A stretch of 64,000 bases of DNA from Ensifer canadensis (GTDB taxonomy: Bacteria; Pseudomonadota; Alphaproteobacteria; Rhizobiales; Rhizobiaceae), in assembly GCF_017488845.2 (NCBI RefSeq), contig NZ_CP083370.1:744001-808000 (forward strand). The letters run 5' to 3'. The notes below the pieces were generated by a model. That model was not told the DNA's origin and did no database searches. It saw nothing but the letters and a program-made list of their open reading frames with translations. Made by a program: the position numbers and the translations under genes. The stretch's first letter is position 1. The number at the start of each line of letters is the position of its first letter. Of the stretch, positions 1 to 64,000 are shown in pieces.

Positions 1-84
1 CGGGCGCGCGACGCAACGGCGATCATCGCGCCGACCTGGCAACCGGTATCGATCCGGCCGTTCAATTCAAGGTTTCGAGCGCGT

Positions 85-2289
85 TCAATTGCTGGCGGCA
101 TTCGGGAGAGCCTGTTGGGAGGACCCGCCGTCGGCGGCGCCGAGTACGGCGACTTTGCCGCCGCTCCTTTCCGGCGCCTTCAAGGCGGGGGCCTTTTCGA
201 AGGTATCGCCCACCGAACGCAGGAGCCGTGTCACGTCTGCCGATAGCGACCGCGGCCGCACCAGCGGCGGCAGGGCATTTTCATCCGGCTTGGCATTGGC
301 GACCTCCGGTTGCTTGCTCGGTGCAGGCGCCGGGGACGTTATCCCCGGTATCTGGCGGTGCTCGATGCCCTGTTCGGCATAATCCATCAGCCGCTTGAAG
401 GTCATTGCCGGCAGCGAACCGCCGGTCATGTTGTTGGTCGAAGTATAGTCGTCGTTTCCGAACCAGACCGCCGTCGTGTAGTCACCGGTAAAACCGACGA
501 ACCAGGCGTCGCGATAGGCCTGGGTGGTGCCGGTCTTGCCGCCGGTAACGATGCCGTTGTCGAGGGCCGCCTTGCGTGCCGTGCCGATCACCGGGATCTG
601 CGTCAGCATCGAATTCATCGATGCGTTGGCCTGCTCGGAAAGGATGCGTCTGGCCGGCGGTTCGTCGCGGGAAAAGTCGTAGAGGATGTCGCCGTCATAA
701 TTCAGGATCTGGCTGATGCCGTGGCGGCGTGATTGTAGGCCGCCGGCTGGGAACACGGCATAGGCCGTCGCCTGGTCGAGTACCGTCACTTCGGAGGTGC
801 CGAGCGGCATCGTCTTGTCGGTGCGCAGTGGCGTTTCGATGCCCATGTTCTTGGCGGTCTGCGCGATCAGCTCCGTGCCGAGCTTGTCCTTGGCGAGGCG
901 CACCGGGATCGAGTTGATCGACCTAGCGATCGCCGTCAGGATGGTGATGCGGCCGGCATAGCTGCGGCCGTAATTCTGCGGTGACCATCCGCGCCAGGTG
1001 ATCGGTGCGTCGACGACGATGGTCTCCGGCGTCATGCCTTTTTCCATGGCCGCCGCGTAGGTGTAGACCTTGAAGGAAGACCCCGGTTGGCGCAGCGCCC
1101 GCGTGGCGCGGTTGAACTGGCTCTCGCCATAGTCGCGGCCGCCGACCATCGCCCTGACAGGACCTCCGTTTTCGACCATCACCAGTGCGCCCTGCTTCAC
1201 ATGGAAGCTCTCGCCATATTGCCGAAGGCTGGACTCGACCGAATCCTCGGCCGCATTCTGCAGCCCCATGTCGATGGTGGTGCGCACGATGAGTGAATGC
1301 TGGGCAAATGGCCGGGCGATGCGCTGCACTTCGTCAAACGCCCAGTCGAGGAAGAAGTCGGGCGCCTTCACCTGGGCGCGATCGATGACGGTTGCCGGGT
1401 TGAGACGTGCCGCAATCACTTGGCCCTCAGTCATCAGCCCGCCCTGGACGAGGTTTGTCAAAACCTCGTTGGCGCGGCCGCGGGCGGCCGGCAGGTTGAC
1501 GTGCGGGGCGTAGCGCGCCGGTGCCTTGAAGAGGCCGGCGAGCATGGCGGATTCCGCCAGGTTGACGTCGGTGATCGCCTTGCCGAAATAAAACTGCGCC
1601 GCTGCCGCAGCACCAAACGTCCCGCCGCCCATATAGGCGCGGTCGAGGTAGAGCCGCAGGATCTCTTTCTTCGAAAGGTTGGATTCGAGCCAGATGGCCA
1701 GAAACGCTTCCTTGATCTTGCGCTCGATCGTGCGCTCGTTCGACAGGAACAGGTTCTTGGCGAGCTGCTGCGTCAGCGTCGAGCCGCCCTGGACGACACC
1801 GCCGGCGCGTGCATTCTCGGTCATGGCGCGGGCGAGCCCGAGAAAATCGATGCCGTAGTGGTCGAAGAAGCGCCGGTCTTCCGTTGCGAGCACAGCCTTG
1901 ATCAGATGATCCGGCAATTCGTCGATCGGCACGGAATCTTCGTGAATGATGCCGCGATGGCCGATTTCGTTGCCGTAGCGGTCAAGGAAGGTGACGGCGA
2001 AATCGCTTTGCGCCCGCCAGTTGCCCTTGGTCTCCTCGAAGGCCGGAAGAGCGAGAGCCAGCATCAGCACCGAGCCGGCCGTTCCCCAGGTCATACCTTC
2101 ACCGAGGACCTCGAAGACCGCCTTCTTCCAGCCCGTGACGCGGAAGCGGCGGAAGAAAATAGTGGTATCTTCCCACCATTGTGAGAGTTTGAACCCGGCA
2201 TTCCAGACCGTCGAATCGATCCAGGAATCGATTCTCAGAAAGATGTGCCGCTTTTTCGGCCGGTTATCGTCTTTCCTCGGTTCCCGCAC
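85..2289 (-). CDS. Class A penicillin-binding protein (PBP1A-like)
   Basis: Bifunctional peptidoglycan glycosyltransferase/transpeptidase, 734 residues, anchored in the inner membrane by one hydrophobic segment near residues 66-84. The GT51 domain shows the catalytic-Glu motif EDRRFFDHYGID (Glu137) and TLTQQLAKN from residue 171. The transpeptidase domain shows SSFK (Ser404, Lys407), SIN (457-459) and KTGTT from Lys585. The C-terminal tail from about residue 655 is rich in Pro/Ala and low in complexity. The only upstream start in frame before the membrane segment is GTG, so the start is taken there, although the ribosome binding site is weak. The basic N-terminal region is cytoplasmic. Family assignment is secure; which paralogue it is (mrcA or another class A PBP) is not. 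Confidence 0.93.
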   Translation of the reverse strand: MREPRKDDNRPKKRHIFLRIDSWIDSTVWNAGFKLSQWWEDTTIFFRRFRVTGWKKAVFEVLGEGMTWGTAGSVLMLALALPAFEETKGNWRAQSDFAVTFLDRYGNEIGHRGIIHEDSVPIDELPDHLIKAVLATEDRRFFDHYGIDFLGLARAMTENARAGGVVQGGSTLTQQLAKNLFLSNERTIERKIKEAFLAIWLESNLSKKEILRLYLDRAYMGGGTFGAAAAAQFYFGKAITDVNLAESAMLAGLFKAPARYAPHVNLPAARGRANEVLTNLVQGGLMTEGQVIAARLNPATVIDRAQVKAPDFFLDWAFDEVQRIARPFAQHSLIVRTTIDMGLQNAAEDSVESSLRQYGESFHVKQGALVMVENGGPVRAMVGGRDYGESQFNRATRALRQPGSSFKVYTYAAAMEKGMTPETIVVDAPITWRGWSPQNYGRSYAGRITILTAIARSINSIPVRLAKDKLGTELIAQTAKNMGIETPLRTDKTMPLGTSEVTVLDQATAYAVFPAGGLQSRRHGISQILNYDGDILYDFSRDEPPARRILSEQANASMNSMLTQIPVIGTARKAALDNGIVTGGKTGTTQAYRDAWFVGFTGDYTTAVWFGNDDYTSTNNMTGGSLPAMTFKRLMDYAEQGIEHRQIPGITSPAPAPSKQPEVANAKPDENALPPLVRPRSLSADVTRLLRSVGDTFEKAPALKAPERSGGKVAVLGAADGGSSQQALPNAASN

Positions 2290-2421
2290 GGTCTCAACGT
2301 CCTGAAGGCTTTTGGCATCATGCCGGTGCCGCGCGATATTTGCACGGCGTCAAATTCCAATCTACTTGCATATCGCGCCGGTGGCCTTAAAAAACCGGCA
2401 ATTTTCTGCGAAATTTCTCTC

Positions 2422-2525
2422 CTGCATGTTTCCTTTGGTCGTCGCCGATTAAAGGACAAACCTGCAGCAACTCAAATCGCTACTGTGACCTTTGCACGTC
2501 TGATAAGACGTGCCGCGCAGTAGCG
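2422..2525 (-). repeat. RIME1-like intergenic mosaic element, copy 1
   Basis: On the minus strand this stretch matches the other copies at 42920, 50198, 54656 and 56492. It has an outer palindrome around a GACGTGCAAAGGTC-type core and a second arm ending in AAAGGAAACATGCAG. The organisation (about 105 bp, two palindromes) fits the Rhizobium-specific intergenic mosaic element RIME1. It lies between the PBP start and the YcgN-like gene, and this copy is more diverged than those at 50-56 kb. Confidence 0.75.
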
Positions 2526-2547
2526 CGACCGATTTGACGAAAGTGTG

Positions 2548-3021
2548 ATGGCGATGGGCGAAATGCCTTTCTGGAAGGCGAAGAGCCTTGACGAGATGAA
2601 TGACGCGGAGTGGGAAAGCCTCTGCGACGGCTGCGGGCTCTGTTGCCTCAACAAGCTCGAGGATTGGGAAACGGCAGAGATCGCCTGGACCTCGATCCGC
2701 TGCACGCTGCTCGACGGCGAGAGCTGTCGGTGCAAGGACTATCCGAACCGTCAGGCAACGGTGCCGGATTGCATTCAGCTGACGCCGGACGCGGTGCGCG
2801 AGATTACCTGGCTGCCGTCGACCTGCGGCTATCGGCTGGTGGCGGAAGGCCGCGACCTCTATTGGTGGCATCCGCTGCTCTCGGGCGATGCCGAGACGGT
2901 GCACACCGCCGGCATTTCCGTGCGTGGCCGCACCGTTGCGGAAGACGGCATCGACATCGAGGACTACGAGGATTACCTCGTGACCTGGCCGCTGGAAGTC
3001 GGCGAGAAAAGTTTGGGTTAA
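2548..3021 (+). CDS. YcgN/UPF0260 family cysteine-cluster protein
   Basis: A 157-residue cytosolic protein recognisable from the N-terminal pattern [11 protein letters not shown] followed by the cysteine cluster CDGCGLCC (CxxCxxCC), with further Cys at CRCKDYP, PDC and STCGYRL. The spacing matches the YcgN-type UPF0260 family. The cysteine set suggests metal or Fe-S binding; the biochemical function is unknown. The start is uncertain among GTG 2545, ATG 2548 and ATG 2554, all in frame. A RIME1-like element ends about 20 bp upstream, so the promoter probably lies in or beyond the repeat. Confidence 0.88.
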
Positions 3022-3129
3022 CAGCCTGTTAGCTGCCCTTGCGGAATCGGTTTTGGAACGGGGCGCCATTGCAGGCACTGCGGAGAGCAGCTAGAGATCG
3101 GTGGTATTCCATCGTTCTCAGGCATTCCG

Positions 3130-3639
3130 ATGATCAGCACCGACCGCCTCATTCTCCGCAGACCGCAGCTGGAGGATTTCGAGCCCTATCAGCAGATGTG
3201 GTCGGATCCAGAGATCCTTCGTCATATCGCACCGGCCCCCTTTTCCGGCGAACAGATGTGGACGCGGTTTTTGCGTCAGGAGGGCGGCTGGCAGTTCTTT
3301 GGCTTCGGTTATTTCGTGATCGTAGAGAGAAGCTCCGGGCGCTTCGTCGGGCAGGTCGGCTTTCAGGAACTGCGCCGCGAGATTTCTCCCGCCCTGACCG
3401 GGACGATGGAGACCGGCTGGACGATCGCGCCTGAGGCGCAGGGACGCGGTTATGCCAGCGAAGCTGCGCATGCGGCTTTCGGCTGGGCGCGGGAACATCA
3501 CGCCGGACGCCGCGTAACCGCTATCGTCAGCCCGGCCAATGCGGCATCGATCAGAATCGTGGAGAAACTCGGCATGCGGCCGTTCGCGCAGACGGAGTAT
3601 CACGACAAGCCGGTCACGCTTTTCGACTATGTTCTCTGA
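3130..3639 (+). CDS. GNAT family N-acetyltransferase (RimJ/RimL-like)
   Basis: A 169-residue single-domain acetyltransferase of the Acetyltransf_3 type. It begins with the typical TDRLILRRPQLEDF strand, and the acetyl-CoA pyrophosphate-binding motif appears as EAQGRGYASEA (RGxGxA-like), followed by SPANAASIRIVEKLGM, the conserved Asn/Ser-containing helix of RimJ/RimL relatives. It probably transfers acetyl to an amine on a small molecule or a protein N-terminus; the substrate cannot be predicted. It lies about 110 bp after the YcgN-like gene in the same direction. Confidence 0.9.
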   Translation: MISTDRLILRRPQLEDFEPYQQMWSDPEILRHIAPAPFSGEQMWTRFLRQEGGWQFFGFGYFVIVERSSGRFVGQVGFQELRREISPALTGTMETGWTIAPEAQGRGYASEAAHAAFGWAREHHAGRRVTAIVSPANAASIRIVEKLGMRPFAQTEYHDKPVTLFDYVL

Positions 3640-3702
3640 GACGATTGCCTGCGGATAGAAGGTCGTCTGCAGACGGCTTTCGAAACGTCGATGCCGGCCG
3701 CG

Positions 3703-4038
3703 TCAATGACGGCCGTTCTTCTTCACCAGGCTTTTGGGGGCAACATTGCGCCACGCGGTTTCCATCGACTGGCGAACGAGATCCTCGTCGGCCTCGACAA
3801 AGTAGAGCGAGGTCCAGCCCTTGTTGCCCCAGCCACCGGGGACCGCAGCGCAGACGCCGGGTTCCATTTCCAGCAGCATGCGCTGCTGATCCGGTGTGAA
3901 CTTGAAAACCGCCCGCCCTGCCTCGGGCAGAGACATGAAGATGCGCTTGCCCACACGGAAGTCCCGCGTGCCGAAATGGGCATTTTCTTCCGTTCCCGGC
4001 AGGCTCAGCGCCAGTTTTTCAATCTCGTCGGTCAGCAT
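3703..4038 (-). CDS. MmcQ/YjbR family protein
   Basis: A 111-residue protein of the MmcQ/YjbR fold. It begins MLTDEIEKLALSLPGTEE and carries the typical blocks HFGTRDFRVGKRIF, VFKFTPDQQRMLLEMEP and WTSLYF. Members are small DNA-binding-like domains of unknown physiological role. The frame stays open for about 65 residues upstream, but that extension is compositionally odd and the family begins at this Met, so the shorter start is used. Confidence 0.85.
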   Translation of the reverse strand: MLTDEIEKLALSLPGTEENAHFGTRDFRVGKRIFMSLPEAGRAVFKFTPDQQRMLLEMEPGVCAAVPGGWGNKGWTSLYFVEADEDLVRQSMETAWRNVAPKSLVKKNGRH

Positions 4039-4273
4039 GGAAAAAGAGTAACACGGTTTTTCCGATTGGCCAAAAGGCAGGAAATCGCCACACGGCTGGC
4101 CATACGCGCGGCTCGATACGCCACCGCGGGAGGCGGGATTCACAGCGTTGTCAGCTTCTTTTGGGGCTGCGCGGGCGGGGGGAATACCAGCTGGATGCGA
4201 CCGATCACCCCCGAGAACGAGAAGGCTCTTCAAGACACAAGGCGCTTTTAGAGCTGCATTAAGCCAAAAAGCG

Positions 4274-4307
4274 AAAGCCGCTCGCGGCGTTGACCGCGGG
4301 CGGCTTT
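4274..4307 (-). terminator. Long hairpin, likely terminator of the small gene at 4363
   Basis: Arms AAAGCCGCTCGCGG and CCGCGGGCGGCTTT form a stem with one mismatch around a 6-nt loop. Read on the minus strand it ends in CTTTCGCTTTTT, a T-rich tail, about 55 nt after the stop of the small minus-strand gene. Confidence 0.6.
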
Positions 4308-4362
4308 AAGGTCGATGGGCATAGTCGTGTCGACAAGCCTATTCTCGCGCGCTAGCGCAGGC

Positions 4363-4560
4363 TTATTCAGCCGGCTGAACGGGCTTCGGTGTTGTCTGGG
4401 TGGCTGAGCGCATTTCGCGCCATTCGCTTTCGAAACGGTCCAGCAGCGACTGCGGTACCTTGGACTGCTGAGATGCCGGCTGGTTGTTTACGAGCGTCTG
4501 CATCCGATCCTCCCGGGCCTGTTGCAAATTCATGACTAGTTGACGGGCGGACAATTTCAC
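4363..4560 (-). CDS. Small hypothetical protein, 65 aa or 56 aa
   Basis: A short, Gln-rich, probably soluble protein (MNLQQAREDRMQTLV then SLLDRFESEWREMR). The start is either GTG at 4560 or ATG at 4533; neither has a strong ribosome binding site. Support for a real gene comes from the strong hairpin shortly downstream on the same strand and from amphipathic, protein-like composition. I do not recognise a family. There are no membrane segments or Cys residues. Confidence 0.5.
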   Translation of the reverse strand: MKLSARQLVMNLQQAREDRMQTLVNNQPASQQSKVPQSLLDRFESEWREMRSATQTTPKPVQPAE

Positions 4561-5399
4561 ATCGTAAACGCTTTGTAAATCAGTGGCTTAAATCATTTAA
4601 ACGATTGAAAAATCTTTAAATCGATTAATTTTTCAATGATCCACAGTTGCATTCAGCCGACCGGGGACAGCGGGCCAATTTGGCGCTCGGTGAGTCGGGA
4701 GGGCGGTCTTTTGAGCAAGCGGCTTTGGCGATCAGGCGCTGTAGTGGGTTGATAGCGCGCGTGCGCGACGTCACCGCAAAGCGAGCAAGTTCAGTTGCGA
4801 ACGGCGTTTCGATAATCGCGATCTGGCTGTGAGATGAGAGTATTTGACCCCATGAGGCGGCCTGAAGGCCCGACGTGCGCGCGGCAACACCAAACAATGC
4901 AGAGGCTTAGATGAGGGGTCGGACTCTTCGCCGGATCGCGCTCATTCAACCCCGCAAGAGCCGGACTCAACTTTGGAAGATGTGCGGCCAAGAGATTCAA
5001 AGGACTCGGGATTTCGAGCCCACTTCAAGTCTTGCCGTAAGCCGAGCGACGGAGGCTGCGGCCATCTGGTTCTCGACCGAGTACCCAACGATAGCAGGAA
5101 GGGCTTAACAAATGGCTGATCGTCAAGCCGGCGGCTCCGTCGCGGAATGCGCCTCGTTGATTGGCGGCTGGCACGGCGCTGCAGCGGATCGATGTTCGGC
5201 ACGGACCGCTGTCAGGCGGAGGTTTTCTTCCGTCGAGTTTCACCGTCGAAGGAATCGTTGCAATCTGCGGTCGGGTCACTGTGGATACAGCCATTCACAG
5301 GTGGCTGTTCGCCCGGCTGGGCGGCCGACATTCATTTGCCATTCAGCCTCTATCGGTTATTGCTTTTGCCATGATGCTTCCCAAGTCGAAAGTGCGTTC
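4561..5399. other. 839-bp stretch with no convincing gene
   Basis: Open frames here on both strands are short and have shadow-like composition (Arg/Ser/Ala-rich). The stretch 4575-4640 is AT-rich and could hold a promoter for the small minus-strand gene. I see no tRNA, RIME or clear hairpin. The rightmost part must contain the promoter of feuN. Confidence 0.5.
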
Positions 5400-5654
5400 A
5401 TGTCTTCACCAGTGATCATAGCCGCGCTTGCCGCAGGCCTTGCGGGCTTTGCTCCGCCTGAGGTCAACGTGCCCACGGACTTTGTCGTCCGCGTGGCCGG
5501 CGATTGCAGCGCGGCTGCTCAGCAAGTCGTTTCGGAAACCGGCGGCGAACTGCTGTCGGCACAGCCGACGTCCGATGGCCAGTGCGTGATCACGGTGCTT
5601 GTGCCGGGCAATGGCGGGCGACCGAAAAAGGTGACCGTAAGGGTGCCGATGTAA
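5400..5654 (+). CDS. feuN: FeuN, small periplasmic modulator of FeuPQ
   Basis: An 84-residue exported protein. It has an N-terminal hydrophobic signal (SSPVIIAALAAGLAGFAPPE), then a small domain with two Cys (DCSAAAQQ and GQCVITV) and a basic end. Its size, export signal and position 42 bp before a FeuP/FeuQ pair match FeuN of Sinorhizobium meliloti, described as an essential small periplasmic protein that restrains the FeuQ kinase. A much longer open frame runs upstream from 5112, but that part has shadow composition and the signal peptide sets the start. The name rests on context and features, not on an alignment. Confidence 0.8.
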   Translation: MSSPVIIAALAAGLAGFAPPEVNVPTDFVVRVAGDCSAAAQQVVSETGGELLSAQPTSDGQCVITVLVPGNGGRPKKVTVRVPM

Positions 5655-5696
5655 TTCGCCCGTGACGACGGTGCGAAAGAGGAAAAGTGGGTACGA

Positions 5697-6368
5697 ATGC
5701 GCATTCTGATAGTCGAGGACGACGTCAACCTGAACCGGCAGCTCGCCGAAGTGCTGAAGGAGGCCGGCTACGTCGTCGATCAGGCCTATGACGGCGAAGA
5801 GGGTCACTATCTCGGCGATGCCGAGCCCTATGACGCCGTGATCCTCGATATCGGCCTGCCCGAGATGGACGGCATCACCGTTCTTGAAAAATGGCGCGGC
5901 GGCGGCAAGAGCATGCCGGTGCTGATCCTGACGGCGCGTGATCGCTGGAGCGACAAGGTGGCCGGCATCGATGCCGGTGCCGACGATTATGTCGCCAAGC
6001 CGTTCCATGTCGAGGAGGTGCTTGCCCGCATCCGCGCGCTGATCCGCCGGGCGGCCGGCCACGCAAGCTCGGAAATTGTCTGCGGCCCGGTGCGGCTCGA
6101 CACAAAGGGGTCGAAGGCAACCGTCGACGGAACGGCGCTGAAGCTGACGTCGCACGAGTTCCGGCTGCTCTCCTACCTCATGCACCACATGGGCCAGGTC
6201 GTATCCCGGACGGAACTGGTCGAACACATGTACGATCAGGACTTCGACCGCGATTCCAACACGATCGAAGTTTTTGTCGGCCGTCTTCGCAAGAAGATCG
6301 GCAACGACCTGATCGAGACGGTGCGCGGCCTCGGATACCGCATGCAAGCGCCCGGCAATGGCAATTAG
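5697..6368 (+). CDS. feuP: Response regulator FeuP (OmpR family)
   Basis: A 223-residue OmpR/PhoB-class regulator. The receiver domain has the acidic pocket D8/D9, phospho-acceptor D51 (VILDIGLPEMDG), T79 and K101 (AKPF). The C-terminal winged helix includes LTSHEFRLLSYL and ends RGLGYRM. Established knowledge: FeuPQ in S. meliloti activates genes including ndvA, needed for cyclic glucan export and symbiosis. The coding region overlaps the start of feuQ by 11 bp, so the two are translated together. No palindromic operator is evident in the 42-bp gap before it. Confidence 0.9.
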   Translation: MRILIVEDDVNLNRQLAEVLKEAGYVVDQAYDGEEGHYLGDAEPYDAVILDIGLPEMDGITVLEKWRGGGKSMPVLILTARDRWSDKVAGIDAGADDYVAKPFHVEEVLARIRALIRRAAGHASSEIVCGPVRLDTKGSKATVDGTALKLTSHEFRLLSYLMHHMGQVVSRTELVEHMYDQDFDRDSNTIEVFVGRLRKKIGNDLIETVRGLGYRMQAPGNGN

Positions 6369-7743
6369 ATCCCTTACGGCCCGCGTATTGGCGGTTTCGA
6401 CCGTCTGGGCCGTCGTTGCCCTGGTGGTGATCGGGGTTGTCATCTCAGCCCTCTACCGGCAAGGATCGGAACGCGGCTTCAAGGACCTGCTGCGTGCCCA
6501 GCTTTTCAACGTCGTCAACTCGATTTCGGTCAATGAGAAGACGGTGCTTGCCGGCAGTCCCCAGCTCGGCGACCTGCGCTTCTCCCAGCCGCAGACCGGC
6601 TGGTACTGGATCGTCGATCCGATCGGCGAGTTCGACACGCCGCCGCTGATTTCTACCTCGCTCGGCAACGCGAAGCTGCCGATCGCGAGCGTCGACGAAG
6701 TCCCCTTCGATACCGGTTACGTCCGTTTCTACACCACCAAGGACCCGTTCGGAAACGAGGTCGAAGTGGCCGAGACCGAAGTCGTTCTCGACATTCAGGG
6801 CCACACCGCCCGTTTCCGCGTTGCCGGCAATCGTGACGTTCTAGAGGCGGACATCAACCGCTTTACCCGCAATCTGACCATCGCGCTCTCGATCTTCGGC
6901 CTCGGCGGGCTCGGCATGAACGCGCTGACCATTCTCTTCGGTCTCAGACCGCTCGACCAGGTCCGCCGCTCGCTGGAGAAGATCCGGGCCGGCGAAAGCG
7001 AAAGGCTCGATGGTGCCTTTCCGCGCGAGATCCAGCCACTTGCAAACGAAGTGAATGCGCTGATTGACAGCAACCGCCGCATCGTCGAGCGGGCGCGCAT
7101 GCAGGTCGGCAACCTCGCGCACTCGTTGAAGACGCCGATCGCGGTCCTCCTCAACGAGGCCCGCGTGCTTGAGGCGTCGCATGGCGAACTCGTCAGAAAC
7201 CAGGTCGATGCGATGCAGATGCAGGTTCAATCCTATCTGAGCCGCGCGCGGATCGCCGCCCAGCGCGAATCCATTCTCGCCCGCACAGAAGCGCAGCCGG
7301 CGCTGGAGCGGCTTGTGCGCGTGATGCGCAAGCTCAATCCGGAAAAAGAGGTTCATCTGTCGATCAACCCGCCGGGCCTGGTGCTAGCGATGGAGCTGCA
7401 GGATGTCGAGGAGACTGTCGGTAACCTGCTCGAAAACGCCGCTCGCCACGCCAAGGGCGAGGTCTGGCTGAATGTTCGTCCGGCTACAAACGAAGAGCAC
7501 GCAAAGGAAACCGGTCGGCAATGGATCGTTCTCGACGTCGACGACGACGGAGCTGGCCTCGACCCGGATCAGATCGCGCTGGCGATGAAGCGCGGCAAGC
7601 GGCTGGATGAGAGCAAGCCGGGAACGGGCCTCGGTCTGTCGATCGTCAGTGAAATCGTACGGGAATATCAGGGCACGCTGACGCTGTCGCGCCGGGAAGA
7701 GGGCGGGCTGCGCGCCGAGCTCGTGCTGCCGGCTGCGGTTTAG
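6358..7743 (+). CDS. feuQ: Sensor histidine kinase FeuQ
   Basis: A 461-residue membrane kinase. TM1 is about residues 9-31, a periplasmic domain of about 140 residues follows (residues 35-170), TM2 is about 172-194, then HAMP-like linker, dimerisation/phosphoacceptor helix with His255 (NLAHSLKTP) and HATPase domain (N box NLLENAARHA, G boxes DVDDDGAGL and GTGLGLSI). The periplasmic domain is the expected contact site for FeuN. NLAHSLKTP makes it a PhoQ/FeuQ-type HisKA. It overlaps feuP. Confidence 0.92.
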   Translation: MAIRSLTARVLAVSTVWAVVALVVIGVVISALYRQGSERGFKDLLRAQLFNVVNSISVNEKTVLAGSPQLGDLRFSQPQTGWYWIVDPIGEFDTPPLISTSLGNAKLPIASVDEVPFDTGYVRFYTTKDPFGNEVEVAETEVVLDIQGHTARFRVAGNRDVLEADINRFTRNLTIALSIFGLGGLGMNALTILFGLRPLDQVRRSLEKIRAGESERLDGAFPREIQPLANEVNALIDSNRRIVERARMQVGNLAHSLKTPIAVLLNEARVLEASHGELVRNQVDAMQMQVQSYLSRARIAAQRESILARTEAQPALERLVRVMRKLNPEKEVHLSINPPGLVLAMELQDVEETVGNLLENAARHAKGEVWLNVRPATNEEHAKETGRQWIVLDVDDDGAGLDPDQIALAMKRGKRLDESKPGTGLGLSIVSEIVREYQGTLTLSRREEGGLRAELVLPAAV

Positions 7744-7915
7744 GTGTCACACTGGCGCGCGAAAGTATCGCGTCGACTGCCCTTCCAGTTGCCTCTGCCA
7801 ACAGGGAATGCCAAAAGAAAATCAAAGGGAAGTCTCCGCTCGGCCCCGCCGGTCGGCGCAGGCGGAGCCCCGCGTTAGAAAGTACATGTCGCGGATCATG
7901 AGGAACCAGGCAGAA

Positions 7916-8359
7916 ATGACACGAACTATTGTCGTCAGCGGCAGGATCGCGTTGATCGCGTCGGCGGTGGCTCTTGCCGGCTGCAGCACCACCTCGGGCG
8001 GACAGACCGCGGCGGCCGGGTTGGGCACGACCGCGACCCGCAGCGTGTCTTCGACGACCTACATCACGGCCCTGCAGGGCGGCGTTATCGGCCGGCTCAG
8101 CAATCTCGATATCGGAACGTCGGACCGCCAGCGTGCGCTCGAGGCCGAGTACCGCGCCCTGGAGGCTGCTCCGGGCGGTCAGCCGGTCAACTGGCAGGGG
8201 CGTAGCGTCACCGGTTCGGTCGTCGCCGCCGCACCTTATCAGGTCGGTTCGCAGAACTGCCGCCAGTACAGCCACACCGTGACCGTCAAGGGACAACCGA
8301 CGACGGCGCGTGGTGCGGCCTGCCGGAATTCCGACGGAAGCTGGACGCCGCTCAGCTGA
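7916..8359 (+). CDS. Outer-membrane lipoprotein, surface-antigen-like
   Basis: A 147-residue protein with a lipoprotein signal: a hydrophobic stretch ending in the lipobox LAGC at about residues 20-23 from this Met. The mature part is rich in Ser/Thr/Gly and ends with a small domain containing two Cys (SQNCRQYSHTVTV and GAACRNSDGSW), as in RT0821/Lpp0805-type surface proteins and related 17 kDa antigens. The longer upstream frame (from 7808) would bury the lipobox, and this ATG has a usable AGGAACCAGG site, so the start is placed here. It lies 172 bp after feuQ and may be monocistronic. Function is unknown. Confidence 0.75.
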   Translation: MTRTIVVSGRIALIASAVALAGCSTTSGGQTAAAGLGTTATRSVSSTTYITALQGGVIGRLSNLDIGTSDRQRALEAEYRALEAAPGGQPVNWQGRSVTGSVVAAAPYQVGSQNCRQYSHTVTVKGQPTTARGAACRNSDGSWTPLS

Positions 8360-8450
8360 CCGGATTTCCGGTTGCGGCGAAACGCCTCAAATCTCTGTCA
8401 TTGCAGGTTTTCGAGTTGGAATGGCATGGGTGCCATAGTATTGAGCATCC

Positions 8451-9599
8451 ATGTTGTTCTGGATCCTCGTCGCCACGTTGACGGCGGCTGTAGCTGTCGT
8501 ACTCATCCTCCCGCTCTTGCGGGCGGCAGCGCCCGCATCGTCTCCCCATAGTCATGATATCGAAGTTTATCGCGATCAGCTCGATGAACTGACGCGTGAC
8601 CAGGAGAGCGGCCTGATCAGCGGCGACGATGCCGAACTCGCCCGCGCCGAGGTCGCCCGCCGGCTGCTTGCGGCTGGCGAGATCGACAATGCCGCCGAGC
8701 CGGCCGCAGCCACGCGCCGCGGCGTCAACATCGTGGCGCAGGCCTTCGTGCTTCTCTGTCTTCCCGCAATTGGGCTCTGTCTCTACATGTTCACTGGCAG
8801 CCCAGGGGTTCCGGCGCAGCCTTTGGCGGCGCGCCTTGCCGATCCCGGTGCCGATATCAACATTCTGATTGCGCGGGCGGAAAATCACCTGGCGCAGAAC
8901 CCGAACGACGGTGCCGGCTGGGACGTGCTGGCGCCAATCTACATGCGCAACGGTCGCGTCGAGGAGGCGGTCGCCGCCTATGACAGCGCCGTGCGCCTGC
9001 TGGGGCCGACGCCGGCGCGGCTGGGTGGCTATGCCGAGGCGGTGATCACGCTGTCCGGCGGACTTGTGACCACCGAAGCGCAGTCGGCTCTCCGCAGATC
9101 CCTCGCCATCGACCCGAACGACCCGCGTTCCGAATTCTATCTTGCCCTTGGCCTGAAGCAGGAAGGCAAGAAGGACGAGGCGCTTGCAGCCTTCAACAGG
9201 CTGATCGCCAGTTCCCCGGCGGATGCGCCCTGGGTGCCGCTCGTCAAGCAGCACGTGGCCGAGCTTTCAGGTGGCGCTGCCGGCAATGTTGCGGGCGCTG
9301 CACCGGGAAATCCGAGCGCGGACGATATCGCCGCCGCACAGGACATGAACGCCGGCGACCGCCAGGAGATGATCCGCGGCATGGTCGAAAGCCTGGCGAG
9401 CCGGCTTAAGGAAGACCCCGCCAACGCCGAAGGCTGGGCGCGGCTGATCCGTTCGCATGTTGTGCTTGATCAAAGAGACCAGGCGGCGGCCGCCCTAAAG
9501 GAAAGCCTGAAAACCTTCCCGGCGGACGGCGAACAGGGAAAACAGCTGCTTGCGCTGGCCCGTGAACTCGGGATCAAGACGGACGGAGAGACGCAATGA
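8451..9599 (+). CDS. ccmI: Cytochrome c maturation protein CcmI (CycH)
   Basis: A 382-residue membrane protein that binds apocytochrome c for delivery to the haem ligation machinery. TM1 is at residues 1-25, a cytoplasmic loop carries [15 protein letters not shown]2 is near residues 94-112, and a periplasmic part carries TPR-like helices ([20 protein letters not shown] and others). It is the first gene of a ccmIEFH (cycHJKL) set; the next gene begins within its stop codon (ATGA overlap). Organisation and length match the rhizobial cycH. Confidence 0.92.
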
Positions 9600-10048
9600 C
9601 GCGAAAACAGAAGCGACTGGCGATCATCGGCGGTGGCGTCGGCTTTCTGACGCTTGCCGTCCTCCTCGTAATGTTCGCCTTCAGCCAGGCGATCGCCTAT
9701 TTCTACGTGCCGAGCGATCTCGCCAAGACCGACGTGCCGCCGGGAACCCGCATCCGTCTAGGCGGGCTGGTCGAGGCCGGTTCGGTCAAGCGCGGCGACG
9801 GCAAGACCGTGACCTTCACCGTTACCGATACGCTCGGCCAGGTGCCGGTGACCTATACCGGCATCCTGCCGGACCTGTTCCGTGAGGGGCAAGGCGTGGT
9901 CACCGAGGGCACGTTCGTTGCCGGCAGCTCGGTCTTCGTTGCAGACTCCGTGCTCGCCAAGCATGATGAGACCTATATGCCGAAGGATGTCGCCGACCGC
10001 TTGAAGGCGCAGGGTGTCGAACTCAGCGGGAAGGAAACCGTTCGATGA
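9596..10048 (+). CDS. ccmE: Haem chaperone CcmE (CycJ)
   Basis: A 150-residue periplasmic haem chaperone with an N-terminal anchor (residues 8-30) and an OB-fold. The haem-attaching histidine is His123 within [10 protein letters not shown], with Tyr127 as expected haem ligand (HxxxY). It passes haem to CcmF/CcmH. Start and stop overlap the neighbouring genes by 4 bp on both sides, showing translational coupling. Confidence 0.95.
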
Positions 10049-12033
10049 TTATCGAACTTGGACATTATGCGCTGGTTCTGGCGCTTGCGACCGCCTTCGT
10101 GCAAGCGGCTTTGCCGATCCTTGGCGCCAGGCTCAACGATCGCGCCCTGATGGAGCTCGCCTCCAGCGCGGCGATTGCCTGTTTCCTGCTCGTCGCCTTC
10201 TCCTTCGCCGTGCTGACCTTCGCCTATGTCACGTCGGATTTTTCGGTCCGCAACGTCTGGGAGAACTCGCATTCGCTGAAGCCGCTGATCTACAAGATTT
10301 CCGGCGTCTGGGGGAACCATGAAGGATCAATGCTGCTCTGGCTCTTGATCCTGGTGTTCTTTTCGGCGCTGGTCGCCACATTTGGTCGTAATCTGCCGGA
10401 AACGCTGAAGGCGAATGTGCTCGCGGTGCAGGCCTGGATTGCCGTGGCTTTCACGCTGTTCATCCTGCTGACATCCAACCCTTTCGCCCGCCTTATCCCG
10501 GCACCGGGCGAAGGCAAGGACCTGAACCCGATCCTGCAGGACGTCGGTCTCGCCATTCACCCGCCCCTACTTTATCTGGGCTATGTCGGCTTTTCCGTCT
10601 GCTTCTCCTTTGCCATCGCCGCCCTGATCGAAGGGCGTATCGACGCTGCCTGGGCGCGCTGGGTGCGTCCCTGGACCCTTGCTGCCTGGACGTTCCTGAC
10701 GGCCGGCATTTCGATGGGCTCCTATTGGGCCTATTACGAGCTTGGCTGGGGTGGCTGGTGGTTCTGGGATCCGGTCGAAAACGCCTCGTTCATGCCGTGG
10801 CTTGCCGGCACCGCGCTGCTGCATTCCGCTCTGGTCATGGAGAAGCGCGAAGCGCTGAAGATCTGGACCGTGCTGCTGGCGATCATGACCTTCTCGCTGT
10901 CGCTGCTTGGCACCTTCCTCGTTCGCTCTGGCGTGCTGACTTCGGTTCATGCCTTCGCGACCGACCCGACCCGCGGCATCTTCATCCTCGCCATCCTCGT
11001 TTTTTTCATCGGCGGCGCCTTTTCGCTGTTTGCCTACCGCGCATCGCGGCTGAAAGCCGGCGGCATCTTCGCGCCGGTTTCGAAGGAAGGCGCTCTTGTC
11101 TTCAACAACCTCATCCTGACGACCGCGGCCGCGACCGTGCTGACCGGCACGCTCTACCCTCTGGTGCTTGAAGCGCTGACCGGCGACAAGATTTCGGTCG
11201 GGCCGCCCTTCTTCAACATGACCTTCGGGCTGTTGATGCTGCCACTCCTGTTTGCAGTGCCCTTCGGTCCCCTGCTGGCCTGGAAGCGCGGAGATCTCAT
11301 GGGCGTTGCCCAGCGGCTGTTTGCAGCGGTTGCCGTCGGCCTCGTCGTCGGCTGCGTCTATTACTACGCCATGAACGGCGGACCGATCCTCGCTTTGTTC
11401 GGCATTGCGCTGGGCGTCTATCTGATCGCCGGTTCGGTGACGGATCTGGCGCTGCGCTCGGGGCTCGGCAAGGTCGCGGGCAACGTCGCCTGGCGGCGGT
11501 TCTCCGGCCTGCCGCGCTCGGCCTTCGGCACCGCACTTGCGCATATCGGCCTCGGCGTCACGCTGATCGGCATCGTCGCCGTCACCGCCTTCGAAACCGA
11601 GACCGTCGTCGAGATGAAGCCGGGTATGACCGTGGACGCGGGAGGCTACACCCTGCGGTTCGACGGCATGCGCAACGGTAGCGGTCCGAATTATTCCGAG
11701 GAATCCGGCCATTTCACCATCAGCAGCGGTGGCGTCGTCGTCACCGACATCTGGTCGTCGAAGCGGCTCTATCAGGCGCGGCGCATGCCGACCACCGAAG
11801 CCGGTATCCGTACCTTCGGCCTGAGCCAGCTCTACGTTTCGCTCGGTGACCAGATCAGCGAAGGCGGCATCGTCGTGCGCATCTGGTGGAAGCCGATGAT
11901 CCTGTGCATCTGGGGCGGCACGCTGTTGATGATGGCGGGAGGTTTCGTCTCGCTCAGCGATCGCCGCCTGCGCGTTGGCGCGCCGACGCGCGCCAAGCGG
12001 CCGAAGACGATCCCGGTGGGAGCGGCCGAATGA
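10045..12033 (+). CDS. ccmF: Haem lyase subunit CcmF (CycK)
   Basis: A 662-residue polytopic membrane protein, the core of the cytochrome c haem lyase. The WWD signature is clear ([19 protein letters not shown], residues about 233-251), with conserved His near [13 protein letters not shown] and in [12 protein letters not shown]. About 14-15 hydrophobic segments are visible and a periplasmic loop lies near residues 520-610. Length fits CcmF. It overlaps ccmE and ccmH by 4 bp each. Confidence 0.96.
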
Positions 12034-12485
12034 ACCGATTGCTGCTGGCGTTCTTTCTGTTTCTGGCGTCGCTCGGCCCGACCTTCGCGGTCAATCCGGA
12101 TGAGGTCTTGTCCGATCCGGCACTCGAAGCACGGGCGCGGGCGATCTCGGCCGAGCTCCGCTGCATGGTCTGCCAGAACCAGTCGATCGACGATTCCAAC
12201 GCAGAGCTTGCCAAGGATCTCAGGGTTCTGGTGCGCGAGAGGTTGGCAAATGGCGACAGCGACGAGGCGGTGATCGACTATGTCGTCTCGCGCTATGGCG
12301 AGTTCGTGTTGCTGAAGCCGCGGTTCGAAACCAAGACGATGATCCTGTGGGGCATGCCGATCCTGCTTTTGCTGGTCGGCGCCGCGACGTTGCTGGTGGC
12401 GGCACTCAAACGCGGCCGGCAATCGCGCGGCACGCCGCTTTCCGACGACGAGAAGGAAAAGCTGAAGAAGCTGCTTCAGCCGTAG
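12030..12485 (+). CDS. ccmH: Thiol-reducing haem lyase subunit CcmH (CycL)
   Basis: A 151-residue protein with signal peptide, the redox motif [11 protein letters not shown] (CxxC), a three-helix domain and a C-terminal membrane anchor at about residues 105-127. It reduces apocytochrome c before haem attachment. The start overlaps the ccmF stop (ATGA). The longer frame starting at 11886 is rejected because the signal peptide defines the start. Last gene of the operon: its stop codon overlaps the start of a repeat element. Confidence 0.94.
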
Positions 12486-12584
12486 AGCATTTCCAGGAAA
12501 AGTGCGAAGCGGCTTTCCGCCAGGAAATGCGTAAAACAGAGAGATAGCGCGTTTCTGCGACTCCGCCTAAGGCGGAAACGCTCT
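12484..12584 (+). repeat. Second palindromic repeat family (RIME2-like), copy 1
   Basis: Begins AGAGCATTTCCAGGAAAAGT and ends GGCGGAAACGCTCT. It has two imperfect inverted repeats (a TTTCC/GGAAA pair at the left and CCGCC/GGCGG at the right). The same plan recurs at 34023, 44080 and 56596. It starts within the ccmH stop codon and its hairpins may end or stabilise the ccm transcript. The name RIME2 is a guess from memory; the family is defined here only by the four copies. Confidence 0.65.
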
Positions 12585-12803
12585 CGATCCCACGGGCAAT
12601 GCGCCGTTGCAGACGCCCGCCACCAACATTACCAAAAATTCATCCTCCGGACAGAACTCAGTAAGGTCCAATCCGTTACATCTTTCGTCATCGGCTGTTC
12701 CTCCAGTCAGCCAAGAGCGAAATCGCTACCCCCGCGGCGATCCTCGAAATCAAGATGCCGAAGCTGCTTCCAGCGGCTTCAAGGAAGAGAAAAGGCAAAA
12801 CGG

Positions 12804-14363
12804 ATGATTACGACCAAACTCCTGCGTCCCTCCCTCAAGACTGTTCTGAAGACCTCGACCGTTGCGGGTCTTGCGGCCGTCATGCTGACCTCCGGCCTGC
12901 CGGCCACGATTGCCCAGTCCTTCGCCGAACCCGTCAAGGTCGATGCGCCCCAGGTGCCGAGCTTTGCCAATGTCGTCGACGCGGTTTCCCCGGCCGTAGT
13001 CTCCGTCCGCGTCCAGTCGCGTGCTAATCCCGTTTCCGACGAGGGCAATGGCTTCACCTTCGATTTTGGCGGTCGCGGTCTGGATGAGCTTCCCGACGAT
13101 CACCCGCTGAAGCGTTTCTTCAAGGAATTCGGCGGCCCGCGCGGCGATGACCGTGCCGAACGCGGCCCCGGCCGTCGTGGCCCGCACGGCGAAGGTCGCC
13201 TGCGCCCGACTTCGCAAGGCTCCGGCTTCTTCATCTCCGAAGACGGTTACCTCGTCACCAACAATCACGTCGTTTCCGATGGCTCTGCGTTCACGGTCAT
13301 CCTCAATGACGGCACCGAGCTTGACGCCAAGTTGATCGGCAAGGACAGCCGCACCGATCTCGCCGTGCTCAAGGTCGATGACAAGCGCAAGTTCACCTAT
13401 GTCAGCTGGGCCGACGACAACAAGGTCCGCGTCGGCGACTGGGTCGTTGCCGTCGGCAACCCCTTCGGTCTCGGCGGCACGGTAACCTCCGGCATCATCT
13501 CGGCCCGTGGCCGCGATATCGGTTCGGGTCCCTATGACGACTATCTGCAGGTCGACGCAGCGGTGAACCGCGGCAACTCGGGTGGTCCGACCTTCAACCT
13601 TTCGGGCGAAGTGGTCGGCATCAACACCGCGATCTTCTCGCCGTCGGGCGGCAATGTCGGCATCGCCTTCGCCATTCCGGCATCCGTCGCCAAGGACGTC
13701 GTTGCCGACCTGATGAAGGACGGCTCGGTATCGCGCGGTTGGCTCGGTGTTCAGATCCAGCCGGTGAGCAAGGATATCGCCGAATCGCTCGGTCTGTCTG
13801 AGGCAGCCGGCGCACTCGTCGTCGAGCCGCAGGCCGGCTCGCCGGGCGACAAGGCCGGCATCAAGAAGGGCGACGTGGTCACTGCGCTCAACGGCGACAC
13901 GATCAAGGATCCGCGCGATCTTGCCCGCAAGGTAGCCGGCATGCGCCCGGGCACCACGGTCGACGTTGCACTGTGGCGCAACGGCAAGTCGGAAACCGTC
14001 AAGCTCGAGATCGGCACGCTGCCGAAGGACGACAAGGAAGCGGCCACGGATCAGGGCAACCAGTCCGAGGAAACCCAGCCGTCGAGCGAGCAGGCCCTGG
14101 CCGACCTTGGCATGACGGTGACGCCGTCGGATGACGGCAAGGGCGTGACGATTGCCTCGGTGGACGAGGACTCGGACGCCAGCGACCGTGGCCTGAAGCA
14201 GGGCGAGAAGATCGTTTCCGTCAACAATCAGGAAGTGAAGTCGGCGGACGATATCCTCAAGGTGATCAACATCGCCAAGAAGGACGGTCGCAGCAAGGCG
14301 CTCTTCCAGATCGAGGCCGAGAACGGCAGCCGCTTCGTGGCGCTTCCCATCGATCAGGGTTGA
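12804..14363 (+). CDS. degP: Periplasmic serine protease/chaperone DegP
   Basis: A 519-residue Do-family protease. Signal peptide residues 1-42, then a trypsin-like domain with His155 (TNNHVV), Asp185 (RTDLAVLK) and Ser259 (NRGNSGGP), followed by two PDZ domains (about residues 310-395 and 430-515) separated by an acidic, Gln/Glu-rich linker. Established role: degradation and folding of damaged envelope proteins. A second two-component pair follows in the same direction after a hairpin, which hints at stress-linked control. Ribosome binding site AGGAAGAG precedes the ATG. Unusually, a long Arg/Gly-rich loop (residues about 111-135) precedes the protease core. Confidence 0.96.
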   Translation: MITTKLLRPSLKTVLKTSTVAGLAAVMLTSGLPATIAQSFAEPVKVDAPQVPSFANVVDAVSPAVVSVRVQSRANPVSDEGNGFTFDFGGRGLDELPDDHPLKRFFKEFGGPRGDDRAERGPGRRGPHGEGRLRPTSQGSGFFISEDGYLVTNNHVVSDGSAFTVILNDGTELDAKLIGKDSRTDLAVLKVDDKRKFTYVSWADDNKVRVGDWVVAVGNPFGLGGTVTSGIISARGRDIGSGPYDDYLQVDAAVNRGNSGGPTFNLSGEVVGINTAIFSPSGGNVGIAFAIPASVAKDVVADLMKDGSVSRGWLGVQIQPVSKDIAESLGLSEAAGALVVEPQAGSPGDKAGIKKGDVVTALNGDTIKDPRDLARKVAGMRPGTTVDVALWRNGKSETVKLEIGTLPKDDKEAATDQGNQSEETQPSSEQALADLGMTVTPSDDGKGVTIASVDEDSDASDRGLKQGEKIVSVNNQEVKSADDILKVINIAKKDGRSKALFQIEAENGSRFVALPIDQG

Positions 14364-14387
14364 TCGCGGCTGCGAATGAATGACCAG

Positions 14388-14420
14388 GGCGCCGCGATAT
14401 CCAAGCGATTTCGCGGCGCC
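14388..14420. terminator. Strong hairpin after degP without T-tract
   Basis: Perfect 10-bp arms GGCGCCGCGA and TCGCGGCGCC around a 13-nt loop, 25 bp after the degP stop. It lacks a uridine run, so it may be an attenuator or mRNA-stabilising structure rather than a full terminator before the response regulator gene. Confidence 0.45.
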
Positions 14421-14499
14421 GGCCGTTTGGGGCGAAGTGATCGCCATGCCGGTTGTCGGAAGAACCGAAACCGGTTGAGACAGACAGGGGTCCGGGACT

Positions 14500-15201
14500 A
14501 TGGTCACGCGTATGAAGATTCTTATTATTGAAGACGATATCGAGGCAGCCGCCTATCTGGCAAAGGCGTTCCGGGAAGCCGGCATCGTCTGTGATCACGC
14601 GAGCGACGGCGAAAGCGGCCTCTTCATGGCCAGCGAAAACAGCTACGACGTTCTCGTGGTCGACCGCATGTTGCCGCGCCGCGATGGCCTGTCGGTGATT
14701 TCGGAGCTGCGTCGCAAGGAAGTCCATACGCCGGTGCTCATTCTGTCGGCGCTCGGCCAGGTCGATGATCGGGTGACGGGTCTGCGCGCCGGCGGCGACG
14801 ACTACCTGCCGAAACCCTATGCCTTCAACGAGCTTCTCGCCCGCGTTGAAGTGCTCGGCCGCCGCAAGGGTACGCCGGAACAGGACATGGTCTACCGGGT
14901 CGGAGATCTCGAGCTCGACCGCCTGTCGCACTCGGTTCGCCGCCAGGGCAAGGAAATCCCGCTGCAGCCGCGCGAGTTCCGGCTGCTCGAGTACCTGATG
15001 AAAAATGCCGGCCAGGTCGTGACCCGCACGATGCTGCTCGAAAACGTCTGGGACTATCACTTCGATCCGCAGACCAATGTCATCGACGTGCACGTGTCGC
15101 GACTGCGTTCCAAGATCGAGAAGGACTTCGATCTGCCGCTGCTCCGAACCGTGCGCGGCGCCGGCTATATGATCAAGGATGACCGGACCGCCAGCGCATG
15201 A
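14500..15201 (+). CDS. OmpR-family response regulator next to degP
   Basis: A 233-residue regulator (229 if begun at ATG 14512, MKILIIEDD). The receiver has the EDD pocket, phospho-acceptor Asp55 (VLVVDRMLPRRDG) and the K of PKPYAFNELLAR. The winged-helix half carries LQPREFRLLEYLM and RGAGYMI. Being downstream of degP and overlapping a kinase gene, it probably responds to an envelope signal. It is distinct from FeuP and closer to TctD/QseB-type regulators by eye; the regulon is not known to me. Confidence 0.88.
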   Translation: MVTRMKILIIEDDIEAAAYLAKAFREAGIVCDHASDGESGLFMASENSYDVLVVDRMLPRRDGLSVISELRRKEVHTPVLILSALGQVDDRVTGLRAGGDDYLPKPYAFNELLARVEVLGRRKGTPEQDMVYRVGDLELDRLSHSVRRQGKEIPLQPREFRLLEYLMKNAGQVVTRTMLLENVWDYHFDPQTNVIDVHVSRLRSKIEKDFDLPLLRTVRGAGYMIKDDRTASA

Positions 15202-16604
15202 GCAAACTCGGCGTCCTGTTGAGGACAACCGCCGTCCGGTTGTCCGCGCTCTATCTGATCCTCTTCTCGCTCTGCGCCGCCTTTCTCGTCTTCTATGTCA
15301 CCGGCATGTCCGAGCGTCTGCTACAGCAGCAGACGCGCGACGCAGTGACCGCAGAGGTGACCCAGATCGAGCAGGTCTATACCCGTGCGGGGATCAATGG
15401 GCTGCTGCGCTCATTGGAACGGCGCGCGCGCCAGCCTGGCGCCAATCTCTATGTGATCGCCGGGCCAAGCGGTGAAATCCTTGCTGGCAATGTGGCGAGC
15501 CTGGAGCCGGGCCTTCTCGATCGCGAAGGCTGGACGGAGAAACCCTTTGCCTACCAGCGCTATACCGACGAGACCCGCCAGGACAGCCATGTGGCACTTG
15601 CCCATGTGCTGATGCTCGACAACGGCCTGCGCATCCTTGTTGGCCGTGACCTGCAGGAGCCGCAGAAGTTTCGTGCGCTGGTGCGCCAGGCGCTGGTGGT
15701 CGCCCTCGGCATCATGGGCCTCGGTGCGCTGATCATCTGGTTTGCCATCGGCCGCAATGCGCTGAAGCGCATCGACCGCATGTCCGAGGCGAGCACCAAG
15801 ATCATGGCGGGCGACCTGTCGCAGCGTCTGCCGACCAGCGGTTCCGGCGACGAATTCGACCGGCTTTCCGAATCGCTGAACGCGATGCTCGGCCGCATCG
15901 AGAAGCTGAACGAGGGGCTGCGCCAGGTCTCCGACAACATCGCCCACGACCTGAAGACACCGTTGACGCGGCTGCGCAACAAGGCGGAAGCCGCACTTGC
16001 GCGCAAGGGTACAAGTCAGCGCGGCGCGCTGGAGGAAATCATCGGCGAGTCGGATCAGCTGATCCGCACCTTCAATGCGCTCCTGATGATTTCGCGCGTC
16101 GAAGCGGGTTCGGCTGCTGCCGAGATGAGCGAGATCGACCTTTCGCAGATTGTGTCGGATTGCGTCGAACTCTATGAACCAGTCGCCGAAGATGTCGGCC
16201 TGCGGCTGGAGGCGGATGTGGCGCCAGGCATGGTGATTTCGGGCAATCGCGAGCTTGTCGGCCAGGCGCTCGGCAATCTACTCGACAATGCGATCAAATA
16301 TGCCGAAGGCGCCGCCGATCCGCTGATCAAGGTTTCGCTCGGCAGGCGCGACGGCAAAGTCGTTCTTTCGGTTGCCGACCACGGGCCGGGTGTTCCTAGG
16401 GAAAAGCGCGACGAAGTCGTCAAGCGCTTCGTTCGGCTGGATGAGAGCCGCTCCAAGCCCGGCACGGGTCTCGGCCTGTCGCTCGTCGAGGCAGTGATGG
16501 AGATGCATCATGGTGTGCTGGATCTGGCTGCAACCGATGCTGATGGCGCTGACAACTGCAAGGGACTGACGGTACACATGGTTTTCCCGGCGTCCGCGAC
16601 CTGA
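15198..16604 (+). CDS. Sensor histidine kinase partner of the degP-linked regulator
   Basis: A 468-residue kinase overlapping the regulator by 4 bp. TM1 about residues 15-36, a periplasmic loop of about 130 residues, TM2 about 164-184, HAMP (KRIDRMSEASTKIMAGDLSQR), phosphoacceptor His250 (NIAHDLKTPL), N box NLLDNAIKYA and G boxes VADHGPGVP and GTGLGLSL. All catalytic motifs are intact. The periplasmic loop gives no recognisable ligand-binding fold by eye. Confidence 0.92.
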   Translation: MSKLGVLLRTTAVRLSALYLILFSLCAAFLVFYVTGMSERLLQQQTRDAVTAEVTQIEQVYTRAGINGLLRSLERRARQPGANLYVIAGPSGEILAGNVASLEPGLLDREGWTEKPFAYQRYTDETRQDSHVALAHVLMLDNGLRILVGRDLQEPQKFRALVRQALVVALGIMGLGALIIWFAIGRNALKRIDRMSEASTKIMAGDLSQRLPTSGSGDEFDRLSESLNAMLGRIEKLNEGLRQVSDNIAHDLKTPLTRLRNKAEAALARKGTSQRGALEEIIGESDQLIRTFNALLMISRVEAGSAAAEMSEIDLSQIVSDCVELYEPVAEDVGLRLEADVAPGMVISGNRELVGQALGNLLDNAIKYAEGAADPLIKVSLGRRDGKVVLSVADHGPGVPREKRDEVVKRFVRLDESRSKPGTGLGLSLVEAVMEMHHGVLDLAATDADGADNCKGLTVHMVFPASAT

Positions 16605-16637
16605 TAGACCGGTTTGCGGAGAACACGGGGGAACGGT

Positions 16638-19595
16638 ATGCAGGACACGATGGCAGGGCACTGGTGGGGCATGGAGACGGCGCCGATCAAACCGGCAAGC
16701 CAGGCTGACGCCAAATCCGCGCTGTCGGTGCTGAAGGATATGGCCAAGGGCCATGACCAGATCAGCCGTCTGCTGGCATCCGAAACGCCGTTCAAGGCGT
16801 TCATCGTCGCTGCCTTTGCCCTGTCGCCATTCCTGCGCGACACCGGCGGCAGCCAGCCCGGCATACTCGAACAGCTCCTGTCGGAGCCGCTGCAGGAATT
16901 TCTCACCGAAAGGGTCCGGCGGGCGCGGGATGCCTGGGTATCGGCAGAGCCCGGCGTGGCACTGCCAGATACCGAGATCATGACGCGGCTTCGAAAGGCC
17001 AAGCGCGAGCTAGCCTTCGCCGTTGCGCTTGCGGACCTCTCACGACATTTCGACGGTCGCGAGACGACGCGCTGGCTGAGCGAATTTGCCGGCGCTGCCG
17101 TTTCGGCAACGATCGATCATCTGCTGCTGAGCGGTCACCAGGGCGGCAAGCTCGCGCTCAAGGACGTGACGGCCCCGAGCCGGGGGTCTGGCGTTGTCGT
17201 GCTCGGCATGGGCAAGCTCGGCGCCTTCGAGCTCAATTACTCCTCCGACATCGATCTCGTGGTCTTCTACGATCCGCAGTCCGGCATCATCATCGATCGC
17301 GACGATGCATCCGAGACCTTCGGCCGGCTTCTGCGCCGCCTCATCCGCATTCTCCAGGAGCGCAGCGGCGACGGCTACGTCTTTCGCACCGACTTGCGGC
17401 TGCGCCCGGATCCCGGCTCGACGCCACTCGCAATCCCCGTCGAGGCGGCGATGCTCTATTACGAGAGCAGGGGGCAGAACTGGGAGCGCGCAGCTTTCAT
17501 CAAGGCGCGGCCCGTTGCCGGCGACATAGCTGCGGGCGATGCCTTCTTGAAGGAATTGACGCCGTTCGTCTTCCGCAAGTATCTCGACTATGCGGCAATC
17601 GCCGACATCCATTCGATCAAGCGGCAGATTCACGCCCACAAGGGCCATGGCGAGATTGCGGTTAAGGGACACAATATCAAGCTCGGCCGCGGCGGCATTC
17701 GTGAGATCGAGTTCTTCGTTCAGACCCAGCAGCTGATCGCCGGTGGACGCATGCCCGAACTGCGGCTGAAGGCGACGGAGCCGATGCTGCATGCGCTGGT
17801 AACGGCCGGCTGGATCGACGAGACGACCGCGGCCGAACTGGTCGAGGCCTACTGGTTCCTTCGCGATGTCGAGCACCGCATTCAGATGGTGCGTGACGAA
17901 CAGACCCATGTGCTGCCGGAGACCGAGGCAGAGCTGAAGCGGATCGCCTTCATGCTCGGCTTCGAGGATACGGCTTCCTTCTCCAAGGCGCTGTCGAAGG
18001 TGCTGCGCACCGTCGAGCGCCGTTATGCCCAGCTCTTCGAGCAGGAGGCGAAGCTTTCGAGCGAGACGGGCAATCTGGTTTTCACCGGCCAGCGCGACGA
18101 TCCCGATACGCTCGAGACCCTAAGAAAGCTCGGCTTCCAGCGGCCGTCGGACATCTCGCACACGATCCGCACCTGGCATTACGGCCGCTACCGCGCGACG
18201 CAGTCGGTCGAGGCGCGCGAGCGGCTGACGGAGCTGACGCCGCAGCTCCTGCGCGTCTTCGGCGAAAGCCGGCGCGCCGACGAGGCGCTCCTGCGTTTCG
18301 ACCATTTCATCTCGGGCCTGCCGGCCGGCATCCAGCTGTTTTCGCTGCTCGGCAACAATCCGCGGCTCTTGTCATTGATCGTCAACATCATGTCCTCGGC
18401 ACCAAGGCTGGCCGAGATCATCGCGGCGCGGCCGCATGTGTTCGACGGCATGCTCGACCCGGGCCTTCTGGCGGAGCTGCCGACCCGGGATTATCTGGCG
18501 CCGCGCATCGCCAACTTCGTTGCCGGCGCCCGCCACTATGAAGAGGTGCTCGACCGGCTGCGCATCATCGCCGCCGAACAGCGGTTCCTGATCGGCATCC
18601 GCCTGTTGACCGGCTCGATTTCGGGCGCGCAGGCCGGTCGCGCCTTTACCGATCTCGCCGACCTGATCATCGCTGCCGCAGTGGACGCGGTGCTCGCCGA
18701 GGTCCGTTCGGTCCATGGCGATTTTCCGGGTGGGCGCATTGTCGTCGTCGGCATGGGCAAGCTCGGCAGCCACGAGTTGACGGCGGGCTCCGACGTCGAC
18801 CTGATCCTGCTCTACGACTATGACGACGCGGCCCCGGAATCGGATGGCGGCAAGCCGCTCGATCCGATGCGCTATTTTACCCGGTTGACGCAGAGGTTGA
18901 TTGCAGCGCTCTCAGCGCCCACAGCCGAGGGCGTACTCTATGAGGTCGACATGCGGCTGCGGCCGTCCGGCAACAAGGGCCCGGTCGCCACCCGCATCAA
19001 CGCCTTTGCCAAGTACCAGCGGGAAGAGGCCTGGACCTGGGAGCATCTGGCCCTGACGCGGGCGCGCTGCATCTGCGGCGACGACAGTCTGAAGGCGCAA
19101 GCCGATGCCATCTTCGCCGAAGTGCTCGGCCACACGCGTGATGTCGCCAAGGTCAGCACTGACGTGATCTCGATGCGCGAGATGATCGACAGCGAGAAGC
19201 CGCCAAGCGACATCTGGGATTTCAAGCTGATCCCCGGCGGCCTGGTCGATATCGAGTTCATTGCGCAGTACCTGGCGCTGATCGCTCCCGCCAAGGGCGT
19301 GCCGCCGCTTGAGGCCGGCGCCCACACGGCCGACGCCTTGAAGGTCCTCGGCGGTGCGATGATGAACCCCAATGATCTCGACACGACGATGGAGGCGCTG
19401 AGCCTCTTTACCGAGCTGTCGCAGATCGTGCGCCTGTGCATCGAAGGCGAGTTCGACCCGAAGGAGGCGCCTGCCGGTCTTGTCGATCTCGTCTGCCGGG
19501 CAGGGGACTATCCCGACCTGAAAACGCTGGAGGCGGATATCAGGCGGCTGTCGAAGGCCGTCCGGCGTATTTTTCAGTCGGTGGTTTCGGGATAG
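16638..19595 (+). CDS. glnE: Bifunctional glutamine synthetase adenylyltransferase/removase
   Basis: A 985-residue protein that adenylylates and deadenylylates glutamine synthetase in response to PII. Two nucleotidyltransferase domains are visible, each with GMGKLG followed by an acidic pair: ELNYSSDIDLVVFYD in the first half and ELTAGSDVDLILLYD in the second, each followed by a GlnD/GlnE-type helical domain. The frame extends 8 codons upstream to a TTG, but ATG 16638 has GGGGGAA at good spacing. It converges on the PleC-like gene, and the two coding ends overlap by 22 bp. Confidence 0.96.
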   Translation: MQDTMAGHWWGMETAPIKPASQADAKSALSVLKDMAKGHDQISRLLASETPFKAFIVAAFALSPFLRDTGGSQPGILEQLLSEPLQEFLTERVRRARDAWVSAEPGVALPDTEIMTRLRKAKRELAFAVALADLSRHFDGRETTRWLSEFAGAAVSATIDHLLLSGHQGGKLALKDVTAPSRGSGVVVLGMGKLGAFELNYSSDIDLVVFYDPQSGIIIDRDDASETFGRLLRRLIRILQERSGDGYVFRTDLRLRPDPGSTPLAIPVEAAMLYYESRGQNWERAAFIKARPVAGDIAAGDAFLKELTPFVFRKYLDYAAIADIHSIKRQIHAHKGHGEIAVKGHNIKLGRGGIREIEFFVQTQQLIAGGRMPELRLKATEPMLHALVTAGWIDETTAAELVEAYWFLRDVEHRIQMVRDEQTHVLPETEAELKRIAFMLGFEDTASFSKALSKVLRTVERRYAQLFEQEAKLSSETGNLVFTGQRDDPDTLETLRKLGFQRPSDISHTIRTWHYGRYRATQSVEARERLTELTPQLLRVFGESRRADEALLRFDHFISGLPAGIQLFSLLGNNPRLLSLIVNIMSSAPRLAEIIAARPHVFDGMLDPGLLAELPTRDYLAPRIANFVAGARHYEEVLDRLRIIAAEQRFLIGIRLLTGSISGAQAGRAFTDLADLIIAAAVDAVLAEVRSVHGDFPGGRIVVVGMGKLGSHELTAGSDVDLILLYDYDDAAPESDGGKPLDPMRYFTRLTQRLIAALSAPTAEGVLYEVDMRLRPSGNKGPVATRINAFAKYQREEAWTWEHLALTRARCICGDDSLKAQADAIFAEVLGHTRDVAKVSTDVISMREMIDSEKPPSDIWDFKLIPGGLVDIEFIAQYLALIAPAKGVPPLEAGAHTADALKVLGGAMMNPNDLDTTMEALSLFTELSQIVRLCIEGEFDPKEAPAGLVDLVCRAGDYPDLKTLEADIRRLSKAVRRIFQSVVSG

Positions 19596-21925
19596 GGCTG
19601 CGGGTCGCTGTCGCGATCGGGCATGCGCAATGAAATGATGGTGCCGACATTTTCGGCGGAATGGATCTTCATCGTTCCGCCGTGAAGGCGCGTCAGCGAC
19701 CGGGAGATGGCAAGCCCGAGGCCGGAGCCGCCCTTGCTCTTGGCATACTGGCTCTGCACCTGCTCGAAGGGCTGGCCGATCTTCTGCAGGGCATCACGCG
19801 GGATGCCGATGCCGGAGTCGGCGATCGTCAATGTCACAGCGCCCGTGACCTTGCGGGCGCGCAGCGAAATGCGCCCGCCTTCATTGGTGAACTTGACCGC
19901 GTTCGACAAGAGATTGAGCAGCACCTGCTTCATCGCCCGCCGATCCGCGACCACGGTCAGGCCCGAGGCGATTTGCTGCACCACATGGATGTTCTTCTGC
20001 TGCGCCGGGATCGTGGTGAAACGCAGCGTCTCCTCGATCAGCGGCGCGAGATCGATGGTCTCGCGGCTGATGCGCATATGGCCTGCTTCGATCTTCGACA
20101 TGTCCAGGATGTCGTTGATGACGTTCAGCAGGTGTTTGCCGCTGTCGTGAATGTCGCGCGAGTATTCATCGTATTTCTCCGAGCCGAGCGGCCCGAACAT
20201 CTGGGTCTGCAGGATCTCCGAAAAACCGAGAATGGCGTTGAGCGGTGTCCTCAGCTCATGGGACATATTGGCCAGGAATTCCGACTTGGCGTGGTTCGCC
20301 GCCTCGGCCCGTTCTTTTTCCGCCTGGTAGTTGGCGTTGGCGATCGACAGCTCGGTCTTCTGCCGCTCCAGGGTCATGCGCGAAGCCGAGAGATCGCCGA
20401 TGGTCGCCATCAGCCGGCGCTCGGATTCGCGCAGCCGCACCTGGTGACGCTTGAGCAGCGTGATGTCGGTACCAACAGAAACGAGGCCGCCGTCGCGCGT
20501 GCGCCGCTCATTGATCTGCAGCCAACGCTCGTCGGCGAGCTGCACTTCGGTGGTCTGCGAATGGTTGCTACGGTCAGGATCCGCAATGCGGCGTTCCACT
20601 ACCGGGCGTGCCGCAGCGGCGTGTACGGCGATGCGTTCGGTGCCTGGCACCAGAACGTGATCCGGCAGCTTGTAGGCTTCCTGGTAGTGCGTGTTGCACA
20701 TGACCAAGCGGTCCTGCTTGTCCCAGAGGACGAAGGCCTCGGACGTACATTCGATGGCATCGGCCAGACGCTGATCAGCTTCGGCATAGCGCTGGGCGAG
20801 GCGGTGCTGCTCGGTGACATCCATGGCGATGCCGATGAGATGGGCGCGGCCTGAAACGGTGCGGATGATCTCGGCGCGGGCGCGCAGCCAGACATAATGG
20901 CCGTCCGCATGCCGCATGCGGAACACCTGGTCGATCTGTCGCGCATCGCCGCGGGCAATTGTCCGCGCCACGCCATAGATACCGCGATCGTCCGGATGCA
21001 TCAGCCGTGCGGCGTCGCCGAAGGAAAGCACGCTGCTTTCGCCGGGCATGCCCAACATCTCATACATCGACCGCGACCAGAACAGCCGTCGGTTGGCAAG
21101 ATCGAAATCCCAGAGGCCGCAGCGGCCGCGCGACAGGGCGGTTTCGACCCGCAGGTTCGATTCCGCAAACACCCCGTCGGCGTCGCGGGCGCGTTTGGCC
21201 TGGATGTAATAAGCGTAAAGCACCACCAGCAGGATCGCCGAGATGCCGGCAAACAGCGTCACATTCAGCGAAACCTCGTCGCGCCAGGCCGTTTCGAGCT
21301 GGGTCACCGGCGTTGCCGCCAGGACGACGCCGGCCGCTTCCGGCAACTGCGCCAAAGCGACGATATGGTCGACGCCGTTGATGGCCGTCTTCATGACGCT
21401 GGAATGTTCGCCGTAATACTGCAGCGTGGCGATATCGGGTGCAACCGAGGCAAGCGTCCGGCCGATCAGCGGCACACCATCAGGTGTGCTGGCGAAGATC
21501 CGTCCATCCTTGCGCACGGTCAAAAGAAACATGCCCGCGTCGAGCATGGTGTTGGGCAGGTATTGGGTCAGCCGCTGTTCGGCATCCCAACGCCGGCCCT
21601 CTTCGAACAGCGTCATGCCGTCAGCCTGGAACGCCGCGACCGCCGTTGCCGCGGCAAGCCCGACCGTCTGGCGCGAGTTGTCTTCCATCCGGGCGTGCTC
21701 GCCCATGATGCCGGACATGCGCGAAACGGCGACTATGATCAGGAATGCGATGATGAGGATGGGGATAGAGCGCTTGAGAATAGGTTCCGCGCTCGCAAGA
21801 CGCTGCGACGTCGGCTCGGCGAAAATCTTCGCCTGCGAGATGAACTCGCGTTCCAGGCCGGAAAAGCCCGAAAACTTGAGTCGCAACCGCCCGTCGGCTG
21901 CGCTCGCTGGTCGCGCGTCCGCCAT
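19574..21925 (-). CDS. pleC: PAS-domain sensor histidine kinase, PleC-like
   Basis: A 783-residue membrane kinase. TM1 about residues 50-70, a periplasmic region with TMRKDGRIFASTPDGVP-like sequence, TM2 about 210-232, then two PAS domains (one with PDDRGIYGVARTIARGDAR, the other containing ALVLWDKQDRLVMCN-like sequence), a short coiled coil, the phosphoacceptor NMSHELRTPLNAILGFSEIL, and a HATPase domain with GSGLGLAISRSL. This H-box is typical of the PleC/DivJ kinases that control DivK in alphaproteobacterial cell-cycle signalling. The neighbours glnE and pepN match the S. meliloti pleC locus as I recall it. The name is therefore likely but unproven; a generic PAS kinase is the alternative. 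Confidence 0.75.
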   Translation of the reverse strand: MADARPASAADGRLRLKFSGFSGLEREFISQAKIFAEPTSQRLASAEPILKRSIPILIIAFLIIVAVSRMSGIMGEHARMEDNSRQTVGLAAATAVAAFQADGMTLFEEGRRWDAEQRLTQYLPNTMLDAGMFLLTVRKDGRIFASTPDGVPLIGRTLASVAPDIATLQYYGEHSSVMKTAINGVDHIVALAQLPEAAGVVLAATPVTQLETAWRDEVSLNVTLFAGISAILLVVLYAYYIQAKRARDADGVFAESNLRVETALSRGRCGLWDFDLANRRLFWSRSMYEMLGMPGESSVLSFGDAARLMHPDDRGIYGVARTIARGDARQIDQVFRMRHADGHYVWLRARAEIIRTVSGRAHLIGIAMDVTEQHRLAQRYAEADQRLADAIECTSEAFVLWDKQDRLVMCNTHYQEAYKLPDHVLVPGTERIAVHAAAARPVVERRIADPDRSNHSQTTEVQLADERWLQINERRTRDGGLVSVGTDITLLKRHQVRLRESERRLMATIGDLSASRMTLERQKTELSIANANYQAEKERAEAANHAKSEFLANMSHELRTPLNAILGFSEILQTQMFGPLGSEKYDEYSRDIHDSGKHLLNVINDILDMSKIEAGHMRISRETIDLAPLIEETLRFTTIPAQQKNIHVVQQIASGLTVVADRRAMKQVLLNLLSNAVKFTNEGGRISLRARKVTGAVTLTIADSGIGIPRDALQKIGQPFEQVQSQYAKSKGGSGLGLAISRSLTRLHGGTMKIHSAENVGTIISLRMPDRDSDPQPYPETTD

Positions 21926-22062
21926 CTTACCCAATGTGAAACCCTCTGATGATTCGGCGCGCCGCTCGCCCGAATCTGACTCAATGAATCACAGGGCGAT
22001 TCGCCTTGTCCAGAGGTAATGGTAAAGATTTCTTAACCATTTCTAATCGTTGGGAAATAATA

Positions 22063-22088
22063 GGCCGGGTCGAGCGAGCGACCCGGCC
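22063..22088 (-). terminator. Terminator of pepN
   Basis: Perfect 10-bp stem GGCCGGGTCG / CGACCCGGCC with a 6-nt loop, followed on the minus strand by TATTATTT. It lies 30 nt after the pepN stop and before the PleC-like gene. Confidence 0.8.
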
Positions 22089-22117
22089 CTTGAAAAATGC
22101 CTGCATTCCCGGCCTTT

Positions 22118-24766
22118 TCAGGCCTTGAGCATGCGCTCGACGATGTCGCTGACATCGGCCGAAAGCTTGGTCGCGCCAGCGATTTCCTTCAGCGCATTGC
22201 GGGCATGATCGGCGCGCGTGTCTTCAAGCGAGCGCCAGGAGCGCATCGAAGTCAGGATGCGTGCCGCGAGCTGCGGATTGCGCGGATCGATATCGAGGAT
22301 CTGCTTCGCGAGGAAACGGTAGCCCTCGCCATCGGCGCGGTTGAAGCCTGTCGGGTTGGCGAAGGCATAGCTGCCGACCAGAGACCGGACACGGTTCGGA
22401 TTATTGCCATTGAATAGCGGCTCGGTCATCAGCGCCTTGACGCGATTGAGCGTCCCGGCCCCGGGGATTGTCGCCTGCACCGCGAACCACTTGTCGATGA
22501 CGAGCGCGTTGTCGGCAAACCGTTTCCGGAAGGTTGCCAGTGCCTGAGCCGTCTCTGGCGCATCCGGGAACCGGTGCGCGAGCAATGCCAGTGCATGGCT
22601 GAGGTCGGTCATGTTGTCGGCGGCTGCGAAGACTTCTGCTGCCCGTTTCGGATCATCCTCGCCATGGACGAGATAGGTGAGTGCGGCGTTGCGCAGGGCT
22701 CGACGTCCCGCACTTTCCGCATCCGGACTGAAGGAACTCGTCGACGCCATTTCGTCGGCAAGCCGAAGGAAGGTTCCGCGGCCGGAAACCGCAATCGCCT
22801 TGAGGATCTGCTGCCGGGCGGTATGGATGGCATCGGGGTCGTTGTCGGCGCCGATCTCGCGGGCGATGTCGGCTTCGCTCGGCAGCGACAGCGCCTGCGA
22901 CCGGAAAGCCGGCTCCAGTCCGTCGTCAGCCGCCGCGGCGACAAGGCCGTCGAGCAGCGCCTTTTCGCAGGTCACGGATTTGCCCGCACGGGCGTTGGCC
23001 GTCGCGGATACCAGATTGGCAAGTGCAATGGCGTTGAGTGCCTGCCAGCGTGCGAAGAGATCGCTTTCGTGCCGCGCGATCAGCGCCAGGTCGTCGTCGG
23101 TCTGCTCGATATGCAGGTTGATCGGAGCGGAAAAGCCGCGGTTGAATGAAGGCACCGGGCGCGAAGTAATGCCGGAGAAAACCACCGTCTGCTTGCGTTG
23201 GGTGAGGTGCAGCACGTCGCCGGTGATATCTGCGCCCGCCACGCTCGAAAGGTCGGCTTCCGCGCCGTTTCCAAGGAGCAGGCCCATGCGCAGCGGAATG
23301 TACATCGGCTCCTTGGCGCTTTGGCCCGGCGTCGGCGGCACGGTCTGTTCGAGCGACAGGGTGAAGGTCTGCTTGCCTGCGTCATAGGCGCCGGAGGCTG
23401 TCACCAGCGGCGTTCCCGCCTGATGGTACCAGAGCGAAAACTGGCTGAGATTGCGGCCGCTGACATCGGCGAAGCAGGCGACGAAATCCTCGATCGTCAC
23501 AGCCTGGCCGTCGTGGCGTTCGAAGTAGAGATCCATGCCCTTCTTGAACAGGTCGCGGCCGAGAAGGGTCGCGATCATCCGGGTGACTTCGGAGCCCTTC
23601 TCATAGACCGTGGTCGTGTAGAAGTTGTTGATTTCACGGTATTTCGTCGGCCGGACCGGATGGGCAAGGGGGCCTGCATCCTCTGGGAACTGTTCTGATT
23701 TCAGGTGCCGGACTTCGGCGATGCGCTTGACGGCGCGCGAGCGCATGTCGGCGGAAAACTCGTGGTCGCGATAAACCGTCAGGCCTTCCTTGAGGCAGAG
23801 CTGGAACCAGTCGCGGCAGGTGATGCGGTTGCCGGTCCAGTTGTGGAAGTATTCGTGCGCGATGATCGCTTCGATATTGGCGTAGTCGGCGTCGGTGGCC
23901 GTTTCCGGATCGGCCAGCACGTACTTGTCGTTGAAGACATTGAGCCCCTTGTTCTCCATGGCGCCCATGTTGAAGTCGGAGACGGCGACGATCATGAAGA
24001 TATCCAGATCGTATTCGCGGCCGAACGTCTCTTCGTCCCACTTCATCGAGCGCTTCAGCGCGTCCATGGCGTAGGCTGCGCGCGGCTCCTTGCCGTGTTC
24101 GACATAGATCTTCAGCGCGACCTCGCGGCCGGACATGGTGGTGAACGTGTCTTCGACCACGCCGAGATCGCCGGCAACCAGCGCGAAGAGATAGCTGGGC
24201 TTCAGGTGCGGATCGAACCAGGCGGCGAAATGCCGGCCATCGCCCATGTCGGCGCCGCCGAGATAGTTGCCGTTGGACAGCAGCAGCGGAGCGGATTTCT
24301 TGTCGGCGATGATGTTGACCGTATAGACGGCAAGTACATCAGGACGATCAGGGAAGTAGGTAATGCGGCGGAAGCCTTCCGCCTCGCACTGCGTGCAATA
24401 GACGCTGTTGGTGCGGTAGAGACCCATCAGCTTGGTGTTCGTCTCGGGCGAGAGCATCGTGGTGATGGTGACTTCGAACGGGGCGGTCTCGGGCAGGCCA
24501 CGGATCGTCAGCGTGTCGTCGGTCACGTCGTAGAGCGCGGCTGCAAGCTCTTCCTGGTCGAGCAGCAGGCCGGTCATGACCAGCTCGTCGCCGTCAAGCA
24601 CCAGCGGGGCCGATGCGTCCACGCCTTCCCGCCGATGCAGGATCAACCGCGCTTCGACCTTGGTTTCCTTCGGGTCAAGCTCGAAGGTCAGATCCACTCT
24701 TTCAAGTACGAAGTCGGTCGGCCGGTAGTCTTCCAGATGAATGATCTGGCCAGTATTTGTCCGCAT
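22118..24766 (-). CDS. pepN: Aminopeptidase N (M1 zinc peptidase)
   Basis: An 882-residue cytosolic aminopeptidase of the bacterial PepN type. The exopeptidase motif GAMEN is at residues 268-272, the zinc site HEYFHNWTGNR begins at His304 (HExxH, third ligand Glu327 in KEGLTVYRD), and the C-terminal half is the helical DUF3458-type domain. The frame continues 45 codons upstream, but the Met used here (MRTNTGQIIHLEDYRPTDF) matches the usual PepN start and length. A terminator follows. Confidence 0.95.
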   Translation of the reverse strand: MRTNTGQIIHLEDYRPTDFVLERVDLTFELDPKETKVEARLILHRREGVDASAPLVLDGDELVMTGLLLDQEELAAALYDVTDDTLTIRGLPETAPFEVTITTMLSPETNTKLMGLYRTNSVYCTQCEAEGFRRITYFPDRPDVLAVYTVNIIADKKSAPLLLSNGNYLGGADMGDGRHFAAWFDPHLKPSYLFALVAGDLGVVEDTFTTMSGREVALKIYVEHGKEPRAAYAMDALKRSMKWDEETFGREYDLDIFMIVAVSDFNMGAMENKGLNVFNDKYVLADPETATDADYANIEAIIAHEYFHNWTGNRITCRDWFQLCLKEGLTVYRDHEFSADMRSRAVKRIAEVRHLKSEQFPEDAGPLAHPVRPTKYREINNFYTTTVYEKGSEVTRMIATLLGRDLFKKGMDLYFERHDGQAVTIEDFVACFADVSGRNLSQFSLWYHQAGTPLVTASGAYDAGKQTFTLSLEQTVPPTPGQSAKEPMYIPLRMGLLLGNGAEADLSSVAGADITGDVLHLTQRKQTVVFSGITSRPVPSFNRGFSAPINLHIEQTDDDLALIARHESDLFARWQALNAIALANLVSATANARAGKSVTCEKALLDGLVAAAADDGLEPAFRSQALSLPSEADIAREIGADNDPDAIHTARQQILKAIAVSGRGTFLRLADEMASTSSFSPDAESAGRRALRNAALTYLVHGEDDPKRAAEVFAAADNMTDLSHALALLAHRFPDAPETAQALATFRKRFADNALVIDKWFAVQATIPGAGTLNRVKALMTEPLFNGNNPNRVRSLVGSYAFANPTGFNRADGEGYRFLAKQILDIDPRNPQLAARILTSMRSWRSLEDTRADHARNALKEIAGATKLSADVSDIVERMLKA

Positions 24767-25184
24767 GGTCAGTCCCGCTCGCGCCTTGCTACTGGTGGAT
24801 TTGTAGAGGGCGCTTGTGATGGTGAAAAGGCCAAAGGGCGAAAAGCCGGATATGCCACACGATTGTGATGCCGGCGACCGCACTTCCGGCAGAAAAGACA
24901 TGGTGTCCGGTATTCTTCCCGCTCCCTTATCGCCTTGACGTGTATCGAAGTGGCACTAACAAGAAATAAACCGGAAAGGTTTTTTTCGACCCCGCTAAAG
25001 AATTCTCGGCGATTGTCTTTGCTGCGATGAACTCATCAAGAAAAAAGTCGGTTCATCAAGAAGATTGATCCGACTTTCGCGGCCGGCGCAGCTAGAGTGA
25101 CATCGTTCTCCGGTGAGCCTCTCACCCAAATCTCCCAAACTGTCGCCGCCGCGGTCCTCCGCTAAGGCTCGAAAAGCGTTTTCC
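24767..25184. other. Divergent promoter region between pepN and an EamA transporter
   Basis: 418 bp with no supported gene. It contains AT-rich patches (24955-25020) and a near-duplicated ATCAAGAA motif (25030-25068) but no clear operator palindrome. It should hold the promoters for both divergent genes. Confidence 0.45.
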
Positions 25185-26123
25185 ATGGATGCCGAAGTCG
25201 AAAACCCGATGAAGGGGATCCTGCTCAAGGTCCTTTCGGTCGTCATCTTCGTTTGCATGTCGACCTTGATCAAGGCGGCCGGGAGCGAGATCGCCACCGG
25301 CCAGATCACCTTCTACCGCTCCGCCTTCGCCATGGTGCCGATCCTCGGCTATCTCGCCCTTCGCGGACAGTTGCGCGACGCTTTCAAGACGAAGGATATC
25401 GGCGCTCACATCGCACGCGGCTTCGTCGGCATCCTGGCGATGAGCTTCGGCTTTTACGGCCTCGTGCACTTGCCGCTCCCCGAAGCGATCGCCATTGGCT
25501 ATGCGATGCCGTTGATCGCCGTTGCCTTTGCCGCGATTTTTCTCGGCGAAACCGTTCGGCTTTATCGCTGGTCGGCCGTCGTCATCGGTCTGGTCGGCGT
25601 CATGATCATCACCTGGCCGCGGCTGACGCTGTTTCGCGAAGGCGGTCTCGGGTCGTCCGAGGCGCTCGGGGCGGCGGCGGTCTTGCTGTCGGCGGCGCTC
25701 GGCGCGATCGCCATGGTGTTGGTGCGCAAGCTGGTGAGGGCCGAGCGCACCCACACGATCGTGCTCTATTTCTCGTTCTCGGCCTCGGTCTTTTCGCTCG
25801 CGACCCTGCCGTTCGGCTGGCCGAGCATCTCGCAGAAAGCCTTCCTGTTGCTGATGATCGCCGGCTTCTGCGGCGGCGTCGCGCAGCTCCTCTTGACCGA
25901 AAGCTACCGTCACGCCGACATGTCGACGATCGCACCGTTCGAATACACCTCGATCGTGCTGGGCCTGATCATCGGCTATTTTCTGTTCGAGGACATCCCG
26001 ACGAGCACCATGCTGATCGGCACCGCCATCGTTGTCGGCGCCGGTATTTTCATCATCTTCCGCGAGCATCGGCTTGGATTGGAGCGCAGGGGTGCGCGCA
26101 AGCACGTCACGCCACAGGGCTGA
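25185..26123 (+). CDS. EamA/DMT-superfamily transporter
   Basis: A 312-residue membrane protein with ten predicted helices arranged as two five-helix EamA repeats; the second starts near GLGSSEALGAAAVLLSAAL. Features such as MSTLIKAAG, ITFYRSAFAM and PEAIAIGYAMPLIAVAFAAIFLGE are typical of RhaT/YdcZ-type drug and metabolite exporters. The substrate is unknown. The start at ATG 25185 is preferred to an upstream frame that would add a basic, shadow-like extension. It ends 15 bp from a convergent MFS gene. Confidence 0.88.
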   Translation: MDAEVENPMKGILLKVLSVVIFVCMSTLIKAAGSEIATGQITFYRSAFAMVPILGYLALRGQLRDAFKTKDIGAHIARGFVGILAMSFGFYGLVHLPLPEAIAIGYAMPLIAVAFAAIFLGETVRLYRWSAVVIGLVGVMIITWPRLTLFREGGLGSSEALGAAAVLLSAALGAIAMVLVRKLVRAERTHTIVLYFSFSASVFSLATLPFGWPSISQKAFLLLMIAGFCGGVAQLLLTESYRHADMSTIAPFEYTSIVLGLIIGYFLFEDIPTSTMLIGTAIVVGAGIFIIFREHRLGLERRGARKHVTPQG

Positions 26124-26138
26124 CGGCCCCTGTTTCAT

Positions 26139-27431
26139 TCATTCCGGCTGTCGTTCCCAAGCAGGCACCGTGTCGTCCTCGATCAGGCCGTCCTGCGACG
26201 CCTGCTGGGCGGTCGGGCTGGTAACGTCGGGTCCGGGTGTCGGCAGCACCGTGGTCGCCTGGAAGTCGGTCTTGGCGACGAGACCCTCGTGCTGCTCCCG
26301 CCGCAGGATGCGCCAGGCGGCGTAGCCTGCATAGAGTGCGAAATAGACGGCAAGCACGATGAACAGCGCCGCCGGCCCGAACCGATCCATGACCGGGCCG
26401 ACCATCAACGGGCCGGAGATCGTGCCAAGCCCGTAGGTGATCATCAGGCCCGAGGAGATCTCGACATATTCGTCCGGCTTGGCGAGGTCGTTGGCATGGG
26501 CGACGTTCAGCGCATAGATCGGGAACAGGACCGAGCCGACGAGGGCGGCGACGATATAGAGCACCGTCGGGCTGCTGCCGATCGACGCGGACATGACCAG
26601 GCAGGAGATCACGCCGACAATGCCGCAGCCGACCATGACGATACGCCGGTCGATGCGGTCGGAGGCGCGGCCGATCGGGATCTGCGAGAGGGCGCTGCCG
26701 GTCAGGAGCGATGCGAGCAATGTTGCGCCTTCGCCGGTCGACAGGCCGATCTTCTGCGTGAACACGCCGCCGAGGTTCAGCCAGGCGCCCGAGAGCGCGC
26801 CTGCGAGAAAGCCGCCGACCACGGCAACCGGAGAGCGGCGAAACAGGCCTGGAATGTCGAATCGCGCCTGCGCCGGCGGTGCCGGCATCGGCGAGGAAGA
26901 AAGCGCCGTGGGCAGTAGTGCCAGCGAAAACAGCACGCCGCAAAGGATGAAGAGCGATGTGTTGGTCGGGTCTCCCAGCGGCACCATGTATTGCCCGCCG
27001 ATGGTGCCGACCATCGTGGTGATGAGGTAGAGCGAGAACAGCATGCCGCGGTTCTCGTTGGTCACCCGTTCGTTGAGCCAGCTCTCGATGACGAGATAAC
27101 TGCCGGAGATCGCGAAACCGGATATGGCGCGAAAGGCGATCCAGGCACGCCAGTCGACGACCAGCCCGCAAAGCAGGATGGCGATCGAAAGCAGGGTTAT
27201 GAGTGCGGTGAAGACGCGGACATGGCCAACGCGCAACACGAATTTCGGCGTGATGATGCAGGAGAGGGTGAAGCCGACCGTGTAGCCGGTGGCAATGACC
27301 GAGACCGTCAGCGTCGACCAGTTCTCGGCGACGGAGCGAACCGGGATGACGTAGCTCTGAAGCCCGAAGGCCACCATCATCAACAAAGTGGACAGCATCA
27401 GGCTGAGGACGGAAGCGAGACTGGCCAGCAT
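26139..27431 (-). CDS. MFS transporter
   Basis: A 430-residue major-facilitator protein with twelve predicted helices. N-half helix pattern ASVLSLMLSTLLMMVAFGLQSYVIP, central loop with IGRASDRIDRRIVM (the D-R-x-x-R/K motif between TM8 and TM9 style), and an acidic C-terminal tail. Looks like the YcaD-type branch. The first codons before ATG 27431 (TTG) are not needed: TCAGGAGCG provides a ribosome binding site. Substrate unknown. Confidence 0.88.
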   Translation of the reverse strand: MLASLASVLSLMLSTLLMMVAFGLQSYVIPVRSVAENWSTLTVSVIATGYTVGFTLSCIITPKFVLRVGHVRVFTALITLLSIAILLCGLVVDWRAWIAFRAISGFAISGSYLVIESWLNERVTNENRGMLFSLYLITTMVGTIGGQYMVPLGDPTNTSLFILCGVLFSLALLPTALSSSPMPAPPAQARFDIPGLFRRSPVAVVGGFLAGALSGAWLNLGGVFTQKIGLSTGEGATLLASLLTGSALSQIPIGRASDRIDRRIVMVGCGIVGVISCLVMSASIGSSPTVLYIVAALVGSVLFPIYALNVAHANDLAKPDEYVEISSGLMITYGLGTISGPLMVGPVMDRFGPAALFIVLAVYFALYAGYAAWRILRREQHEGLVAKTDFQATTVLPTPGPDVTSPTAQQASQDGLIEDDTVPAWERQPE

Positions 27432-27613
27432 CGGCGCTCCTGAAAACAAAGACGCGCCGACTTGACCAACCGGGTGGCTGGCAACGAAGGCGCGATGCGG
27501 AGCGAGGGCAGTCAGACGGGGTTGCCGGAGTGACCGATCGCTTCGAACTCGAAATGAGTGTGGCTCTATCCAGTTTTCGAGGCGCTGTCGATTGCGACAG
27601 CCGATAGCAAAAA

Positions 27614-27630
27614 GACGGTAACGGTCCGTC
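27614..27630 (-). terminator. Small hairpin with T5 tail after a 51-aa gene
   Basis: 5-bp stem GACGG / CCGTC around a 7-nt loop, followed on the minus strand by TTTTT, about 12 nt after the stop at 27642. Weak stem but in the right place for the end of the two small genes. Confidence 0.4.
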
Positions 27631-27641
27631 CTCGGGCGCTA

Positions 27642-27797
27642 TCAGTTCGGCAGCAGTGGTCTGATCGCCGAGCGATGGGCGCGGCGGGCGTCCTTGGTGG
27701 TGCTGAGCGCGGTGTATTCGCGCGAGGCACGTACGGCAGTGCCGATATCGGCGATCGAATCGAACAGGACCTTGAGGCTTGCAATGGGCTTGGTCAT
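27642..27797 (-). CDS. Small unknown protein, 51 aa
   Basis: Starts MTKPIASLKVLFDS and contains VRASREYTALSTTKDARRAHR. Ribosome binding site AAGGAACAAG lies 6 nt before the ATG, and the same site precedes the next small gene. The helical, basic-rich sequence has no membrane segment, and I recognise no family. Its reading frame is shorter than usual annotation cut-offs, so it may be missed in annotation. A hairpin with a T-run follows it. Confidence 0.55.
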   Translation of the reverse strand: MTKPIASLKVLFDSIADIGTAVRASREYTALSTTKDARRAHRSAIRPLLPN

Positions 27798-27862
27798 GAT
27801 CTTGTTCCTTGTCTTACGTCGTCTCTTTCGCGCGACACGCCTTTTGGCGCATCGCGTGGGGA

Positions 27863-28039
27863 TCAGCGCTGGATGAAGTCGGCGAAGAGCTGCGACGGAC
27901 GGGTGGTCCGGGCAAGGCCGATTGCAGTCATCTGCTCGTTGGCTGCCGAGCCGAAGCGGTTGAACGGCGTCCGCCGGGCAGCGTCCGTATGACGGAGCGT
28001 CTCAAAGCTGCTGTGGATCGGGCGAAAGCGGGCAGTCAT
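27863..28039 (-). CDS. Small unknown protein, 58 aa
   Basis: Starts MTARFRPIHSSFETLR and ends SQLFADFIQR. The same AAGGAACAAG motif precedes the ATG as in the gene 65 bp downstream, so the two probably form one unit. Soluble, Arg/Thr-rich, no Cys. No family recognised. The 65 bp between the pair contain no clear hairpin. Confidence 0.5.
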   Translation of the reverse strand: MTARFRPIHSSFETLRHTDAARRTPFNRFGSAANEQMTAIGLARTTRPSQLFADFIQR

Positions 28040-28181
28040 GGTTCTTGTTCCTTATTCCATTCCTCCCGTGTTGATATATTGCGCTGCAACATGGATTTTG
28101 CAATGCACTAGAACGCTGCGCAGATATGCGCAAACCGCATGGCTTTCTTCACACTTTGTTCATGAAACGGGCAGGCGGCCG

Positions 28182-29093
28182 TCAGCCGTTGATGCGGGCC
28201 TTGAAGGCAAGCATATCCTGCCAGGCAAAGCGCTTGTTGATCGGCGCTGTCACCAGGTCCTGCGGGTGCAGGGTCGCAAGGGTCTGGACGCTGTGTCCGC
28301 CCATCTGAAGGTCACGCCATTCGCCGCGCAGCTGGTGGATTGTGTCGCTGCCGCCGAAGAAGAAGCGCGCCGTAAAATTGCCGAGCAACAACAGGTGCTT
28401 GGGCTCGGCCAAAGCGACCTGGCGCTCGATGAAGGGGCGGCAGATATCGGCCTCGCGGGCGGTCGGCACGCGGTTGCCCGGCGGGCGCCACGGCACGACA
28501 TTGCTGAGCAGAACGCCCTCGCGCGATAGTCCGATGCCGGCGAGCATGCGGTTGAGCATGTCGCCCAGCCTGCCCGAGAAAGGCTGCCCGTCGCGATCGT
28601 CATCCGCATAGGGCATCGGGCCGACGATCATGATGCCGTTTGACGGATCGCCTTCGGCAAAGACCAGATTGCGGGCGCTGTTTCTGAGATTGCAACCGAC
28701 GAAGCCTTCCATTGCCAACCGCAGCTCGGCGAGCGACCGCGCCGATTCGGCGGCAAACTGCGCCTCCTTGACGGCCTGGGCGTCGGGGATGGCCACAGCA
28801 GGGGCGTTGACGGCAGGTGCTGGCGCGCGCGTTTCGCGAGCTTGGCCACCGGCCGAGCTGGCCGGCTGCCGCGTAGCAGGCGAGGCCTCCGGGCGCGCAA
28901 CCGGCTGGCTTGCGCTCGTCTGTGGGCGCGAATCGGCCTGTTGGCGCACGTCGGAACGCGCCGCCTTCATCGCTTCGAACTCGGCGAGGCGATCGACAGG
29001 CTCCTCCTCCATCAGCCACTCGACACCCGCATCCGCGTGGAATGCGAGCAGGGCGGCGAGTTGGCCGGGGGAGAGGTTGTCGGCAGAAGTCAT
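28182..29093 (-). CDS. Uracil-DNA glycosylase, family-4-like, reduced cysteine set
   Basis: A 303-residue protein. Residues 1-110 are a helical start and a low-complexity Ala/Pro/Gln linker. The UDG-like domain (residues about 125-303) has VFAEGDPSNGIMIVGPMPYADDD, the loop DGQPFSGRLGDMLNRML, PWRPPGNRVPTAREADIC and LATLHPQDL. Family 4 enzymes hold a 4Fe-4S cluster with four Cys; here the positions aligned by eye are F131, C134, W202 and C218, so two are lost. The catalytic-region GEGPG motif is GPMPY. It may therefore be a cluster-free or inactive relative. It starts 41 bp after an Hsp70-like gene and may share its transcript. Confidence 0.75.
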   Translation of the reverse strand: MTSADNLSPGQLAALLAFHADAGVEWLMEEEPVDRLAEFEAMKAARSDVRQQADSRPQTSASQPVARPEASPATRQPASSAGGQARETRAPAPAVNAPAVAIPDAQAVKEAQFAAESARSLAELRLAMEGFVGCNLRNSARNLVFAEGDPSNGIMIVGPMPYADDDRDGQPFSGRLGDMLNRMLAGIGLSREGVLLSNVVPWRPPGNRVPTAREADICRPFIERQVALAEPKHLLLLGNFTARFFFGGSDTIHQLRGEWRDLQMGGHSVQTLATLHPQDLVTAPINKRFAWQDMLAFKARING

Positions 29094-29134
29094 GGGCGCC
29101 AACCTAGCACGTCAGAAAATGTGGTCCAATGGCT

Positions 29135-30433
29135 TCATGCGGCATTCGCGGTCCAGTGGCCGATATCCTCATGTTCTCCGATCAGCGCCAGGCCGTGGGC
29201 GATGGACAGCAGTTCGCCGCCGCTTTCGATCCGGTCCTTTTCGAAGCGCCGCTCGAACAGGTTGCGCACCGCCGGCACGAACGAGGTGCCGCCGGTGAGG
29301 AAGACCTTGTCGATGCTTTCGGGCGGCGTTTCCGTTGTCTGTAACACCTCGTCGAGCGCGTCTTCGATGCGCGCAAGTTCAGGCGCAATCCAGCTTTCGA
29401 AGTCGGCGCGGCGCACCGTGCGGCGCGACATCTCGCCAAGCGGCGAGAAGTAGAACTCGGTTTCCTCCTCCTGCGACAGGCGCATCTTCGTCGCCGAGAT
29501 CGCCTGGTAGAGCGGATAACCCTCGTCATGCTCGATCAGGTCGACGAAGGCCTCGAGCTTTTCCGGCTCCAGGCTCTGGCGCACCAGCTTCTTCAGATCC
29601 GTGAAATCTTTCAACGTCTTGAAGATCGAAAGCTGATTCCAGCGGCCGAAATTCGCATAGTAGTTCGACGGGACTTCAAGCAGCTTGTCGAAGCTCTTGA
29701 ACAGACTCCCCTTTCCGATGAGGGGCGAGATCACATTGTCGATGATGCGGAAGTCGAAATGGTCGCCGGCGATGCCGACGCCCGAATGGCCGATTGGCGT
29801 TGCCGTCAGACGTCCCGCCTTGGTCTCAAAACGGATCAGCGAATAGTCGGTGGTGCCGCCGCCGAAGTCGGCGACCAGCACCGTGGCGTCGCGCTTGAGG
29901 TTCTGGGCAAAGTAGAATGCGGCCGCCACCGGCTCGTAGACATAGTGGATCTCGGGAAAGCCGAATTCGGAAAGGGCGGCGCTGTAGCGCTCGAGCGCCA
30001 GTGCCGGATCGGGGCTGGAGCCGGCAAAGCGAACGGGCCTTCCGACGACGATGCGGCTGTATTGGCTCGCCCAGTCGTCGCCGGCATAGTCCTTCAGCTT
30101 GGAGAGGAACACCCGCATCAGGTCTTCGAAACTATGGCGCTTGGCATAGATCTGCGTGCCCTGGAACAGCGGGCTTGCGGCGAAGGTCTTGATCGACTGC
30201 AGGAAACGACAGTCGCCGGGATTGTCGATGAACGAGCGGATTGCCGCCTGTCCGGCTTCCACCTTCAGGGCGGACGCGCCGAGGTTGGAATCCTTCATGA
30301 AGGAGAGTGCCGTGCGCATCGCATCGGTGCTGCCAGCCATGCTGTCGAAGTTCATCGAATGGGTGGTGTCGCCTGCCGAAACCGCGAGGACCGAGTTGGT
30401 GGTGCCGAAATCGAAGCCCAGTGCTCTGGCCAT
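29135..30433 (-). CDS. Hsp70-fold protein, YegD-like, without substrate domain
   Basis: A 432-residue actin/Hsp70-type ATPase. Phosphate-1 loop GFDFGTTNSVLAV (residues 6-18), phosphate-2 loop VADFGGGTTDYS, and the adenosine motif FLTGGTSFVPAV. It stops after the nucleotide-binding domain, so it lacks a DnaK substrate-binding domain and C-terminal lid, as in the YegD group. The start (ATG 30433) has AGGAGA before it; the 90-codon upstream extension is low quality and rejected. The UDG-like gene follows 41 bp downstream. Confidence 0.88.
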   Translation of the reverse strand: MARALGFDFGTTNSVLAVSAGDTTHSMNFDSMAGSTDAMRTALSFMKDSNLGASALKVEAGQAAIRSFIDNPGDCRFLQSIKTFAASPLFQGTQIYAKRHSFEDLMRVFLSKLKDYAGDDWASQYSRIVVGRPVRFAGSSPDPALALERYSAALSEFGFPEIHYVYEPVAAAFYFAQNLKRDATVLVADFGGGTTDYSLIRFETKAGRLTATPIGHSGVGIAGDHFDFRIIDNVISPLIGKGSLFKSFDKLLEVPSNYYANFGRWNQLSIFKTLKDFTDLKKLVRQSLEPEKLEAFVDLIEHDEGYPLYQAISATKMRLSQEEETEFYFSPLGEMSRRTVRRADFESWIAPELARIEDALDEVLQTTETPPESIDKVFLTGGTSFVPAVRNLFERRFEKDRIESGGELLSIAHGLALIGEHEDIGHWTANAA

Positions 30434-30912
30434 ATGATGTCTCCTGACGCCTGTGTTTTGGTGTCGCTTCGCGACGCGCCCTTCCGGGGCTTGCGAAGGC
30501 GACACGGCTCTGTTCCGCACGCCGCCTTCTGGGCCGGTGCCGGGAAGGTCGGCGGAGCCCGGAATGAAGCGAAAGGCATGCCGTTCCGGCGCCGTAGGGC
30601 GCCTTGCCGAATGCTGGTTGCGGATGGGATTGCCGGCGTCTTCCGCCGGAAAATGAATGCCCGGCCTCCTGACATGGCTATTCGGCAAAAGCAAGGCTGC
30701 AAGGCGGCGGCCCACAAGGACATGGGTGAAATCACGTATTTACGTTTACGTTCACGTCATATAGACATTTGTGCTAAACTCATGACCTCATGCGCAAAAG
30801 CGGGCATCGACTGTCGCATCCCGGCTCGACAAGCCAAACTGCATTTGCCATGACGAGATGATATGGCCTGGGAACTGAGCTGGCAGAAGACCGGCGAGAC
30901 TGGAGAGACGGT
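30434..30912. other. 479-bp divergent region upstream of etfD
   Basis: No supported gene of normal size. It holds four ACGT-centred repeats at 30734-30757 (listed separately) and a 17-codon frame (30863-30916) whose stop overlaps the ETF-QO start. The left half is GC-rich with no clear promoter. Confidence 0.45.
30734..30757. promoter_or_regulatory. ACGT repeat cluster, possible LiuR-type operator
   Basis: ACGT occurs at 30734, 30742, 30748 and 30754, inside ATTTACGTTTACGTTCACGT. The last three are 6 bp apart. This resembles the ACGT-rich sites of MerR-family regulators of branched-chain amino acid and acyl-CoA oxidation (LiuR type), which would fit ETF-QO as the downstream gene 156 bp away. 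Resemblance only. Confidence 0.35.
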
Positions 30913-32577
30913 ATGAGCGAGGCGATGGATCTACCCGAGCGCGAGAGTATGGAGTTCGACGTGGTGATCGTCGGCGCGGGGCCTGCGGGGCTTTCGGCTG
31001 CGATCCGGTTGAAGCAGGTCAATCCCGAGCTTTCGGTGGTGGTGCTGGAAAAGGGCGCCGAAGTCGGCGCGCATATCCTGTCGGGTGCCGTCGTCGACCC
31101 CATCGGCATCGACCGGTTGCTGCCGGGCTGGCGCGACGAGGCCGACCATCCGTTCAAGACCGAGGTTACCGACGATCATTTCCTCTTGCTCGGTCCCGCC
31201 GGCTCGATCCGCCTGCCGAACTTCGCCATGCCGCCGTTGATGAACAATCACGGCAACTACATCGTCTCACTCGGCAATGTCTGCCGCTGGCTTGCCGGCC
31301 ATGCCGAAGCGCTCGGCGTCGAGATCTATCCGGGCTTTGCCGCAACCGAGGTGCTCTATAACGACGAAGGCGCCGTCATCGGTGTCGCCACCGGCGACAT
31401 GGGCATCGAGCGCAACGGCGAGCCGGGCCCGAACTTTGCCCGCGGCATGGAACTGCTCGGCAAGTACGTGCTGATCGGCGAGGGCGTGCGCGGCTCGCTC
31501 GCCAAGCAACTGATTTCAAAATTCGATCTCTCTAGGGATCGCGACGTCCAGAAATTCGGCATCGGTCTCAAGGAACTGTGGCAGGTCAAGCCCGAGAACC
31601 ACAGGCCCGGTCTGGTGCAGCACTCGTTCGGCTGGCCGCTCGGCATGAAGACCGGCGGCGGTTCGTTCCTCTACCACCTCGAAGACAACATGGTCGCCGT
31701 CGGCTTCGTCGTGCACCTCAACTACAAGAACCCCTATCTCTTCCCGTTCGAGGAGTTCCAGCGGTTCAAGACCCATCCGGCCATTCGCGGCACCTTCGAG
31801 GGCGGCAAGCGGCTGTCCTATGGCGCCCGGGCGATCACCGAAGGCGGCTACCAGTCGGTGCCGAAACTGTCGTTCCCCGGCGGCGCGCTGATCGGCTGTT
31901 CGGCCGGTTTCGTCAACGTGCCGCGCATCAAGGGCAGCCACAATGCGGTGCTGTCGGGCATTCTGGCGGCTGAGAAGCTGGCGGCGGCAATCGCCAGTGG
32001 TCGCGCCAATGACGAGCCGATCGAGATCGAACGCGGCTGGCGCGACAGCGCCATCGGCCAGGACCTGAAGCGGGTCAGGAACGTCAAGCCGCTGTGGTCG
32101 AAGTTCGGCACGGCGGTCGGCGTGGCGCTCGGCGGTCTCGACATGTGGACCAACCAGCTGTTCGGCTTCTCGTTCTTCGGCACGCTGAAACACGGCAAGA
32201 CCGACGCGCAGAGCCTCGAACCGGCCGCTCAGCACAAAAAGATCGACTATCCCAAGCCCGACGGTGTCTTGACCTTCGATCGGCTGTCCTCGGTGTTCCT
32301 GTCGAACACCAACCACGAGGAAGACCAGCCGATCCACCTGCAGGTGAAGAACCCGGAGCTGCAGCGCACGTCGGAACTCGACGTCTTTGCCGGTCCGTCG
32401 ACGCGCTACTGTCCCGCCGGGGTCTATGAATGGGTGGAGAAGGACGGCCAGCCGGTCTTCGTCATCAACGCGCAGAACTGCGTGCACTGCAAGACCTGCG
32501 ACATCAAGGACCCGAACCAGAACATCAACTGGGTGCCGCCGCAGGGCGGCGAGGGACCGGTCTATCCCAACATGTGA
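30913..32577 (+). CDS. etfD: Electron-transfer flavoprotein:ubiquinone oxidoreductase
   Basis: A 554-residue membrane-associated flavoprotein that passes electrons from ETF to the quinone pool during acyl-CoA and amino acid oxidation. FAD-binding GAGPAGLSAA at residues 21-30; a C-terminal 4Fe-4S region with YCPAGVYEW and NCVHCKTCDIKDP. The size is usual for the family. It could be called etfD or etfQO. The ATG overlaps the stop of a 17-codon upstream frame by 4 bp. A strong hairpin terminator follows. Confidence 0.95.
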   Translation: MSEAMDLPERESMEFDVVIVGAGPAGLSAAIRLKQVNPELSVVVLEKGAEVGAHILSGAVVDPIGIDRLLPGWRDEADHPFKTEVTDDHFLLLGPAGSIRLPNFAMPPLMNNHGNYIVSLGNVCRWLAGHAEALGVEIYPGFAATEVLYNDEGAVIGVATGDMGIERNGEPGPNFARGMELLGKYVLIGEGVRGSLAKQLISKFDLSRDRDVQKFGIGLKELWQVKPENHRPGLVQHSFGWPLGMKTGGGSFLYHLEDNMVAVGFVVHLNYKNPYLFPFEEFQRFKTHPAIRGTFEGGKRLSYGARAITEGGYQSVPKLSFPGGALIGCSAGFVNVPRIKGSHNAVLSGILAAEKLAAAIASGRANDEPIEIERGWRDSAIGQDLKRVRNVKPLWSKFGTAVGVALGGLDMWTNQLFGFSFFGTLKHGKTDAQSLEPAAQHKKIDYPKPDGVLTFDRLSSVFLSNTNHEEDQPIHLQVKNPELQRTSELDVFAGPSTRYCPAGVYEWVEKDGQPVFVINAQNCVHCKTCDIKDPNQNINWVPPQGGEGPVYPNM

Positions 32578-32616
32578 GGGCGGGTTTTCGCGCGACCGCG
32601 CAAAAGGAAACATTTG

Positions 32617-32647
32617 GAGGCGTCGAGCTCTGGCTCGGCGCCTCTTT
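32617..32647 (+). terminator. Terminator of etfD
   Basis: 12-bp stem GAGGCGTCGAGC / GCTCGGCGCCTC (one G-T pair) with a TCTG loop and TTT after it, 39 nt after the etfD stop. Confidence 0.75.
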
Positions 32648-32908
32648 CATTTCAAGCACACGACCGGACCCGTGTGCGGCGCGCTTTTCTCGGCGCAACG
32701 TCATCCTGCTCAGCGGTGAGCCCACATCTCCGGCGCCCCGACAAATGCGGGAGCATTGGGAAAGGCAATCGTTGACGCAAATGGGAAAGTCCTTGCCGGA
32801 AAGACCCTATAGCCTTGAGGGTGCCGTTGTCGCGCCAAGCGCGCCGACGGACCTGCAGGCCGTTCGGTCCCTGTTGTTCTTGAGTAGGGCCCAAGCCTGT
32901 TGACACGC

Positions 32909-32936
32909 GACCGATCACTGCGGTGAGATCGGTCGT
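32909..32936. promoter_or_regulatory. Inverted repeat upstream of the binding-protein gene
   Basis: Perfect 9-bp arms CGACCGATC and GATCGGTCG around a 10-nt spacer, immediately after TTGACA (32901-32906), which looks like a -35 box. It ends 36 nt before the ATG. Could be an operator for a transcription factor or a leader hairpin. Confidence 0.5.
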
Positions 32937-32972
32937 CCGACGGGACGTACCGCCAGAACAGAGGGAACAGAA

Positions 32973-33971
32973 ATGAACAAGCTTCTAGCAACGACTTGCC
33001 TGGCCGCCGGCCTTCTTGGCCTTGCCGGCACGGCCTCGGCGGCCGAATGCGGCGACGTGACGATCGCCAACATGAACTGGCAAAGCGCCGAGGTTCTGGC
33101 GAATGTCGACAAGATCATTCTGACGGAAGGCTATGGCTGCAACGCCGAGCTCGTCGTCGGCGATACCGTGCCGACGATCACCTCGATGATCGAAAAGGGC
33201 CAGCCCGATATTGCGCCGGAAGGCTGGGTGGACCTTCTGCCCGACGTCGTCAATCGCGGCCTTGAAGAAGGCAAGCTGGTCGGCGCCGCCGTCGCGCTTT
33301 CCGACGGCGCCGTCCAGGGTTGGTGGGTGCCGAAATATATCGTCGACGCCAATCCCGACATCAAGACGATCGACGATGTGCTGAAGCACAAGGAACTGTT
33401 CCCGGATCCGGAAGATGCCAGCAAGGGCGCCGTCTTCAACGGCCCGCAGGGTTGGGGCGGCACGGTTGTTACGACCCAGCTCTACAAGGCTTATGGCGGC
33501 GAGGCAGCCGGCTTCACGCTTGTTGATACCGGCTCGGCCGCCGGCCTCGATGGCTCGATTGCCAAGGCCTATGAACGCAAGCAGGGATGGGTCGGCTACT
33601 ACTGGGCGCCGACGGCACTTCTCGGCAAATACGAGATGGTGAAGCTCGGCCACGGCGTCGAGGCGGATGCAGCGGAGTGGAAGCGGTGCAACACGGTTGC
33701 CGATTGCCCGGACCCGAAGAAGAACGACTGGCCGAAGGACAAGGTCCAGACGCTCCTGACCAAGACGTTCGCCGATCGCGCCGGCCCGGCTTTGGACTAC
33801 CTGAACAAGCGTGCCTGGACCAACGACACCGTCAACAAGCTGATGGCCTGGATGACCGACAACCAGGCCAGCGGCGAGGAAGGTGCAAAGCACTTCCTCC
33901 AGGAAAACCCTGACATCTGGACCACCTGGGTCTCGTCTGATGTCGCGGAGAAGGTGAAGTCGGCGCTTTGA
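32973..33971 (+). CDS. Periplasmic glycine betaine/choline-type binding protein
   Basis: A 332-residue solute-binding protein of the OpuAC/ProX/ChoX family. Signal peptide residues 1-23 (ending TASAAE), mature part with IANMNWQSAEVLANVDKIIL, the ligand-loop-like IAPEGWVDLLPDV and GWVGYYWAPTALL. Four Cys (about residues 25, 54, 249 and 256, by rough count) may form disulfides. Aromatic side chains in these loops fit the quaternary-amine cage of the family. The permease follows after 221 bp; no ATPase gene is nearby. Confidence 0.9.
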   Translation: MNKLLATTCLAAGLLGLAGTASAAECGDVTIANMNWQSAEVLANVDKIILTEGYGCNAELVVGDTVPTITSMIEKGQPDIAPEGWVDLLPDVVNRGLEEGKLVGAAVALSDGAVQGWWVPKYIVDANPDIKTIDDVLKHKELFPDPEDASKGAVFNGPQGWGGTVVTTQLYKAYGGEAAGFTLVDTGSAAGLDGSIAKAYERKQGWVGYYWAPTALLGKYEMVKLGHGVEADAAEWKRCNTVADCPDPKKNDWPKDKVQTLLTKTFADRAGPALDYLNKRAWTNDTVNKLMAWMTDNQASGEEGAKHFLQENPDIWTTWVSSDVAEKVKSAL

Positions 33972-34022
33972 TGGCCATCGACTGACGCAATTGGGCGGCG
34001 CACCGTTCAGTGCGCCGCCTGC

Positions 34023-34127
34023 TAAAGCATTTCCTGGAAAAGTGCGAAGCGATTTTCCGCAAGGAAATTTGTGAAAACAAGGAGATAGAGCGTTTCCGAA
34101 TCTCCGCTTGATCCGGAAACGCTCTAG
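34023..34127 (+). repeat. Second palindromic repeat family, copy 2
   Basis: Starts TAAAGCATTTCCTGGAAAAG and ends TCCGGAAACGCTCTAG. The right part forms GAGCGTTTCCG / CGGAAACGCTC. It sits between the binding-protein gene and its permease and may shape the relative expression of the two. Confidence 0.7.
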
Positions 34128-34192
34128 GTGATTGTCGGCGGACAAAAACAAACAAACGGGGCCGCCGTCGGGGAGCAGTGAAGGGCAATTTG

Positions 34193-35080
34193 ATGGAATG
34201 GCTGACCCAGTTTCCGCATATGGATGACGACCGCCTGCGGGCGTTGAAAAAGGCGATCGACGAGGGTTTTCGCACCTTCACGCGCGCTTATGGCGACGGT
34301 ATCGAAGCGTTCTTCGAGCCGTTGCAATTCTTTCTGATCCAGTCGGAGCGCTTCATGACGCGCACGCCCTGGCCGATCATCATCCTGCTGATCGCGGTTC
34401 TCGCCTGGTTTGCGAGCCGGAACTGGAAGATCGTCGCCGGCTGTATCGGCACGCTGTTGCTCATCGGCTATTTCGACATGTGGGACGATACGATGAAGAC
34501 GATCTCGATGATCTTCGTCTGTACCGTGCTGTCGATCGCCATCGGCATACCGCTCGGCATCGTCATGTCGCGCTCGGACCGAGTCCAGAATGTCGTCAAT
34601 CCGATTCTCGACGTGATGCAGACCATGCCGAGCTTCGTCTATCTGATTCCGGTGGTCATGCTGCTCGGGATCGGCAAGGTTCCGGGGCTGATTGCGGTGG
34701 TGATCTACGCCATCCCGCCGATGATCAGGCTCACCAACCTCGGCATCCGCCTCGTCGACAAGGATGTGCTGGAGGCGGCAGACGCCTTCGGCTCCTCGGG
34801 CTGGCAGAAACTGAAGAATGTGCAGATGCCCTTGGCGCTACCGACGATCATGGCCGGCATTAACCAGACGATCATGATGGCGCTGGCCATGGTGGTCATC
34901 GCCTCGATGATCGGGGTTCAAGGGCTCGGGCAGCCGGTGCTGAAGGCGATCGCCAACCAGTACTTCACGCTCGGCATCTTCAACGGCCTGGCCATCGTCG
35001 GCATCGCCATCATCTTCGACCGCGTCAGCCAGGCCTATGGCCACCGGCTGCAGAAGCATCGCGAGATCGTTCACGGCTGA
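34193..35080 (+). CDS. ABC permease, glycine betaine/choline type (ProW-like)
   Basis: A 295-residue inner-membrane permease (GTG 34178 would add five residues). About six to seven helices; the cytoplasmic EAA-like loop is visible as EAADAFGSSGWQKLKNVQMPLALP, which couples to an ATPase. It has the ProW/OpuAB organisation with a long N-terminal soluble stretch. Its natural partner is the binding protein 221 bp upstream. The operon ends at a strong terminator without an ATPase gene. Confidence 0.9.
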   Translation: MEWLTQFPHMDDDRLRALKKAIDEGFRTFTRAYGDGIEAFFEPLQFFLIQSERFMTRTPWPIIILLIAVLAWFASRNWKIVAGCIGTLLLIGYFDMWDDTMKTISMIFVCTVLSIAIGIPLGIVMSRSDRVQNVVNPILDVMQTMPSFVYLIPVVMLLGIGKVPGLIAVVIYAIPPMIRLTNLGIRLVDKDVLEAADAFGSSGWQKLKNVQMPLALPTIMAGINQTIMMALAMVVIASMIGVQGLGQPVLKAIANQYFTLGIFNGLAIVGIAIIFDRVSQAYGHRLQKHREIVHG

Positions 35081-35104
35081 AAATGACGGTACCAAGCAAC
35101 AGAG

Positions 35105-35136
35105 TGGCCCGGAAGCTTTCGCTTCCGGGCCATTTT
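35105..35136 (+). terminator. Terminator after the permease gene
   Basis: Perfect 12-bp stem TGGCCCGGAAGC / GCTTCCGGGCCA with a TTTC loop and TTTT tail, 24 nt after the permease stop. Both arms run to the end of the convergent EamA gene, so it may act in both directions. Confidence 0.9.
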
Positions 35137-35149
35137 CCGTTCTGATCCT

Positions 35150-36061
35150 TCACGCCTTGCGCGGTGAAAGGATGCCGGTCGAGAGCGCCACGCCGACCGC
35201 CGTGACAATGGCGGCGACAATTTCGAACGGGCCGATCTGTTCACCGAGAAGAATTGCGCCGCCGAACATTGCCAGTACCGGGGTCAGCGCGGTGAAGGCG
35301 GCGGCCTGAGTTCCGCCGAGGCTGCGAACGGCCACGCCATAGGCGACCATCGCGACGAGGCCCGAGAGCAGGCCCTGGCTGGTGATTTGCAGCGCGATCT
35401 CCTTCAGCGGAACGCTTGCAAGCGTGCTGCCGAAGATGCCGGCAAGCAGCAGGTGGATAAGAAAAGACCAGACGGCGATCAGTGCACTGCCTTCGAGCGG
35501 GCTGAGGCCGGAGCGCCGGAAGGCGTGGGTATAGATCGCCCAGAGCGTGGCTGCCGCCGGAAGGAGGGCGTAGCCGGTCCAGCCGGTGCCAGTGGTGCCG
35601 GCAAGGCTGCGGGCGAGCAGAAGGGCAACGCCCGCAACGATGGCGGCAAAGCCGACGATGCGCATCCGGTCTGGACGCTCTCCGAAGAGGGTGATGCCGA
35701 TCAGCGCCGTCGCCAGCGGCATCGAGCCCCCGAGCAGCACGCCGACCGAAGAGGCGGGCGTCGCATGGATGGCGAAGGCCGCGACCTGAAAGAACAGCGC
35801 GCCGGAACCAGCCACCATCAGGAGAAGCAGGAGCAGCGGAAGCTTGCGCGGCAGGAGCCCGATCTTGAGCCAAACCGGTGCAAGAACCAGCGCAGGAACG
35901 CCGTAGCGGATGAGGCCGAGATCGATTGTGCCGAGTGCGGTGCCGGCGGTATGCCGTGTCGCAAGAATCCACCCCGCCCAGATCAGGACGGTGACGAAGG
36001 CGCCGGCATAGCCGGCGGCGACAGGCGTGGCGTTGCCGCGATCGAGTGTGAGCGCAACCAT
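35150..36061 (-). CDS. EamA/DMT transporter with divergent Lrp-type regulator
   Basis: A 303-residue, ten-helix EamA protein (GRDxx-like patterns such as ITLFGERPDRMRIVGF between repeats). The start has AAGGAAAATCAG. An Lrp/AsnC gene is divergent at 36213, 151 bp away. That arrangement is typical of exporters regulated by the neighbouring Lrp protein, often with an amino acid as signal. Substrate unknown. Confidence 0.85.
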   Translation of the reverse strand: MVALTLDRGNATPVAAGYAGAFVTVLIWAGWILATRHTAGTALGTIDLGLIRYGVPALVLAPVWLKIGLLPRKLPLLLLLLMVAGSGALFFQVAAFAIHATPASSVGVLLGGSMPLATALIGITLFGERPDRMRIVGFAAIVAGVALLLARSLAGTTGTGWTGYALLPAAATLWAIYTHAFRRSGLSPLEGSALIAVWSFLIHLLLAGIFGSTLASVPLKEIALQITSQGLLSGLVAMVAYGVAVRSLGGTQAAAFTALTPVLAMFGGAILLGEQIGPFEIVAAIVTAVGVALSTGILSPRKA

Positions 36062-36212
36062 CTGATTTTCCTTCCCGATTTAAATGCCCACAATCGCTTG
36101 GGCCTGGGAAGAAGATTACTGCCTGGGGGCGGGGCATGTCCTTGCGATTTATGCTTCAAATGGCCTATGGTGCGCAATCATATGCCAATACGGCCTCACC
36201 GGATTATCAACT

Positions 36213-36680
36213 ATGCCAAGTCTAGATAAATTCGATCTCGCGATTCTCAAGATCTTACAGGAGGACGCGCGGGCAACGAACGTGGAGATTGCCGAACGTG
36301 TCAATCTGTCGCCGTCGCCATGCCTGCGGCGCATCCGCAATCTGGAGAAATCGGGGATCCTGCGCGGTTATCGGGCCGACATCGATCGCAAGGAAGTCGG
36401 GCTCGGCCTGACCGTTTTCGTGGAAATCAAGGTCGGCCAGCACAGCCGCGAGAATGCCCAGCGTCAGCAAGAGGCGCTGCTTGCCATTCCCGAAGTTGTC
36501 TCCTGCTTCCTGATCTCCGGAAATGCCGATTTTCTTGCTGAGGTCGTCGTCGAAGATCTCTCCGCCTATGAGACGCTGCTGACGGAGACATTGCTGGCCA
36601 TGCCCGGCGTGACTGACATCCGTTCCAACTTCGCCATCCGCTCGATCAAGACAGGTGGTCCGCTCAAGCTGCCGGAGTGA
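36213..36680 (+). CDS. Lrp/AsnC family transcriptional regulator
   Basis: A 155-residue regulator: N-terminal helix-turn-helix LDKFDLAILKILQEDARATNVEIAERVNLSPSPCLRRIRNLEKSGILRGY-type, then the RAM/AsnC effector domain (VFVEIKVGQ and VTDIRSNFAIRSIK). The long upstream extension in the open frame is not family-like, so the start is at MPSLDKFDL. It is expected to bind the 151-bp region shared with the EamA gene and to sense an amino acid. Confidence 0.92.
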   Translation: MPSLDKFDLAILKILQEDARATNVEIAERVNLSPSPCLRRIRNLEKSGILRGYRADIDRKEVGLGLTVFVEIKVGQHSRENAQRQQEALLAIPEVVSCFLISGNADFLAEVVVEDLSAYETLLTETLLAMPGVTDIRSNFAIRSIKTGGPLKLPE

Positions 36681-36864
36681 CGCCGAAGCAGGTCGGCGAC
36701 GTTGCCGCCCTGCAGACAAAGGTGGGCAGCGACGGTGAATTCGAGCGCCCGCCGACGCGGGTTCAAGGTTAAGTTTTGGTAAGGCTCTGGAAACGGCGCC
36801 GATTGCGATTATCTCATCGCAGTGGACGCCCGTGTGCCACGGCAATGGAGCCTGTAAGCCTTTC

Positions 36865-37776
36865 ATGAAAATCAAAGCTATCTTCAATCGGGATGGTGGG
36901 ACCTTCCGAACGACGGACATGGCGGCCTATGGCAACAGGGTTGAGGCGGTCTTTCGCGATGCGGGTCACCAGATCGAGATCGCGACCGTCTCGGGCGCCG
37001 AGATGCAGGAGACCCTGGAAAAGACCTGCCGGCGCGACGATCTCGACGCAATCGTGGCGGGTGGCGGCGACGGTACGATTTCGGCAGCCGCGGGCGTTGC
37101 CTGGAAAACCGGCATGCCGCTTGGGGTCGTTCCTGCGGGGACGATGAACCTTTTTGCGCGCACGCTGAAATTGCCGCTCGATATCTGGAAGGTGCCGGAA
37201 GTTCTGGCGCAGGGCACGATCATCGACGGCGATATCGGCAGCGCCGATGGCCGAGCCTTCGTCCACCAGTTCTCGATGGGTCTGCATGCTCGCATGGTGC
37301 GCTACCGCGAATCGTTCAGTTTTCGATCGCGCCTGGGCAAGATCACGGCGAGCACACGCGCTGCGGTCGGGGTCATTCTCAATCCGCCGGATTTCGAGAT
37401 CGAGTTCGACGTGGATGGTCACCATGAAAGCCGGCACGTTTCGGCTGTGTCCGTGTCGAACAACCCGTTCGGGCGCGATACGCTGATGTATGCTGATGAC
37501 GTGACCGCCGGCCATCTCGGCTTCTACACGGCACCGCCGTTGAGCCCGCCCGGCGTTGCCAAGCTTGCGCTCGACGTGCTGCGCGGCAAGTTCCGCGACA
37601 ATCCGGTTATTACCGAGATGAGCGGCCATGCTTTGGACCTGCATTTCCCCAAGGTCGACCGGAAGATCAACTGCGTTATCGATGGCGAACTTCTGCCAAT
37701 GGGCCGCGACGTCGCGTTGAGGATCCATCCCGGCGAACTCAAACTGCTCGTCGGCGCCGACCGGTCTAGTTCGTGA
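36865..37776 (+). CDS. Diacylglycerol kinase-family lipid/sphingosine kinase-like protein
   Basis: A 303-residue protein with the DAGK catalytic signature GGGDGTISAAAG and PLGVVPAGTMNLFARTL, continued by VSVSNNPFGRD in the C-terminal sandwich domain. It is of the YegS/DagK type rather than the membrane DgkA type. Likely phosphorylates a lipid alcohol. The start is placed at ATG 36865; a GTG 33 bp upstream is possible. It converges on a GT39 gene, with only 7 bp between stops. Confidence 0.85.
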   Translation: MKIKAIFNRDGGTFRTTDMAAYGNRVEAVFRDAGHQIEIATVSGAEMQETLEKTCRRDDLDAIVAGGGDGTISAAAGVAWKTGMPLGVVPAGTMNLFARTLKLPLDIWKVPEVLAQGTIIDGDIGSADGRAFVHQFSMGLHARMVRYRESFSFRSRLGKITASTRAAVGVILNPPDFEIEFDVDGHHESRHVSAVSVSNNPFGRDTLMYADDVTAGHLGFYTAPPLSPPGVAKLALDVLRGKFRDNPVITEMSGHALDLHFPKVDRKINCVIDGELLPMGRDVALRIHPGELKLLVGADRSSS

Positions 37777-37783
37777 CCCCGGG

Positions 37784-39268
37784 TCAGTCCCTGACCCAGA
37801 GGTAGCCGAAAGTGTACCGGTCTTCAGCCTTGCCGTGCAGGTAGGGCAGGGACAGAACCTGTGGCGTTGCCGACGTCGTCGAAAATCCACGCGTTTTCAT
37901 GGCGTTTGCCAGCGCCTCGGGCAGGATTGGCTCCGCCTTGCCGTCATCGCTCCAGACGACGAGCAGCGGCAACGATGCGCTGGCCGTCCCTGCGTCAAGA
38001 TAGCCGGGGGTGAGCACGGGAGCATCGTGAAGGTGCGTGCGAAGGTTGCCACCGATCAACCTGTCTTTCGCAAGGATCAGGGCCGGTTCGCGACCCCCGA
38101 GCTTAACGACCGCTTCGGCCAGCGTGGCGTAGGGAATGCTCAATCGCGAATATTTGCCGAAGAGCGGCCGCACGATTGCGCGGGCGGAAACCACCATCAG
38201 CGTAGTGAGCACGATGAAGGCCACGAGCCACAGGAACGGTCGAAGTTTAAACGCGGCATCGACGCCAGCCGCTTCGACCTTGAGGCAGAGATAGAGCGGC
38301 AGGAGAATCAGGAAGAGCACGAGCCACTTTTCCCGGATATGCGTGGCTCCGACCCCCAGAACAATCAATAGGACTGCCACGAGGCAGATTGCAAGCATAC
38401 GGCCGACAACGCGAGTCCATTGGCTTTGCGCCGACCAAATCGCAGGAATGCTCTTGCGGAATATGAGTCCGAACACGATCAGCGGCACGATACCGCCGCG
38501 GATCGTGGCGGCAATGAGCGAAACCACGCCGCCGAACGCCTGTGCGAGGCGGCCTTCGGAATGGGCCTCGCGCATCTCAAGAAAGGTGTTGTTTGAGGCG
38601 GAGCCGAGGTTTTCGAGGATCCACCAGCCATGCGGCAAAGCGATCAGTGCCGCAACCAACAGCGAGACCAGGATACGCCAGTCGAAAAGGCGCTCGCGTA
38701 GCTTGGGTTCCGGCAGAATGGCAAGGACGGCAGCGGCGGGTACAAGCGCAAAATTGTACTTGGAGATGAAGCCGATGCCGACAGCAAGGCCGGTCAGCAG
38801 ATAGGCCGCGAGACTCGGCCGGACCAATGTCCGCAGGAAGCCGTAGAGAAACAGTGATACGGCGAACAGTGCCGCGACCGTATGGGAAAGGTCACGCTGC
38901 GCAAGTAGGAAAATCGGCGGCAGTGTCAGCACGCCGAGCATGGCAATCAGCGCCAGGCGCTTTTCTGCAAGGACTTCGCGCGCGGCGAAGCCATAGAAGA
39001 GACAGCAAAGAAACAGAAGCAGGTTCTTGAGCACCGTCATCGTCGCGAGAGACGGTCCGAAAACGGATGCAAGCCCGTATTGCAGCCAGTTGTAGAAGGG
39101 CGGTTGCGCGCCGTAACCGAGCCGCAGGAACTGCGACACGAATGCCTGCTCCGCCTCGTCGATTTCGAGCGAATTCGAAACGGCGAGACGCAGGCTGATG
39201 CAGAGCAGGAAATAGCCGGCGAGTAGGGCGGTGACGAGGTTGGGTCGCCGCTCGACGAACTCAAACAT
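37784..39268 (-). CDS. Glycosyltransferase family 39/ArnT-like membrane protein
   Basis: A 494-residue integral membrane protein with about ten to twelve helices. The first periplasmic loop carries LEIDEAEQAF (an acidic D-E pair as in PMT_2/ArnT catalysts). It probably transfers a sugar from a polyprenyl-phosphate donor to a lipid or glycan. It overlaps the stop of the GT2 gene by 8 bp, so both are co-translated. The extra 23 codons upstream (TTG start in frame) are rejected because they overlap the previous gene more. Confidence 0.82.
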   Translation of the reverse strand: MFEFVERRPNLVTALLAGYFLLCISLRLAVSNSLEIDEAEQAFVSQFLRLGYGAQPPFYNWLQYGLASVFGPSLATMTVLKNLLLFLCCLFYGFAAREVLAEKRLALIAMLGVLTLPPIFLLAQRDLSHTVAALFAVSLFLYGFLRTLVRPSLAAYLLTGLAVGIGFISKYNFALVPAAAVLAILPEPKLRERLFDWRILVSLLVAALIALPHGWWILENLGSASNNTFLEMREAHSEGRLAQAFGGVVSLIAATIRGGIVPLIVFGLIFRKSIPAIWSAQSQWTRVVGRMLAICLVAVLLIVLGVGATHIREKWLVLFLILLPLYLCLKVEAAGVDAAFKLRPFLWLVAFIVLTTLMVVSARAIVRPLFGKYSRLSIPYATLAEAVVKLGGREPALILAKDRLIGGNLRTHLHDAPVLTPGYLDAGTASASLPLLVVWSDDGKAEPILPEALANAMKTRGFSTTSATPQVLSLPYLHGKAEDRYTFGYLWVRD

Positions 39269-40238
39269 TCGTTTGATCCCGTACAAAGACCTCACGCACG
39301 ATATAGCTGGTGGTTTCGTCGTCGCGGAAATAGGCACGCGCCATCATCTCGGCGAGAATGCCTGTTGTCACGAGTTGCACCGACGACAGAAACAGCATCA
39401 CGCCAACGATCAGCATCGGGCGGGTGCCGATGTCGTTGCCGAGAAGGAACTTGTCGAAGGCAAGATAGAGCAGGATGAGGACGCTCGCCGCCCCGGCTGC
39501 AAGCCCGATCGAGCCGAAGAAGTGGCCCGGGCGCGCCTTGTAGCGCATGAAGAACAGAACCGAAAGCAGATCGAGGATCACGCGGAAGGTGCGCGAGATA
39601 CCGTATTTCGAGTGGCCATGCTGGCGCGCGTGGTGGGTCACCGGCATTTCGCCGATGCGGCTGCTGGGTACGACCCCTGCGACCCAGGCGGGGATGAAGC
39701 GATGCATCTCGCCCATCAGCTTGACCTGCTTGATGATCGAGGCGCGGTAAACCTTCAGGCTGCAACCATAGTCGTGCAGCCGGACGCCGGTGATCTTGCC
39801 GATTAGCCGGTTGGCGCACCAGGACGGGATTTTTCTGAGCAACAGCCCATCTTGACGATTCTTGCGCCAGCCGACGAGCAGGTCGAGTTGCCGCTCCTCG
39901 ATTGCTTTGACCATAGCGGGAATATCGACCGGGTCGTTCTGCAGATCACCGTCGAGTGTGGCGATCAACCGGCCGGACGCCGCGTCGATGCCGGATTGCA
40001 TGGCGGCGGTCTGCCCGAAGTTCTTCTGCAGTTCGATGATTTTCAGCTGAAGATCGGGGCGACAGAGCGCCTTCCTTGCATTGGTGAGCGTGCGATCGGT
40101 GCTGCCGTCATCGACCAGGATCAGCTCCCAAGGGGCTGAAAAATTCACCATGGCGTCACTGACGCGCGTGATGAGCGGCTCAATGCTGTCCTCTTCGTTG
40201 AAGACTGGGATGACGACGGATAGCTCGATGGGCAGCAT
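39261..40238 (-). CDS. Glycosyltransferase family 2, polyprenyl-phosphate type
   Basis: A 325-residue GT2 protein of the ArnC/DPM1 style. N-terminal nucleotide-sugar domain with VVIPVFNEEDSI, DDGSTDRT, DGDLQNDP; C-terminal part has two hydrophobic segments (about residues 230-255 and 265-290). It likely makes the polyprenyl-phosphate-linked sugar used by the ArnT-like enzyme encoded next. A flippase-like gene is divergent. Confidence 0.9.
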   Translation of the reverse strand: MLPIELSVVIPVFNEEDSIEPLITRVSDAMVNFSAPWELILVDDGSTDRTLTNARKALCRPDLQLKIIELQKNFGQTAAMQSGIDAASGRLIATLDGDLQNDPVDIPAMVKAIEERQLDLLVGWRKNRQDGLLLRKIPSWCANRLIGKITGVRLHDYGCSLKVYRASIIKQVKLMGEMHRFIPAWVAGVVPSSRIGEMPVTHHARQHGHSKYGISRTFRVILDLLSVLFFMRYKARPGHFFGSIGLAAGAASVLILLYLAFDKFLLGNDIGTRPMLIVGVMLFLSSVQLVTTGILAEMMARAYFRDDETTSYIVREVFVRDQTNV

Positions 40239-40373
40239 GGGATCGCTCGTGCATTCGGCGCGCCTTGCACGAGCCGGAAGAATAGGGGTGCGCTTACATA
40301 ATCATTTTCTTGCACAGTTATCGGTGATAACCAACGTGCAAAGTTGTGTTTCAACACGGGAAATCGGCGTCTG

Positions 40374-41327
40374 ATGAATTCTGGCTGCGAGTTCGAGCGG
40401 CGATCGTGGCTGGCGCGCAACCGTGTGACGCTGATATCGGCCGCGGCGATTGTCGCCTATGCGGTTTTTGTCCAGTGGATCTGGGGCTGGCGAACGCTGC
40501 TCGATCAATGGACGAAAATCGGCGTCGGTTCCGGGCTCGCGGCCCTGATACTTCTTGTCGCCACCTATTTCATTCGCTGCTATCGCATCTATGATTATTT
40601 CCCGGCGGAAACGTCAGGCCGGTTTCTGGCGCTGTTTCGCGTCACCCAAGTCCACAATCTCCTGAACATCATGTTGCCTTTTCGCGCCGGAGAGACGAGC
40701 TTTCCACTGTTGATGCGGTCGGAATTCTCCATCCCGCTGGCGCGGGGGACCGCGGCACTTCTGGTCATGCGGCTGCTCGACCTGCATGCCCTGTTGACGG
40801 TCGCCGCAGTCGGCCTGGTTTTTGGCCGCGGATCAGGCGTCGCCTGGGCGCTCTGGATCGCGGCGCTGGTCGCGCCACTTCCGTTCTTTCTGTTGAAGGA
40901 TCGCGTTGTCGCCCTGGCGCGGCGGTTGCTGCCGGCAAGACTGGAATCGATCGTCGAAGAGCTGGATACAGGTCTGCCCGGCACGACAAAGGCATTCCTC
41001 AGGGCCTGGGCGATGACCATTCTGAATTGGGCGGTCAAGGTGGTGGTTCTCGCCTGGGTTCTGGCGATCATGGGTGTCGCGCCGCTTGCTGCCTGTTTTG
41101 GCGGGGCTCTTGGCGGCGAACTCTCCTCCGTCTTGCCGATGCACGCGCCGGCGGGCGTCGGCACTTATCCCGCAGCGATCGCCGCCGGCGCCGTTTCTTT
41201 CGGAGCAGGGGCGGACCGCGCAGCGCTGGAGCAATTGGCCGGCGCCGGCGTCAACGCGCATCTGCTGATCATCGTGTCCGCTGTCGCGGGCACGATGCTG
41301 TCGATGCTTCTGCAGAGAAAGCCGTAG
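40374..41327 (+). CDS. Flippase-like membrane protein (UPF0104/LPG-synthase TM fold)
   Basis: A 317-residue protein with about seven or eight helices and conserved features such as RCYRIYDYFPAE, NIMLPFRAGE and LPMHAPAGVGTYPA. This fold occurs in MprF-like flippases and in proteins linked to polyprenyl-sugar chemistry. Divergent from the GT2-GT39 pair by 135 bp, so it may move the product across the membrane. The start at ATG 40374 is favoured; a GTG frame runs 10 codons further up. Function inferred. Confidence 0.72.
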   Translation: MNSGCEFERRSWLARNRVTLISAAAIVAYAVFVQWIWGWRTLLDQWTKIGVGSGLAALILLVATYFIRCYRIYDYFPAETSGRFLALFRVTQVHNLLNIMLPFRAGETSFPLLMRSEFSIPLARGTAALLVMRLLDLHALLTVAAVGLVFGRGSGVAWALWIAALVAPLPFFLLKDRVVALARRLLPARLESIVEELDTGLPGTTKAFLRAWAMTILNWAVKVVVLAWVLAIMGVAPLAACFGGALGGELSSVLPMHAPAGVGTYPAAIAAGAVSFGAGADRAALEQLAGAGVNAHLLIIVSAVAGTMLSMLLQRKP

Positions 41328-41339
41328 GCGCCGTCACGG

Positions 41340-42842
41340 TTACTGGAACGACGTCTCGTAGAAGCTTCTGAGCTTGCGGGAGTGCAGCTTCTCAGGCGGC
41401 ATCGCCGCAAGTTTCTGCAAAGCGAGGATCCCGATCTTCAGATGCTGGCTGACCTGTGTCCGGTAGAAGGCTGTTGCCATGCCCGGAAGCTTCAACTCGC
41501 CGTGAAGCGGCTTGTCTGAAACGCAAAGCAGCGTGCCGTAGGGCACGCGGAAGCGGAAGCCGTTGGCCGCGATCGTCGCCGATTCCATGTCGAGTGCGAT
41601 CGCGCGCGCCTGCGACAGGCGCTTGACCGGTCCGCGCTGGTCGCGCAGTTCCCAGTTGCGGTTGTCGATGGTGGCAACGGTGCCGGTGCGCATGATCTGC
41701 TTGAGATCATAGTCGCGGTAGCCGGTGACCTCCGCCACGGCGTCCTGCAACGCCACCTGCACTTCGGCAAGTGCCGGCAGGGGGATCCAGACCGGCAGGT
41801 CGTCGTCCAGCACATGGTCTTCGCGCATATAGGCATGGGCAAGAACATAGTCGCCGAGGCGCTGGCTGTTCCTGAGCCCGGCGCAGTGCCCGAGCATCAG
41901 CCAGACATGCGGGCGCAGCACGGCGATATGGTCGGTGATCGTCTTGGCGTTCGATGGGCCAACGCCGATATTGACCATGGTGATGCCGCCGTGGCCCTTC
42001 TTCTTCAGGTGGTAGGCGGGCATCTGCGGCAGGCGGGCGAGCGTATAGTCCGTTTCCGGCTTGTCGGAACCGGCAGGCGTGATGATGTTGCCGGGCTCGA
42101 CGAAGGCCGTGTAGCCGTTGCCGCCCTCCGCCATCTGCTGGCGCGCCCAGGCGCAGAACTCGTCGATGTAGAACTGATAGTTGGTGAACAGTACGAAGTT
42201 CTGGAAATGCGTCGCACTCGTGGCCGTGTAGTGGCTGAGGCGGGCAAGCGAATAGTCGATGCGCTGCGCGGTGAACGGTGCAAGCGGGGAGGGTTCGCCC
42301 GGGCCAGGTTCGTAGGAGCCGTTGGCGATCTCGTCGTCGGTCGTCGTCAGATCAGGTGCGTCGAACAGGTCGCGTAGCGGAATATCGATGGCTTCGCCCG
42401 CCGACGCTTCGACGTGGGCGCCTTCGCCGAAGGCGAAATGCAGCGGGACCGGGGTGGAGGATTCGGACACGGTAATGCCGAGGCCGTGATTACGCATCAG
42501 GTGCCCCAACTGTTCCTTCAGATAGTGCCGAAACAGTTTTGGTCGCGTGATCGTCGTGGTGTAGACGCCCGGTGCGCTGACATAACCGTAGGACAGGCGG
42601 GAATCGACATGGCCGAAGCTGCTGGTCTCGATGCTGACCTGCGGGTAGCAGGCGCGGTAGCGCGTCAGGGTCACGCCGTTCTTGCCCAGCCCCTCGAAAG
42701 CCTCTGTGAGGAACCGGGTATTGCGATCGTAGAGCGCCTCCAGGCAATCGACTGCCGCCGCCGGATCATCGAAGAACTGCGGCTCGAACGGATCGGGTGT
42801 GGAGACGGAAAGGACGGAGTGTGAAGAGATTCGCTTGTTCAT
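41340..42842 (-). CDS. amn: AMP nucleosidase
   Basis: A 500-residue enzyme that cleaves AMP to adenine and ribose 5-phosphate. It has the N-terminal Amn-specific domain and a C-terminal PNP_UDP-type domain (VGPSNAKTITDHIAVLRPHVWLMLGHCAGLR and DMESATIAANGFRFRVPYGTLLCVSDKPLHGE). The length is usual for Amn. Established role: control of AMP pools and purine salvage. A diverged RIME1-like element lies upstream. Confidence 0.92.
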   Translation of the reverse strand: MNKRISSHSVLSVSTPDPFEPQFFDDPAAAVDCLEALYDRNTRFLTEAFEGLGKNGVTLTRYRACYPQVSIETSSFGHVDSRLSYGYVSAPGVYTTTITRPKLFRHYLKEQLGHLMRNHGLGITVSESSTPVPLHFAFGEGAHVEASAGEAIDIPLRDLFDAPDLTTTDDEIANGSYEPGPGEPSPLAPFTAQRIDYSLARLSHYTATSATHFQNFVLFTNYQFYIDEFCAWARQQMAEGGNGYTAFVEPGNIITPAGSDKPETDYTLARLPQMPAYHLKKKGHGGITMVNIGVGPSNAKTITDHIAVLRPHVWLMLGHCAGLRNSQRLGDYVLAHAYMREDHVLDDDLPVWIPLPALAEVQVALQDAVAEVTGYRDYDLKQIMRTGTVATIDNRNWELRDQRGPVKRLSQARAIALDMESATIAANGFRFRVPYGTLLCVSDKPLHGELKLPGMATAFYRTQVSQHLKIGILALQKLAAMPPEKLHSRKLRSFYETSFQ

Positions 42843-42919
42843 GTCGCATTATAGGCTGAGGCCTCTGACAAGCAAACGACAAGATGCTGGCATGCACAAC
42901 CGCGTCTGGCAGAACAACT

Positions 42920-43006
42920 TTACAGCGTTGCGCGTCAGATATGACGCGCAAAGGACGCTGTAACGCTTTAAACTCTCTGCATAAATGCCTTTAAGGCATT
43001 ATGCAG
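42920..43006. repeat. RIME1-like element, diverged copy 2
   Basis: Left palindrome TTGCGCGTC / GACGCGCAA flanked by TACAGCG / CGCTGTA, then a shorter right part with TGCATAAATGCC / GGCATTATGCA. Same plan as the other RIME1 copies but shorter and more diverged. It lies between amn and the YnfA gene. Confidence 0.6.
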
Positions 43007-43014
43007 AAGCGGTC

Positions 43015-43335
43015 TTAGCGTGGTCCAGCAAGGATGAGGGCGCTGCCTATGAGCGCGACGACCATTCCGGTCAGATCCCAGCGATCGGGCCGCACGCCTT
43101 CGGCAAGCCACAGCCAGATGAGTGACGCGGCGATATAGACCCCGCCGTAGGCCGCATAGGCTCGGCCGGCTGCCGAGCTGTCGATCAGTGTCAGCAGCCA
43201 GGCAAACAGTGCCAGCGACGCCATGCCCGGGATCAGCCACCAGATCGGCTTGTCGAGTTTCAGCCAGGCCCAGAAGGCGAAACATCCTGCGATCTCGGCA
43301 AGGGCGGCAAGGGAATAGACGGCATAGGCTGGCAT
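43015..43335 (-). CDS. YnfA/UPF0060 small membrane protein
   Basis: A 106-residue protein with four predicted membrane helices ([56 protein letters not shown] and [14 protein letters not shown]). Typical UPF0060/YnfA features; function unknown, sometimes linked to small-molecule export. The start is well placed and there is room for its own promoter. Confidence 0.9.
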
Positions 43336-43403
43336 CGATAGCAGATCCTTTCAGCCGTGAAAGGACAGGAAGGCGCTCGGCGATGCAAGAGAGACAGGCA
43401 AAT

Positions 43404-43424
43404 TAAAAGGCGCCGGTGGCGCCT
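43404..43424 (-). terminator. Terminator of the small-gene pair
   Basis: On the minus strand AAGGCGCC-ACC-GGCGCCTT followed by TTAATTT, just after the 43429 stop. Confidence 0.7.
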
Positions 43425-43428
43425 TCGG

Positions 43429-43605
43429 TCAGCTCATGGATTGACGCTGCAGCGTCACGAAGAGAACGAGGCCGGCGCCCTGCTTGCCGATGCCGAGGCC
43501 ATTGGCCTTGCTATAGGCGAGCGCCCCAACCGGCGCCATCAGCAGGCTGGCAAGTGCAAGAACACGCAGCGAGAGAAAGGCGGATGTGGAAAGGGCGGCC
43601 AGCAT
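43429..43605 (-). CDS. Small membrane or secreted protein, 58 aa
   Basis: Starts MLAALSTSAFLSLRVLALASL, with a hydrophobic segment ending near residue 31, then SKANGLGIGKQGAGLVLFVTLQ. Ribosome binding site AAGGGAGAAA precedes the ATG at proper spacing. It is followed by a clear terminator and preceded by another small gene 13 bp away in the same direction. No family recognised. It may be a short exported or inner-membrane peptide. Confidence 0.6.
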   Translation of the reverse strand: MLAALSTSAFLSLRVLALASLLMAPVGALAYSKANGLGIGKQGAGLVLFVTLQRQSMS

Positions 43606-43618
43606 GTCGGTTTCTCCC

Positions 43619-43792
43619 TTAGAGCTTGGCTTGGCAGTATTGCGCTGTATGCGCTGTGCAATCCGTCAGCGAGCCGAGATAAGTGTTGCTGCGGCGACGT
43701 TCGGTATCTGCGCTGACTGCGGCCGCGAGGGTCATCGCAAAAACAACCATAAGAAGGCTGATAATAGTGAGGCGCCGAGCAAGAATGTCCAT
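43619..43792 (-). CDS. Small secreted protein with two cysteines, 57 aa
   Basis: Begins MDILARRLTIISLLMVVFAM, a basic then hydrophobic signal peptide ending around AVSAD; the mature part is only about 30 residues (RRRSNTYLGSLTDCTAHTAQYCQAKL) with two Cys that could form one disulfide. It heads a unit with the 58-aa gene 13 bp downstream. I do not recognise a family. The reading frame is below usual gene-calling cut-offs. Confidence 0.6.
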   Translation of the reverse strand: MDILARRLTIISLLMVVFAMTLAAAVSADTERRRSNTYLGSLTDCTAHTAQYCQAKL

Positions 43793-44006
43793 GGTTCTGT
43801 CCGTTGGTCTGGAGGCGGTTCAAATCGATTGAGCGTGTTTTCGCACAACCAAACTGAACTCTTGCTGATACGGTCGTTCATCTGGCGTTCATCTTGCGAT
43901 TGAAATAGCCGCCGTTCTCGCGGGGCAGGGCGCGCGCCCAAGCCAACGATGCGGCAGATGGGCGGTCTTTGGCAGGCGGCTGGATGCGCCTGACATTTCA
44001 AAAACA

Positions 44007-44033
44007 AAACCCACCGAAAATATCGGCGGGTTT
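44007..44033 (-). terminator. Terminator-like hairpin downstream of DUF2147 gene
   Basis: AAACCCACCGA / TCGGCGGGTTT (one mismatch), followed on the minus strand by TGTTTTTG. It lies 140 bp after the DUF2147 stop, beyond a repeat copy. Confidence 0.55.
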
Positions 44034-44079
44034 GTCAACGCTCTGGGAGCGACCCCGATGGCCACCCTTTTGTATCGAT

Positions 44080-44170
44080 CTTAAAGCGCGTCGCGATCTC
44101 GCGATTTAAGTTCTTGTTTTACGCATGCCGTTATCGCAAACGCGCGGCACACTTTTGCGCGACATGCTCT
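44080..44170 (-). repeat. Second palindromic repeat family, diverged copy 3
   Basis: On the minus strand it begins AGAGCATGTCGCGCAAAAGTG, contains ATGCGTAAAACAAG and ends in GCGACGCGCTTTA. Shared blocks with copies at 12484 and 34023 are AGAGCAT, AAAAGTG and ATGCGTAAAACA. It lies 2 bp from the DUF2147 stop. Confidence 0.5.
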
Positions 44171-44172
44171 AG

Positions 44173-44514
44173 CTAGAGGCGCGACCAGGTCTGCGATTTG
44201 CAGAGAATCTTGAGCACGCAGCCCTTCATCTTCAGCGAGTTGCCGCTGACTGCACCCGAGCCGCTATAGGTCTTGTCGGTTTCGGGATCGGTGATCTCTC
44301 CGGAATAGCTGCCATCCGTGCCGGACAGGTTGCCGATCCGCTTGCCGGCGTGTTTGCCAGTCTTCAGCGTGACGCAGAAAGCGCCGCCGCAAGGGGCAAT
44401 CTCGGCCGTAGCGCCGGTTGCGGTCTTCCAGTTGCCGACGATCGGTTCGGCGGCAACGGCCGTTCCGACGACGCCAAGAGCGAGAGCCGCGGTCATGAAC
44501 AGGGTACGGTACAT
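44173..44514 (-). CDS. DUF2147-type secreted protein
   Basis: A 113-residue exported protein: signal peptide residues 1-22, then the DUF2147 core beginning EPIVGNWKTATGATAEIAPCGGAFCVTL with two Cys, followed by GKRIGNLSGTD and GCVLKILCKSQTW (two more Cys). Members are small periplasmic or outer-membrane proteins with no known activity. A usual length for the family. Confidence 0.85.
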   Translation of the reverse strand: MYRTLFMTAALALGVVGTAVAAEPIVGNWKTATGATAEIAPCGGAFCVTLKTGKHAGKRIGNLSGTDGSYSGEITDPETDKTYSGSGAVSGNSLKMKGCVLKILCKSQTWSRL

Positions 44515-45108
44515 TCATTCCTCCAGATAGAAGTTGCCGGCGCGGTCCGCTTCGCCGGCATCTCTGCAGATATCCTCGTTTGAAAGGCAGTCTCCTCACC
44601 GCCGCGCGCACGATAGCTTACGCGTACGTAAAGGTAAACTGGCTTGAACAAGGCCGTTTATGCTTTTTCTTTGCCGGGTTCAGGCGGAGAAAAATCGAGG
44701 AAGGACGGCGTTGGCAGGCCGGGTGCTTGTTTCGTGGTTACCGTTTGGTTGAAATCGGCAGTTGAATATTTCGTAAATTTTTATTCGAATGCGCCGGATT
44801 TCCGGCCTTTCGATGTTTAACAAAAACTCAAGTTTACCAAGTGTTTGGACTTTGTTTGTCGCAAATTAATCATGCATTTTAAGCGCGTATTGAAGGCCGT
44901 GCTGCATAGTAAGACCCATAAGACGAGCGGAGAAATTCACCCCGCCAAATGACCGAAGACGACGCTGCAAAAGATGGCGCGGTTCGGAAAGGCCCACAAA
45001 GAGGCGCGGTCGAACAGGGACCAAAAACGAATGCTGATCTGGAGCATGGTCCGCCTCCAAAGGGCGGGCCGCTTCGGAAAACCAACCAGGCAAAACAGGG
45101 ACAAGACA
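44515..45108. other. 594-bp region with no supported gene
   Basis: Open frames here are short and look like shadows. The stretch 44759-44880 is AT-rich and could hold the promoter of the downstream Sel1 gene. A short TACGCGTACGTAAAGGTAAA run is at 44622-44641. Confidence 0.4.
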
Positions 45109-45375
45109 ATGGCACGCTTTGATATGCAGGTTGCTTCGAATACCGCGATGGGTGGTGAAAACCAGGCGGACGTGTTCTGCGAAATGGGTCTGGCCTATGC
45201 GACCGGCCGCGGTCGGCCGGTCGATCTGGTGGCCGCCCACAAATGGCTGAACATTGCCGCGATCAAGGGCTGCGACCGCGCCGTTGATCTGCGCGCTGAC
45301 CTCTCGATGACCATGAGCAAATCCGACCTCGCAGCCGCGCTTCGTGCCGCCCGCGAATGGATGACCGTTCACTGA
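45109..45375 (+). CDS. Short Sel1-repeat protein
   Basis: An 88-residue protein made of about one and a half Sel1-type repeats (EMGLAYATGRGRPVDLVAAHKWLNIAAIKGCDRAVDLR). The upstream part of the open frame is basic and repetitive and is excluded; this ATG (MARFDMQV) lies after ACAGGGACAAG. Sel1 proteins usually serve as protein-protein scaffolds. No signal peptide is seen, so it is probably cytosolic. Confidence 0.75.
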   Translation: MARFDMQVASNTAMGGENQADVFCEMGLAYATGRGRPVDLVAAHKWLNIAAIKGCDRAVDLRADLSMTMSKSDLAAALRAAREWMTVH

Positions 45376-45384
45376 ACGACAAGG

Positions 45385-45400
45385 CGGGAGCAAGCTCCCG
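45385..45400. terminator. Hairpin between convergent genes
   Basis: CGGGAG-CAAG-CTCCCG 10 nt after the Sel1-gene stop and about 43 nt before the aminotransferase stop. No T-run. Confidence 0.3.
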
Positions 45401-45442
45401 TCCAGCGGCGCCCGCCAGCGCGCAGGCGCCGGAGATGAAGGC

Positions 45443-46567
45443 CTATTGGCCGCCTGCCAGTTTGGCCAGAACCTGCGGCAGGGCAGCTTCAAGCAGATCC
45501 ATCTCCGCTTCCGGCCCGGTGCTGACGCGAATGCAGCGATTGAGCGGGGCTACGCCGGGCATGCGGATGAAGATGCCGTGGTCGCTCATCAGTGTATCGA
45601 CGATCGCACGCGCATAGACCGCGTCCCGTCCACAATCGATCGCAACGAAATTGGTCGCAGAAACGAGCGGCGACAATCCGTTGCGCCTGGCGATCTCTGC
45701 GATGCGTTCGCGCGAATGCGCGATCCTTGCCGTTACCGAGTTCAGATAATCCTGATCCGCAAGCGCCGCCACCGCCGCCGCCACGCCGATCCGGTTCATC
45801 CCGAAATGATTGCGGATCTTGTCGAATGCCTGGGCAGTCCCGGGCGTGGTGATGACGTAACCAACCCGTGACCCGGCAAGGCCATAGGCCTTGGAGAAGG
45901 TCCGAGTCCTCACGACATTTGGCATGTCGATCAAGCTGTTGATGGCGGGTAGGGCCCCAGCAGGAGCGGTTTCGCAATAGGCTTCGTCAAGAATGAAGAG
46001 CGTTGTTTCGGGCAAGGCCCTGGCGAACTCGACGATGCGCTCGGCGTCCCACCAGCTTCCCATCGGATTGTCAGGATTGGCGAAATAGACGAGCGGGGCG
46101 TTTTCCTTTTCGACGGCTGCAAGCAAGCCATCGAGGTCCTCGCGATCGCCGACATACGGCACCGTCACCAGCCGGCCCCCGTGACCGACGACGTGATAGT
46201 TGAAGGTCGGATAGGCACCGAGCGATGTGACGACCGGCATGCCGGGTTCGATGACGAGCCGCACGATCTGCCCGAGCAGGCCATCGATGCCTTCGCCGAT
46301 CGCAATGTTGGCGGCAGGGACACCAAGCCGGGCAGCCAGCGCCTGCTTCAGATCATGGTTTTCCGGGTCCGCATATTTCCACGTTCCCGTTGCCGCCTCT
46401 CGCATCGCCTGCACGACGCTTTCAGCAGGTCCGAACCCGCTTTCGTTGGCGCCAATACGGGCCGCGATGGCGCGCCCGCGCTGGCGCTCAATGGCCTCAG
46501 GCCCGACGAAGGGAATGGTGGAGGGCAGGGATTGGATGAGCGGCGTGAAGCGAGAGAATGCGGACAT
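45443..46567 (-). CDS. PLP aminotransferase, HisC-like (class I/II)
   Basis: A 374-residue pyridoxal-phosphate enzyme. N-terminal ANESGFGPA, the PLP-binding area with LDEAYCETAPAG and the Schiff-base lysine in TFSKAYGLAGSRVGYV; the end has IRVSTGPEAEM as in histidinol-phosphate aminotransferases. Many rhizobial genomes have several HisC paralogues; without a his operon nearby the real substrate may be an aromatic or histidinol-phosphate-like amino acid. No his genes flank it. Confidence 0.85.
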   Translation of the reverse strand: MSAFSRFTPLIQSLPSTIPFVGPEAIERQRGRAIAARIGANESGFGPAESVVQAMREAATGTWKYADPENHDLKQALAARLGVPAANIAIGEGIDGLLGQIVRLVIEPGMPVVTSLGAYPTFNYHVVGHGGRLVTVPYVGDREDLDGLLAAVEKENAPLVYFANPDNPMGSWWDAERIVEFARALPETTLFILDEAYCETAPAGALPAINSLIDMPNVVRTRTFSKAYGLAGSRVGYVITTPGTAQAFDKIRNHFGMNRIGVAAAVAALADQDYLNSVTARIAHSRERIAEIARRNGLSPLVSATNFVAIDCGRDAVYARAIVDTLMSDHGIFIRMPGVAPLNRCIRVSTGPEAEMDLLEAALPQVLAKLAGGQ

Positions 46568-46699
46568 GCTTTATATAAGGCCCCGTTCGAACAAAGTTCG
46601 CGGAACTTAACCCATGCTTCGGCAATGCGGAATCGCCTTGATGAGAAAGCCGTCGCGAATTGTTGCGTTTTGACGCCCGTTGCGCCGGCCGCAGAGGCA

Positions 46700-47074
46700 T
46701 CAGCGGCGCTTAGGCGTTTTTGCGTTCTGGCCGGTAAAGAATTCCTGGCGGATGATCTCGCGCAGCAGGCTCTGTTCGATCGGCTTGATGAATTGCACGC
46801 CGACGCGATCGCCGTTGCGATAGACCTCGGCGCAGCCGATGCGGAGTGCTGTGCCGATGATATGGAGATAATAATGCTGCGGCAGGCCGATGGTGGTCTG
46901 CACGGCAAAGCTGGCGCCACCGCGGGAAATGTCGATCATCCGACAGGTCCTGACAGACACGCTGCCAAGGCCCGGCTGCACCGTCGTCAGGGTGGCGGCA
47001 TGGCCGATGGAAAAGCGTTCGTAGCGACGCTCGTAGAACGGCGAGGGCACGCAGGAATACATCGTCTGCTGCAT
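46700..47074 (-). CDS. PilZ-domain protein
   Basis: A 124-residue PilZ protein. The c-di-GMP-binding pattern is RRYERF (RxxxR) near residues 16-21 and DISRGG (DxSxxG) near residues 48-53. It could bind c-di-GMP and act on motility, adhesion or polysaccharide synthesis. A second, degenerate PilZ-type gene follows upstream on the same strand at 47284-47640. Confidence 0.85.
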   Translation of the reverse strand: MQQTMYSCVPSPFYERRYERFSIGHAATLTTVQPGLGSVSVRTCRMIDISRGGASFAVQTTIGLPQHYYLHIIGTALRIGCAEVYRNGDRVGVQFIKPIEQSLLREIIRQEFFTGQNAKTPKRR

Positions 47075-47283
47075 CTGTCATTCTCCGCCAACGCCGGATC
47101 GCGAAATGCGATCATTGCCAAACTCGGCCTTCGATCGTGGGCAACTCATTCGCCCACGCTTAATCCTCGCGTGAATGCCGAGGTAAGTCGAGTGCAGTTT
47201 CGGTTGAGAAGTTTGCAATCCCCTGAAGGAGTTCGATAAAAATCTAACATCGGTCATTTTCCGTGTACCGGAGCCGGCCACAA

Positions 47284-47640
47284 TCAAAAGCCACCGCTTG
47301 AAAATTGCATGCGGATCAAACGGCTGATGAAATCGGGCGCCAGCAGCATGTTGAAGCGCACGCCGAGTTCCGCGCCGCTGCGGTGGACCTGGGAACAGCC
47401 GATCTCTTCCTTGAATCCGTCGATCTCGAGGAAGAAGTGTTTCGGCACGATCAGTGCGGCATTGAAATCGAGCATGGCGCCGGCGATCGAAATGTGACGC
47501 AGCAGGCATTGATATTTGGTCTTTGCCTTGAGGTGCTGGCCAATGATGAGAATCCGGCAGGGACGCTCAATAAAGTAGTGTTGATACGTCGTTGCCAGCT
47601 GTCCTGGCTTCGCTTCCGCGACGTGCATTTTCATCGACAT
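47284..47640 (-). CDS. Degenerate PilZ-type protein
   Basis: A 118-residue protein with the PilZ fold pattern (YQCLLRHISIAGAMLDF then RSGAELGVRFNM), sharing layout with the neighbour. The c-di-GMP pattern is weakened: only RPCR (RxxR) is seen for RxxxR, and the second motif reads HISIAG where D/NxSxxG is expected. The start is put at MSMKMHV (GGAG 8 nt before); longer frames begin at 47670 or 47715. Cyclic-di-GMP binding is doubtful. Confidence 0.6.
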   Translation of the reverse strand: MSMKMHVAEAKPGQLATTYQHYFIERPCRILIIGQHLKAKTKYQCLLRHISIAGAMLDFNAALIVPKHFFLEIDGFKEEIGCSQVHRSGAELGVRFNMLLAPDFISRLIRMQFSSGGF

Positions 47641-47960
47641 GGCAAACTCCGAGAACGCATAGCCTTTCATTGGCGCAGGAAACGCATCAGGCTCGGCCGG
47701 AATCACCCGGAGCAAGCGATGCGGCGTCCGGGTTAAGATCGCCTGCTTGCTTCGACCTTGCGGCGGCGCAGACGACGAGCCACCTCAAAAAATATGGCGA
47801 TCGGAGACATTGAAAGCCCCTGGCTCATACGTAATAGTTTCATTTGGGCATGATTGTGGGGCGTTGGCATCGTCCCGAAGTGCCGTCATTGGGGTTGTGC
47901 GCCTCCTCAATCCTGCTCCCGAGGAGTTGGTGGATAAGGGGTGACGCCGGAGGGAAGAGC
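47641..47960. other. Divergent region between a PilZ-type gene and the caspase gene
   Basis: 320 bp without a supported gene. It should hold promoters for both divergent genes. No clear palindrome seen. Confidence 0.4.
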
Positions 47961-50180
47961 ATGTTTTCGGGGCATTCGTCGCGCTGGCGGTCGTTCGTCA
48001 TTCTTTTGGTGGCGGTGTCGGCGTTTGCGCCGGCCGAGGTCTTGGCCGCAAAGCGCGTTGCCCTGTTGATCGGCAACGAAAAGTACGAAGCGACCTCGCA
48101 ACTCAACAATCCCGCCAATGACGTCGAACTGATGAAGGCTTCGTTCGAGGAGGCCGGCTTCGATTCCGTCACCACCGTTCATGACCTCGGGCGCCAGGAC
48201 ATGGTCAAGGCGCTGCGCGATTTTGAAGATCTGGCGACGGGCGCCGACGTGGCGATCGTCTACTATTCCGGCCACGGCATGGAAATGAACGGCCAGAACT
48301 TCCTGCTGCCGACCGATGTGCAATTGAAGACGGACAAGGATATCGAGGACGAGGCGATTGGCCTTGATCGGGTTCAGCGCTCGCTCGAGGGCGCAACGAA
48401 GCTCAAGCTGGTGATACTCGACGCCTGTCGCAACAATCCGTTCGAGCAAAGCATGACGCGCTCGATCTCGACGCGCGCAGTTTCGCGGGGCCTGGCGCGT
48501 GTCGAGCCGGAATCGGCCGACCTGCTTGTCGCTTTCGCTTCCAAGGCCGGAACAGTGGCGCTTGATGGCGAGGGCAAGAACAGCCCGTTTGCCACCGCAC
48601 TTGCCAAATATCTCACCGAGCCGGGTGTCGATGTGCGAATCGCCTTGGGCAAGGTCCGCGATGAGGTGGTTTCGGTCACAAACCGCGGTCAGGAGCCCTT
48701 TGTCTATGGGTCGCTTGGCGGTGCGCAGATCTTCCTGAATATAAAGGAAGTGAACATCAACATCACGAATAACGGCGAGCAGCTCTCGCCGAACAGCCAG
48801 TCGGCTGCCGCTGCCGACTGGCAGAACATCCGCGATCTCGCCGACAAAGACCTGATCGATGCCTTTCTCGCCAAGCATGGGTCCGATCCCGTCTACAAGA
48901 TGTTGGCGGAGAAGAAGCTGAAGCTCCTGGCCGAGGCGGAGCAGATGTCGAGCGTGACCCCTGACGAGATCGCCTGGGATGCCCTCAAGCAATCGACCGA
49001 TGCCGCCGCGCTGACGCGGTTCCTCGAGCGCTATCCCGACAGCAAGCATAAGGCAGAGGCCGAGCAGCAGATCGCCGCCCTCGAACCACAAAAGGGCCTC
49101 AACATCTCGCAGACCGGCAAGGACACGCAGGCTTCGCGCGACTGCTATCTGCTGGCAGGTGAACCTCAGTCGATGCCCGGCTTCGTTGGTGTGAATTTCT
49201 TGAAGCTTGATTCCGCCCGCGCACTGACGGCCTGCGCCCAGGCGGTCAACGAAAACCCGGATGACATGATGCTCGTCAATATGTTGGGCCGGGCACAGGA
49301 TGCCGGACGCGACTATGTCGAGGCACGCCACAATTATCAAAAGGCCGCCGACGGCGGCAATATGTACGCGTTGACCAATCTGGCATGGTTCTCCGTTTAC
49401 GGCACCGATGGCGCCGTCGATGTCGACCAGGGCCGCCGGATGTTCGAGCAAGCAGCCAAGGCCGGCAATGCCTATGGCCAGGCATCGCTCGGCTGGCTCT
49501 ATCGCGAGGGCTATGGCGGCATCGCCCAGGATTATGATGAAGCGGCCAGATGGTACCAACTGGCCGCCAACCAGGGTTACGCCAACGCGATGGCGACGGT
49601 GGCCTGGTTCTACAGAGAGGGCCTCGGCCTGCCCAAGGACCTGACGCAGTCGCTGTCGTGGTACAAGAAGGCCGCCGAAGGTGGCGACGTCAACGCGATG
49701 TCGTCGCTCGGTTGGGCCTACCAGAACGGGCTCGGCACCGAGCAGAACTATGTCGAAGCCAAGACCTGGTATGAAAAGGCGGCCAATGTCGGGGATTCCT
49801 ATTCCATGGCATTGCTCGGCTGGTTCTACGATATCGGCACCGGCGTCACCCAGGACTATGCTCAGGCCCGCACCTGGTACGAGATGGCGGCGAATGCCGG
49901 CAGCGCCTACGCCATGGGAAATCTGAGCCGCCTTTATGACTATGGCCTGGGCACCAAGGCGGATGCGAAGGAGGCGGTGCGCTGGGCGGCAGCCAGCATC
50001 GAGGGCGGCGATCCGGCCAAGCTTCAGGAGTTGAAGTCCCAGCCGAGCAATTTCACGCCGGCCTTCCGCAAGGAAATGCAGGCGCTATTGAAGGATCGCG
50101 GTTTTTACAGTGGTCCTGTCGACGGGGACTTTGGCGCGGCAACGCTCGATGCGATCGATAGGCTTTCGCGAAAGTCATAG
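47961..50180 (+). CDS. Secreted caspase-like protease with Sel1 repeats and C-terminal peptidoglycan-binding-like domain
   Basis: A 739-residue protein. Residues 1-29 are a signal peptide. Residues about 30-250 form a C14 caspase-type domain with LLIGNEKY, catalytic His105 (YYSGHGMEM) and Cys156 (ILDACRNNPF), both intact. A linker follows, then about six Sel1 repeats from around residue 440 (for example GQASLGWLYREGYGGIAQDYDEA). The last 40 residues (MQALLKDRGFYSGPVDGDFGAATLDAI) look like a PG_binding_1 domain. An enzyme acting in the periplasm or at the cell wall is suggested; activity is untested. The longer upstream frame is rejected because the signal peptide defines the start. Confidence 0.85.
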   Translation: MFSGHSSRWRSFVILLVAVSAFAPAEVLAAKRVALLIGNEKYEATSQLNNPANDVELMKASFEEAGFDSVTTVHDLGRQDMVKALRDFEDLATGADVAIVYYSGHGMEMNGQNFLLPTDVQLKTDKDIEDEAIGLDRVQRSLEGATKLKLVILDACRNNPFEQSMTRSISTRAVSRGLARVEPESADLLVAFASKAGTVALDGEGKNSPFATALAKYLTEPGVDVRIALGKVRDEVVSVTNRGQEPFVYGSLGGAQIFLNIKEVNINITNNGEQLSPNSQSAAAADWQNIRDLADKDLIDAFLAKHGSDPVYKMLAEKKLKLLAEAEQMSSVTPDEIAWDALKQSTDAAALTRFLERYPDSKHKAEAEQQIAALEPQKGLNISQTGKDTQASRDCYLLAGEPQSMPGFVGVNFLKLDSARALTACAQAVNENPDDMMLVNMLGRAQDAGRDYVEARHNYQKAADGGNMYALTNLAWFSVYGTDGAVDVDQGRRMFEQAAKAGNAYGQASLGWLYREGYGGIAQDYDEAARWYQLAANQGYANAMATVAWFYREGLGLPKDLTQSLSWYKKAAEGGDVNAMSSLGWAYQNGLGTEQNYVEAKTWYEKAANVGDSYSMALLGWFYDIGTGVTQDYAQARTWYEMAANAGSAYAMGNLSRLYDYGLGTKADAKEAVRWAAASIEGGDPAKLQELKSQPSNFTPAFRKEMQALLKDRGFYSGPVDGDFGAATLDAIDRLSRKS

Positions 50181-50197
50181 AAACGTGCTGGTGAAAG

Positions 50198-50304
50198 CTA
50201 CAGCGCCACGCGTCTTATTAGACGCGCAAAGGTCGCTGTCGCACTTTGGATTGCTGCATGTTTTTATCCTTAAATCGAATACGATCTAAGGAAACATGCA
50301 GTAG
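50198..50304 (+). repeat. RIME1 element, copy 3
   Basis: About 107 bp: CTACAGCGCCACGCGTC, loop TTATTA, GACGCGCAAAGGTCGCTGT, then GCTGCATGTTTTTATCCTTA and its partner TAAGGAAACATGCAG. It lies between the caspase gene and tRNA-Ser and is close to identical to the copy at 54656. Confidence 0.9.
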
Positions 50305-50488
50305 GCTCGGTCCTGTTCGTCTCGCATTGCTGCCGCTCTCGACCACAGTCGAACCGCTGCTTCCCGTGAGTCTTCGGCCGCGTGAGGGGCTTGGTTCCCC
50401 CGGTGCCCACATGAAAATGCGATCATTTCCCGGAAACCGACAAAAAAATCTTGCATTGCCTGCGGTCTGACACTAGTCAGGCGCTAAC

Positions 50489-50578
50489 GGAGAGGTGGCC
50501 GAGTGGTCGAAGGCGCTCCCCTGCTAAGGGAGTATACCCGGAAGGGTATCGAGGGTTCGAATCCCTTCTTCTCCGCCA
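50489..50578 (+). tRNA. tRNA-Ser (anticodon GCT)
   Basis: A 90-nt class II tRNA with an acceptor stem GGAGAGG / CTTCTCC, encoded CCA, D-arm region GGCCGAGTGGTCGAAGGC, anticodon loop CTGCTAA (GCT, reading AGC/AGU), a long variable arm (ATACCCGGAAGGGTAT) and the T-arm GGGTTCGAATCCC. Confidence 0.95.
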
Positions 50579-51233
50579 TCACCTTCCAAGGTTGAATTTT
50601 CCCACTCGTCGCATCTCGGTCATCGGCTGATGGGTCTCGTCTTTACCCATGTGACATCGGTCTAGTCGCGAGCGGGAAAACACTCGCAGCGCCATTCGCG
50701 CCAATGTTCATGAATCTCCTCGGCTTTTCTCCGCTCAGAATCAGGCGCTGCGCACGATCAACTGCGAATCTCGCAAATTGATTCTGGTGATTCCCGCTGT
50801 CGGAGGGGCAACCCGCAATGTCGATTCTGAGAAATGTGGCGATGCAGCACGTCGCTCCTTCCAAGGAATTTGGCAGCCGGACCGGCGTTTCCCCCCAATT
50901 TGGGCCGCTTTCTGCCTCTTTCTGAAACAGGAGATGCCACTTGTCCTTACGCTAAGCTCAAGGGAATAAAGGCTTTTCTTAATCCTTTGTTAATTTTCTC
51001 GGGCCGCATGCGGCGATTTTGTGTCGTTTCAGCAACAGGGTTCGGCGAAGGGCGAGGCAAAGCACGCGATCTCATCAGTTGGACGTTGCGCCGATGACCG
51101 CGTCTTGTATTTTCAAATCCGGAAGCAAGGGCGGTTGATCGTCCGACTTCTTGAACGTTGGGGATGGGGCAGGGAACGCTGTCCTTCAGCAAAATACCCA
51201 GACCCGTTTGAAACTTTTGACTGGAGGTCAGAA
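50579..51233. other. 655-bp region upstream of the first porin gene
   Basis: No supported gene. AT-rich stretches near 50966-51000 (CTTTTCTTAATCCTTTGTT) could belong to the porin promoter, and the leader may be long. Small frames such as 50834-51097 are not protein-like. Confidence 0.45.
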
Positions 51234-52289
51234 ATGAACATCAAGAGCCTTCTTCTCGGCTCCGCTGCAGCTCTCGCAGCAGTTACCGGCGCACAGGCAG
51301 CCGACGCAATCGTCGCCGCCGAACCGGAGCCCATGGAATACGTTCGCGTTTGCGACGCTTTCGGCACTGGCTACTTCTACATCCCGGGCACCGAAACCTG
51401 CCTGAAGCTCAGCGGCTTCATCCGCGTTCAGGGCTCGTTCGGTCGTGACGCTGCTGACAGCCGTTACAACCAGGAAGACTTCACCTTCGGTGGCCTCCCG
51501 GGTCAGTCCACGTCGGACTGGGATGTCTTCTCGCGCGCTTACGTCGCATGGGATGCCAAGAGCGACACCGAGTACGGCACGCTCACCGGCTTCTTCGCTG
51601 CTGAATTCAATGCCGACAACGACACCGACTCTGGCGATAGCGACTTCATCGACGTTGATGAAGCCTACATCCAGCTCGGTGGCCTGAAGGCCGGTTTCTT
51701 CTACAACTGGTGGGATAAGGGCATCAACGGCGAAACCGACACGCTCGGCAACGTCACCGAGTTCAACTCGATTGCCTACCTCTATGACGGCGGCACCTTC
51801 CAGGCCGGTATCTCGATCGACGAGCTCGAAGGCTGGTCCACCAAGGCAAACGGCGTTGGCATCTCCGGTATCGTTTCGGCTTCGCTCGGCGGCGTTTCCT
51901 TCGACTTGCTCGGCGGCTACGACACCGAGTGGGAAGAAGGCGCGATCCGCGGCTTGCTCTCTGCAGACCTCGGCCCGGGCGTCTTCCAGCTTGCTGGTAT
52001 CTGGGCTTCGAACCCGAACACCTACTGGGCTCAGTCTGAGTGGAGCGTTGCTGCTTCGTACCGCTTCAACGCAACTGACAAGCTGGCGATCACTCCTGGC
52101 GCTCAGTACTTCGGTAGCCTGCAGGATTCGCTCACCAGCTTCGGCGGCGACGATGCATGGCGCGCTGGCGTAACGGTTGACTACAAGATCACCGAAGGCC
52201 TCGCTACCCGCGTATCGGTTCAGTACGAAGATGAAGACAACGGCGACGACCAGGTATTCGGCTTCGTCCGCCTGCAGCGCGACTTCTAA
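51234..52289 (+). CDS. ropA: Outer-membrane porin, RopA type (copy A)
   Basis: A 351-residue porin of the Porin_2 family common in Rhizobiales. Signal peptide 1-22 (ending GAQAAD), conserved CDAFGTGYFYIPGTETCLKLSGFIRVQ with a Cys pair, and beta-barrel strands ending in FVRLQRDF with a C-terminal aromatic residue. It is almost identical to the porin at 53478 apart from a loop after QGSFG (residues about 71-90), LQDSLT versus LQDSVN near the end, and one signal-peptide residue. The GGAGG ribosome site sits between TTGAC and GTCAG. Confidence 0.93.
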   Translation: MNIKSLLLGSAAALAAVTGAQAADAIVAAEPEPMEYVRVCDAFGTGYFYIPGTETCLKLSGFIRVQGSFGRDAADSRYNQEDFTFGGLPGQSTSDWDVFSRAYVAWDAKSDTEYGTLTGFFAAEFNADNDTDSGDSDFIDVDEAYIQLGGLKAGFFYNWWDKGINGETDTLGNVTEFNSIAYLYDGGTFQAGISIDELEGWSTKANGVGISGIVSASLGGVSFDLLGGYDTEWEEGAIRGLLSADLGPGVFQLAGIWASNPNTYWAQSEWSVAASYRFNATDKLAITPGAQYFGSLQDSLTSFGGDDAWRAGVTVDYKITEGLATRVSVQYEDEDNGDDQVFGFVRLQRDF

Positions 52290-52290
52290 T

Positions 52291-52303
52291 CTGACTTAGT
52301 CAG
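52291..52303. promoter_or_regulatory. CTGACTTAGTCAG palindrome after porin A
   Basis: Near-perfect palindrome directly after the porin A stop. A related one, CTGACC-TC-GGTCAG (54546-54559), follows porin B, and CTGAC...GTCAG surrounds the porin B ribosome site. Meaning unknown. Confidence 0.35.
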
Positions 52304-52315
52304 GTTTGATATCAG

Positions 52316-52343
52316 GCCCGCAACTCACATTAGAGTTGCGGGC
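52316..52343 (+). terminator. Terminator of porin A
   Basis: Perfect 11-bp stem GCCCGCAACTC / GAGTTGCGGGC with a 6-nt loop, 26 nt after the stop, followed by TGTTGCTGTTT. Confidence 0.8.
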
Positions 52344-52469
52344 TGTTGCTGTTTAGCAACGTTTGCATGTCGTCTCGACACAGGACGATGTCCAGACACC
52401 AAGCGCCGGCTTGAAAGCCGTCGGTTTATCGGTCTCACTCCGGCGTCAGTCGGCAAGGGGATCGGCGAG

Positions 52470-53402
52470 TTGGGGAAGGATGCTGAAAAACAAGCGGGCG
52501 ACTTCGACTTCCCGAACCTAAGTAGCGGGTACGAAGTCCACTACAGCTTTAGCCCGCGGGGTCCGAGCGGGGTGGTTAAGGACACCACGCTCGCCGAACT
52601 GCTTCAGCGTTATGCCGACATTCTGTGGGAGGAAGGCAACCACAAATACAATGTGAAAGCCTTCATCGGAGAACTCGACGAGATATTGCTCGCTGCTCGC
52701 TTCTCTACTTTCTCACAAGACATGCTCGACAACCTGATCGGCGCTTTACGCAAACGTCGCAACAGCAACGCAACCATCAACCGGAAGATGGCGGCGCTAA
52801 GCAAGTTGCTGCGGAAAGCGTACAAAATGGGCGACATCTATAGCTTGCCGGAGTTCAAGCGCCAGAAAGAAAGAGCGGGACGCCTCCGCTTTCTCGAACC
52901 GGACGAAGAAGAAGCGCTGTTTCGCGAAATCGGAAACCGCTCAGACCTCTATCTAAAACTATCCATATTCCTCGTCGATACCGGCGCACGTCTCGGCGAG
53001 ACCATCGCTCTGAAATGGAATGACGTTCACCAGGGCCGGGTGACGTTTTGGGTAACCAAATCTGGCCGCAGTCGAACTGTACCCCTAACCGCCAGAGCCA
53101 AGCAGGCTCTTAATGCCCTGGTGGATCGATCTCCGGGTCCATTCGCGTCCATTGACCAGCAAAAGTATCGCGCCGTTTGGAATGACGCAAAAACAGCAGC
53201 CGGACTGGGAGACGAGGCCGATATCGTACCGCACGTCTTGCGCCATACTTGCGCGTCACGCTTGGTGAGAGGCGGTATCGATCTCAGACGCGTTCAGATG
53301 TGGCTGGGTCACCAGACCCTCGAGATGACGATGCGTTATGCTCACCTGGCATCCCACGATCTGGACATGTGTGTACCCGTCCTTGAACGCCATATTACAT
53401 GA
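52470..53402 (+). CDS. Tyrosine recombinase (phage-type integrase) between two porins
   Basis: A 310-residue site-specific recombinase. N-terminal SAM-like core-binding region (about residues 38-120) and the catalytic domain with Arg174 (TGARLGE), Lys197 (VTKSGRSR), His255 and Arg258 (HVLRHTCA), His281 (WLGHQTLE) and Tyr290 (MRYAHL), so the active site looks complete. The start given is TTG; no earlier ATG is in frame, so the true start is uncertain. Its composition appears less GC-biased at third positions than neighbours. It is the only recombinase in the window and no att sites, phage genes or transposase surround it. XerC/D-like housekeeping is unlikely by location. Confidence 0.85.
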   Translation: MGKDAEKQAGDFDFPNLSSGYEVHYSFSPRGPSGVVKDTTLAELLQRYADILWEEGNHKYNVKAFIGELDEILLAARFSTFSQDMLDNLIGALRKRRNSNATINRKMAALSKLLRKAYKMGDIYSLPEFKRQKERAGRLRFLEPDEEEALFREIGNRSDLYLKLSIFLVDTGARLGETIALKWNDVHQGRVTFWVTKSGRSRTVPLTARAKQALNALVDRSPGPFASIDQQKYRAVWNDAKTAAGLGDEADIVPHVLRHTCASRLVRGGIDLRRVQMWLGHQTLEMTMRYAHLASHDLDMCVPVLERHIT

Positions 53403-53440
53403 GCGAGTTCGCCCGGCCGTCAGTCTGGGGTTGACGATAA

Positions 53441-53467
53441 CAGTCAGAACAGTCCTGATTCTGACTG
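53441..53467 (+). promoter_or_regulatory. Inverted repeat upstream of porin B, possible leader switch or operator
   Basis: Perfect 9-bp arms CAGTCAGAA and TTCTGACTG around a 9-nt spacer, ending 10 nt before the ATG (with the ribosome site between). The right arm can also pair with GTCAG just before the ATG, putting the ribosome site in a loop (CTGAC-TGGAG-GTCAG). The two pairings exclude each other. A TTGACG at 53431 could be a -35 box; if transcription starts at about 53466 the left arm would not be in the RNA. Confidence 0.5.
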
Positions 53468-53477
53468 GAGGTCAGAA

Positions 53478-54539
53478 ATGAACATCAAGAGCCTTCTTCT
53501 CGGCTCCGCTGCAGCTCTCGCAGCAGTATCCGGCGCACAGGCAGCCGACGCAATCGTCGCCGCCGAGCCGGAGCCCATGGAATACGTTCGCGTTTGCGAC
53601 GCTTTCGGCACTGGCTACTTCTACATCCCGGGCACCGAAACCTGCCTGAAGCTCAGCGGCTTCATCCGCGTTCAGGGCTCGTTCGGTTCTGAGGCATCGC
53701 AGAGCCGTTACAACCAGGCGAACCATGACTTCGACGGTGACGGCTTCAACGATCAGTCCACGTCGGACTGGGATGTCTTCTCGCGCGCTTACGTCGCATG
53801 GGATGCCAAGAGCGACACCGAGTACGGCACGCTCACCGGCTTCTTCGCTGCTGAATTCAATGCCGACAACGACACCGACTCTGGCGATAGCGACTTCATC
53901 GACGTTGATGAAGCCTACATCCAGCTCGGTGGCCTGAAGGCCGGTTTCTTCTACAACTGGTGGGATAAGGGCATCAACGGCGAAACCGACACGCTCGGCA
54001 ACGTCACCGAGTTCAACTCGATTGCCTACCTCTATGACGGCGGCACCTTCCAGGCCGGTATCTCGATCGACGAGCTCGAAGGCTGGTCCACCAAGGCAAA
54101 CGGCGTTGGCATCTCCGGTATCGTTTCGGCTTCGCTCGGCGGCGTTTCCTTCGACTTGCTCGGCGGCTACGACACCGAGTGGGAAGAAGGCGCGATCCGC
54201 GGCTTGCTCTCTGCAGACCTCGGCCCGGGCGTCTTCCAGCTTGCTGGTATCTGGGCTTCGAACCCGAACACCTACTGGGCTCAGTCTGAGTGGAGCGTTG
54301 CTGCTTCGTACCGCTTCAACGCAACCGACAAGCTGGCGATCACTCCTGGCGCTCAGTACTTCGGTAGCCTGCAGGATTCCGTCAACAGCTTCGGCGGCGA
54401 CGATGCATGGCGCGCTGGCGTAACGGTTGACTACAAGATCACCGAAGGCCTCGCTACCCGCGTATCGGTTCAGTACGAAGATGAAGACAACGGCGACGAC
54501 CAGGTATTCGGCTTCGTCCGCCTGCAGCGCGACTTCTAA
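53478..54539 (+). CDS. ropA2: Outer-membrane porin, RopA type (copy B)
   Basis: A 353-residue porin, nearly identical to the copy at 51234. From 53754 to 54379 it matches 51504 to 52129 with only one difference seen (C at 54326, T at 52076), and it matches again to the stop. The main protein difference is the short loop after QGSFG (GSEASQ... versus GRDAAD...), which lies in the region expected to be an external loop. It lies 75 bp after the recombinase gene, so its promoter is short or shared with it. Signal peptide and C-terminal Phe are intact. Confidence 0.93.
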   Translation: MNIKSLLLGSAAALAAVSGAQAADAIVAAEPEPMEYVRVCDAFGTGYFYIPGTETCLKLSGFIRVQGSFGSEASQSRYNQANHDFDGDGFNDQSTSDWDVFSRAYVAWDAKSDTEYGTLTGFFAAEFNADNDTDSGDSDFIDVDEAYIQLGGLKAGFFYNWWDKGINGETDTLGNVTEFNSIAYLYDGGTFQAGISIDELEGWSTKANGVGISGIVSASLGGVSFDLLGGYDTEWEEGAIRGLLSADLGPGVFQLAGIWASNPNTYWAQSEWSVAASYRFNATDKLAITPGAQYFGSLQDSVNSFGGDDAWRAGVTVDYKITEGLATRVSVQYEDEDNGDDQVFGFVRLQRDF

Positions 54540-54566
54540 TCTGATCTGACCTCGGTCAGTTTAGAG

Positions 54567-54593
54567 AAGCCCGGCTTTCGAGCCGGGCTTTTT
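54567..54593 (+). terminator. Terminator of porin B
   Basis: Stem AGCCCGGCT / AGCCGGGCT with a TTCG tetraloop and TTTTT after it, 28 nt after the stop. Confidence 0.9.
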
Positions 54594-54655
54594 CGTTTGG
54601 CGCTTTCCATAAAGGAAATGCGATCTCAGGCGGGAGCGCAGGCGCGCGTTCGCTG

Positions 54656-54762
54656 CTACAGCGCCGCGCGTCCTATTAGACGCGCAAAGGTCGCCGTAGC
54701 ACTTTGAATTGCTGCATGTTTTTATCCTTAAATCGAATAGGATTTAAGGAAACATGCAGTGG
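54656..54762 (+). repeat. RIME1 element, copy 4, overlapping a gene end
   Basis: CTACAGCGCCGCGCGTC ... GACGCGCAAAGGTCGCCGTAG, then TGCATGTTTTTATCCTTA ... TAAGGAAACATGCAG. The stop codon of the hydrolase gene (54744-54746, minus strand) lies inside its right arm, so the last codons (CMFP, stop) come from the repeat. Confidence 0.9.
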
Positions 54763-55643
54763 TGAACAAAGGCGGCTATGGCATGCCTGGGGCCGTCGAG
54801 ATGCAGCAGCGGTGCATGGCCTTGTCCGGCGGCTGTCACGGTCGTCAAGTTGGGATGCCTGCTCTTCATCTCATCGACCGTGGTGCTTGACAGCAGCTTG
54901 GAATGTTCGCCGCGAACGACCATCATCGGAAGCCCGGTAAAGGCGTGGAACTGGGGCCAAAGATCCGGCAGCAACATGTCCGACGTCAGCGCCTGCAGTT
55001 GTGCCGCAATTGCTGGATCGAAGTCGACGACAGGAATGCCGCCTTCGTCGCGATAGATCGCCCTTGCCATCTGCAGCCATTCGACCTCGTGAAGGATCGG
55101 GAAATCGTCTCCGTGTATGGCTTTCAGGTAGTTGGGCGCTGCGGTCCAACTTACCGGTCCGGTCCCTGTGTTGAGATAGTCCCGGATCCCGAGCAATCCC
55201 CCGATTTCGATGACAGGCCCGATGTCATTGAGCACGGCCCCTGCTATCAAGCCGGGGGCCAGGCCGATCAAATGGTGCAGGATCAGCCCACCACGTGAGG
55301 TGCCGATAAAAATTGCCTTTTCAATAGCGAAATATGCGCACGCGGTGATGACGTCGGACGTTTCGACTGCAACCGTATAGCGACTCTTATCGCCGTCGCG
55401 TTCCGAATTCCCGCGGCCACGGTAGTCCAATGAGATAACGGGGTGCCCGCCTCCCGACGACGATGCAAGAAAGGTGGCAAGTTGGTGAAAGTCTCGGCTG
55501 TTGCGCGTGAGCCCTGGCAGGCAGATAACCGGAGTTGCCGCACGTGGCTGAGGCCCAGGTCCGTAGGCCCGCGCGTAGAGCTGCAATCCGCCAACCCCGG
55601 GGAAGCGATGTTCCCGAAACGCATCCGCCCCATACTCGTTCAT
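54744..55643 (-). CDS. Alpha/beta hydrolase
   Basis: A 299-residue hydrolase: oxyanion-hole area CLPGLTRNSRDFHQLA, SLDYRGRGNSERD, nucleophile Ser in GTSRGG and catalytic His in GQGHAPLL; the acid is probably in the MVVRGEHSKLL region. Similar proteins hydrolyse esters or lactones, so the substrate is open. The start at 55643 is chosen over 55661 and a TTG at 55703. The C-terminal end (about four residues and the stop) lies in a RIME element. Confidence 0.85.
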   Translation of the reverse strand: MNEYGADAFREHRFPGVGGLQLYARAYGPGPQPRAATPVICLPGLTRNSRDFHQLATFLASSSGGGHPVISLDYRGRGNSERDGDKSRYTVAVETSDVITACAYFAIEKAIFIGTSRGGLILHHLIGLAPGLIAGAVLNDIGPVIEIGGLLGIRDYLNTGTGPVSWTAAPNYLKAIHGDDFPILHEVEWLQMARAIYRDEGGIPVVDFDPAIAAQLQALTSDMLLPDLWPQFHAFTGLPMMVVRGEHSKLLSSTTVDEMKSRHPNLTTVTAAGQGHAPLLHLDGPRHAIAAFVHHCMFP

Positions 55644-55865
55644 TTCAGCCTCGCCCTCCATCTGCACCCGGGCGGATCGTAGCCATTGAAACGGAAACGG
55701 CAAGCAGGCGGTCCGGCGTTCAGGGAATGAAGGGACTCGCCGCTCGCGCTACCTTTTGGACCGCGAGATCGCCGGTCACAGGCTTTAAAACCACGTTTTC
55801 GCGCCGATACCGGAGCAGCGGAAACATTGGGAGGGTGCGAGGGGCCGCCGCCCCATCCAGTCTTT

Positions 55866-56351
55866 TCAGTAGGGCGAATTGCACTGCCGCCGCGGACCAC
55901 CATAAGGCTGATACGTGTTGTCCCAGGCTCGATAGGACCGATATCGGGCGTAGCACCAGCTGGTATGTGAGCTGCCGCCGGCAACTCCCGGACGGTTGTA
56001 GTATCTTGGCTGGCTCAACAAGCCGCCTATGATCGCACCGGCCGCAAGTCCGCCGATGAACGCGCCGGCATCATTATCGTGGTCCCGATAGTATCCGCGG
56101 TAACCATCGCGATAATGGCCATGTCTGTCGCCGTAGTAACCGTGCCGGTTGTACCGATAGCCACGGCCGCAATAGGGGAAACCACATCCGCTAGCACTCT
56201 TCCGCGCTTCACCGCGCTCGTACGGGAATTGCGCCGGTTGGACATCGGTGGCTTGAGACGCAATCTTCGGGGCGATCGGAAATGCTTGTGCTGGCGGAAC
56301 GCCACTCATTACTGTCACCACCGACAGGGCGATAACTGTTAACGTCTTCAT
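55866..56351 (-). CDS. BA14K-like cell-surface protein
   Basis: A 161-residue exported protein with a signal peptide ([22 protein letters not shown]), a Tyr/Arg/Gly/His-rich central part ([26 protein letters not shown] holds a glycine-rich hydrophobic segment), and a C-terminal Cys-flanked end ([26 protein letters not shown]) that matches the Rhizobiales BA14K family. These are immunoreactive or surface proteins in Brucella; function unknown. Alternative starts are at 56363 and a TTG at 56390. Confidence 0.85.
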
Positions 56352-56491
56352 TGCCTTCACCATTTTCTTCGGGGAGGATGGAACCTTCAAGAAGGGAAAT
56401 GCGTGACATCGTACTTTGTGCCGCCTTCTGCTATCACGATTATTTGATCATCTCCATTTGTCAACGATAACGACGAACAACCAATCTGAAC

Positions 56492-56597
56492 CTACAGCGC
56501 CGCGGGTCTTATCAGACGCGCAAAGGTCGCTGTAGCACTGTGAATTGCTGCATGTTTTATCCTTGAATCGCATACGATCTAACGAAACATGCAGTAG
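56492..56597 (+). repeat. RIME1 element, copy 5
   Basis: CTACAGCGCCGCGGGTC ... CAGACGCGCAAAGGTCGCTGTAG then TGCATGTTTTATCCTTG ... GAAACATGCAGTAG. It abuts copy 4 of the second repeat family. Confidence 0.85.
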
Positions 56598-56696
56598 CGT
56601 TTCCCGTTGGCACGGGTTCATAGAAGCGCGCTATCTCTTTGTTTTTATGCGATGTCTGACGCACCACCGCTGCGCACTCTTGCTGGAATTGCGCTA
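56596..56696 (-). repeat. Second palindromic repeat family, diverged copy 4
   Basis: On the minus strand it follows the order of the copy at 34023: the middle block AAACAAAGAGATAGCGCGC and the AGCGTTTCC end at the left (plus-strand AGCGTTTCCCGTT) are recognisable. It directly joins RIME1 copy 5, giving a composite repeat of about 200 bp before the transglycosylase stop. Confidence 0.5.
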
Positions 56697-58766
56697 AGGT
56701 AACTGTCGTCCCATTCTAAGGTCGGCGACTATGTCAGCGCCTTGACCGAGCCTGACCTTGTAGACCTGATAGTTTTCCATCACGCGCTGGACGTAGTTGC
56801 GCGTTTCCTGGAACGGGATGCGCTCAATCCAGTCGACGACCTCGTCGATCGGTTTGCCGCGCGGGTCGCCATAGCGGCTGAGCCAGTCCGGTACGCGACG
56901 CGGGCCGGCATTGTAGGCAATGAAGGTGAGAATATAGGAACCACCGAAGCTGTTGATCTGCTCGCCGAGATAATGCGCGCCGAGGGTGGCGTTGTATCCG
57001 GCATCGCTCGTCAGGCGCTCCTTGGAGTAAGCAAGGCCGTAGCGGCTGGCTACCCCTTTGGCGGTGCCGGGCAGCAGTTGCAGCAAGCCGCGCGCGTTGG
57101 CCGTGGAGACCGCCGCAGGATTGAAGGCGCTTTCCTGGCGCGCGATCGCGTAGGCGAGCGCCTTGCCCGAGCCATCGATGTTGGCGGTCGACGGGATGAC
57201 GCCGACGGGAAAAGCGAGTGCAGCGACATCGATGCCACGGCCAAAGGCGGTCTTGCCGATCTGGAGTGAAAGCTGATGATTGCGGGTCTTTTCGGCGCGT
57301 GCCGAAAGGATCGCCAGTTCGCCGGGGCTCGTCAGTTCTTCCGCAAGTGCCCGATAGATGCTGTCGGCACGCCAGCCGTGACCTGCCGCTTCCAGCCGTG
57401 CGATGGCGCGAACCGCCTCGCGGTTTTCGAAACGGGCACGGTCTTCCGCTGAAGGGGCGGGATAGGTAACGTTGAGTGCCTTGTGGCCGAGCCGCGCAGC
57501 GGCGAGTTGACCGTAGAAGGTGCCTGGAAAGCGGGCGGCATTGGCGAAATAGTCCTTGGCATTGCCCGGTCCGCCCGCTTCCGCCGATCGGCCGAGCCAA
57601 TACCAAGCGCGGGACGCCGAAAGCGGCCGGTTGGAAACATCAAGGATCCGTCGGAAATGCTGCGATGCTGCGGCCGGATCTTCCACGCCGCGCAGCGCGA
57701 ACCAGCCGGCGTGAAACTCTGCATCGACGATATCGGTCGCCTCGGTTGCCTTGTGGTTTGCGGCAACTCGGTAGGCGCCGCGAAAATCCCCCTTGTCCAG
57801 CAAGCCGCGGCTGACGATCCGTTGTTCGGTCCACCATTCACCGGGATTGACCAACGCGTCCTGATCCCTAGGCATCGTGGCCAGCAGCTTGGCGGCCTCC
57901 GCATATTTGTCCTGCTTACGCAGGCTTTCGATACGGATGAACAGATAGGCCGGGTCCTTATGCCATGAGGCGTCGATCGCCGATATCAGCGCAGGGGCAT
58001 TGGTGCTGCCGCGGCTGACGGCGGCCCAGGCGCGATAGAGCGACTGCGCCTTGCCGAGATCGCTGAAGCGTTCGGCCTGCTCGACGCGGTTGCGATAAAG
58101 CAGCATCGTCATCCGCCGTCTGTGGTCGGCAACCGTCAGCAGGCCGGAAAATTCCGACAGGATCTGCGTTTCCACATCCTTGTCGAGCCCCTGCTTGAAC
58201 CAGAGCGCGCGCAGCCGCGTTGCTGCGGTCGCACTCTGCCCCTGTGCCACCAGCGCGCGGGCAAGGATGATCGTCCCTTCCGTGGTTTCGGGCTGCGTCT
58301 GCCCAAAGGCGGCAAGAATATCGGGGGCTGCCGGGTTCTCGCGGTAAAGTGCGCGCTCGGAATGGGCGCGAAGCGATTTGAGGCCCGGCCACCCCTGCAG
58401 TTCGCGCTGGGCGTCGGCGATCTCGTAGGAGGGGACGCCACGTTGCCCCGATACGGCGATTGCCCAAGTCAGAATATGACGATCGAGCGTGCCCTCGTGC
58501 ATGCCGTTTCGAACGGTGATCGCCTTGGTCGGATCCTTGTCGGAAAGCGCATCCAGACCGACCTTCAAGCCGCCCTGAATGGGCGATACCGTCGCCGGGA
58601 TCGCGCCGGTGATGTCCTTACCCGAAACGCGCCCGACCTTGTCGGAGATTGCGGGTTTGCTGCCCGGTACCGGCACTGTGTTCGAGGCTTCGGAGGAGAG
58701 GGCCGACGAGGCCAGAAGCGCTGTGCCGATCATGGCGGCGACAGGCAGAAGAATTGATCCGCGCAT
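56694..58766 (-). CDS. Soluble lytic murein transglycosylase (Slt-type)
   Basis: A 690-residue exported muramidase with signal peptide (residues 1-25), a long helical U-shaped superhelix, and a C-terminal lysozyme-like domain. The catalytic Glu is in ARQESAFNP; other signatures are ARGLLQLLPGTAKGV and FIAYNAGPRRVPDW. It cuts peptidoglycan, making 1,6-anhydro products. A preceding TTG codon in the frame is dropped. It is divergent from dapA. Confidence 0.93.
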   Translation of the reverse strand: MRGSILLPVAAMIGTALLASSALSSEASNTVPVPGSKPAISDKVGRVSGKDITGAIPATVSPIQGGLKVGLDALSDKDPTKAITVRNGMHEGTLDRHILTWAIAVSGQRGVPSYEIADAQRELQGWPGLKSLRAHSERALYRENPAAPDILAAFGQTQPETTEGTIILARALVAQGQSATAATRLRALWFKQGLDKDVETQILSEFSGLLTVADHRRRMTMLLYRNRVEQAERFSDLGKAQSLYRAWAAVSRGSTNAPALISAIDASWHKDPAYLFIRIESLRKQDKYAEAAKLLATMPRDQDALVNPGEWWTEQRIVSRGLLDKGDFRGAYRVAANHKATEATDIVDAEFHAGWFALRGVEDPAAASQHFRRILDVSNRPLSASRAWYWLGRSAEAGGPGNAKDYFANAARFPGTFYGQLAAARLGHKALNVTYPAPSAEDRARFENREAVRAIARLEAAGHGWRADSIYRALAEELTSPGELAILSARAEKTRNHQLSLQIGKTAFGRGIDVAALAFPVGVIPSTANIDGSGKALAYAIARQESAFNPAAVSTANARGLLQLLPGTAKGVASRYGLAYSKERLTSDAGYNATLGAHYLGEQINSFGGSYILTFIAYNAGPRRVPDWLSRYGDPRGKPIDEVVDWIERIPFQETRNYVQRVMENYQVYKVRLGQGADIVADLRMGRQLP

Positions 58767-59062
58767 CAAGAGCCCCGTGTTTCCCCGTGTCTCACATTCA
58801 TTTGCCGCCGGATTGCCTAACGAAAGGTTACCGGGGTTTATAGATCACAGCAATCGCACCGCCGCCACCTTAGCACCGGGTGGCGAGCCTCAAGGATTAT
58901 GCGGCTTGAACGTCAAGCTTTTACGTGAAAACCGGCATGAAATGCCGTGTCACGGCGCTTGCCGCAGCCCCCTCACATGATTATGGTGCGGCAGTTTTTT
59001 AACCGTCGATTACGGCCAAAGCGTGAGTGTATGCTCGTCCTTTGAGCCGTCAGGAGTTGTGC
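58767..59062. promoter_or_regulatory. Divergent promoter region between slt-like gene and dapA
   Basis: 296 bp; no gene. Near 58974-59000 there is an AT-rich patch (ATGATTATGGTGC). No unusual repeat or hairpin was noticed. Confidence 0.35.
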
Positions 59063-59947
59063 ATGTTCAAGGGTTCCATTCCCGCTCTCGTAACACCGTT
59101 CACCGCCGCCGGCGCGGTGGATGCGGAAGGTTTCGTCGCGCATGTGGAATGGCAGATAAAAGAGGGAAGCTCCGGTCTCGTGCCCGTCGGCACGACAGGT
59201 GAATCCCCGACCCTTTCGCATGCCGAGCACAAGCAGGTCGTCGAGCTCTGCATCAAGGCAGCCGCCGGCCGCGTGCCGGTAATCGCAGGCGCCGGCTCCA
59301 ATAACACGACCGAAGCCATCGAGCTTGCGCAGCACGCCGAAAAGGCGGGTGCGGACGCGGTGCTCGTCGTTACACCCTATTACAACAAGCCCACGCAGAA
59401 GGGCCTGTTTGCCCACTATTCGGCGATTGCCGAGAGCGTGAAGCTGCCGATCGTCATCTACAATATCCCCGGTCGCTCCGTCGTCGACATGAGCGTCGAA
59501 ACCATGGCCGCGCTTGCCAAGGCCCATTCGACGATCATCGGCGTGAAGGATGCCACCGGCAAGATCGAACGCGTATCCGAGCAGCGCATGGCCTGCGGCA
59601 AGGATTTCGTTCAGCTTTCCGGCGAAGACGCAACGGCGCTCGGCTTCAACGCCCATGGTGGGGTCGGCTGCATTTCGGTCACGGCAAATGTCGCGCCGCG
59701 GCTTTGCGCCGAATTCCAGCAGGCCACCCTTGCTGGCGATTATGCCAAGGCACTGGAATATCAGGACAAGTTGATGCCGCTGCACAAGGCGATCTTCATG
59801 GAGCCTGGCCTGTGCGGCGCCAAGTACGCGCTGAACCGTCTCGGCCGTATGAGCCGCGCGGTTCGTTCGCCGCTGCTTTCGACACTGGAGCCGGCAACGG
59901 AAGCCGCAATCGACTCGGCGCTCAGACATGCAGGATTGATGAACTGA
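59063..59947 (+). CDS. dapA: 4-hydroxy-tetrahydrodipicolinate synthase
   Basis: A 294-residue aldolase of lysine/diaminopimelate synthesis. Schiff-base lysine Lys162 (IIGVKDATG), Tyr133 in VIYNIPGRS, and GTTGES and YYNKP motifs are present. The Met chosen has CAGGAG before it; the extra upstream 12 codons are not used. The smpB gene starts one base inside its stop. Confidence 0.96.
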
Positions 59948-60426
59948 TGGCACCCAAGGGAAGCCAGCGCACGGTCAAGAAGATTGTCGCGGAAAACCGA
60001 AAGGCCCGCTTCAACTACGAGATCGTCGACACCTACGAGGCCGGCCTGGTTCTGACCGGCACCGAGGTGAAGTCGCTGCGTGAAGGCAAGGCAAACATCG
60101 CCGAATCCTACGCCACCGACGAGGGCGGGGAAATCTGGCTGATCAATTCCTATCTGCCGGAGTACCTGCAGGCAAACCGATTCAACCATGAGACCCGCCG
60201 CCGTCGCAAGCTGTTGCTGTCCAAGCGCGAGGTCAACCGGCTGCAGGGGGCCGTCAATCGCGAAGGCATGTCGCTCATTCCGCTCAAGATCTATTTCAAC
60301 GATCAGGGCCGGGCGAAGCTCGAGCTGGCGCTCGGCAAGGGCAAGAAATTGCACGACAAGCGTGAAAGCGCCAAGGAGCGCGATTGGAACAGGCAGAAGA
60401 GCCGACTGCTGAAAGAGCGCGGCTGA
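59947..60426 (+). CDS. smpB: SsrA-binding protein
   Basis: A 159-residue tmRNA-binding protein for ribosome rescue. [33 protein letters not shown] and the basic C-terminal tail (KESRDW-type sequence in [16 protein letters not shown]) are characteristic. Its ATG overlaps the dapA stop by one base (TGATG), so it is coupled with dapA. Confidence 0.96.
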
Positions 60427-60497
60427 ACGCAGCCGCACTCTCGCCCCGACGCCCTGCCTAAAAATTTTTTTCGTTGTTTGGCGAGTGACTGGTTCGC

Positions 60498-61079
60498 TCA
60501 GATCCCAACGGGGTCGGCTACCGGCTCGACATGTTGCCGGGGAACGCGTTCCGATGGGTCACGGCCGATTTCGGCCCGCAGCGTGACGAGATCGATGAAG
60601 TGATCCGCCTGTCGGCGCAGGTCATCGGCGATCATCGGTGGCTGGGTCGACATCGTCGATACCACCGAAACCTTGCGACCCTTCCGCTGCAGCGCTTCGA
60701 CGAGCGTGGTGAAGTCGCCATCGCCCGAGAAGATCACCAGATGATCGACGGTTTCTGACTGTTCCATGGCATCGATCGCAAGTTCGATGTCCATGTTGCC
60801 CTTGATCTTGCGGCGACCGAGCGAGTCCGTGAATTCCTTCGCAGGCTTGGTCACGACCTTGTAACCGTTATAGTCAAGCCAGTCGATCAGCGGACGGATC
60901 GACGAATATTCCTGGTCTTCGATGAGAGCCGTATAGTAGTAGGCGCGTAGCAGATAGCCACGCTTTTGAAATGCCTTGAGCAGTTTGCGATAGTCGATGT
61001 CGAAACCGAGGCTCTTCGACGCGGCGTAGAGGTTGGCGCCGTCGATAAAAAGAGCGATTTTCTCGCGAGGGTCAAACAT
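60498..61079 (-). CDS. NYN-domain protein (LabA/DUF88)
   Basis: A 193-residue protein of the NYN/PIN-like nuclease fold. The acidic residues expected for the active site appear in IDGANLYAA, KGNMDIELAIDAM and FSGDGDFTTLVEAL. The family includes likely RNases; function here is unknown. Its stop is 72 bp from the smpB stop (convergent) and its start faces rpoZ. Confidence 0.88.
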   Translation of the reverse strand: MFDPREKIALFIDGANLYAASKSLGFDIDYRKLLKAFQKRGYLLRAYYYTALIEDQEYSSIRPLIDWLDYNGYKVVTKPAKEFTDSLGRRKIKGNMDIELAIDAMEQSETVDHLVIFSGDGDFTTLVEALQRKGRKVSVVSTMSTQPPMIADDLRRQADHFIDLVTLRAEIGRDPSERVPRQHVEPVADPVGI

Positions 61080-61549
61080 CGTTATTCCTTTTTGGTGCGC
61101 ATCACATTCGGGTAAGCGGCCCGTCGGCGGATGCGCGAAAATACGGCGATTACATTAATAATTGCTGATATTGCAAATAATGTAGTTAACCACTTGCATT
61201 ATTCCAAGCGGCGGCACGCGAATATAGCTAGTTTTAGCAGTTGCTGCAGTTCGTCCACATCGGAAATCTGCAGTTTCTACCAGGCGTTTCCGGTTTGTAT
61301 TAGAAAATGCAACTAGGGTGTGTGAATACAAAGTCCAGCCCGTCCGCGTCGCATTTTATCACGCAGTAAAGGATGATGTGAGCGCTCCGTGCAGGAAAAA
61401 CTTGAACTTATGCTGTTTTGATTGTATCCGGGCGGCTAATTCCAGAAATCGGAGCCGACGAGGCCGTCATCCGGCGGCCGTTCCGGTCTCGTGTCGTTAA
61501 TCCGTGCTGCGGCGATGATCGCCGCGCTTTGAGCCCAAAAGGACAGGCA
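61080..61549. other. 470-bp divergent region between NYN gene and rpoZ
   Basis: No supported gene. It is unusually AT-rich from about 61135 to 61195 (ACATTAATAATTGCTGATAT) compared with its surroundings. No clear RNA gene or terminator was recognised. Confidence 0.45.
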
Positions 61550-61957
61550 ATGGCCCGCGTCACCGTCGAAGATTGCATTGACAAGGTCGACAACCGTTTC
61601 GAACTCGTGCTGCTCGCCAGCCACCGCGCCCGCCTGATCTCGCAGGGCGCAGCGATCACCATCGATCGCGACAATGACAAGAACCCCGTCGTGGCTCTCC
61701 GCGAAATCGCCGACGAGACGCTCTCGCCCGGCGACCTCAAGGAAGACCTGATCCACTCGCTGCAGAAGCACGTCGAAGTGGACGAGCCCGAGCCCGATCC
61801 GGCTTCGCTGGTGCAAGCCGATGCCGACACGACTTTTGCCGAGACGGCGGAAGACGACGACCAGCCGGAGGCAATCACTTTCGACCGCATGTCGGAAGAG
61901 GAACTTCTGGCCGGCATCGAGGGCCTCGTGCCCCCGGAAAAGAGCGACGACTACTGA
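61550..61957 (+). CDS. rpoZ: RNA polymerase omega subunit
   Basis: A 135-residue subunit. The N-terminal core [27 protein letters not shown] and ALREIADET are conserved; the C-terminal acidic extension is typical of alphaproteobacterial omega. The Met follows a GGACAGGC ribosome site. Longer open frame upstream (to 61418) is not used. A terminator follows and rsh begins 103 bp later. Confidence 0.95.
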
Positions 61958-61997
61958 GATCCGTAACGGAACAAGCGTTCCCGCGTGTTTTCAAAGC

Positions 61998-62031
61998 AGT
62001 GCGCCACTCGTATGATTGGCGCACTTTTTTT
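61998..62031 (+). terminator. Terminator of rpoZ
   Basis: Perfect 9-bp stem AGTGCGCCA / TGGCGCACT with a 10-nt loop, followed by TTTTTTTATT, 40 nt after the rpoZ stop. Confidence 0.9.
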
Positions 62032-62060
62032 ATTGTCTTTTCCCATGGAGCCGCCAGCGA

Positions 62061-64000
<1,940 letters not shown>

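What the first reader, a model, noticed from the sequence alone, without database searches (positions are those of the whole stretch)
51234..54539. Two almost identical porins with a tyrosine recombinase between them
Porin A and B share about 626 bp (51504-52129 and 53754-54379) with one base difference noticed, and again match to their stops. The main protein difference is a short loop after QGSFG. Seen directly. The intact recombinase in the 1.2 kb between them is unusual for an operon-free porin pair. A testable idea is that recombination or gene conversion between the copies keeps the body uniform and lets the loop vary, possibly helped by the recombinase.
Basis: partly seen in the sequence, partly recalled or inferred. 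Interest (0 to 1): 0.7.

Follow-up and report, generated by a model that had tools for sequence, protein, structure and literature searches.

The report
Recombinase-driven porin switch in rhizobia
A small unit made of an outer-membrane pore gene and a DNA-recombining enzyme sits between another pore gene and its leader; the same pairing across soil and plant bacteria of this family looks like a genetic switch that swaps which surface pore, a known docking point for phages, is made.

Summary
In detail: two PF02530 porins (one difference in the 626-bp block, different first loop) flank an intact tyrosine recombinase. What it missed is the key: a 17-bp palindrome, TYTGAC-TGGAG-GTCAGA, containing the porin ribosome-binding site, lies at both ends of the porin A+recombinase unit as a direct repeat. 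The unit occurs again, alone, elsewhere in this genome and on Ensifer/Sinorhizobium megaplasmids, with junctions at that spacer. Ten of 12 tested congeners align through the empty site. So the unit is a mobile cassette that enters at the resident porin's start, takes its leader and displaces it.

Across the family the recombinase is porin-linked (141 of 147 non-redundant loci examined). Most often two divergent porins carry inverted sites around a segment (592-1420 bp in 85 of 86) with the conserved leader at one end. In 1,880 of 1,880 locus pairs with segment homology (not independent), orientation follows which porin the leader faces; the tree forces at least 11 changes. This looks like site-specific inversion choosing the expressed porin. 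Nine paper searches listed no description. The porin (RopA1 in S. meliloti) is a reported phage receptor, so phage escape is the likely use (inferred). Population switching, circles and expression are untested.

The parts
50489..50578 (+). tRNA-Ser(GCT); lies inside the invertible segment in 61 of 86 divergent loci of relatives, but outside the unit here
50880..51215 (+). conserved porin leader / presumed promoter region (the P end), now reading into porin A
   Evidence: 85-89% DNA identity running into the porin of congeners; last 40 bp identical in 12 of 14 fetched recombinase-less congener loci (L035, cut by a contig end, and L040 showed no site); promoter itself not mapped
51216..51232 (+). 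left recombination site TTTGAC-TGGAG-GTCAGA over the porin A ribosome-binding site
   Evidence: junctions of ectopic copies fall in its spacer
51234..52289 (+). porin A (cassette porin), PF02530
52315..52344 (+). terminator-like hairpin between porin A and the recombinase
   Evidence: consensus match only
52470..53402 (+). tyrosine recombinase, 310 aa, PF00589
53441..53467 (+). extra inverted arm CAGTCAGA...TCTGACTG at the 3' (N) end of the cassette, also present in the E. adhaerens and S. meliloti cassettes
   Evidence: read; fold; role unknown
53460..53476 (+). right recombination site TCTGAC-TGGAG-GTCAGA over the porin B ribosome-binding site
53478..54539 (+). porin B (resident porin, displaced from its leader), PF02530
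   Evidence: continuity with congeners' porin and downstream region
54568..54589 (+). terminator-like hairpin after porin B
   Evidence: read directly; not listed by the scan

Best explanation
The window holds a site-specific porin switch. SHOWN: porin A + recombinase form a unit of about 2.25 kb with a 17-bp site at each end; the unit occurs, alone, in unrelated places with junctions at the 5-bp spacer of that site; in most examined relatives the same recombinase lies beside two divergent porins whose sites are inverted, and the segment between them is found in both orientations; one end of each segment carries the conserved leader. INFERRED: the recombinase recognises the palindrome and exchanges strands in TGGAG. 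With direct repeats (here) it excises or integrates the cassette, so that the resident leader drives either cassette porin A (present state) or resident porin B. With inverted repeats (most relatives) it flips the leader between two porins. Because the site lies over the Shine-Dalgarno sequence, each product keeps a complete leader, RBS and start codon: one porin on, the other silent, never none. Likely benefit: changing the surface loops of a major porin that phages bind, with gene conversion keeping the barrel common to both copies.
For: Site at both ends. Unit alone on own contig C2, 97.6% over 2253 columns, flanks without similarity. E. adhaerens G008 has porin-rec-porin on its chromosome and the unit alone on a 736-kb plasmid, 2279 bp at 99.96%, the one mismatch lying in the left arm. 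Ectopic junctions in four contexts: left TTTTGTC or TTTTGAC + TGGAG-GTCAGAAATG; right GATTCTGAC + CTAAA-GTCTAG or TAGCA-GTCA (the S. medicae right flank is altered next to an IS630). Empty site: in 10 of 12 tested recombinase-less congeners (14 fetched) one alignment runs through the predicted join. Linkage: 140 of 394 family genomes and 47 of 109 genera carry the recombinase; 141 of 147 non-redundant loci have a porin directly upstream. Inversion: 962/962 same-state pairs align in the same orientation and 918/918 opposite-state pairs inverted, with the leader masked; in 10 of 10 chosen opposite-state pairs the segment matches inverted (66.9-92.8%) and not direct (48.5-54.3%); at least 11 changes forced by starred branches. 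In 98 of 105 two-site loci the leader score is >=20 at one end and <=11 at the other. N-end arms co-vary as palindromes, 289 of 348 positions against 229 in shuffles, maximum 250. RopA1 is reported as a phage receptor and as essential despite ropA2 (passages in PMC10132094 and PMC6421345), as expected if only one copy has a promoter.
Against: No reads, so no proof that one culture holds both states; no circle seen; promoter and expression not measured. State is clustered on the tree (14 changes against 23.8 in shuffles, 0 of 500 as low), so flipping is not so fast as to be random between species; the tree carries long-branch warnings. Porin 5' 200 bp are 89.9-99.5% alike between the compared loci, so homologous recombination could invert the segment too, and in 8 of the 10 pairs porin bodies show no clear side fidelity. 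No empty counterpart was found for the ectopic insertions. Six of 147 loci have no porin called directly upstream. In 7 of 105 loci the better end has a weak leader score of 10-15. The 17-mer persists in congeners without the recombinase.
Confidence: 0.78

Rival explanations
1. Ordinary tandem duplication plus gene conversion; the recombinase is a passenger integrase and inversions in relatives come from homologous recombination between inverted porin copies.
For: A/B bodies nearly identical, columns 301-800 free of differences; porin 5' 200 bp are 89.9-99.5% alike between the compared loci and in 8 of 10 opposite-state pairs porin bodies show no clear side fidelity; a phage-resistant Agrobacterium isolate fused ropA1 and ropA2 by a 1,203-bp deletion (passage in PMC10132094).
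Against: Ectopic copies have junctions at the site spacer, in flanks with no similarity to the porin locus. The recombinase is kept beside porins in 141 of 147 non-redundant loci. In 2 of 10 pairs (L133/L127 and L202/L211) porin bodies stay on their side (87.6/85.9 against 80.7/81.9; 78.8/76.7 against 70.9/71.1) while the segment is inverted.
Confidence: 0.12
2. A mobile element that merely carries a porin and hits the porin start because its target resembles the palindrome; mobility is selfish and switching is a by-product.
For: Unit is self-contained and found alone in four contexts, with near-identical copies on two replicons of one genome.
Against: In most examined relatives the locus is a divergent porin pair with an inverted site pair (87 of 147 non-redundant loci classed as divergent only), an arrangement that flips rather than moves; a single leader end per locus is maintained in 98 of 105 two-site loci.
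Confidence: 0.25
3. The palindrome is a translational control hairpin over the RBS, not a recombination site.
For: It is retained in 12 of 14 fetched congener loci without the recombinase; a T-G wobble keeps the P-end arms pairable.
Against: RNA folding gives no significant structure at the left site (z +1.0) and weak at the right (z -1.1); junctions of ectopic copies fall inside it. Both roles may coexist.
Confidence: 0.05

Closest known systems
Phase-variable promoter invertons driven by tyrosine recombinases (fimS with FimB/FimE; Bacteroides promoter invertons) - recalled
   Same: Linked tyrosine recombinase, short inverted repeats around a segment with one leader end, both orientations found
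   Different: Leader faces one of two porins, so the switch is either/or rather than on/off; sites lie over the RBS; tRNA-Ser(GCT) lies in the segment in 61 of 86 divergent loci; in this window the sites are direct repeats and the unit is mobile
Single-expression-site surface protein switching (Mycoplasma pulmonis vsa with HvsR; Campylobacter fetus S-layer inversion) - recalled
   Same: One promoter, several promoterless surface genes, recombination near the 5' end
   Different: Two porins per locus as a rule; unrelated host, site and proteins; the cassette carries its own recombinase
Integrative mobile elements / gene cassettes with integrase
   Same: Self-contained unit, specific junctions, empty chromosomal site
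   Different: About 2.25 kb with one cargo porin; inserts between leader and start codon so as to replace an expressed gene; below the integron-integrase cut-off
PinQ serine-recombinase inversion blocking phage T2 adsorption (PMC12529663; abstract and outline seen)
   Same: Recombinase-driven inversion linked to porins used as phage receptors
   Different: Serine recombinase, prophage genes; there the receptor is blocked by another protein, not switched
Brucella omp2a/omp2b paired porins - recalled
   Same: Two linked porins of this type, gene conversion
   Different: No recombinase-driven switch known to me; not tested here

Membership tests
Porin_2 (PF02530; RopA/Omp2 type) | Pfam gathering score passed | tested here: met
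   348 bits against cut-off 22 for both porins
Tyrosine recombinase (PF00589) | Domain and conserved R, K, HxxR, H, Y | tested here: met
   99.5 bits; residues invariant in 14 sequences
XerC/XerD | NCBIfam equivalog cut-off | tested here: not met
   XerD 87 bits against 330, XerC 85 against 335
Integron integrase | NCBIfam cut-off | tested here: not met
   65 bits against 265
Invertible-promoter phase-variation locus | Inverted sites flanking a segment carrying one promoter-like end (in relatives) | tested here: met
   86 divergent two-site loci; promoter-like means the conserved leader, no promoter mapped
Invertible-promoter phase-variation locus | Inverted sites in the window itself | tested here: not met
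   Sites are direct repeats here: the window's own copy is a cassette, not an inverton
Invertible-promoter phase-variation locus | Both orientations exist | tested here: met
   Across species: 58 against 28 of 86 divergent loci; 918/918 opposite-state pairs inverted
Invertible-promoter phase-variation locus | Reversible switching within a population with an expression change | not testable with these tools
   No reads or expression data
Integrative mobile cassette | Defined junctions at a core site, and empty sites | tested here: met
   Junctions; empty chromosomal site in 10 of 12 tested congeners. Empty ectopic sites not found
Integrative mobile cassette | Circular intermediate | not testable with these tools
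   Needs PCR

The most novel reading that the evidence does not exclude
A family-wide either/or switch of the major porin, which is a phage receptor, run by a dedicated tyrosine recombinase at a site fused to the porin's ribosome-binding site. In Ensifer/Sinorhizobium it has become a mobile receptor-replacement cassette that can leave, re-enter or enter another replicon and take over the resident porin's leader: transmissible receptor switching.
Probability: 0.55. Interest if true: 0.9.

Novelty: new variant of a known kind. Interest (0 to 1): 0.82.

Why it matters
RopA1 is reported essential in S. meliloti although a close homologue, ropA2, is present (passage in PMC6421345), and is reported as the receptor of phage M9 and at least 10 others (passage in PMC10132094). 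A recombinase-chosen single expressed copy would explain why the second copy does not help, and makes phage-resistance switching in inoculant rhizobia directly testable by PCR. It also predicts a concealed switchable surface in many genera of the family, and shows a recombination site that is also a ribosome-binding site.

Tried and rejected
Considered and set aside: recombinase acting at the loop (no junction found there; the palindrome CAGTCCACGTCGGACTG after the loop is within conserved coding sequence); integron or Xer origin; a known RNA family in the leader (only the tRNA was found at 50400-54800); the RBS hairpin as sole role. Empty counterparts of the ectopic insertions: none found for the pSymA, NER9, W2-A or own C2 sites; a second, partial copy of the W2-A left flank on the same plasmid stops well short of the junction. 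A pattern search for unoccupied attB-like sequences in 16 genus genomes gave one near match, in G004, not followed. Solved structures by sequence: two chance-level matches for the porin; 20 for the recombinase profile, integrases and Xer recombinases first. The AlphaFold model of porin B was poor (mean pLDDT 61); it only suggests that the variable stretch lies between the first two strands; no fold search was run. Two Brucella papers that mention omp2a/omp2b (PMC4081994, PMC5596481; passages) use the genes for typing and describe large chromosomal inversions, nothing on a porin switch.

Against my reading and kept in: orientation state is clustered on the tree and the tree has long-branch warnings; porin bodies keep their side clearly in only 2 of 10 opposite-state pairs; six of 147 loci have no porin called directly upstream (L099, L165, L168, L233, L259, L262; in L233, L259 and L262 the recombinase lies within about 300 bp of a contig end; in L099 a short porin ORF overlaps the 5' part of the recombinase ORF and failed my rule). 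Rows dropped: 15 duplicate loci of 162 before counting; L106 and L168 because the script could not check their orientation; loci without two usable sites, leaving 105. Of 14 fetched recombinase-less congener loci, L035 and L040 were not given. The 80 regions were chosen from the matches for room on the contig and are not a random sample; 22 of 147 loci show a porin upstream but no second one. The site pattern used demanded GGAGG, so conservation of the spacer is partly built in. The pairs are not independent. The output was cut; I rely instead. Confidence in the best explanation was lowered from 0.80 to 0.78, and the homologous-recombination rival raised to 0.12, on recounting.
Full report
OBSERVATION. 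The two porins and the recombinase are as described. The 626-bp block differs at one base (52076), and 21 of the 28 A/B differences lie in the 100 columns that hold the first loop. The aligned congener porins also vary by substitutions and indels in that stretch. The window belongs to the Ensifer group (inferred): its congener G008 has a contig C3 of 735,709 bases that agrees in length and in the place of the recombinase with E. adhaerens plasmid NZ_CP083351.1.

THE SITE. The repeated unit begins at a 17-mer 1 nt before each porin ATG: TTTGAC-TGGAG-GTCAGA (51216-51232) and TCTGAC-TGGAG-GTCAGA (53460-53476), the only two matches within 3 mismatches in the window. In the whole genome they are the only matches with 0 or 1 mismatch; C2 has one with 2, and five 2-mismatch copies of another repeat exist. 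The 17-mer contains the Shine-Dalgarno GGAGG. The left copy follows a leader (CCTTCAGCAAAATACCCAGACCCGTTTGAAACTTTTGAC) that is the same in 12 of 14 fetched recombinase-less congener loci; in the other two (L035, at a contig end, and L040) the script found no site. The right copy follows cassette sequence ending GATTCTGAC.

MOBILITY. The own genome has the unit a second time on contig C2, 97.6% identical over 2253 columns and with no similarity in the flanks. G008 has porin-recombinase-porin on its chromosome and the unit alone on its plasmid; the two units match over 2279 bp with one mismatch, in the left arm. NER9 pA and S. meliloti/S. medicae plasmids, mostly named pSymA, have it too. In all four contexts the left junction is TTTTG(T/A)C followed by TGGAG-GTCAGAAATG. 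The right junction is GATTCTGAC followed by a different spacer, CTAAA or TAGCA, and then GTC. In S. medicae the right flank reads TAGTCATC next to an IS630 transposase. I read this as strand exchange across the 5-bp spacer. S. meliloti Ak57 (CP090106.1) carries porin+ rec+ porin+ rec+ porin- at a locus whose far flank matches the lytic-transglycosylase region beside the window's porins; its first porin-recombinase unit lies between leader and second porin, just as in the window.

EMPTY SITE. Of 15 same-genus genomes besides the own one, only G008 has the recombinase at E<=1e-30. For 12 of the 14 fetched recombinase-less congener loci I joined the window's flanks at the site in a script. In 10 of 12 one alignment runs through the join at 86-92%; in L036 and L039 the best alignment covers only the right part. 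G008, a carrier, does not span it, as expected.

THE FAMILY-WIDE SYSTEM. Relatives of the recombinase at E<=1e-40 occur in 140 of 394 family genomes and 47 of 109 genera. A scan of named genome contigs found 310 encoding stretches and kept 80. I annotated 162 loci, 147 after removing duplicates: 141 have a PF02530-type porin directly upstream of the recombinase on the same strand. The commonest layout is porin(-)-site(-)-segment-site(+)-porin(+)-recombinase(+): 87 of 147 are classed as divergent only. Convergent blocks and direct repeats are rarer, and 22 show no second porin in the stretch held.

INVERSION. In 105 loci with two usable sites I scored the 45 bases before each site against the window's leader. 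In 98 the better end scores 20 or more, and no worse end exceeds 11; in 7 the better end scores only 10-15. In 86 divergent loci the leader faces the partner porin in 58 and the recombinase-side porin in 28. With 130 bases at the leader end masked, every pair of segments with detectable homology agreed: 962 of 962 same-state pairs in the same orientation, 918 of 918 opposite-state pairs inverted (pairs share ancestry). In ten chosen opposite-state pairs the segment matches inverted at 66.9-92.8% and direct at 48.5-54.3% (for example L133 against L255: 92.8 and 50.6; L133 against L127: 85.3 and 52.8). In two of the ten the porin bodies clearly stay on their own side; in eight they do not tell. 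On the recombinase tree the state changes 14 times, at least 11 forced by starred branches. It is nevertheless more clustered than in shuffles (mean 23.8; 0 of 500 as low), so flips are not frequent on the scale of species splits. In six genera both states occur among the fetched loci. S. meliloti-labelled strains 4H41 and Ak57 hold the porin-recombinase-porin block in opposite orientation to their flanks, with homology starting and ending at the sites. One flank is only 92% alike, so they may be sibling species.

SITE COVARIATION. N-end arms co-vary as palindromes (TCT/AGA, ATT/AAT, GTT/AAC): 289 of 348 outer-arm positions complementary in 116 sites against a shuffled mean of 229 and maximum of 250. 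The P end shows a weaker excess, 233 of 351 in 117 sites against 215.5, maximum 224. Both sites of a locus share the same last three bases in 104 of 105 loci. Relatedness and gene conversion add to both counts.

GENE CONVERSION. A and B differ by 28 of 1056 bases and G008's pair by 96 of 1029, while counterparts between the two species differ by 119 of 1059 (B) and 140 of 1029 (A). The C2 copy differs from both A and B over part of the tract where A and B are identical, so A and B were homogenised after C2 separated, or C2 was converted from elsewhere.

EXPRESSION LOGIC (inferred). Porin A has the leader; a terminator-like hairpin separates it from the recombinase; porin B has only 57 bases between the recombinase stop and its site. 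Hence A on and B silent now; excision would put B on. The sigma-70 scan found no promoter-like site, which says little for an alphaproteobacterium; the promoter is not mapped.

LITERATURE. [quoted passage not shown] phage M6 also needs it (PMC6256558, passage; PMC6992544, passage). In Agrobacterium a phage-resistant isolate had recombined ropA1 and ropA2. The primary paper (Crook 2013) is not held. None of nine searches listed a paper whose title or abstract start describes a recombinase-porin switch in this family (at most 20 papers listed per search); subscription journals and preprints are not covered.

VERDICT. The parts are known kinds (tyrosine recombinase, porin, inverton). The combination - an RBS-embedded site, either/or porin choice, family-wide linkage and a mobile receptor-replacement cassette - is a new variant. 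Recombination at the site is well supported; switching in a population and its use against phages remain inference.

Noticed in passing
53441-53467: Cassette 3' end has an extra inverted arm (CAGTCAGA...TCTGACTG) that recurs in E. adhaerens and S. meliloti cassettes; perhaps an accessory recombinase site.
   Followed up: partly
50489-50578: tRNA-Ser(GCT) beside the switch; it lies inside the invertible segment in 61 of 86 divergent loci, in all 61 pointing away from the leader end, so a tRNA gene is inverted along with the leader. In the window it points towards the leader.
   Followed up: partly
51503-51521 and 53753-53771: Palindrome CAGTCCACGTCGGACTG directly after the variable loop, within coding sequence.
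   Followed up: no
L178:6001-11677: S. meliloti Ak57 carries two recombinases and three porins in one array, a possible multi-step shuffle.
   Followed up: partly
G000:C2:1791934 and four places on G000:C3: A different repeat, TCTGACTGGTGGACAGA, 2 mismatches from the site, occurs five times in the own genome; perhaps the end of an insertion element.
   Followed up: no
L231: Contig titled Bacillus subtilis SK6B4 groups with Pseudochrobactrum in the recombinase tree and is probably mislabelled or contaminated.
   Followed up: no
L164, L166: Two recombinase genes in opposite orientation between convergent porins.
   Followed up: no
47844-50180: ORF with a caspase-like N-terminal stretch and many Sel1-like repeats (by eye).
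   Followed up: no
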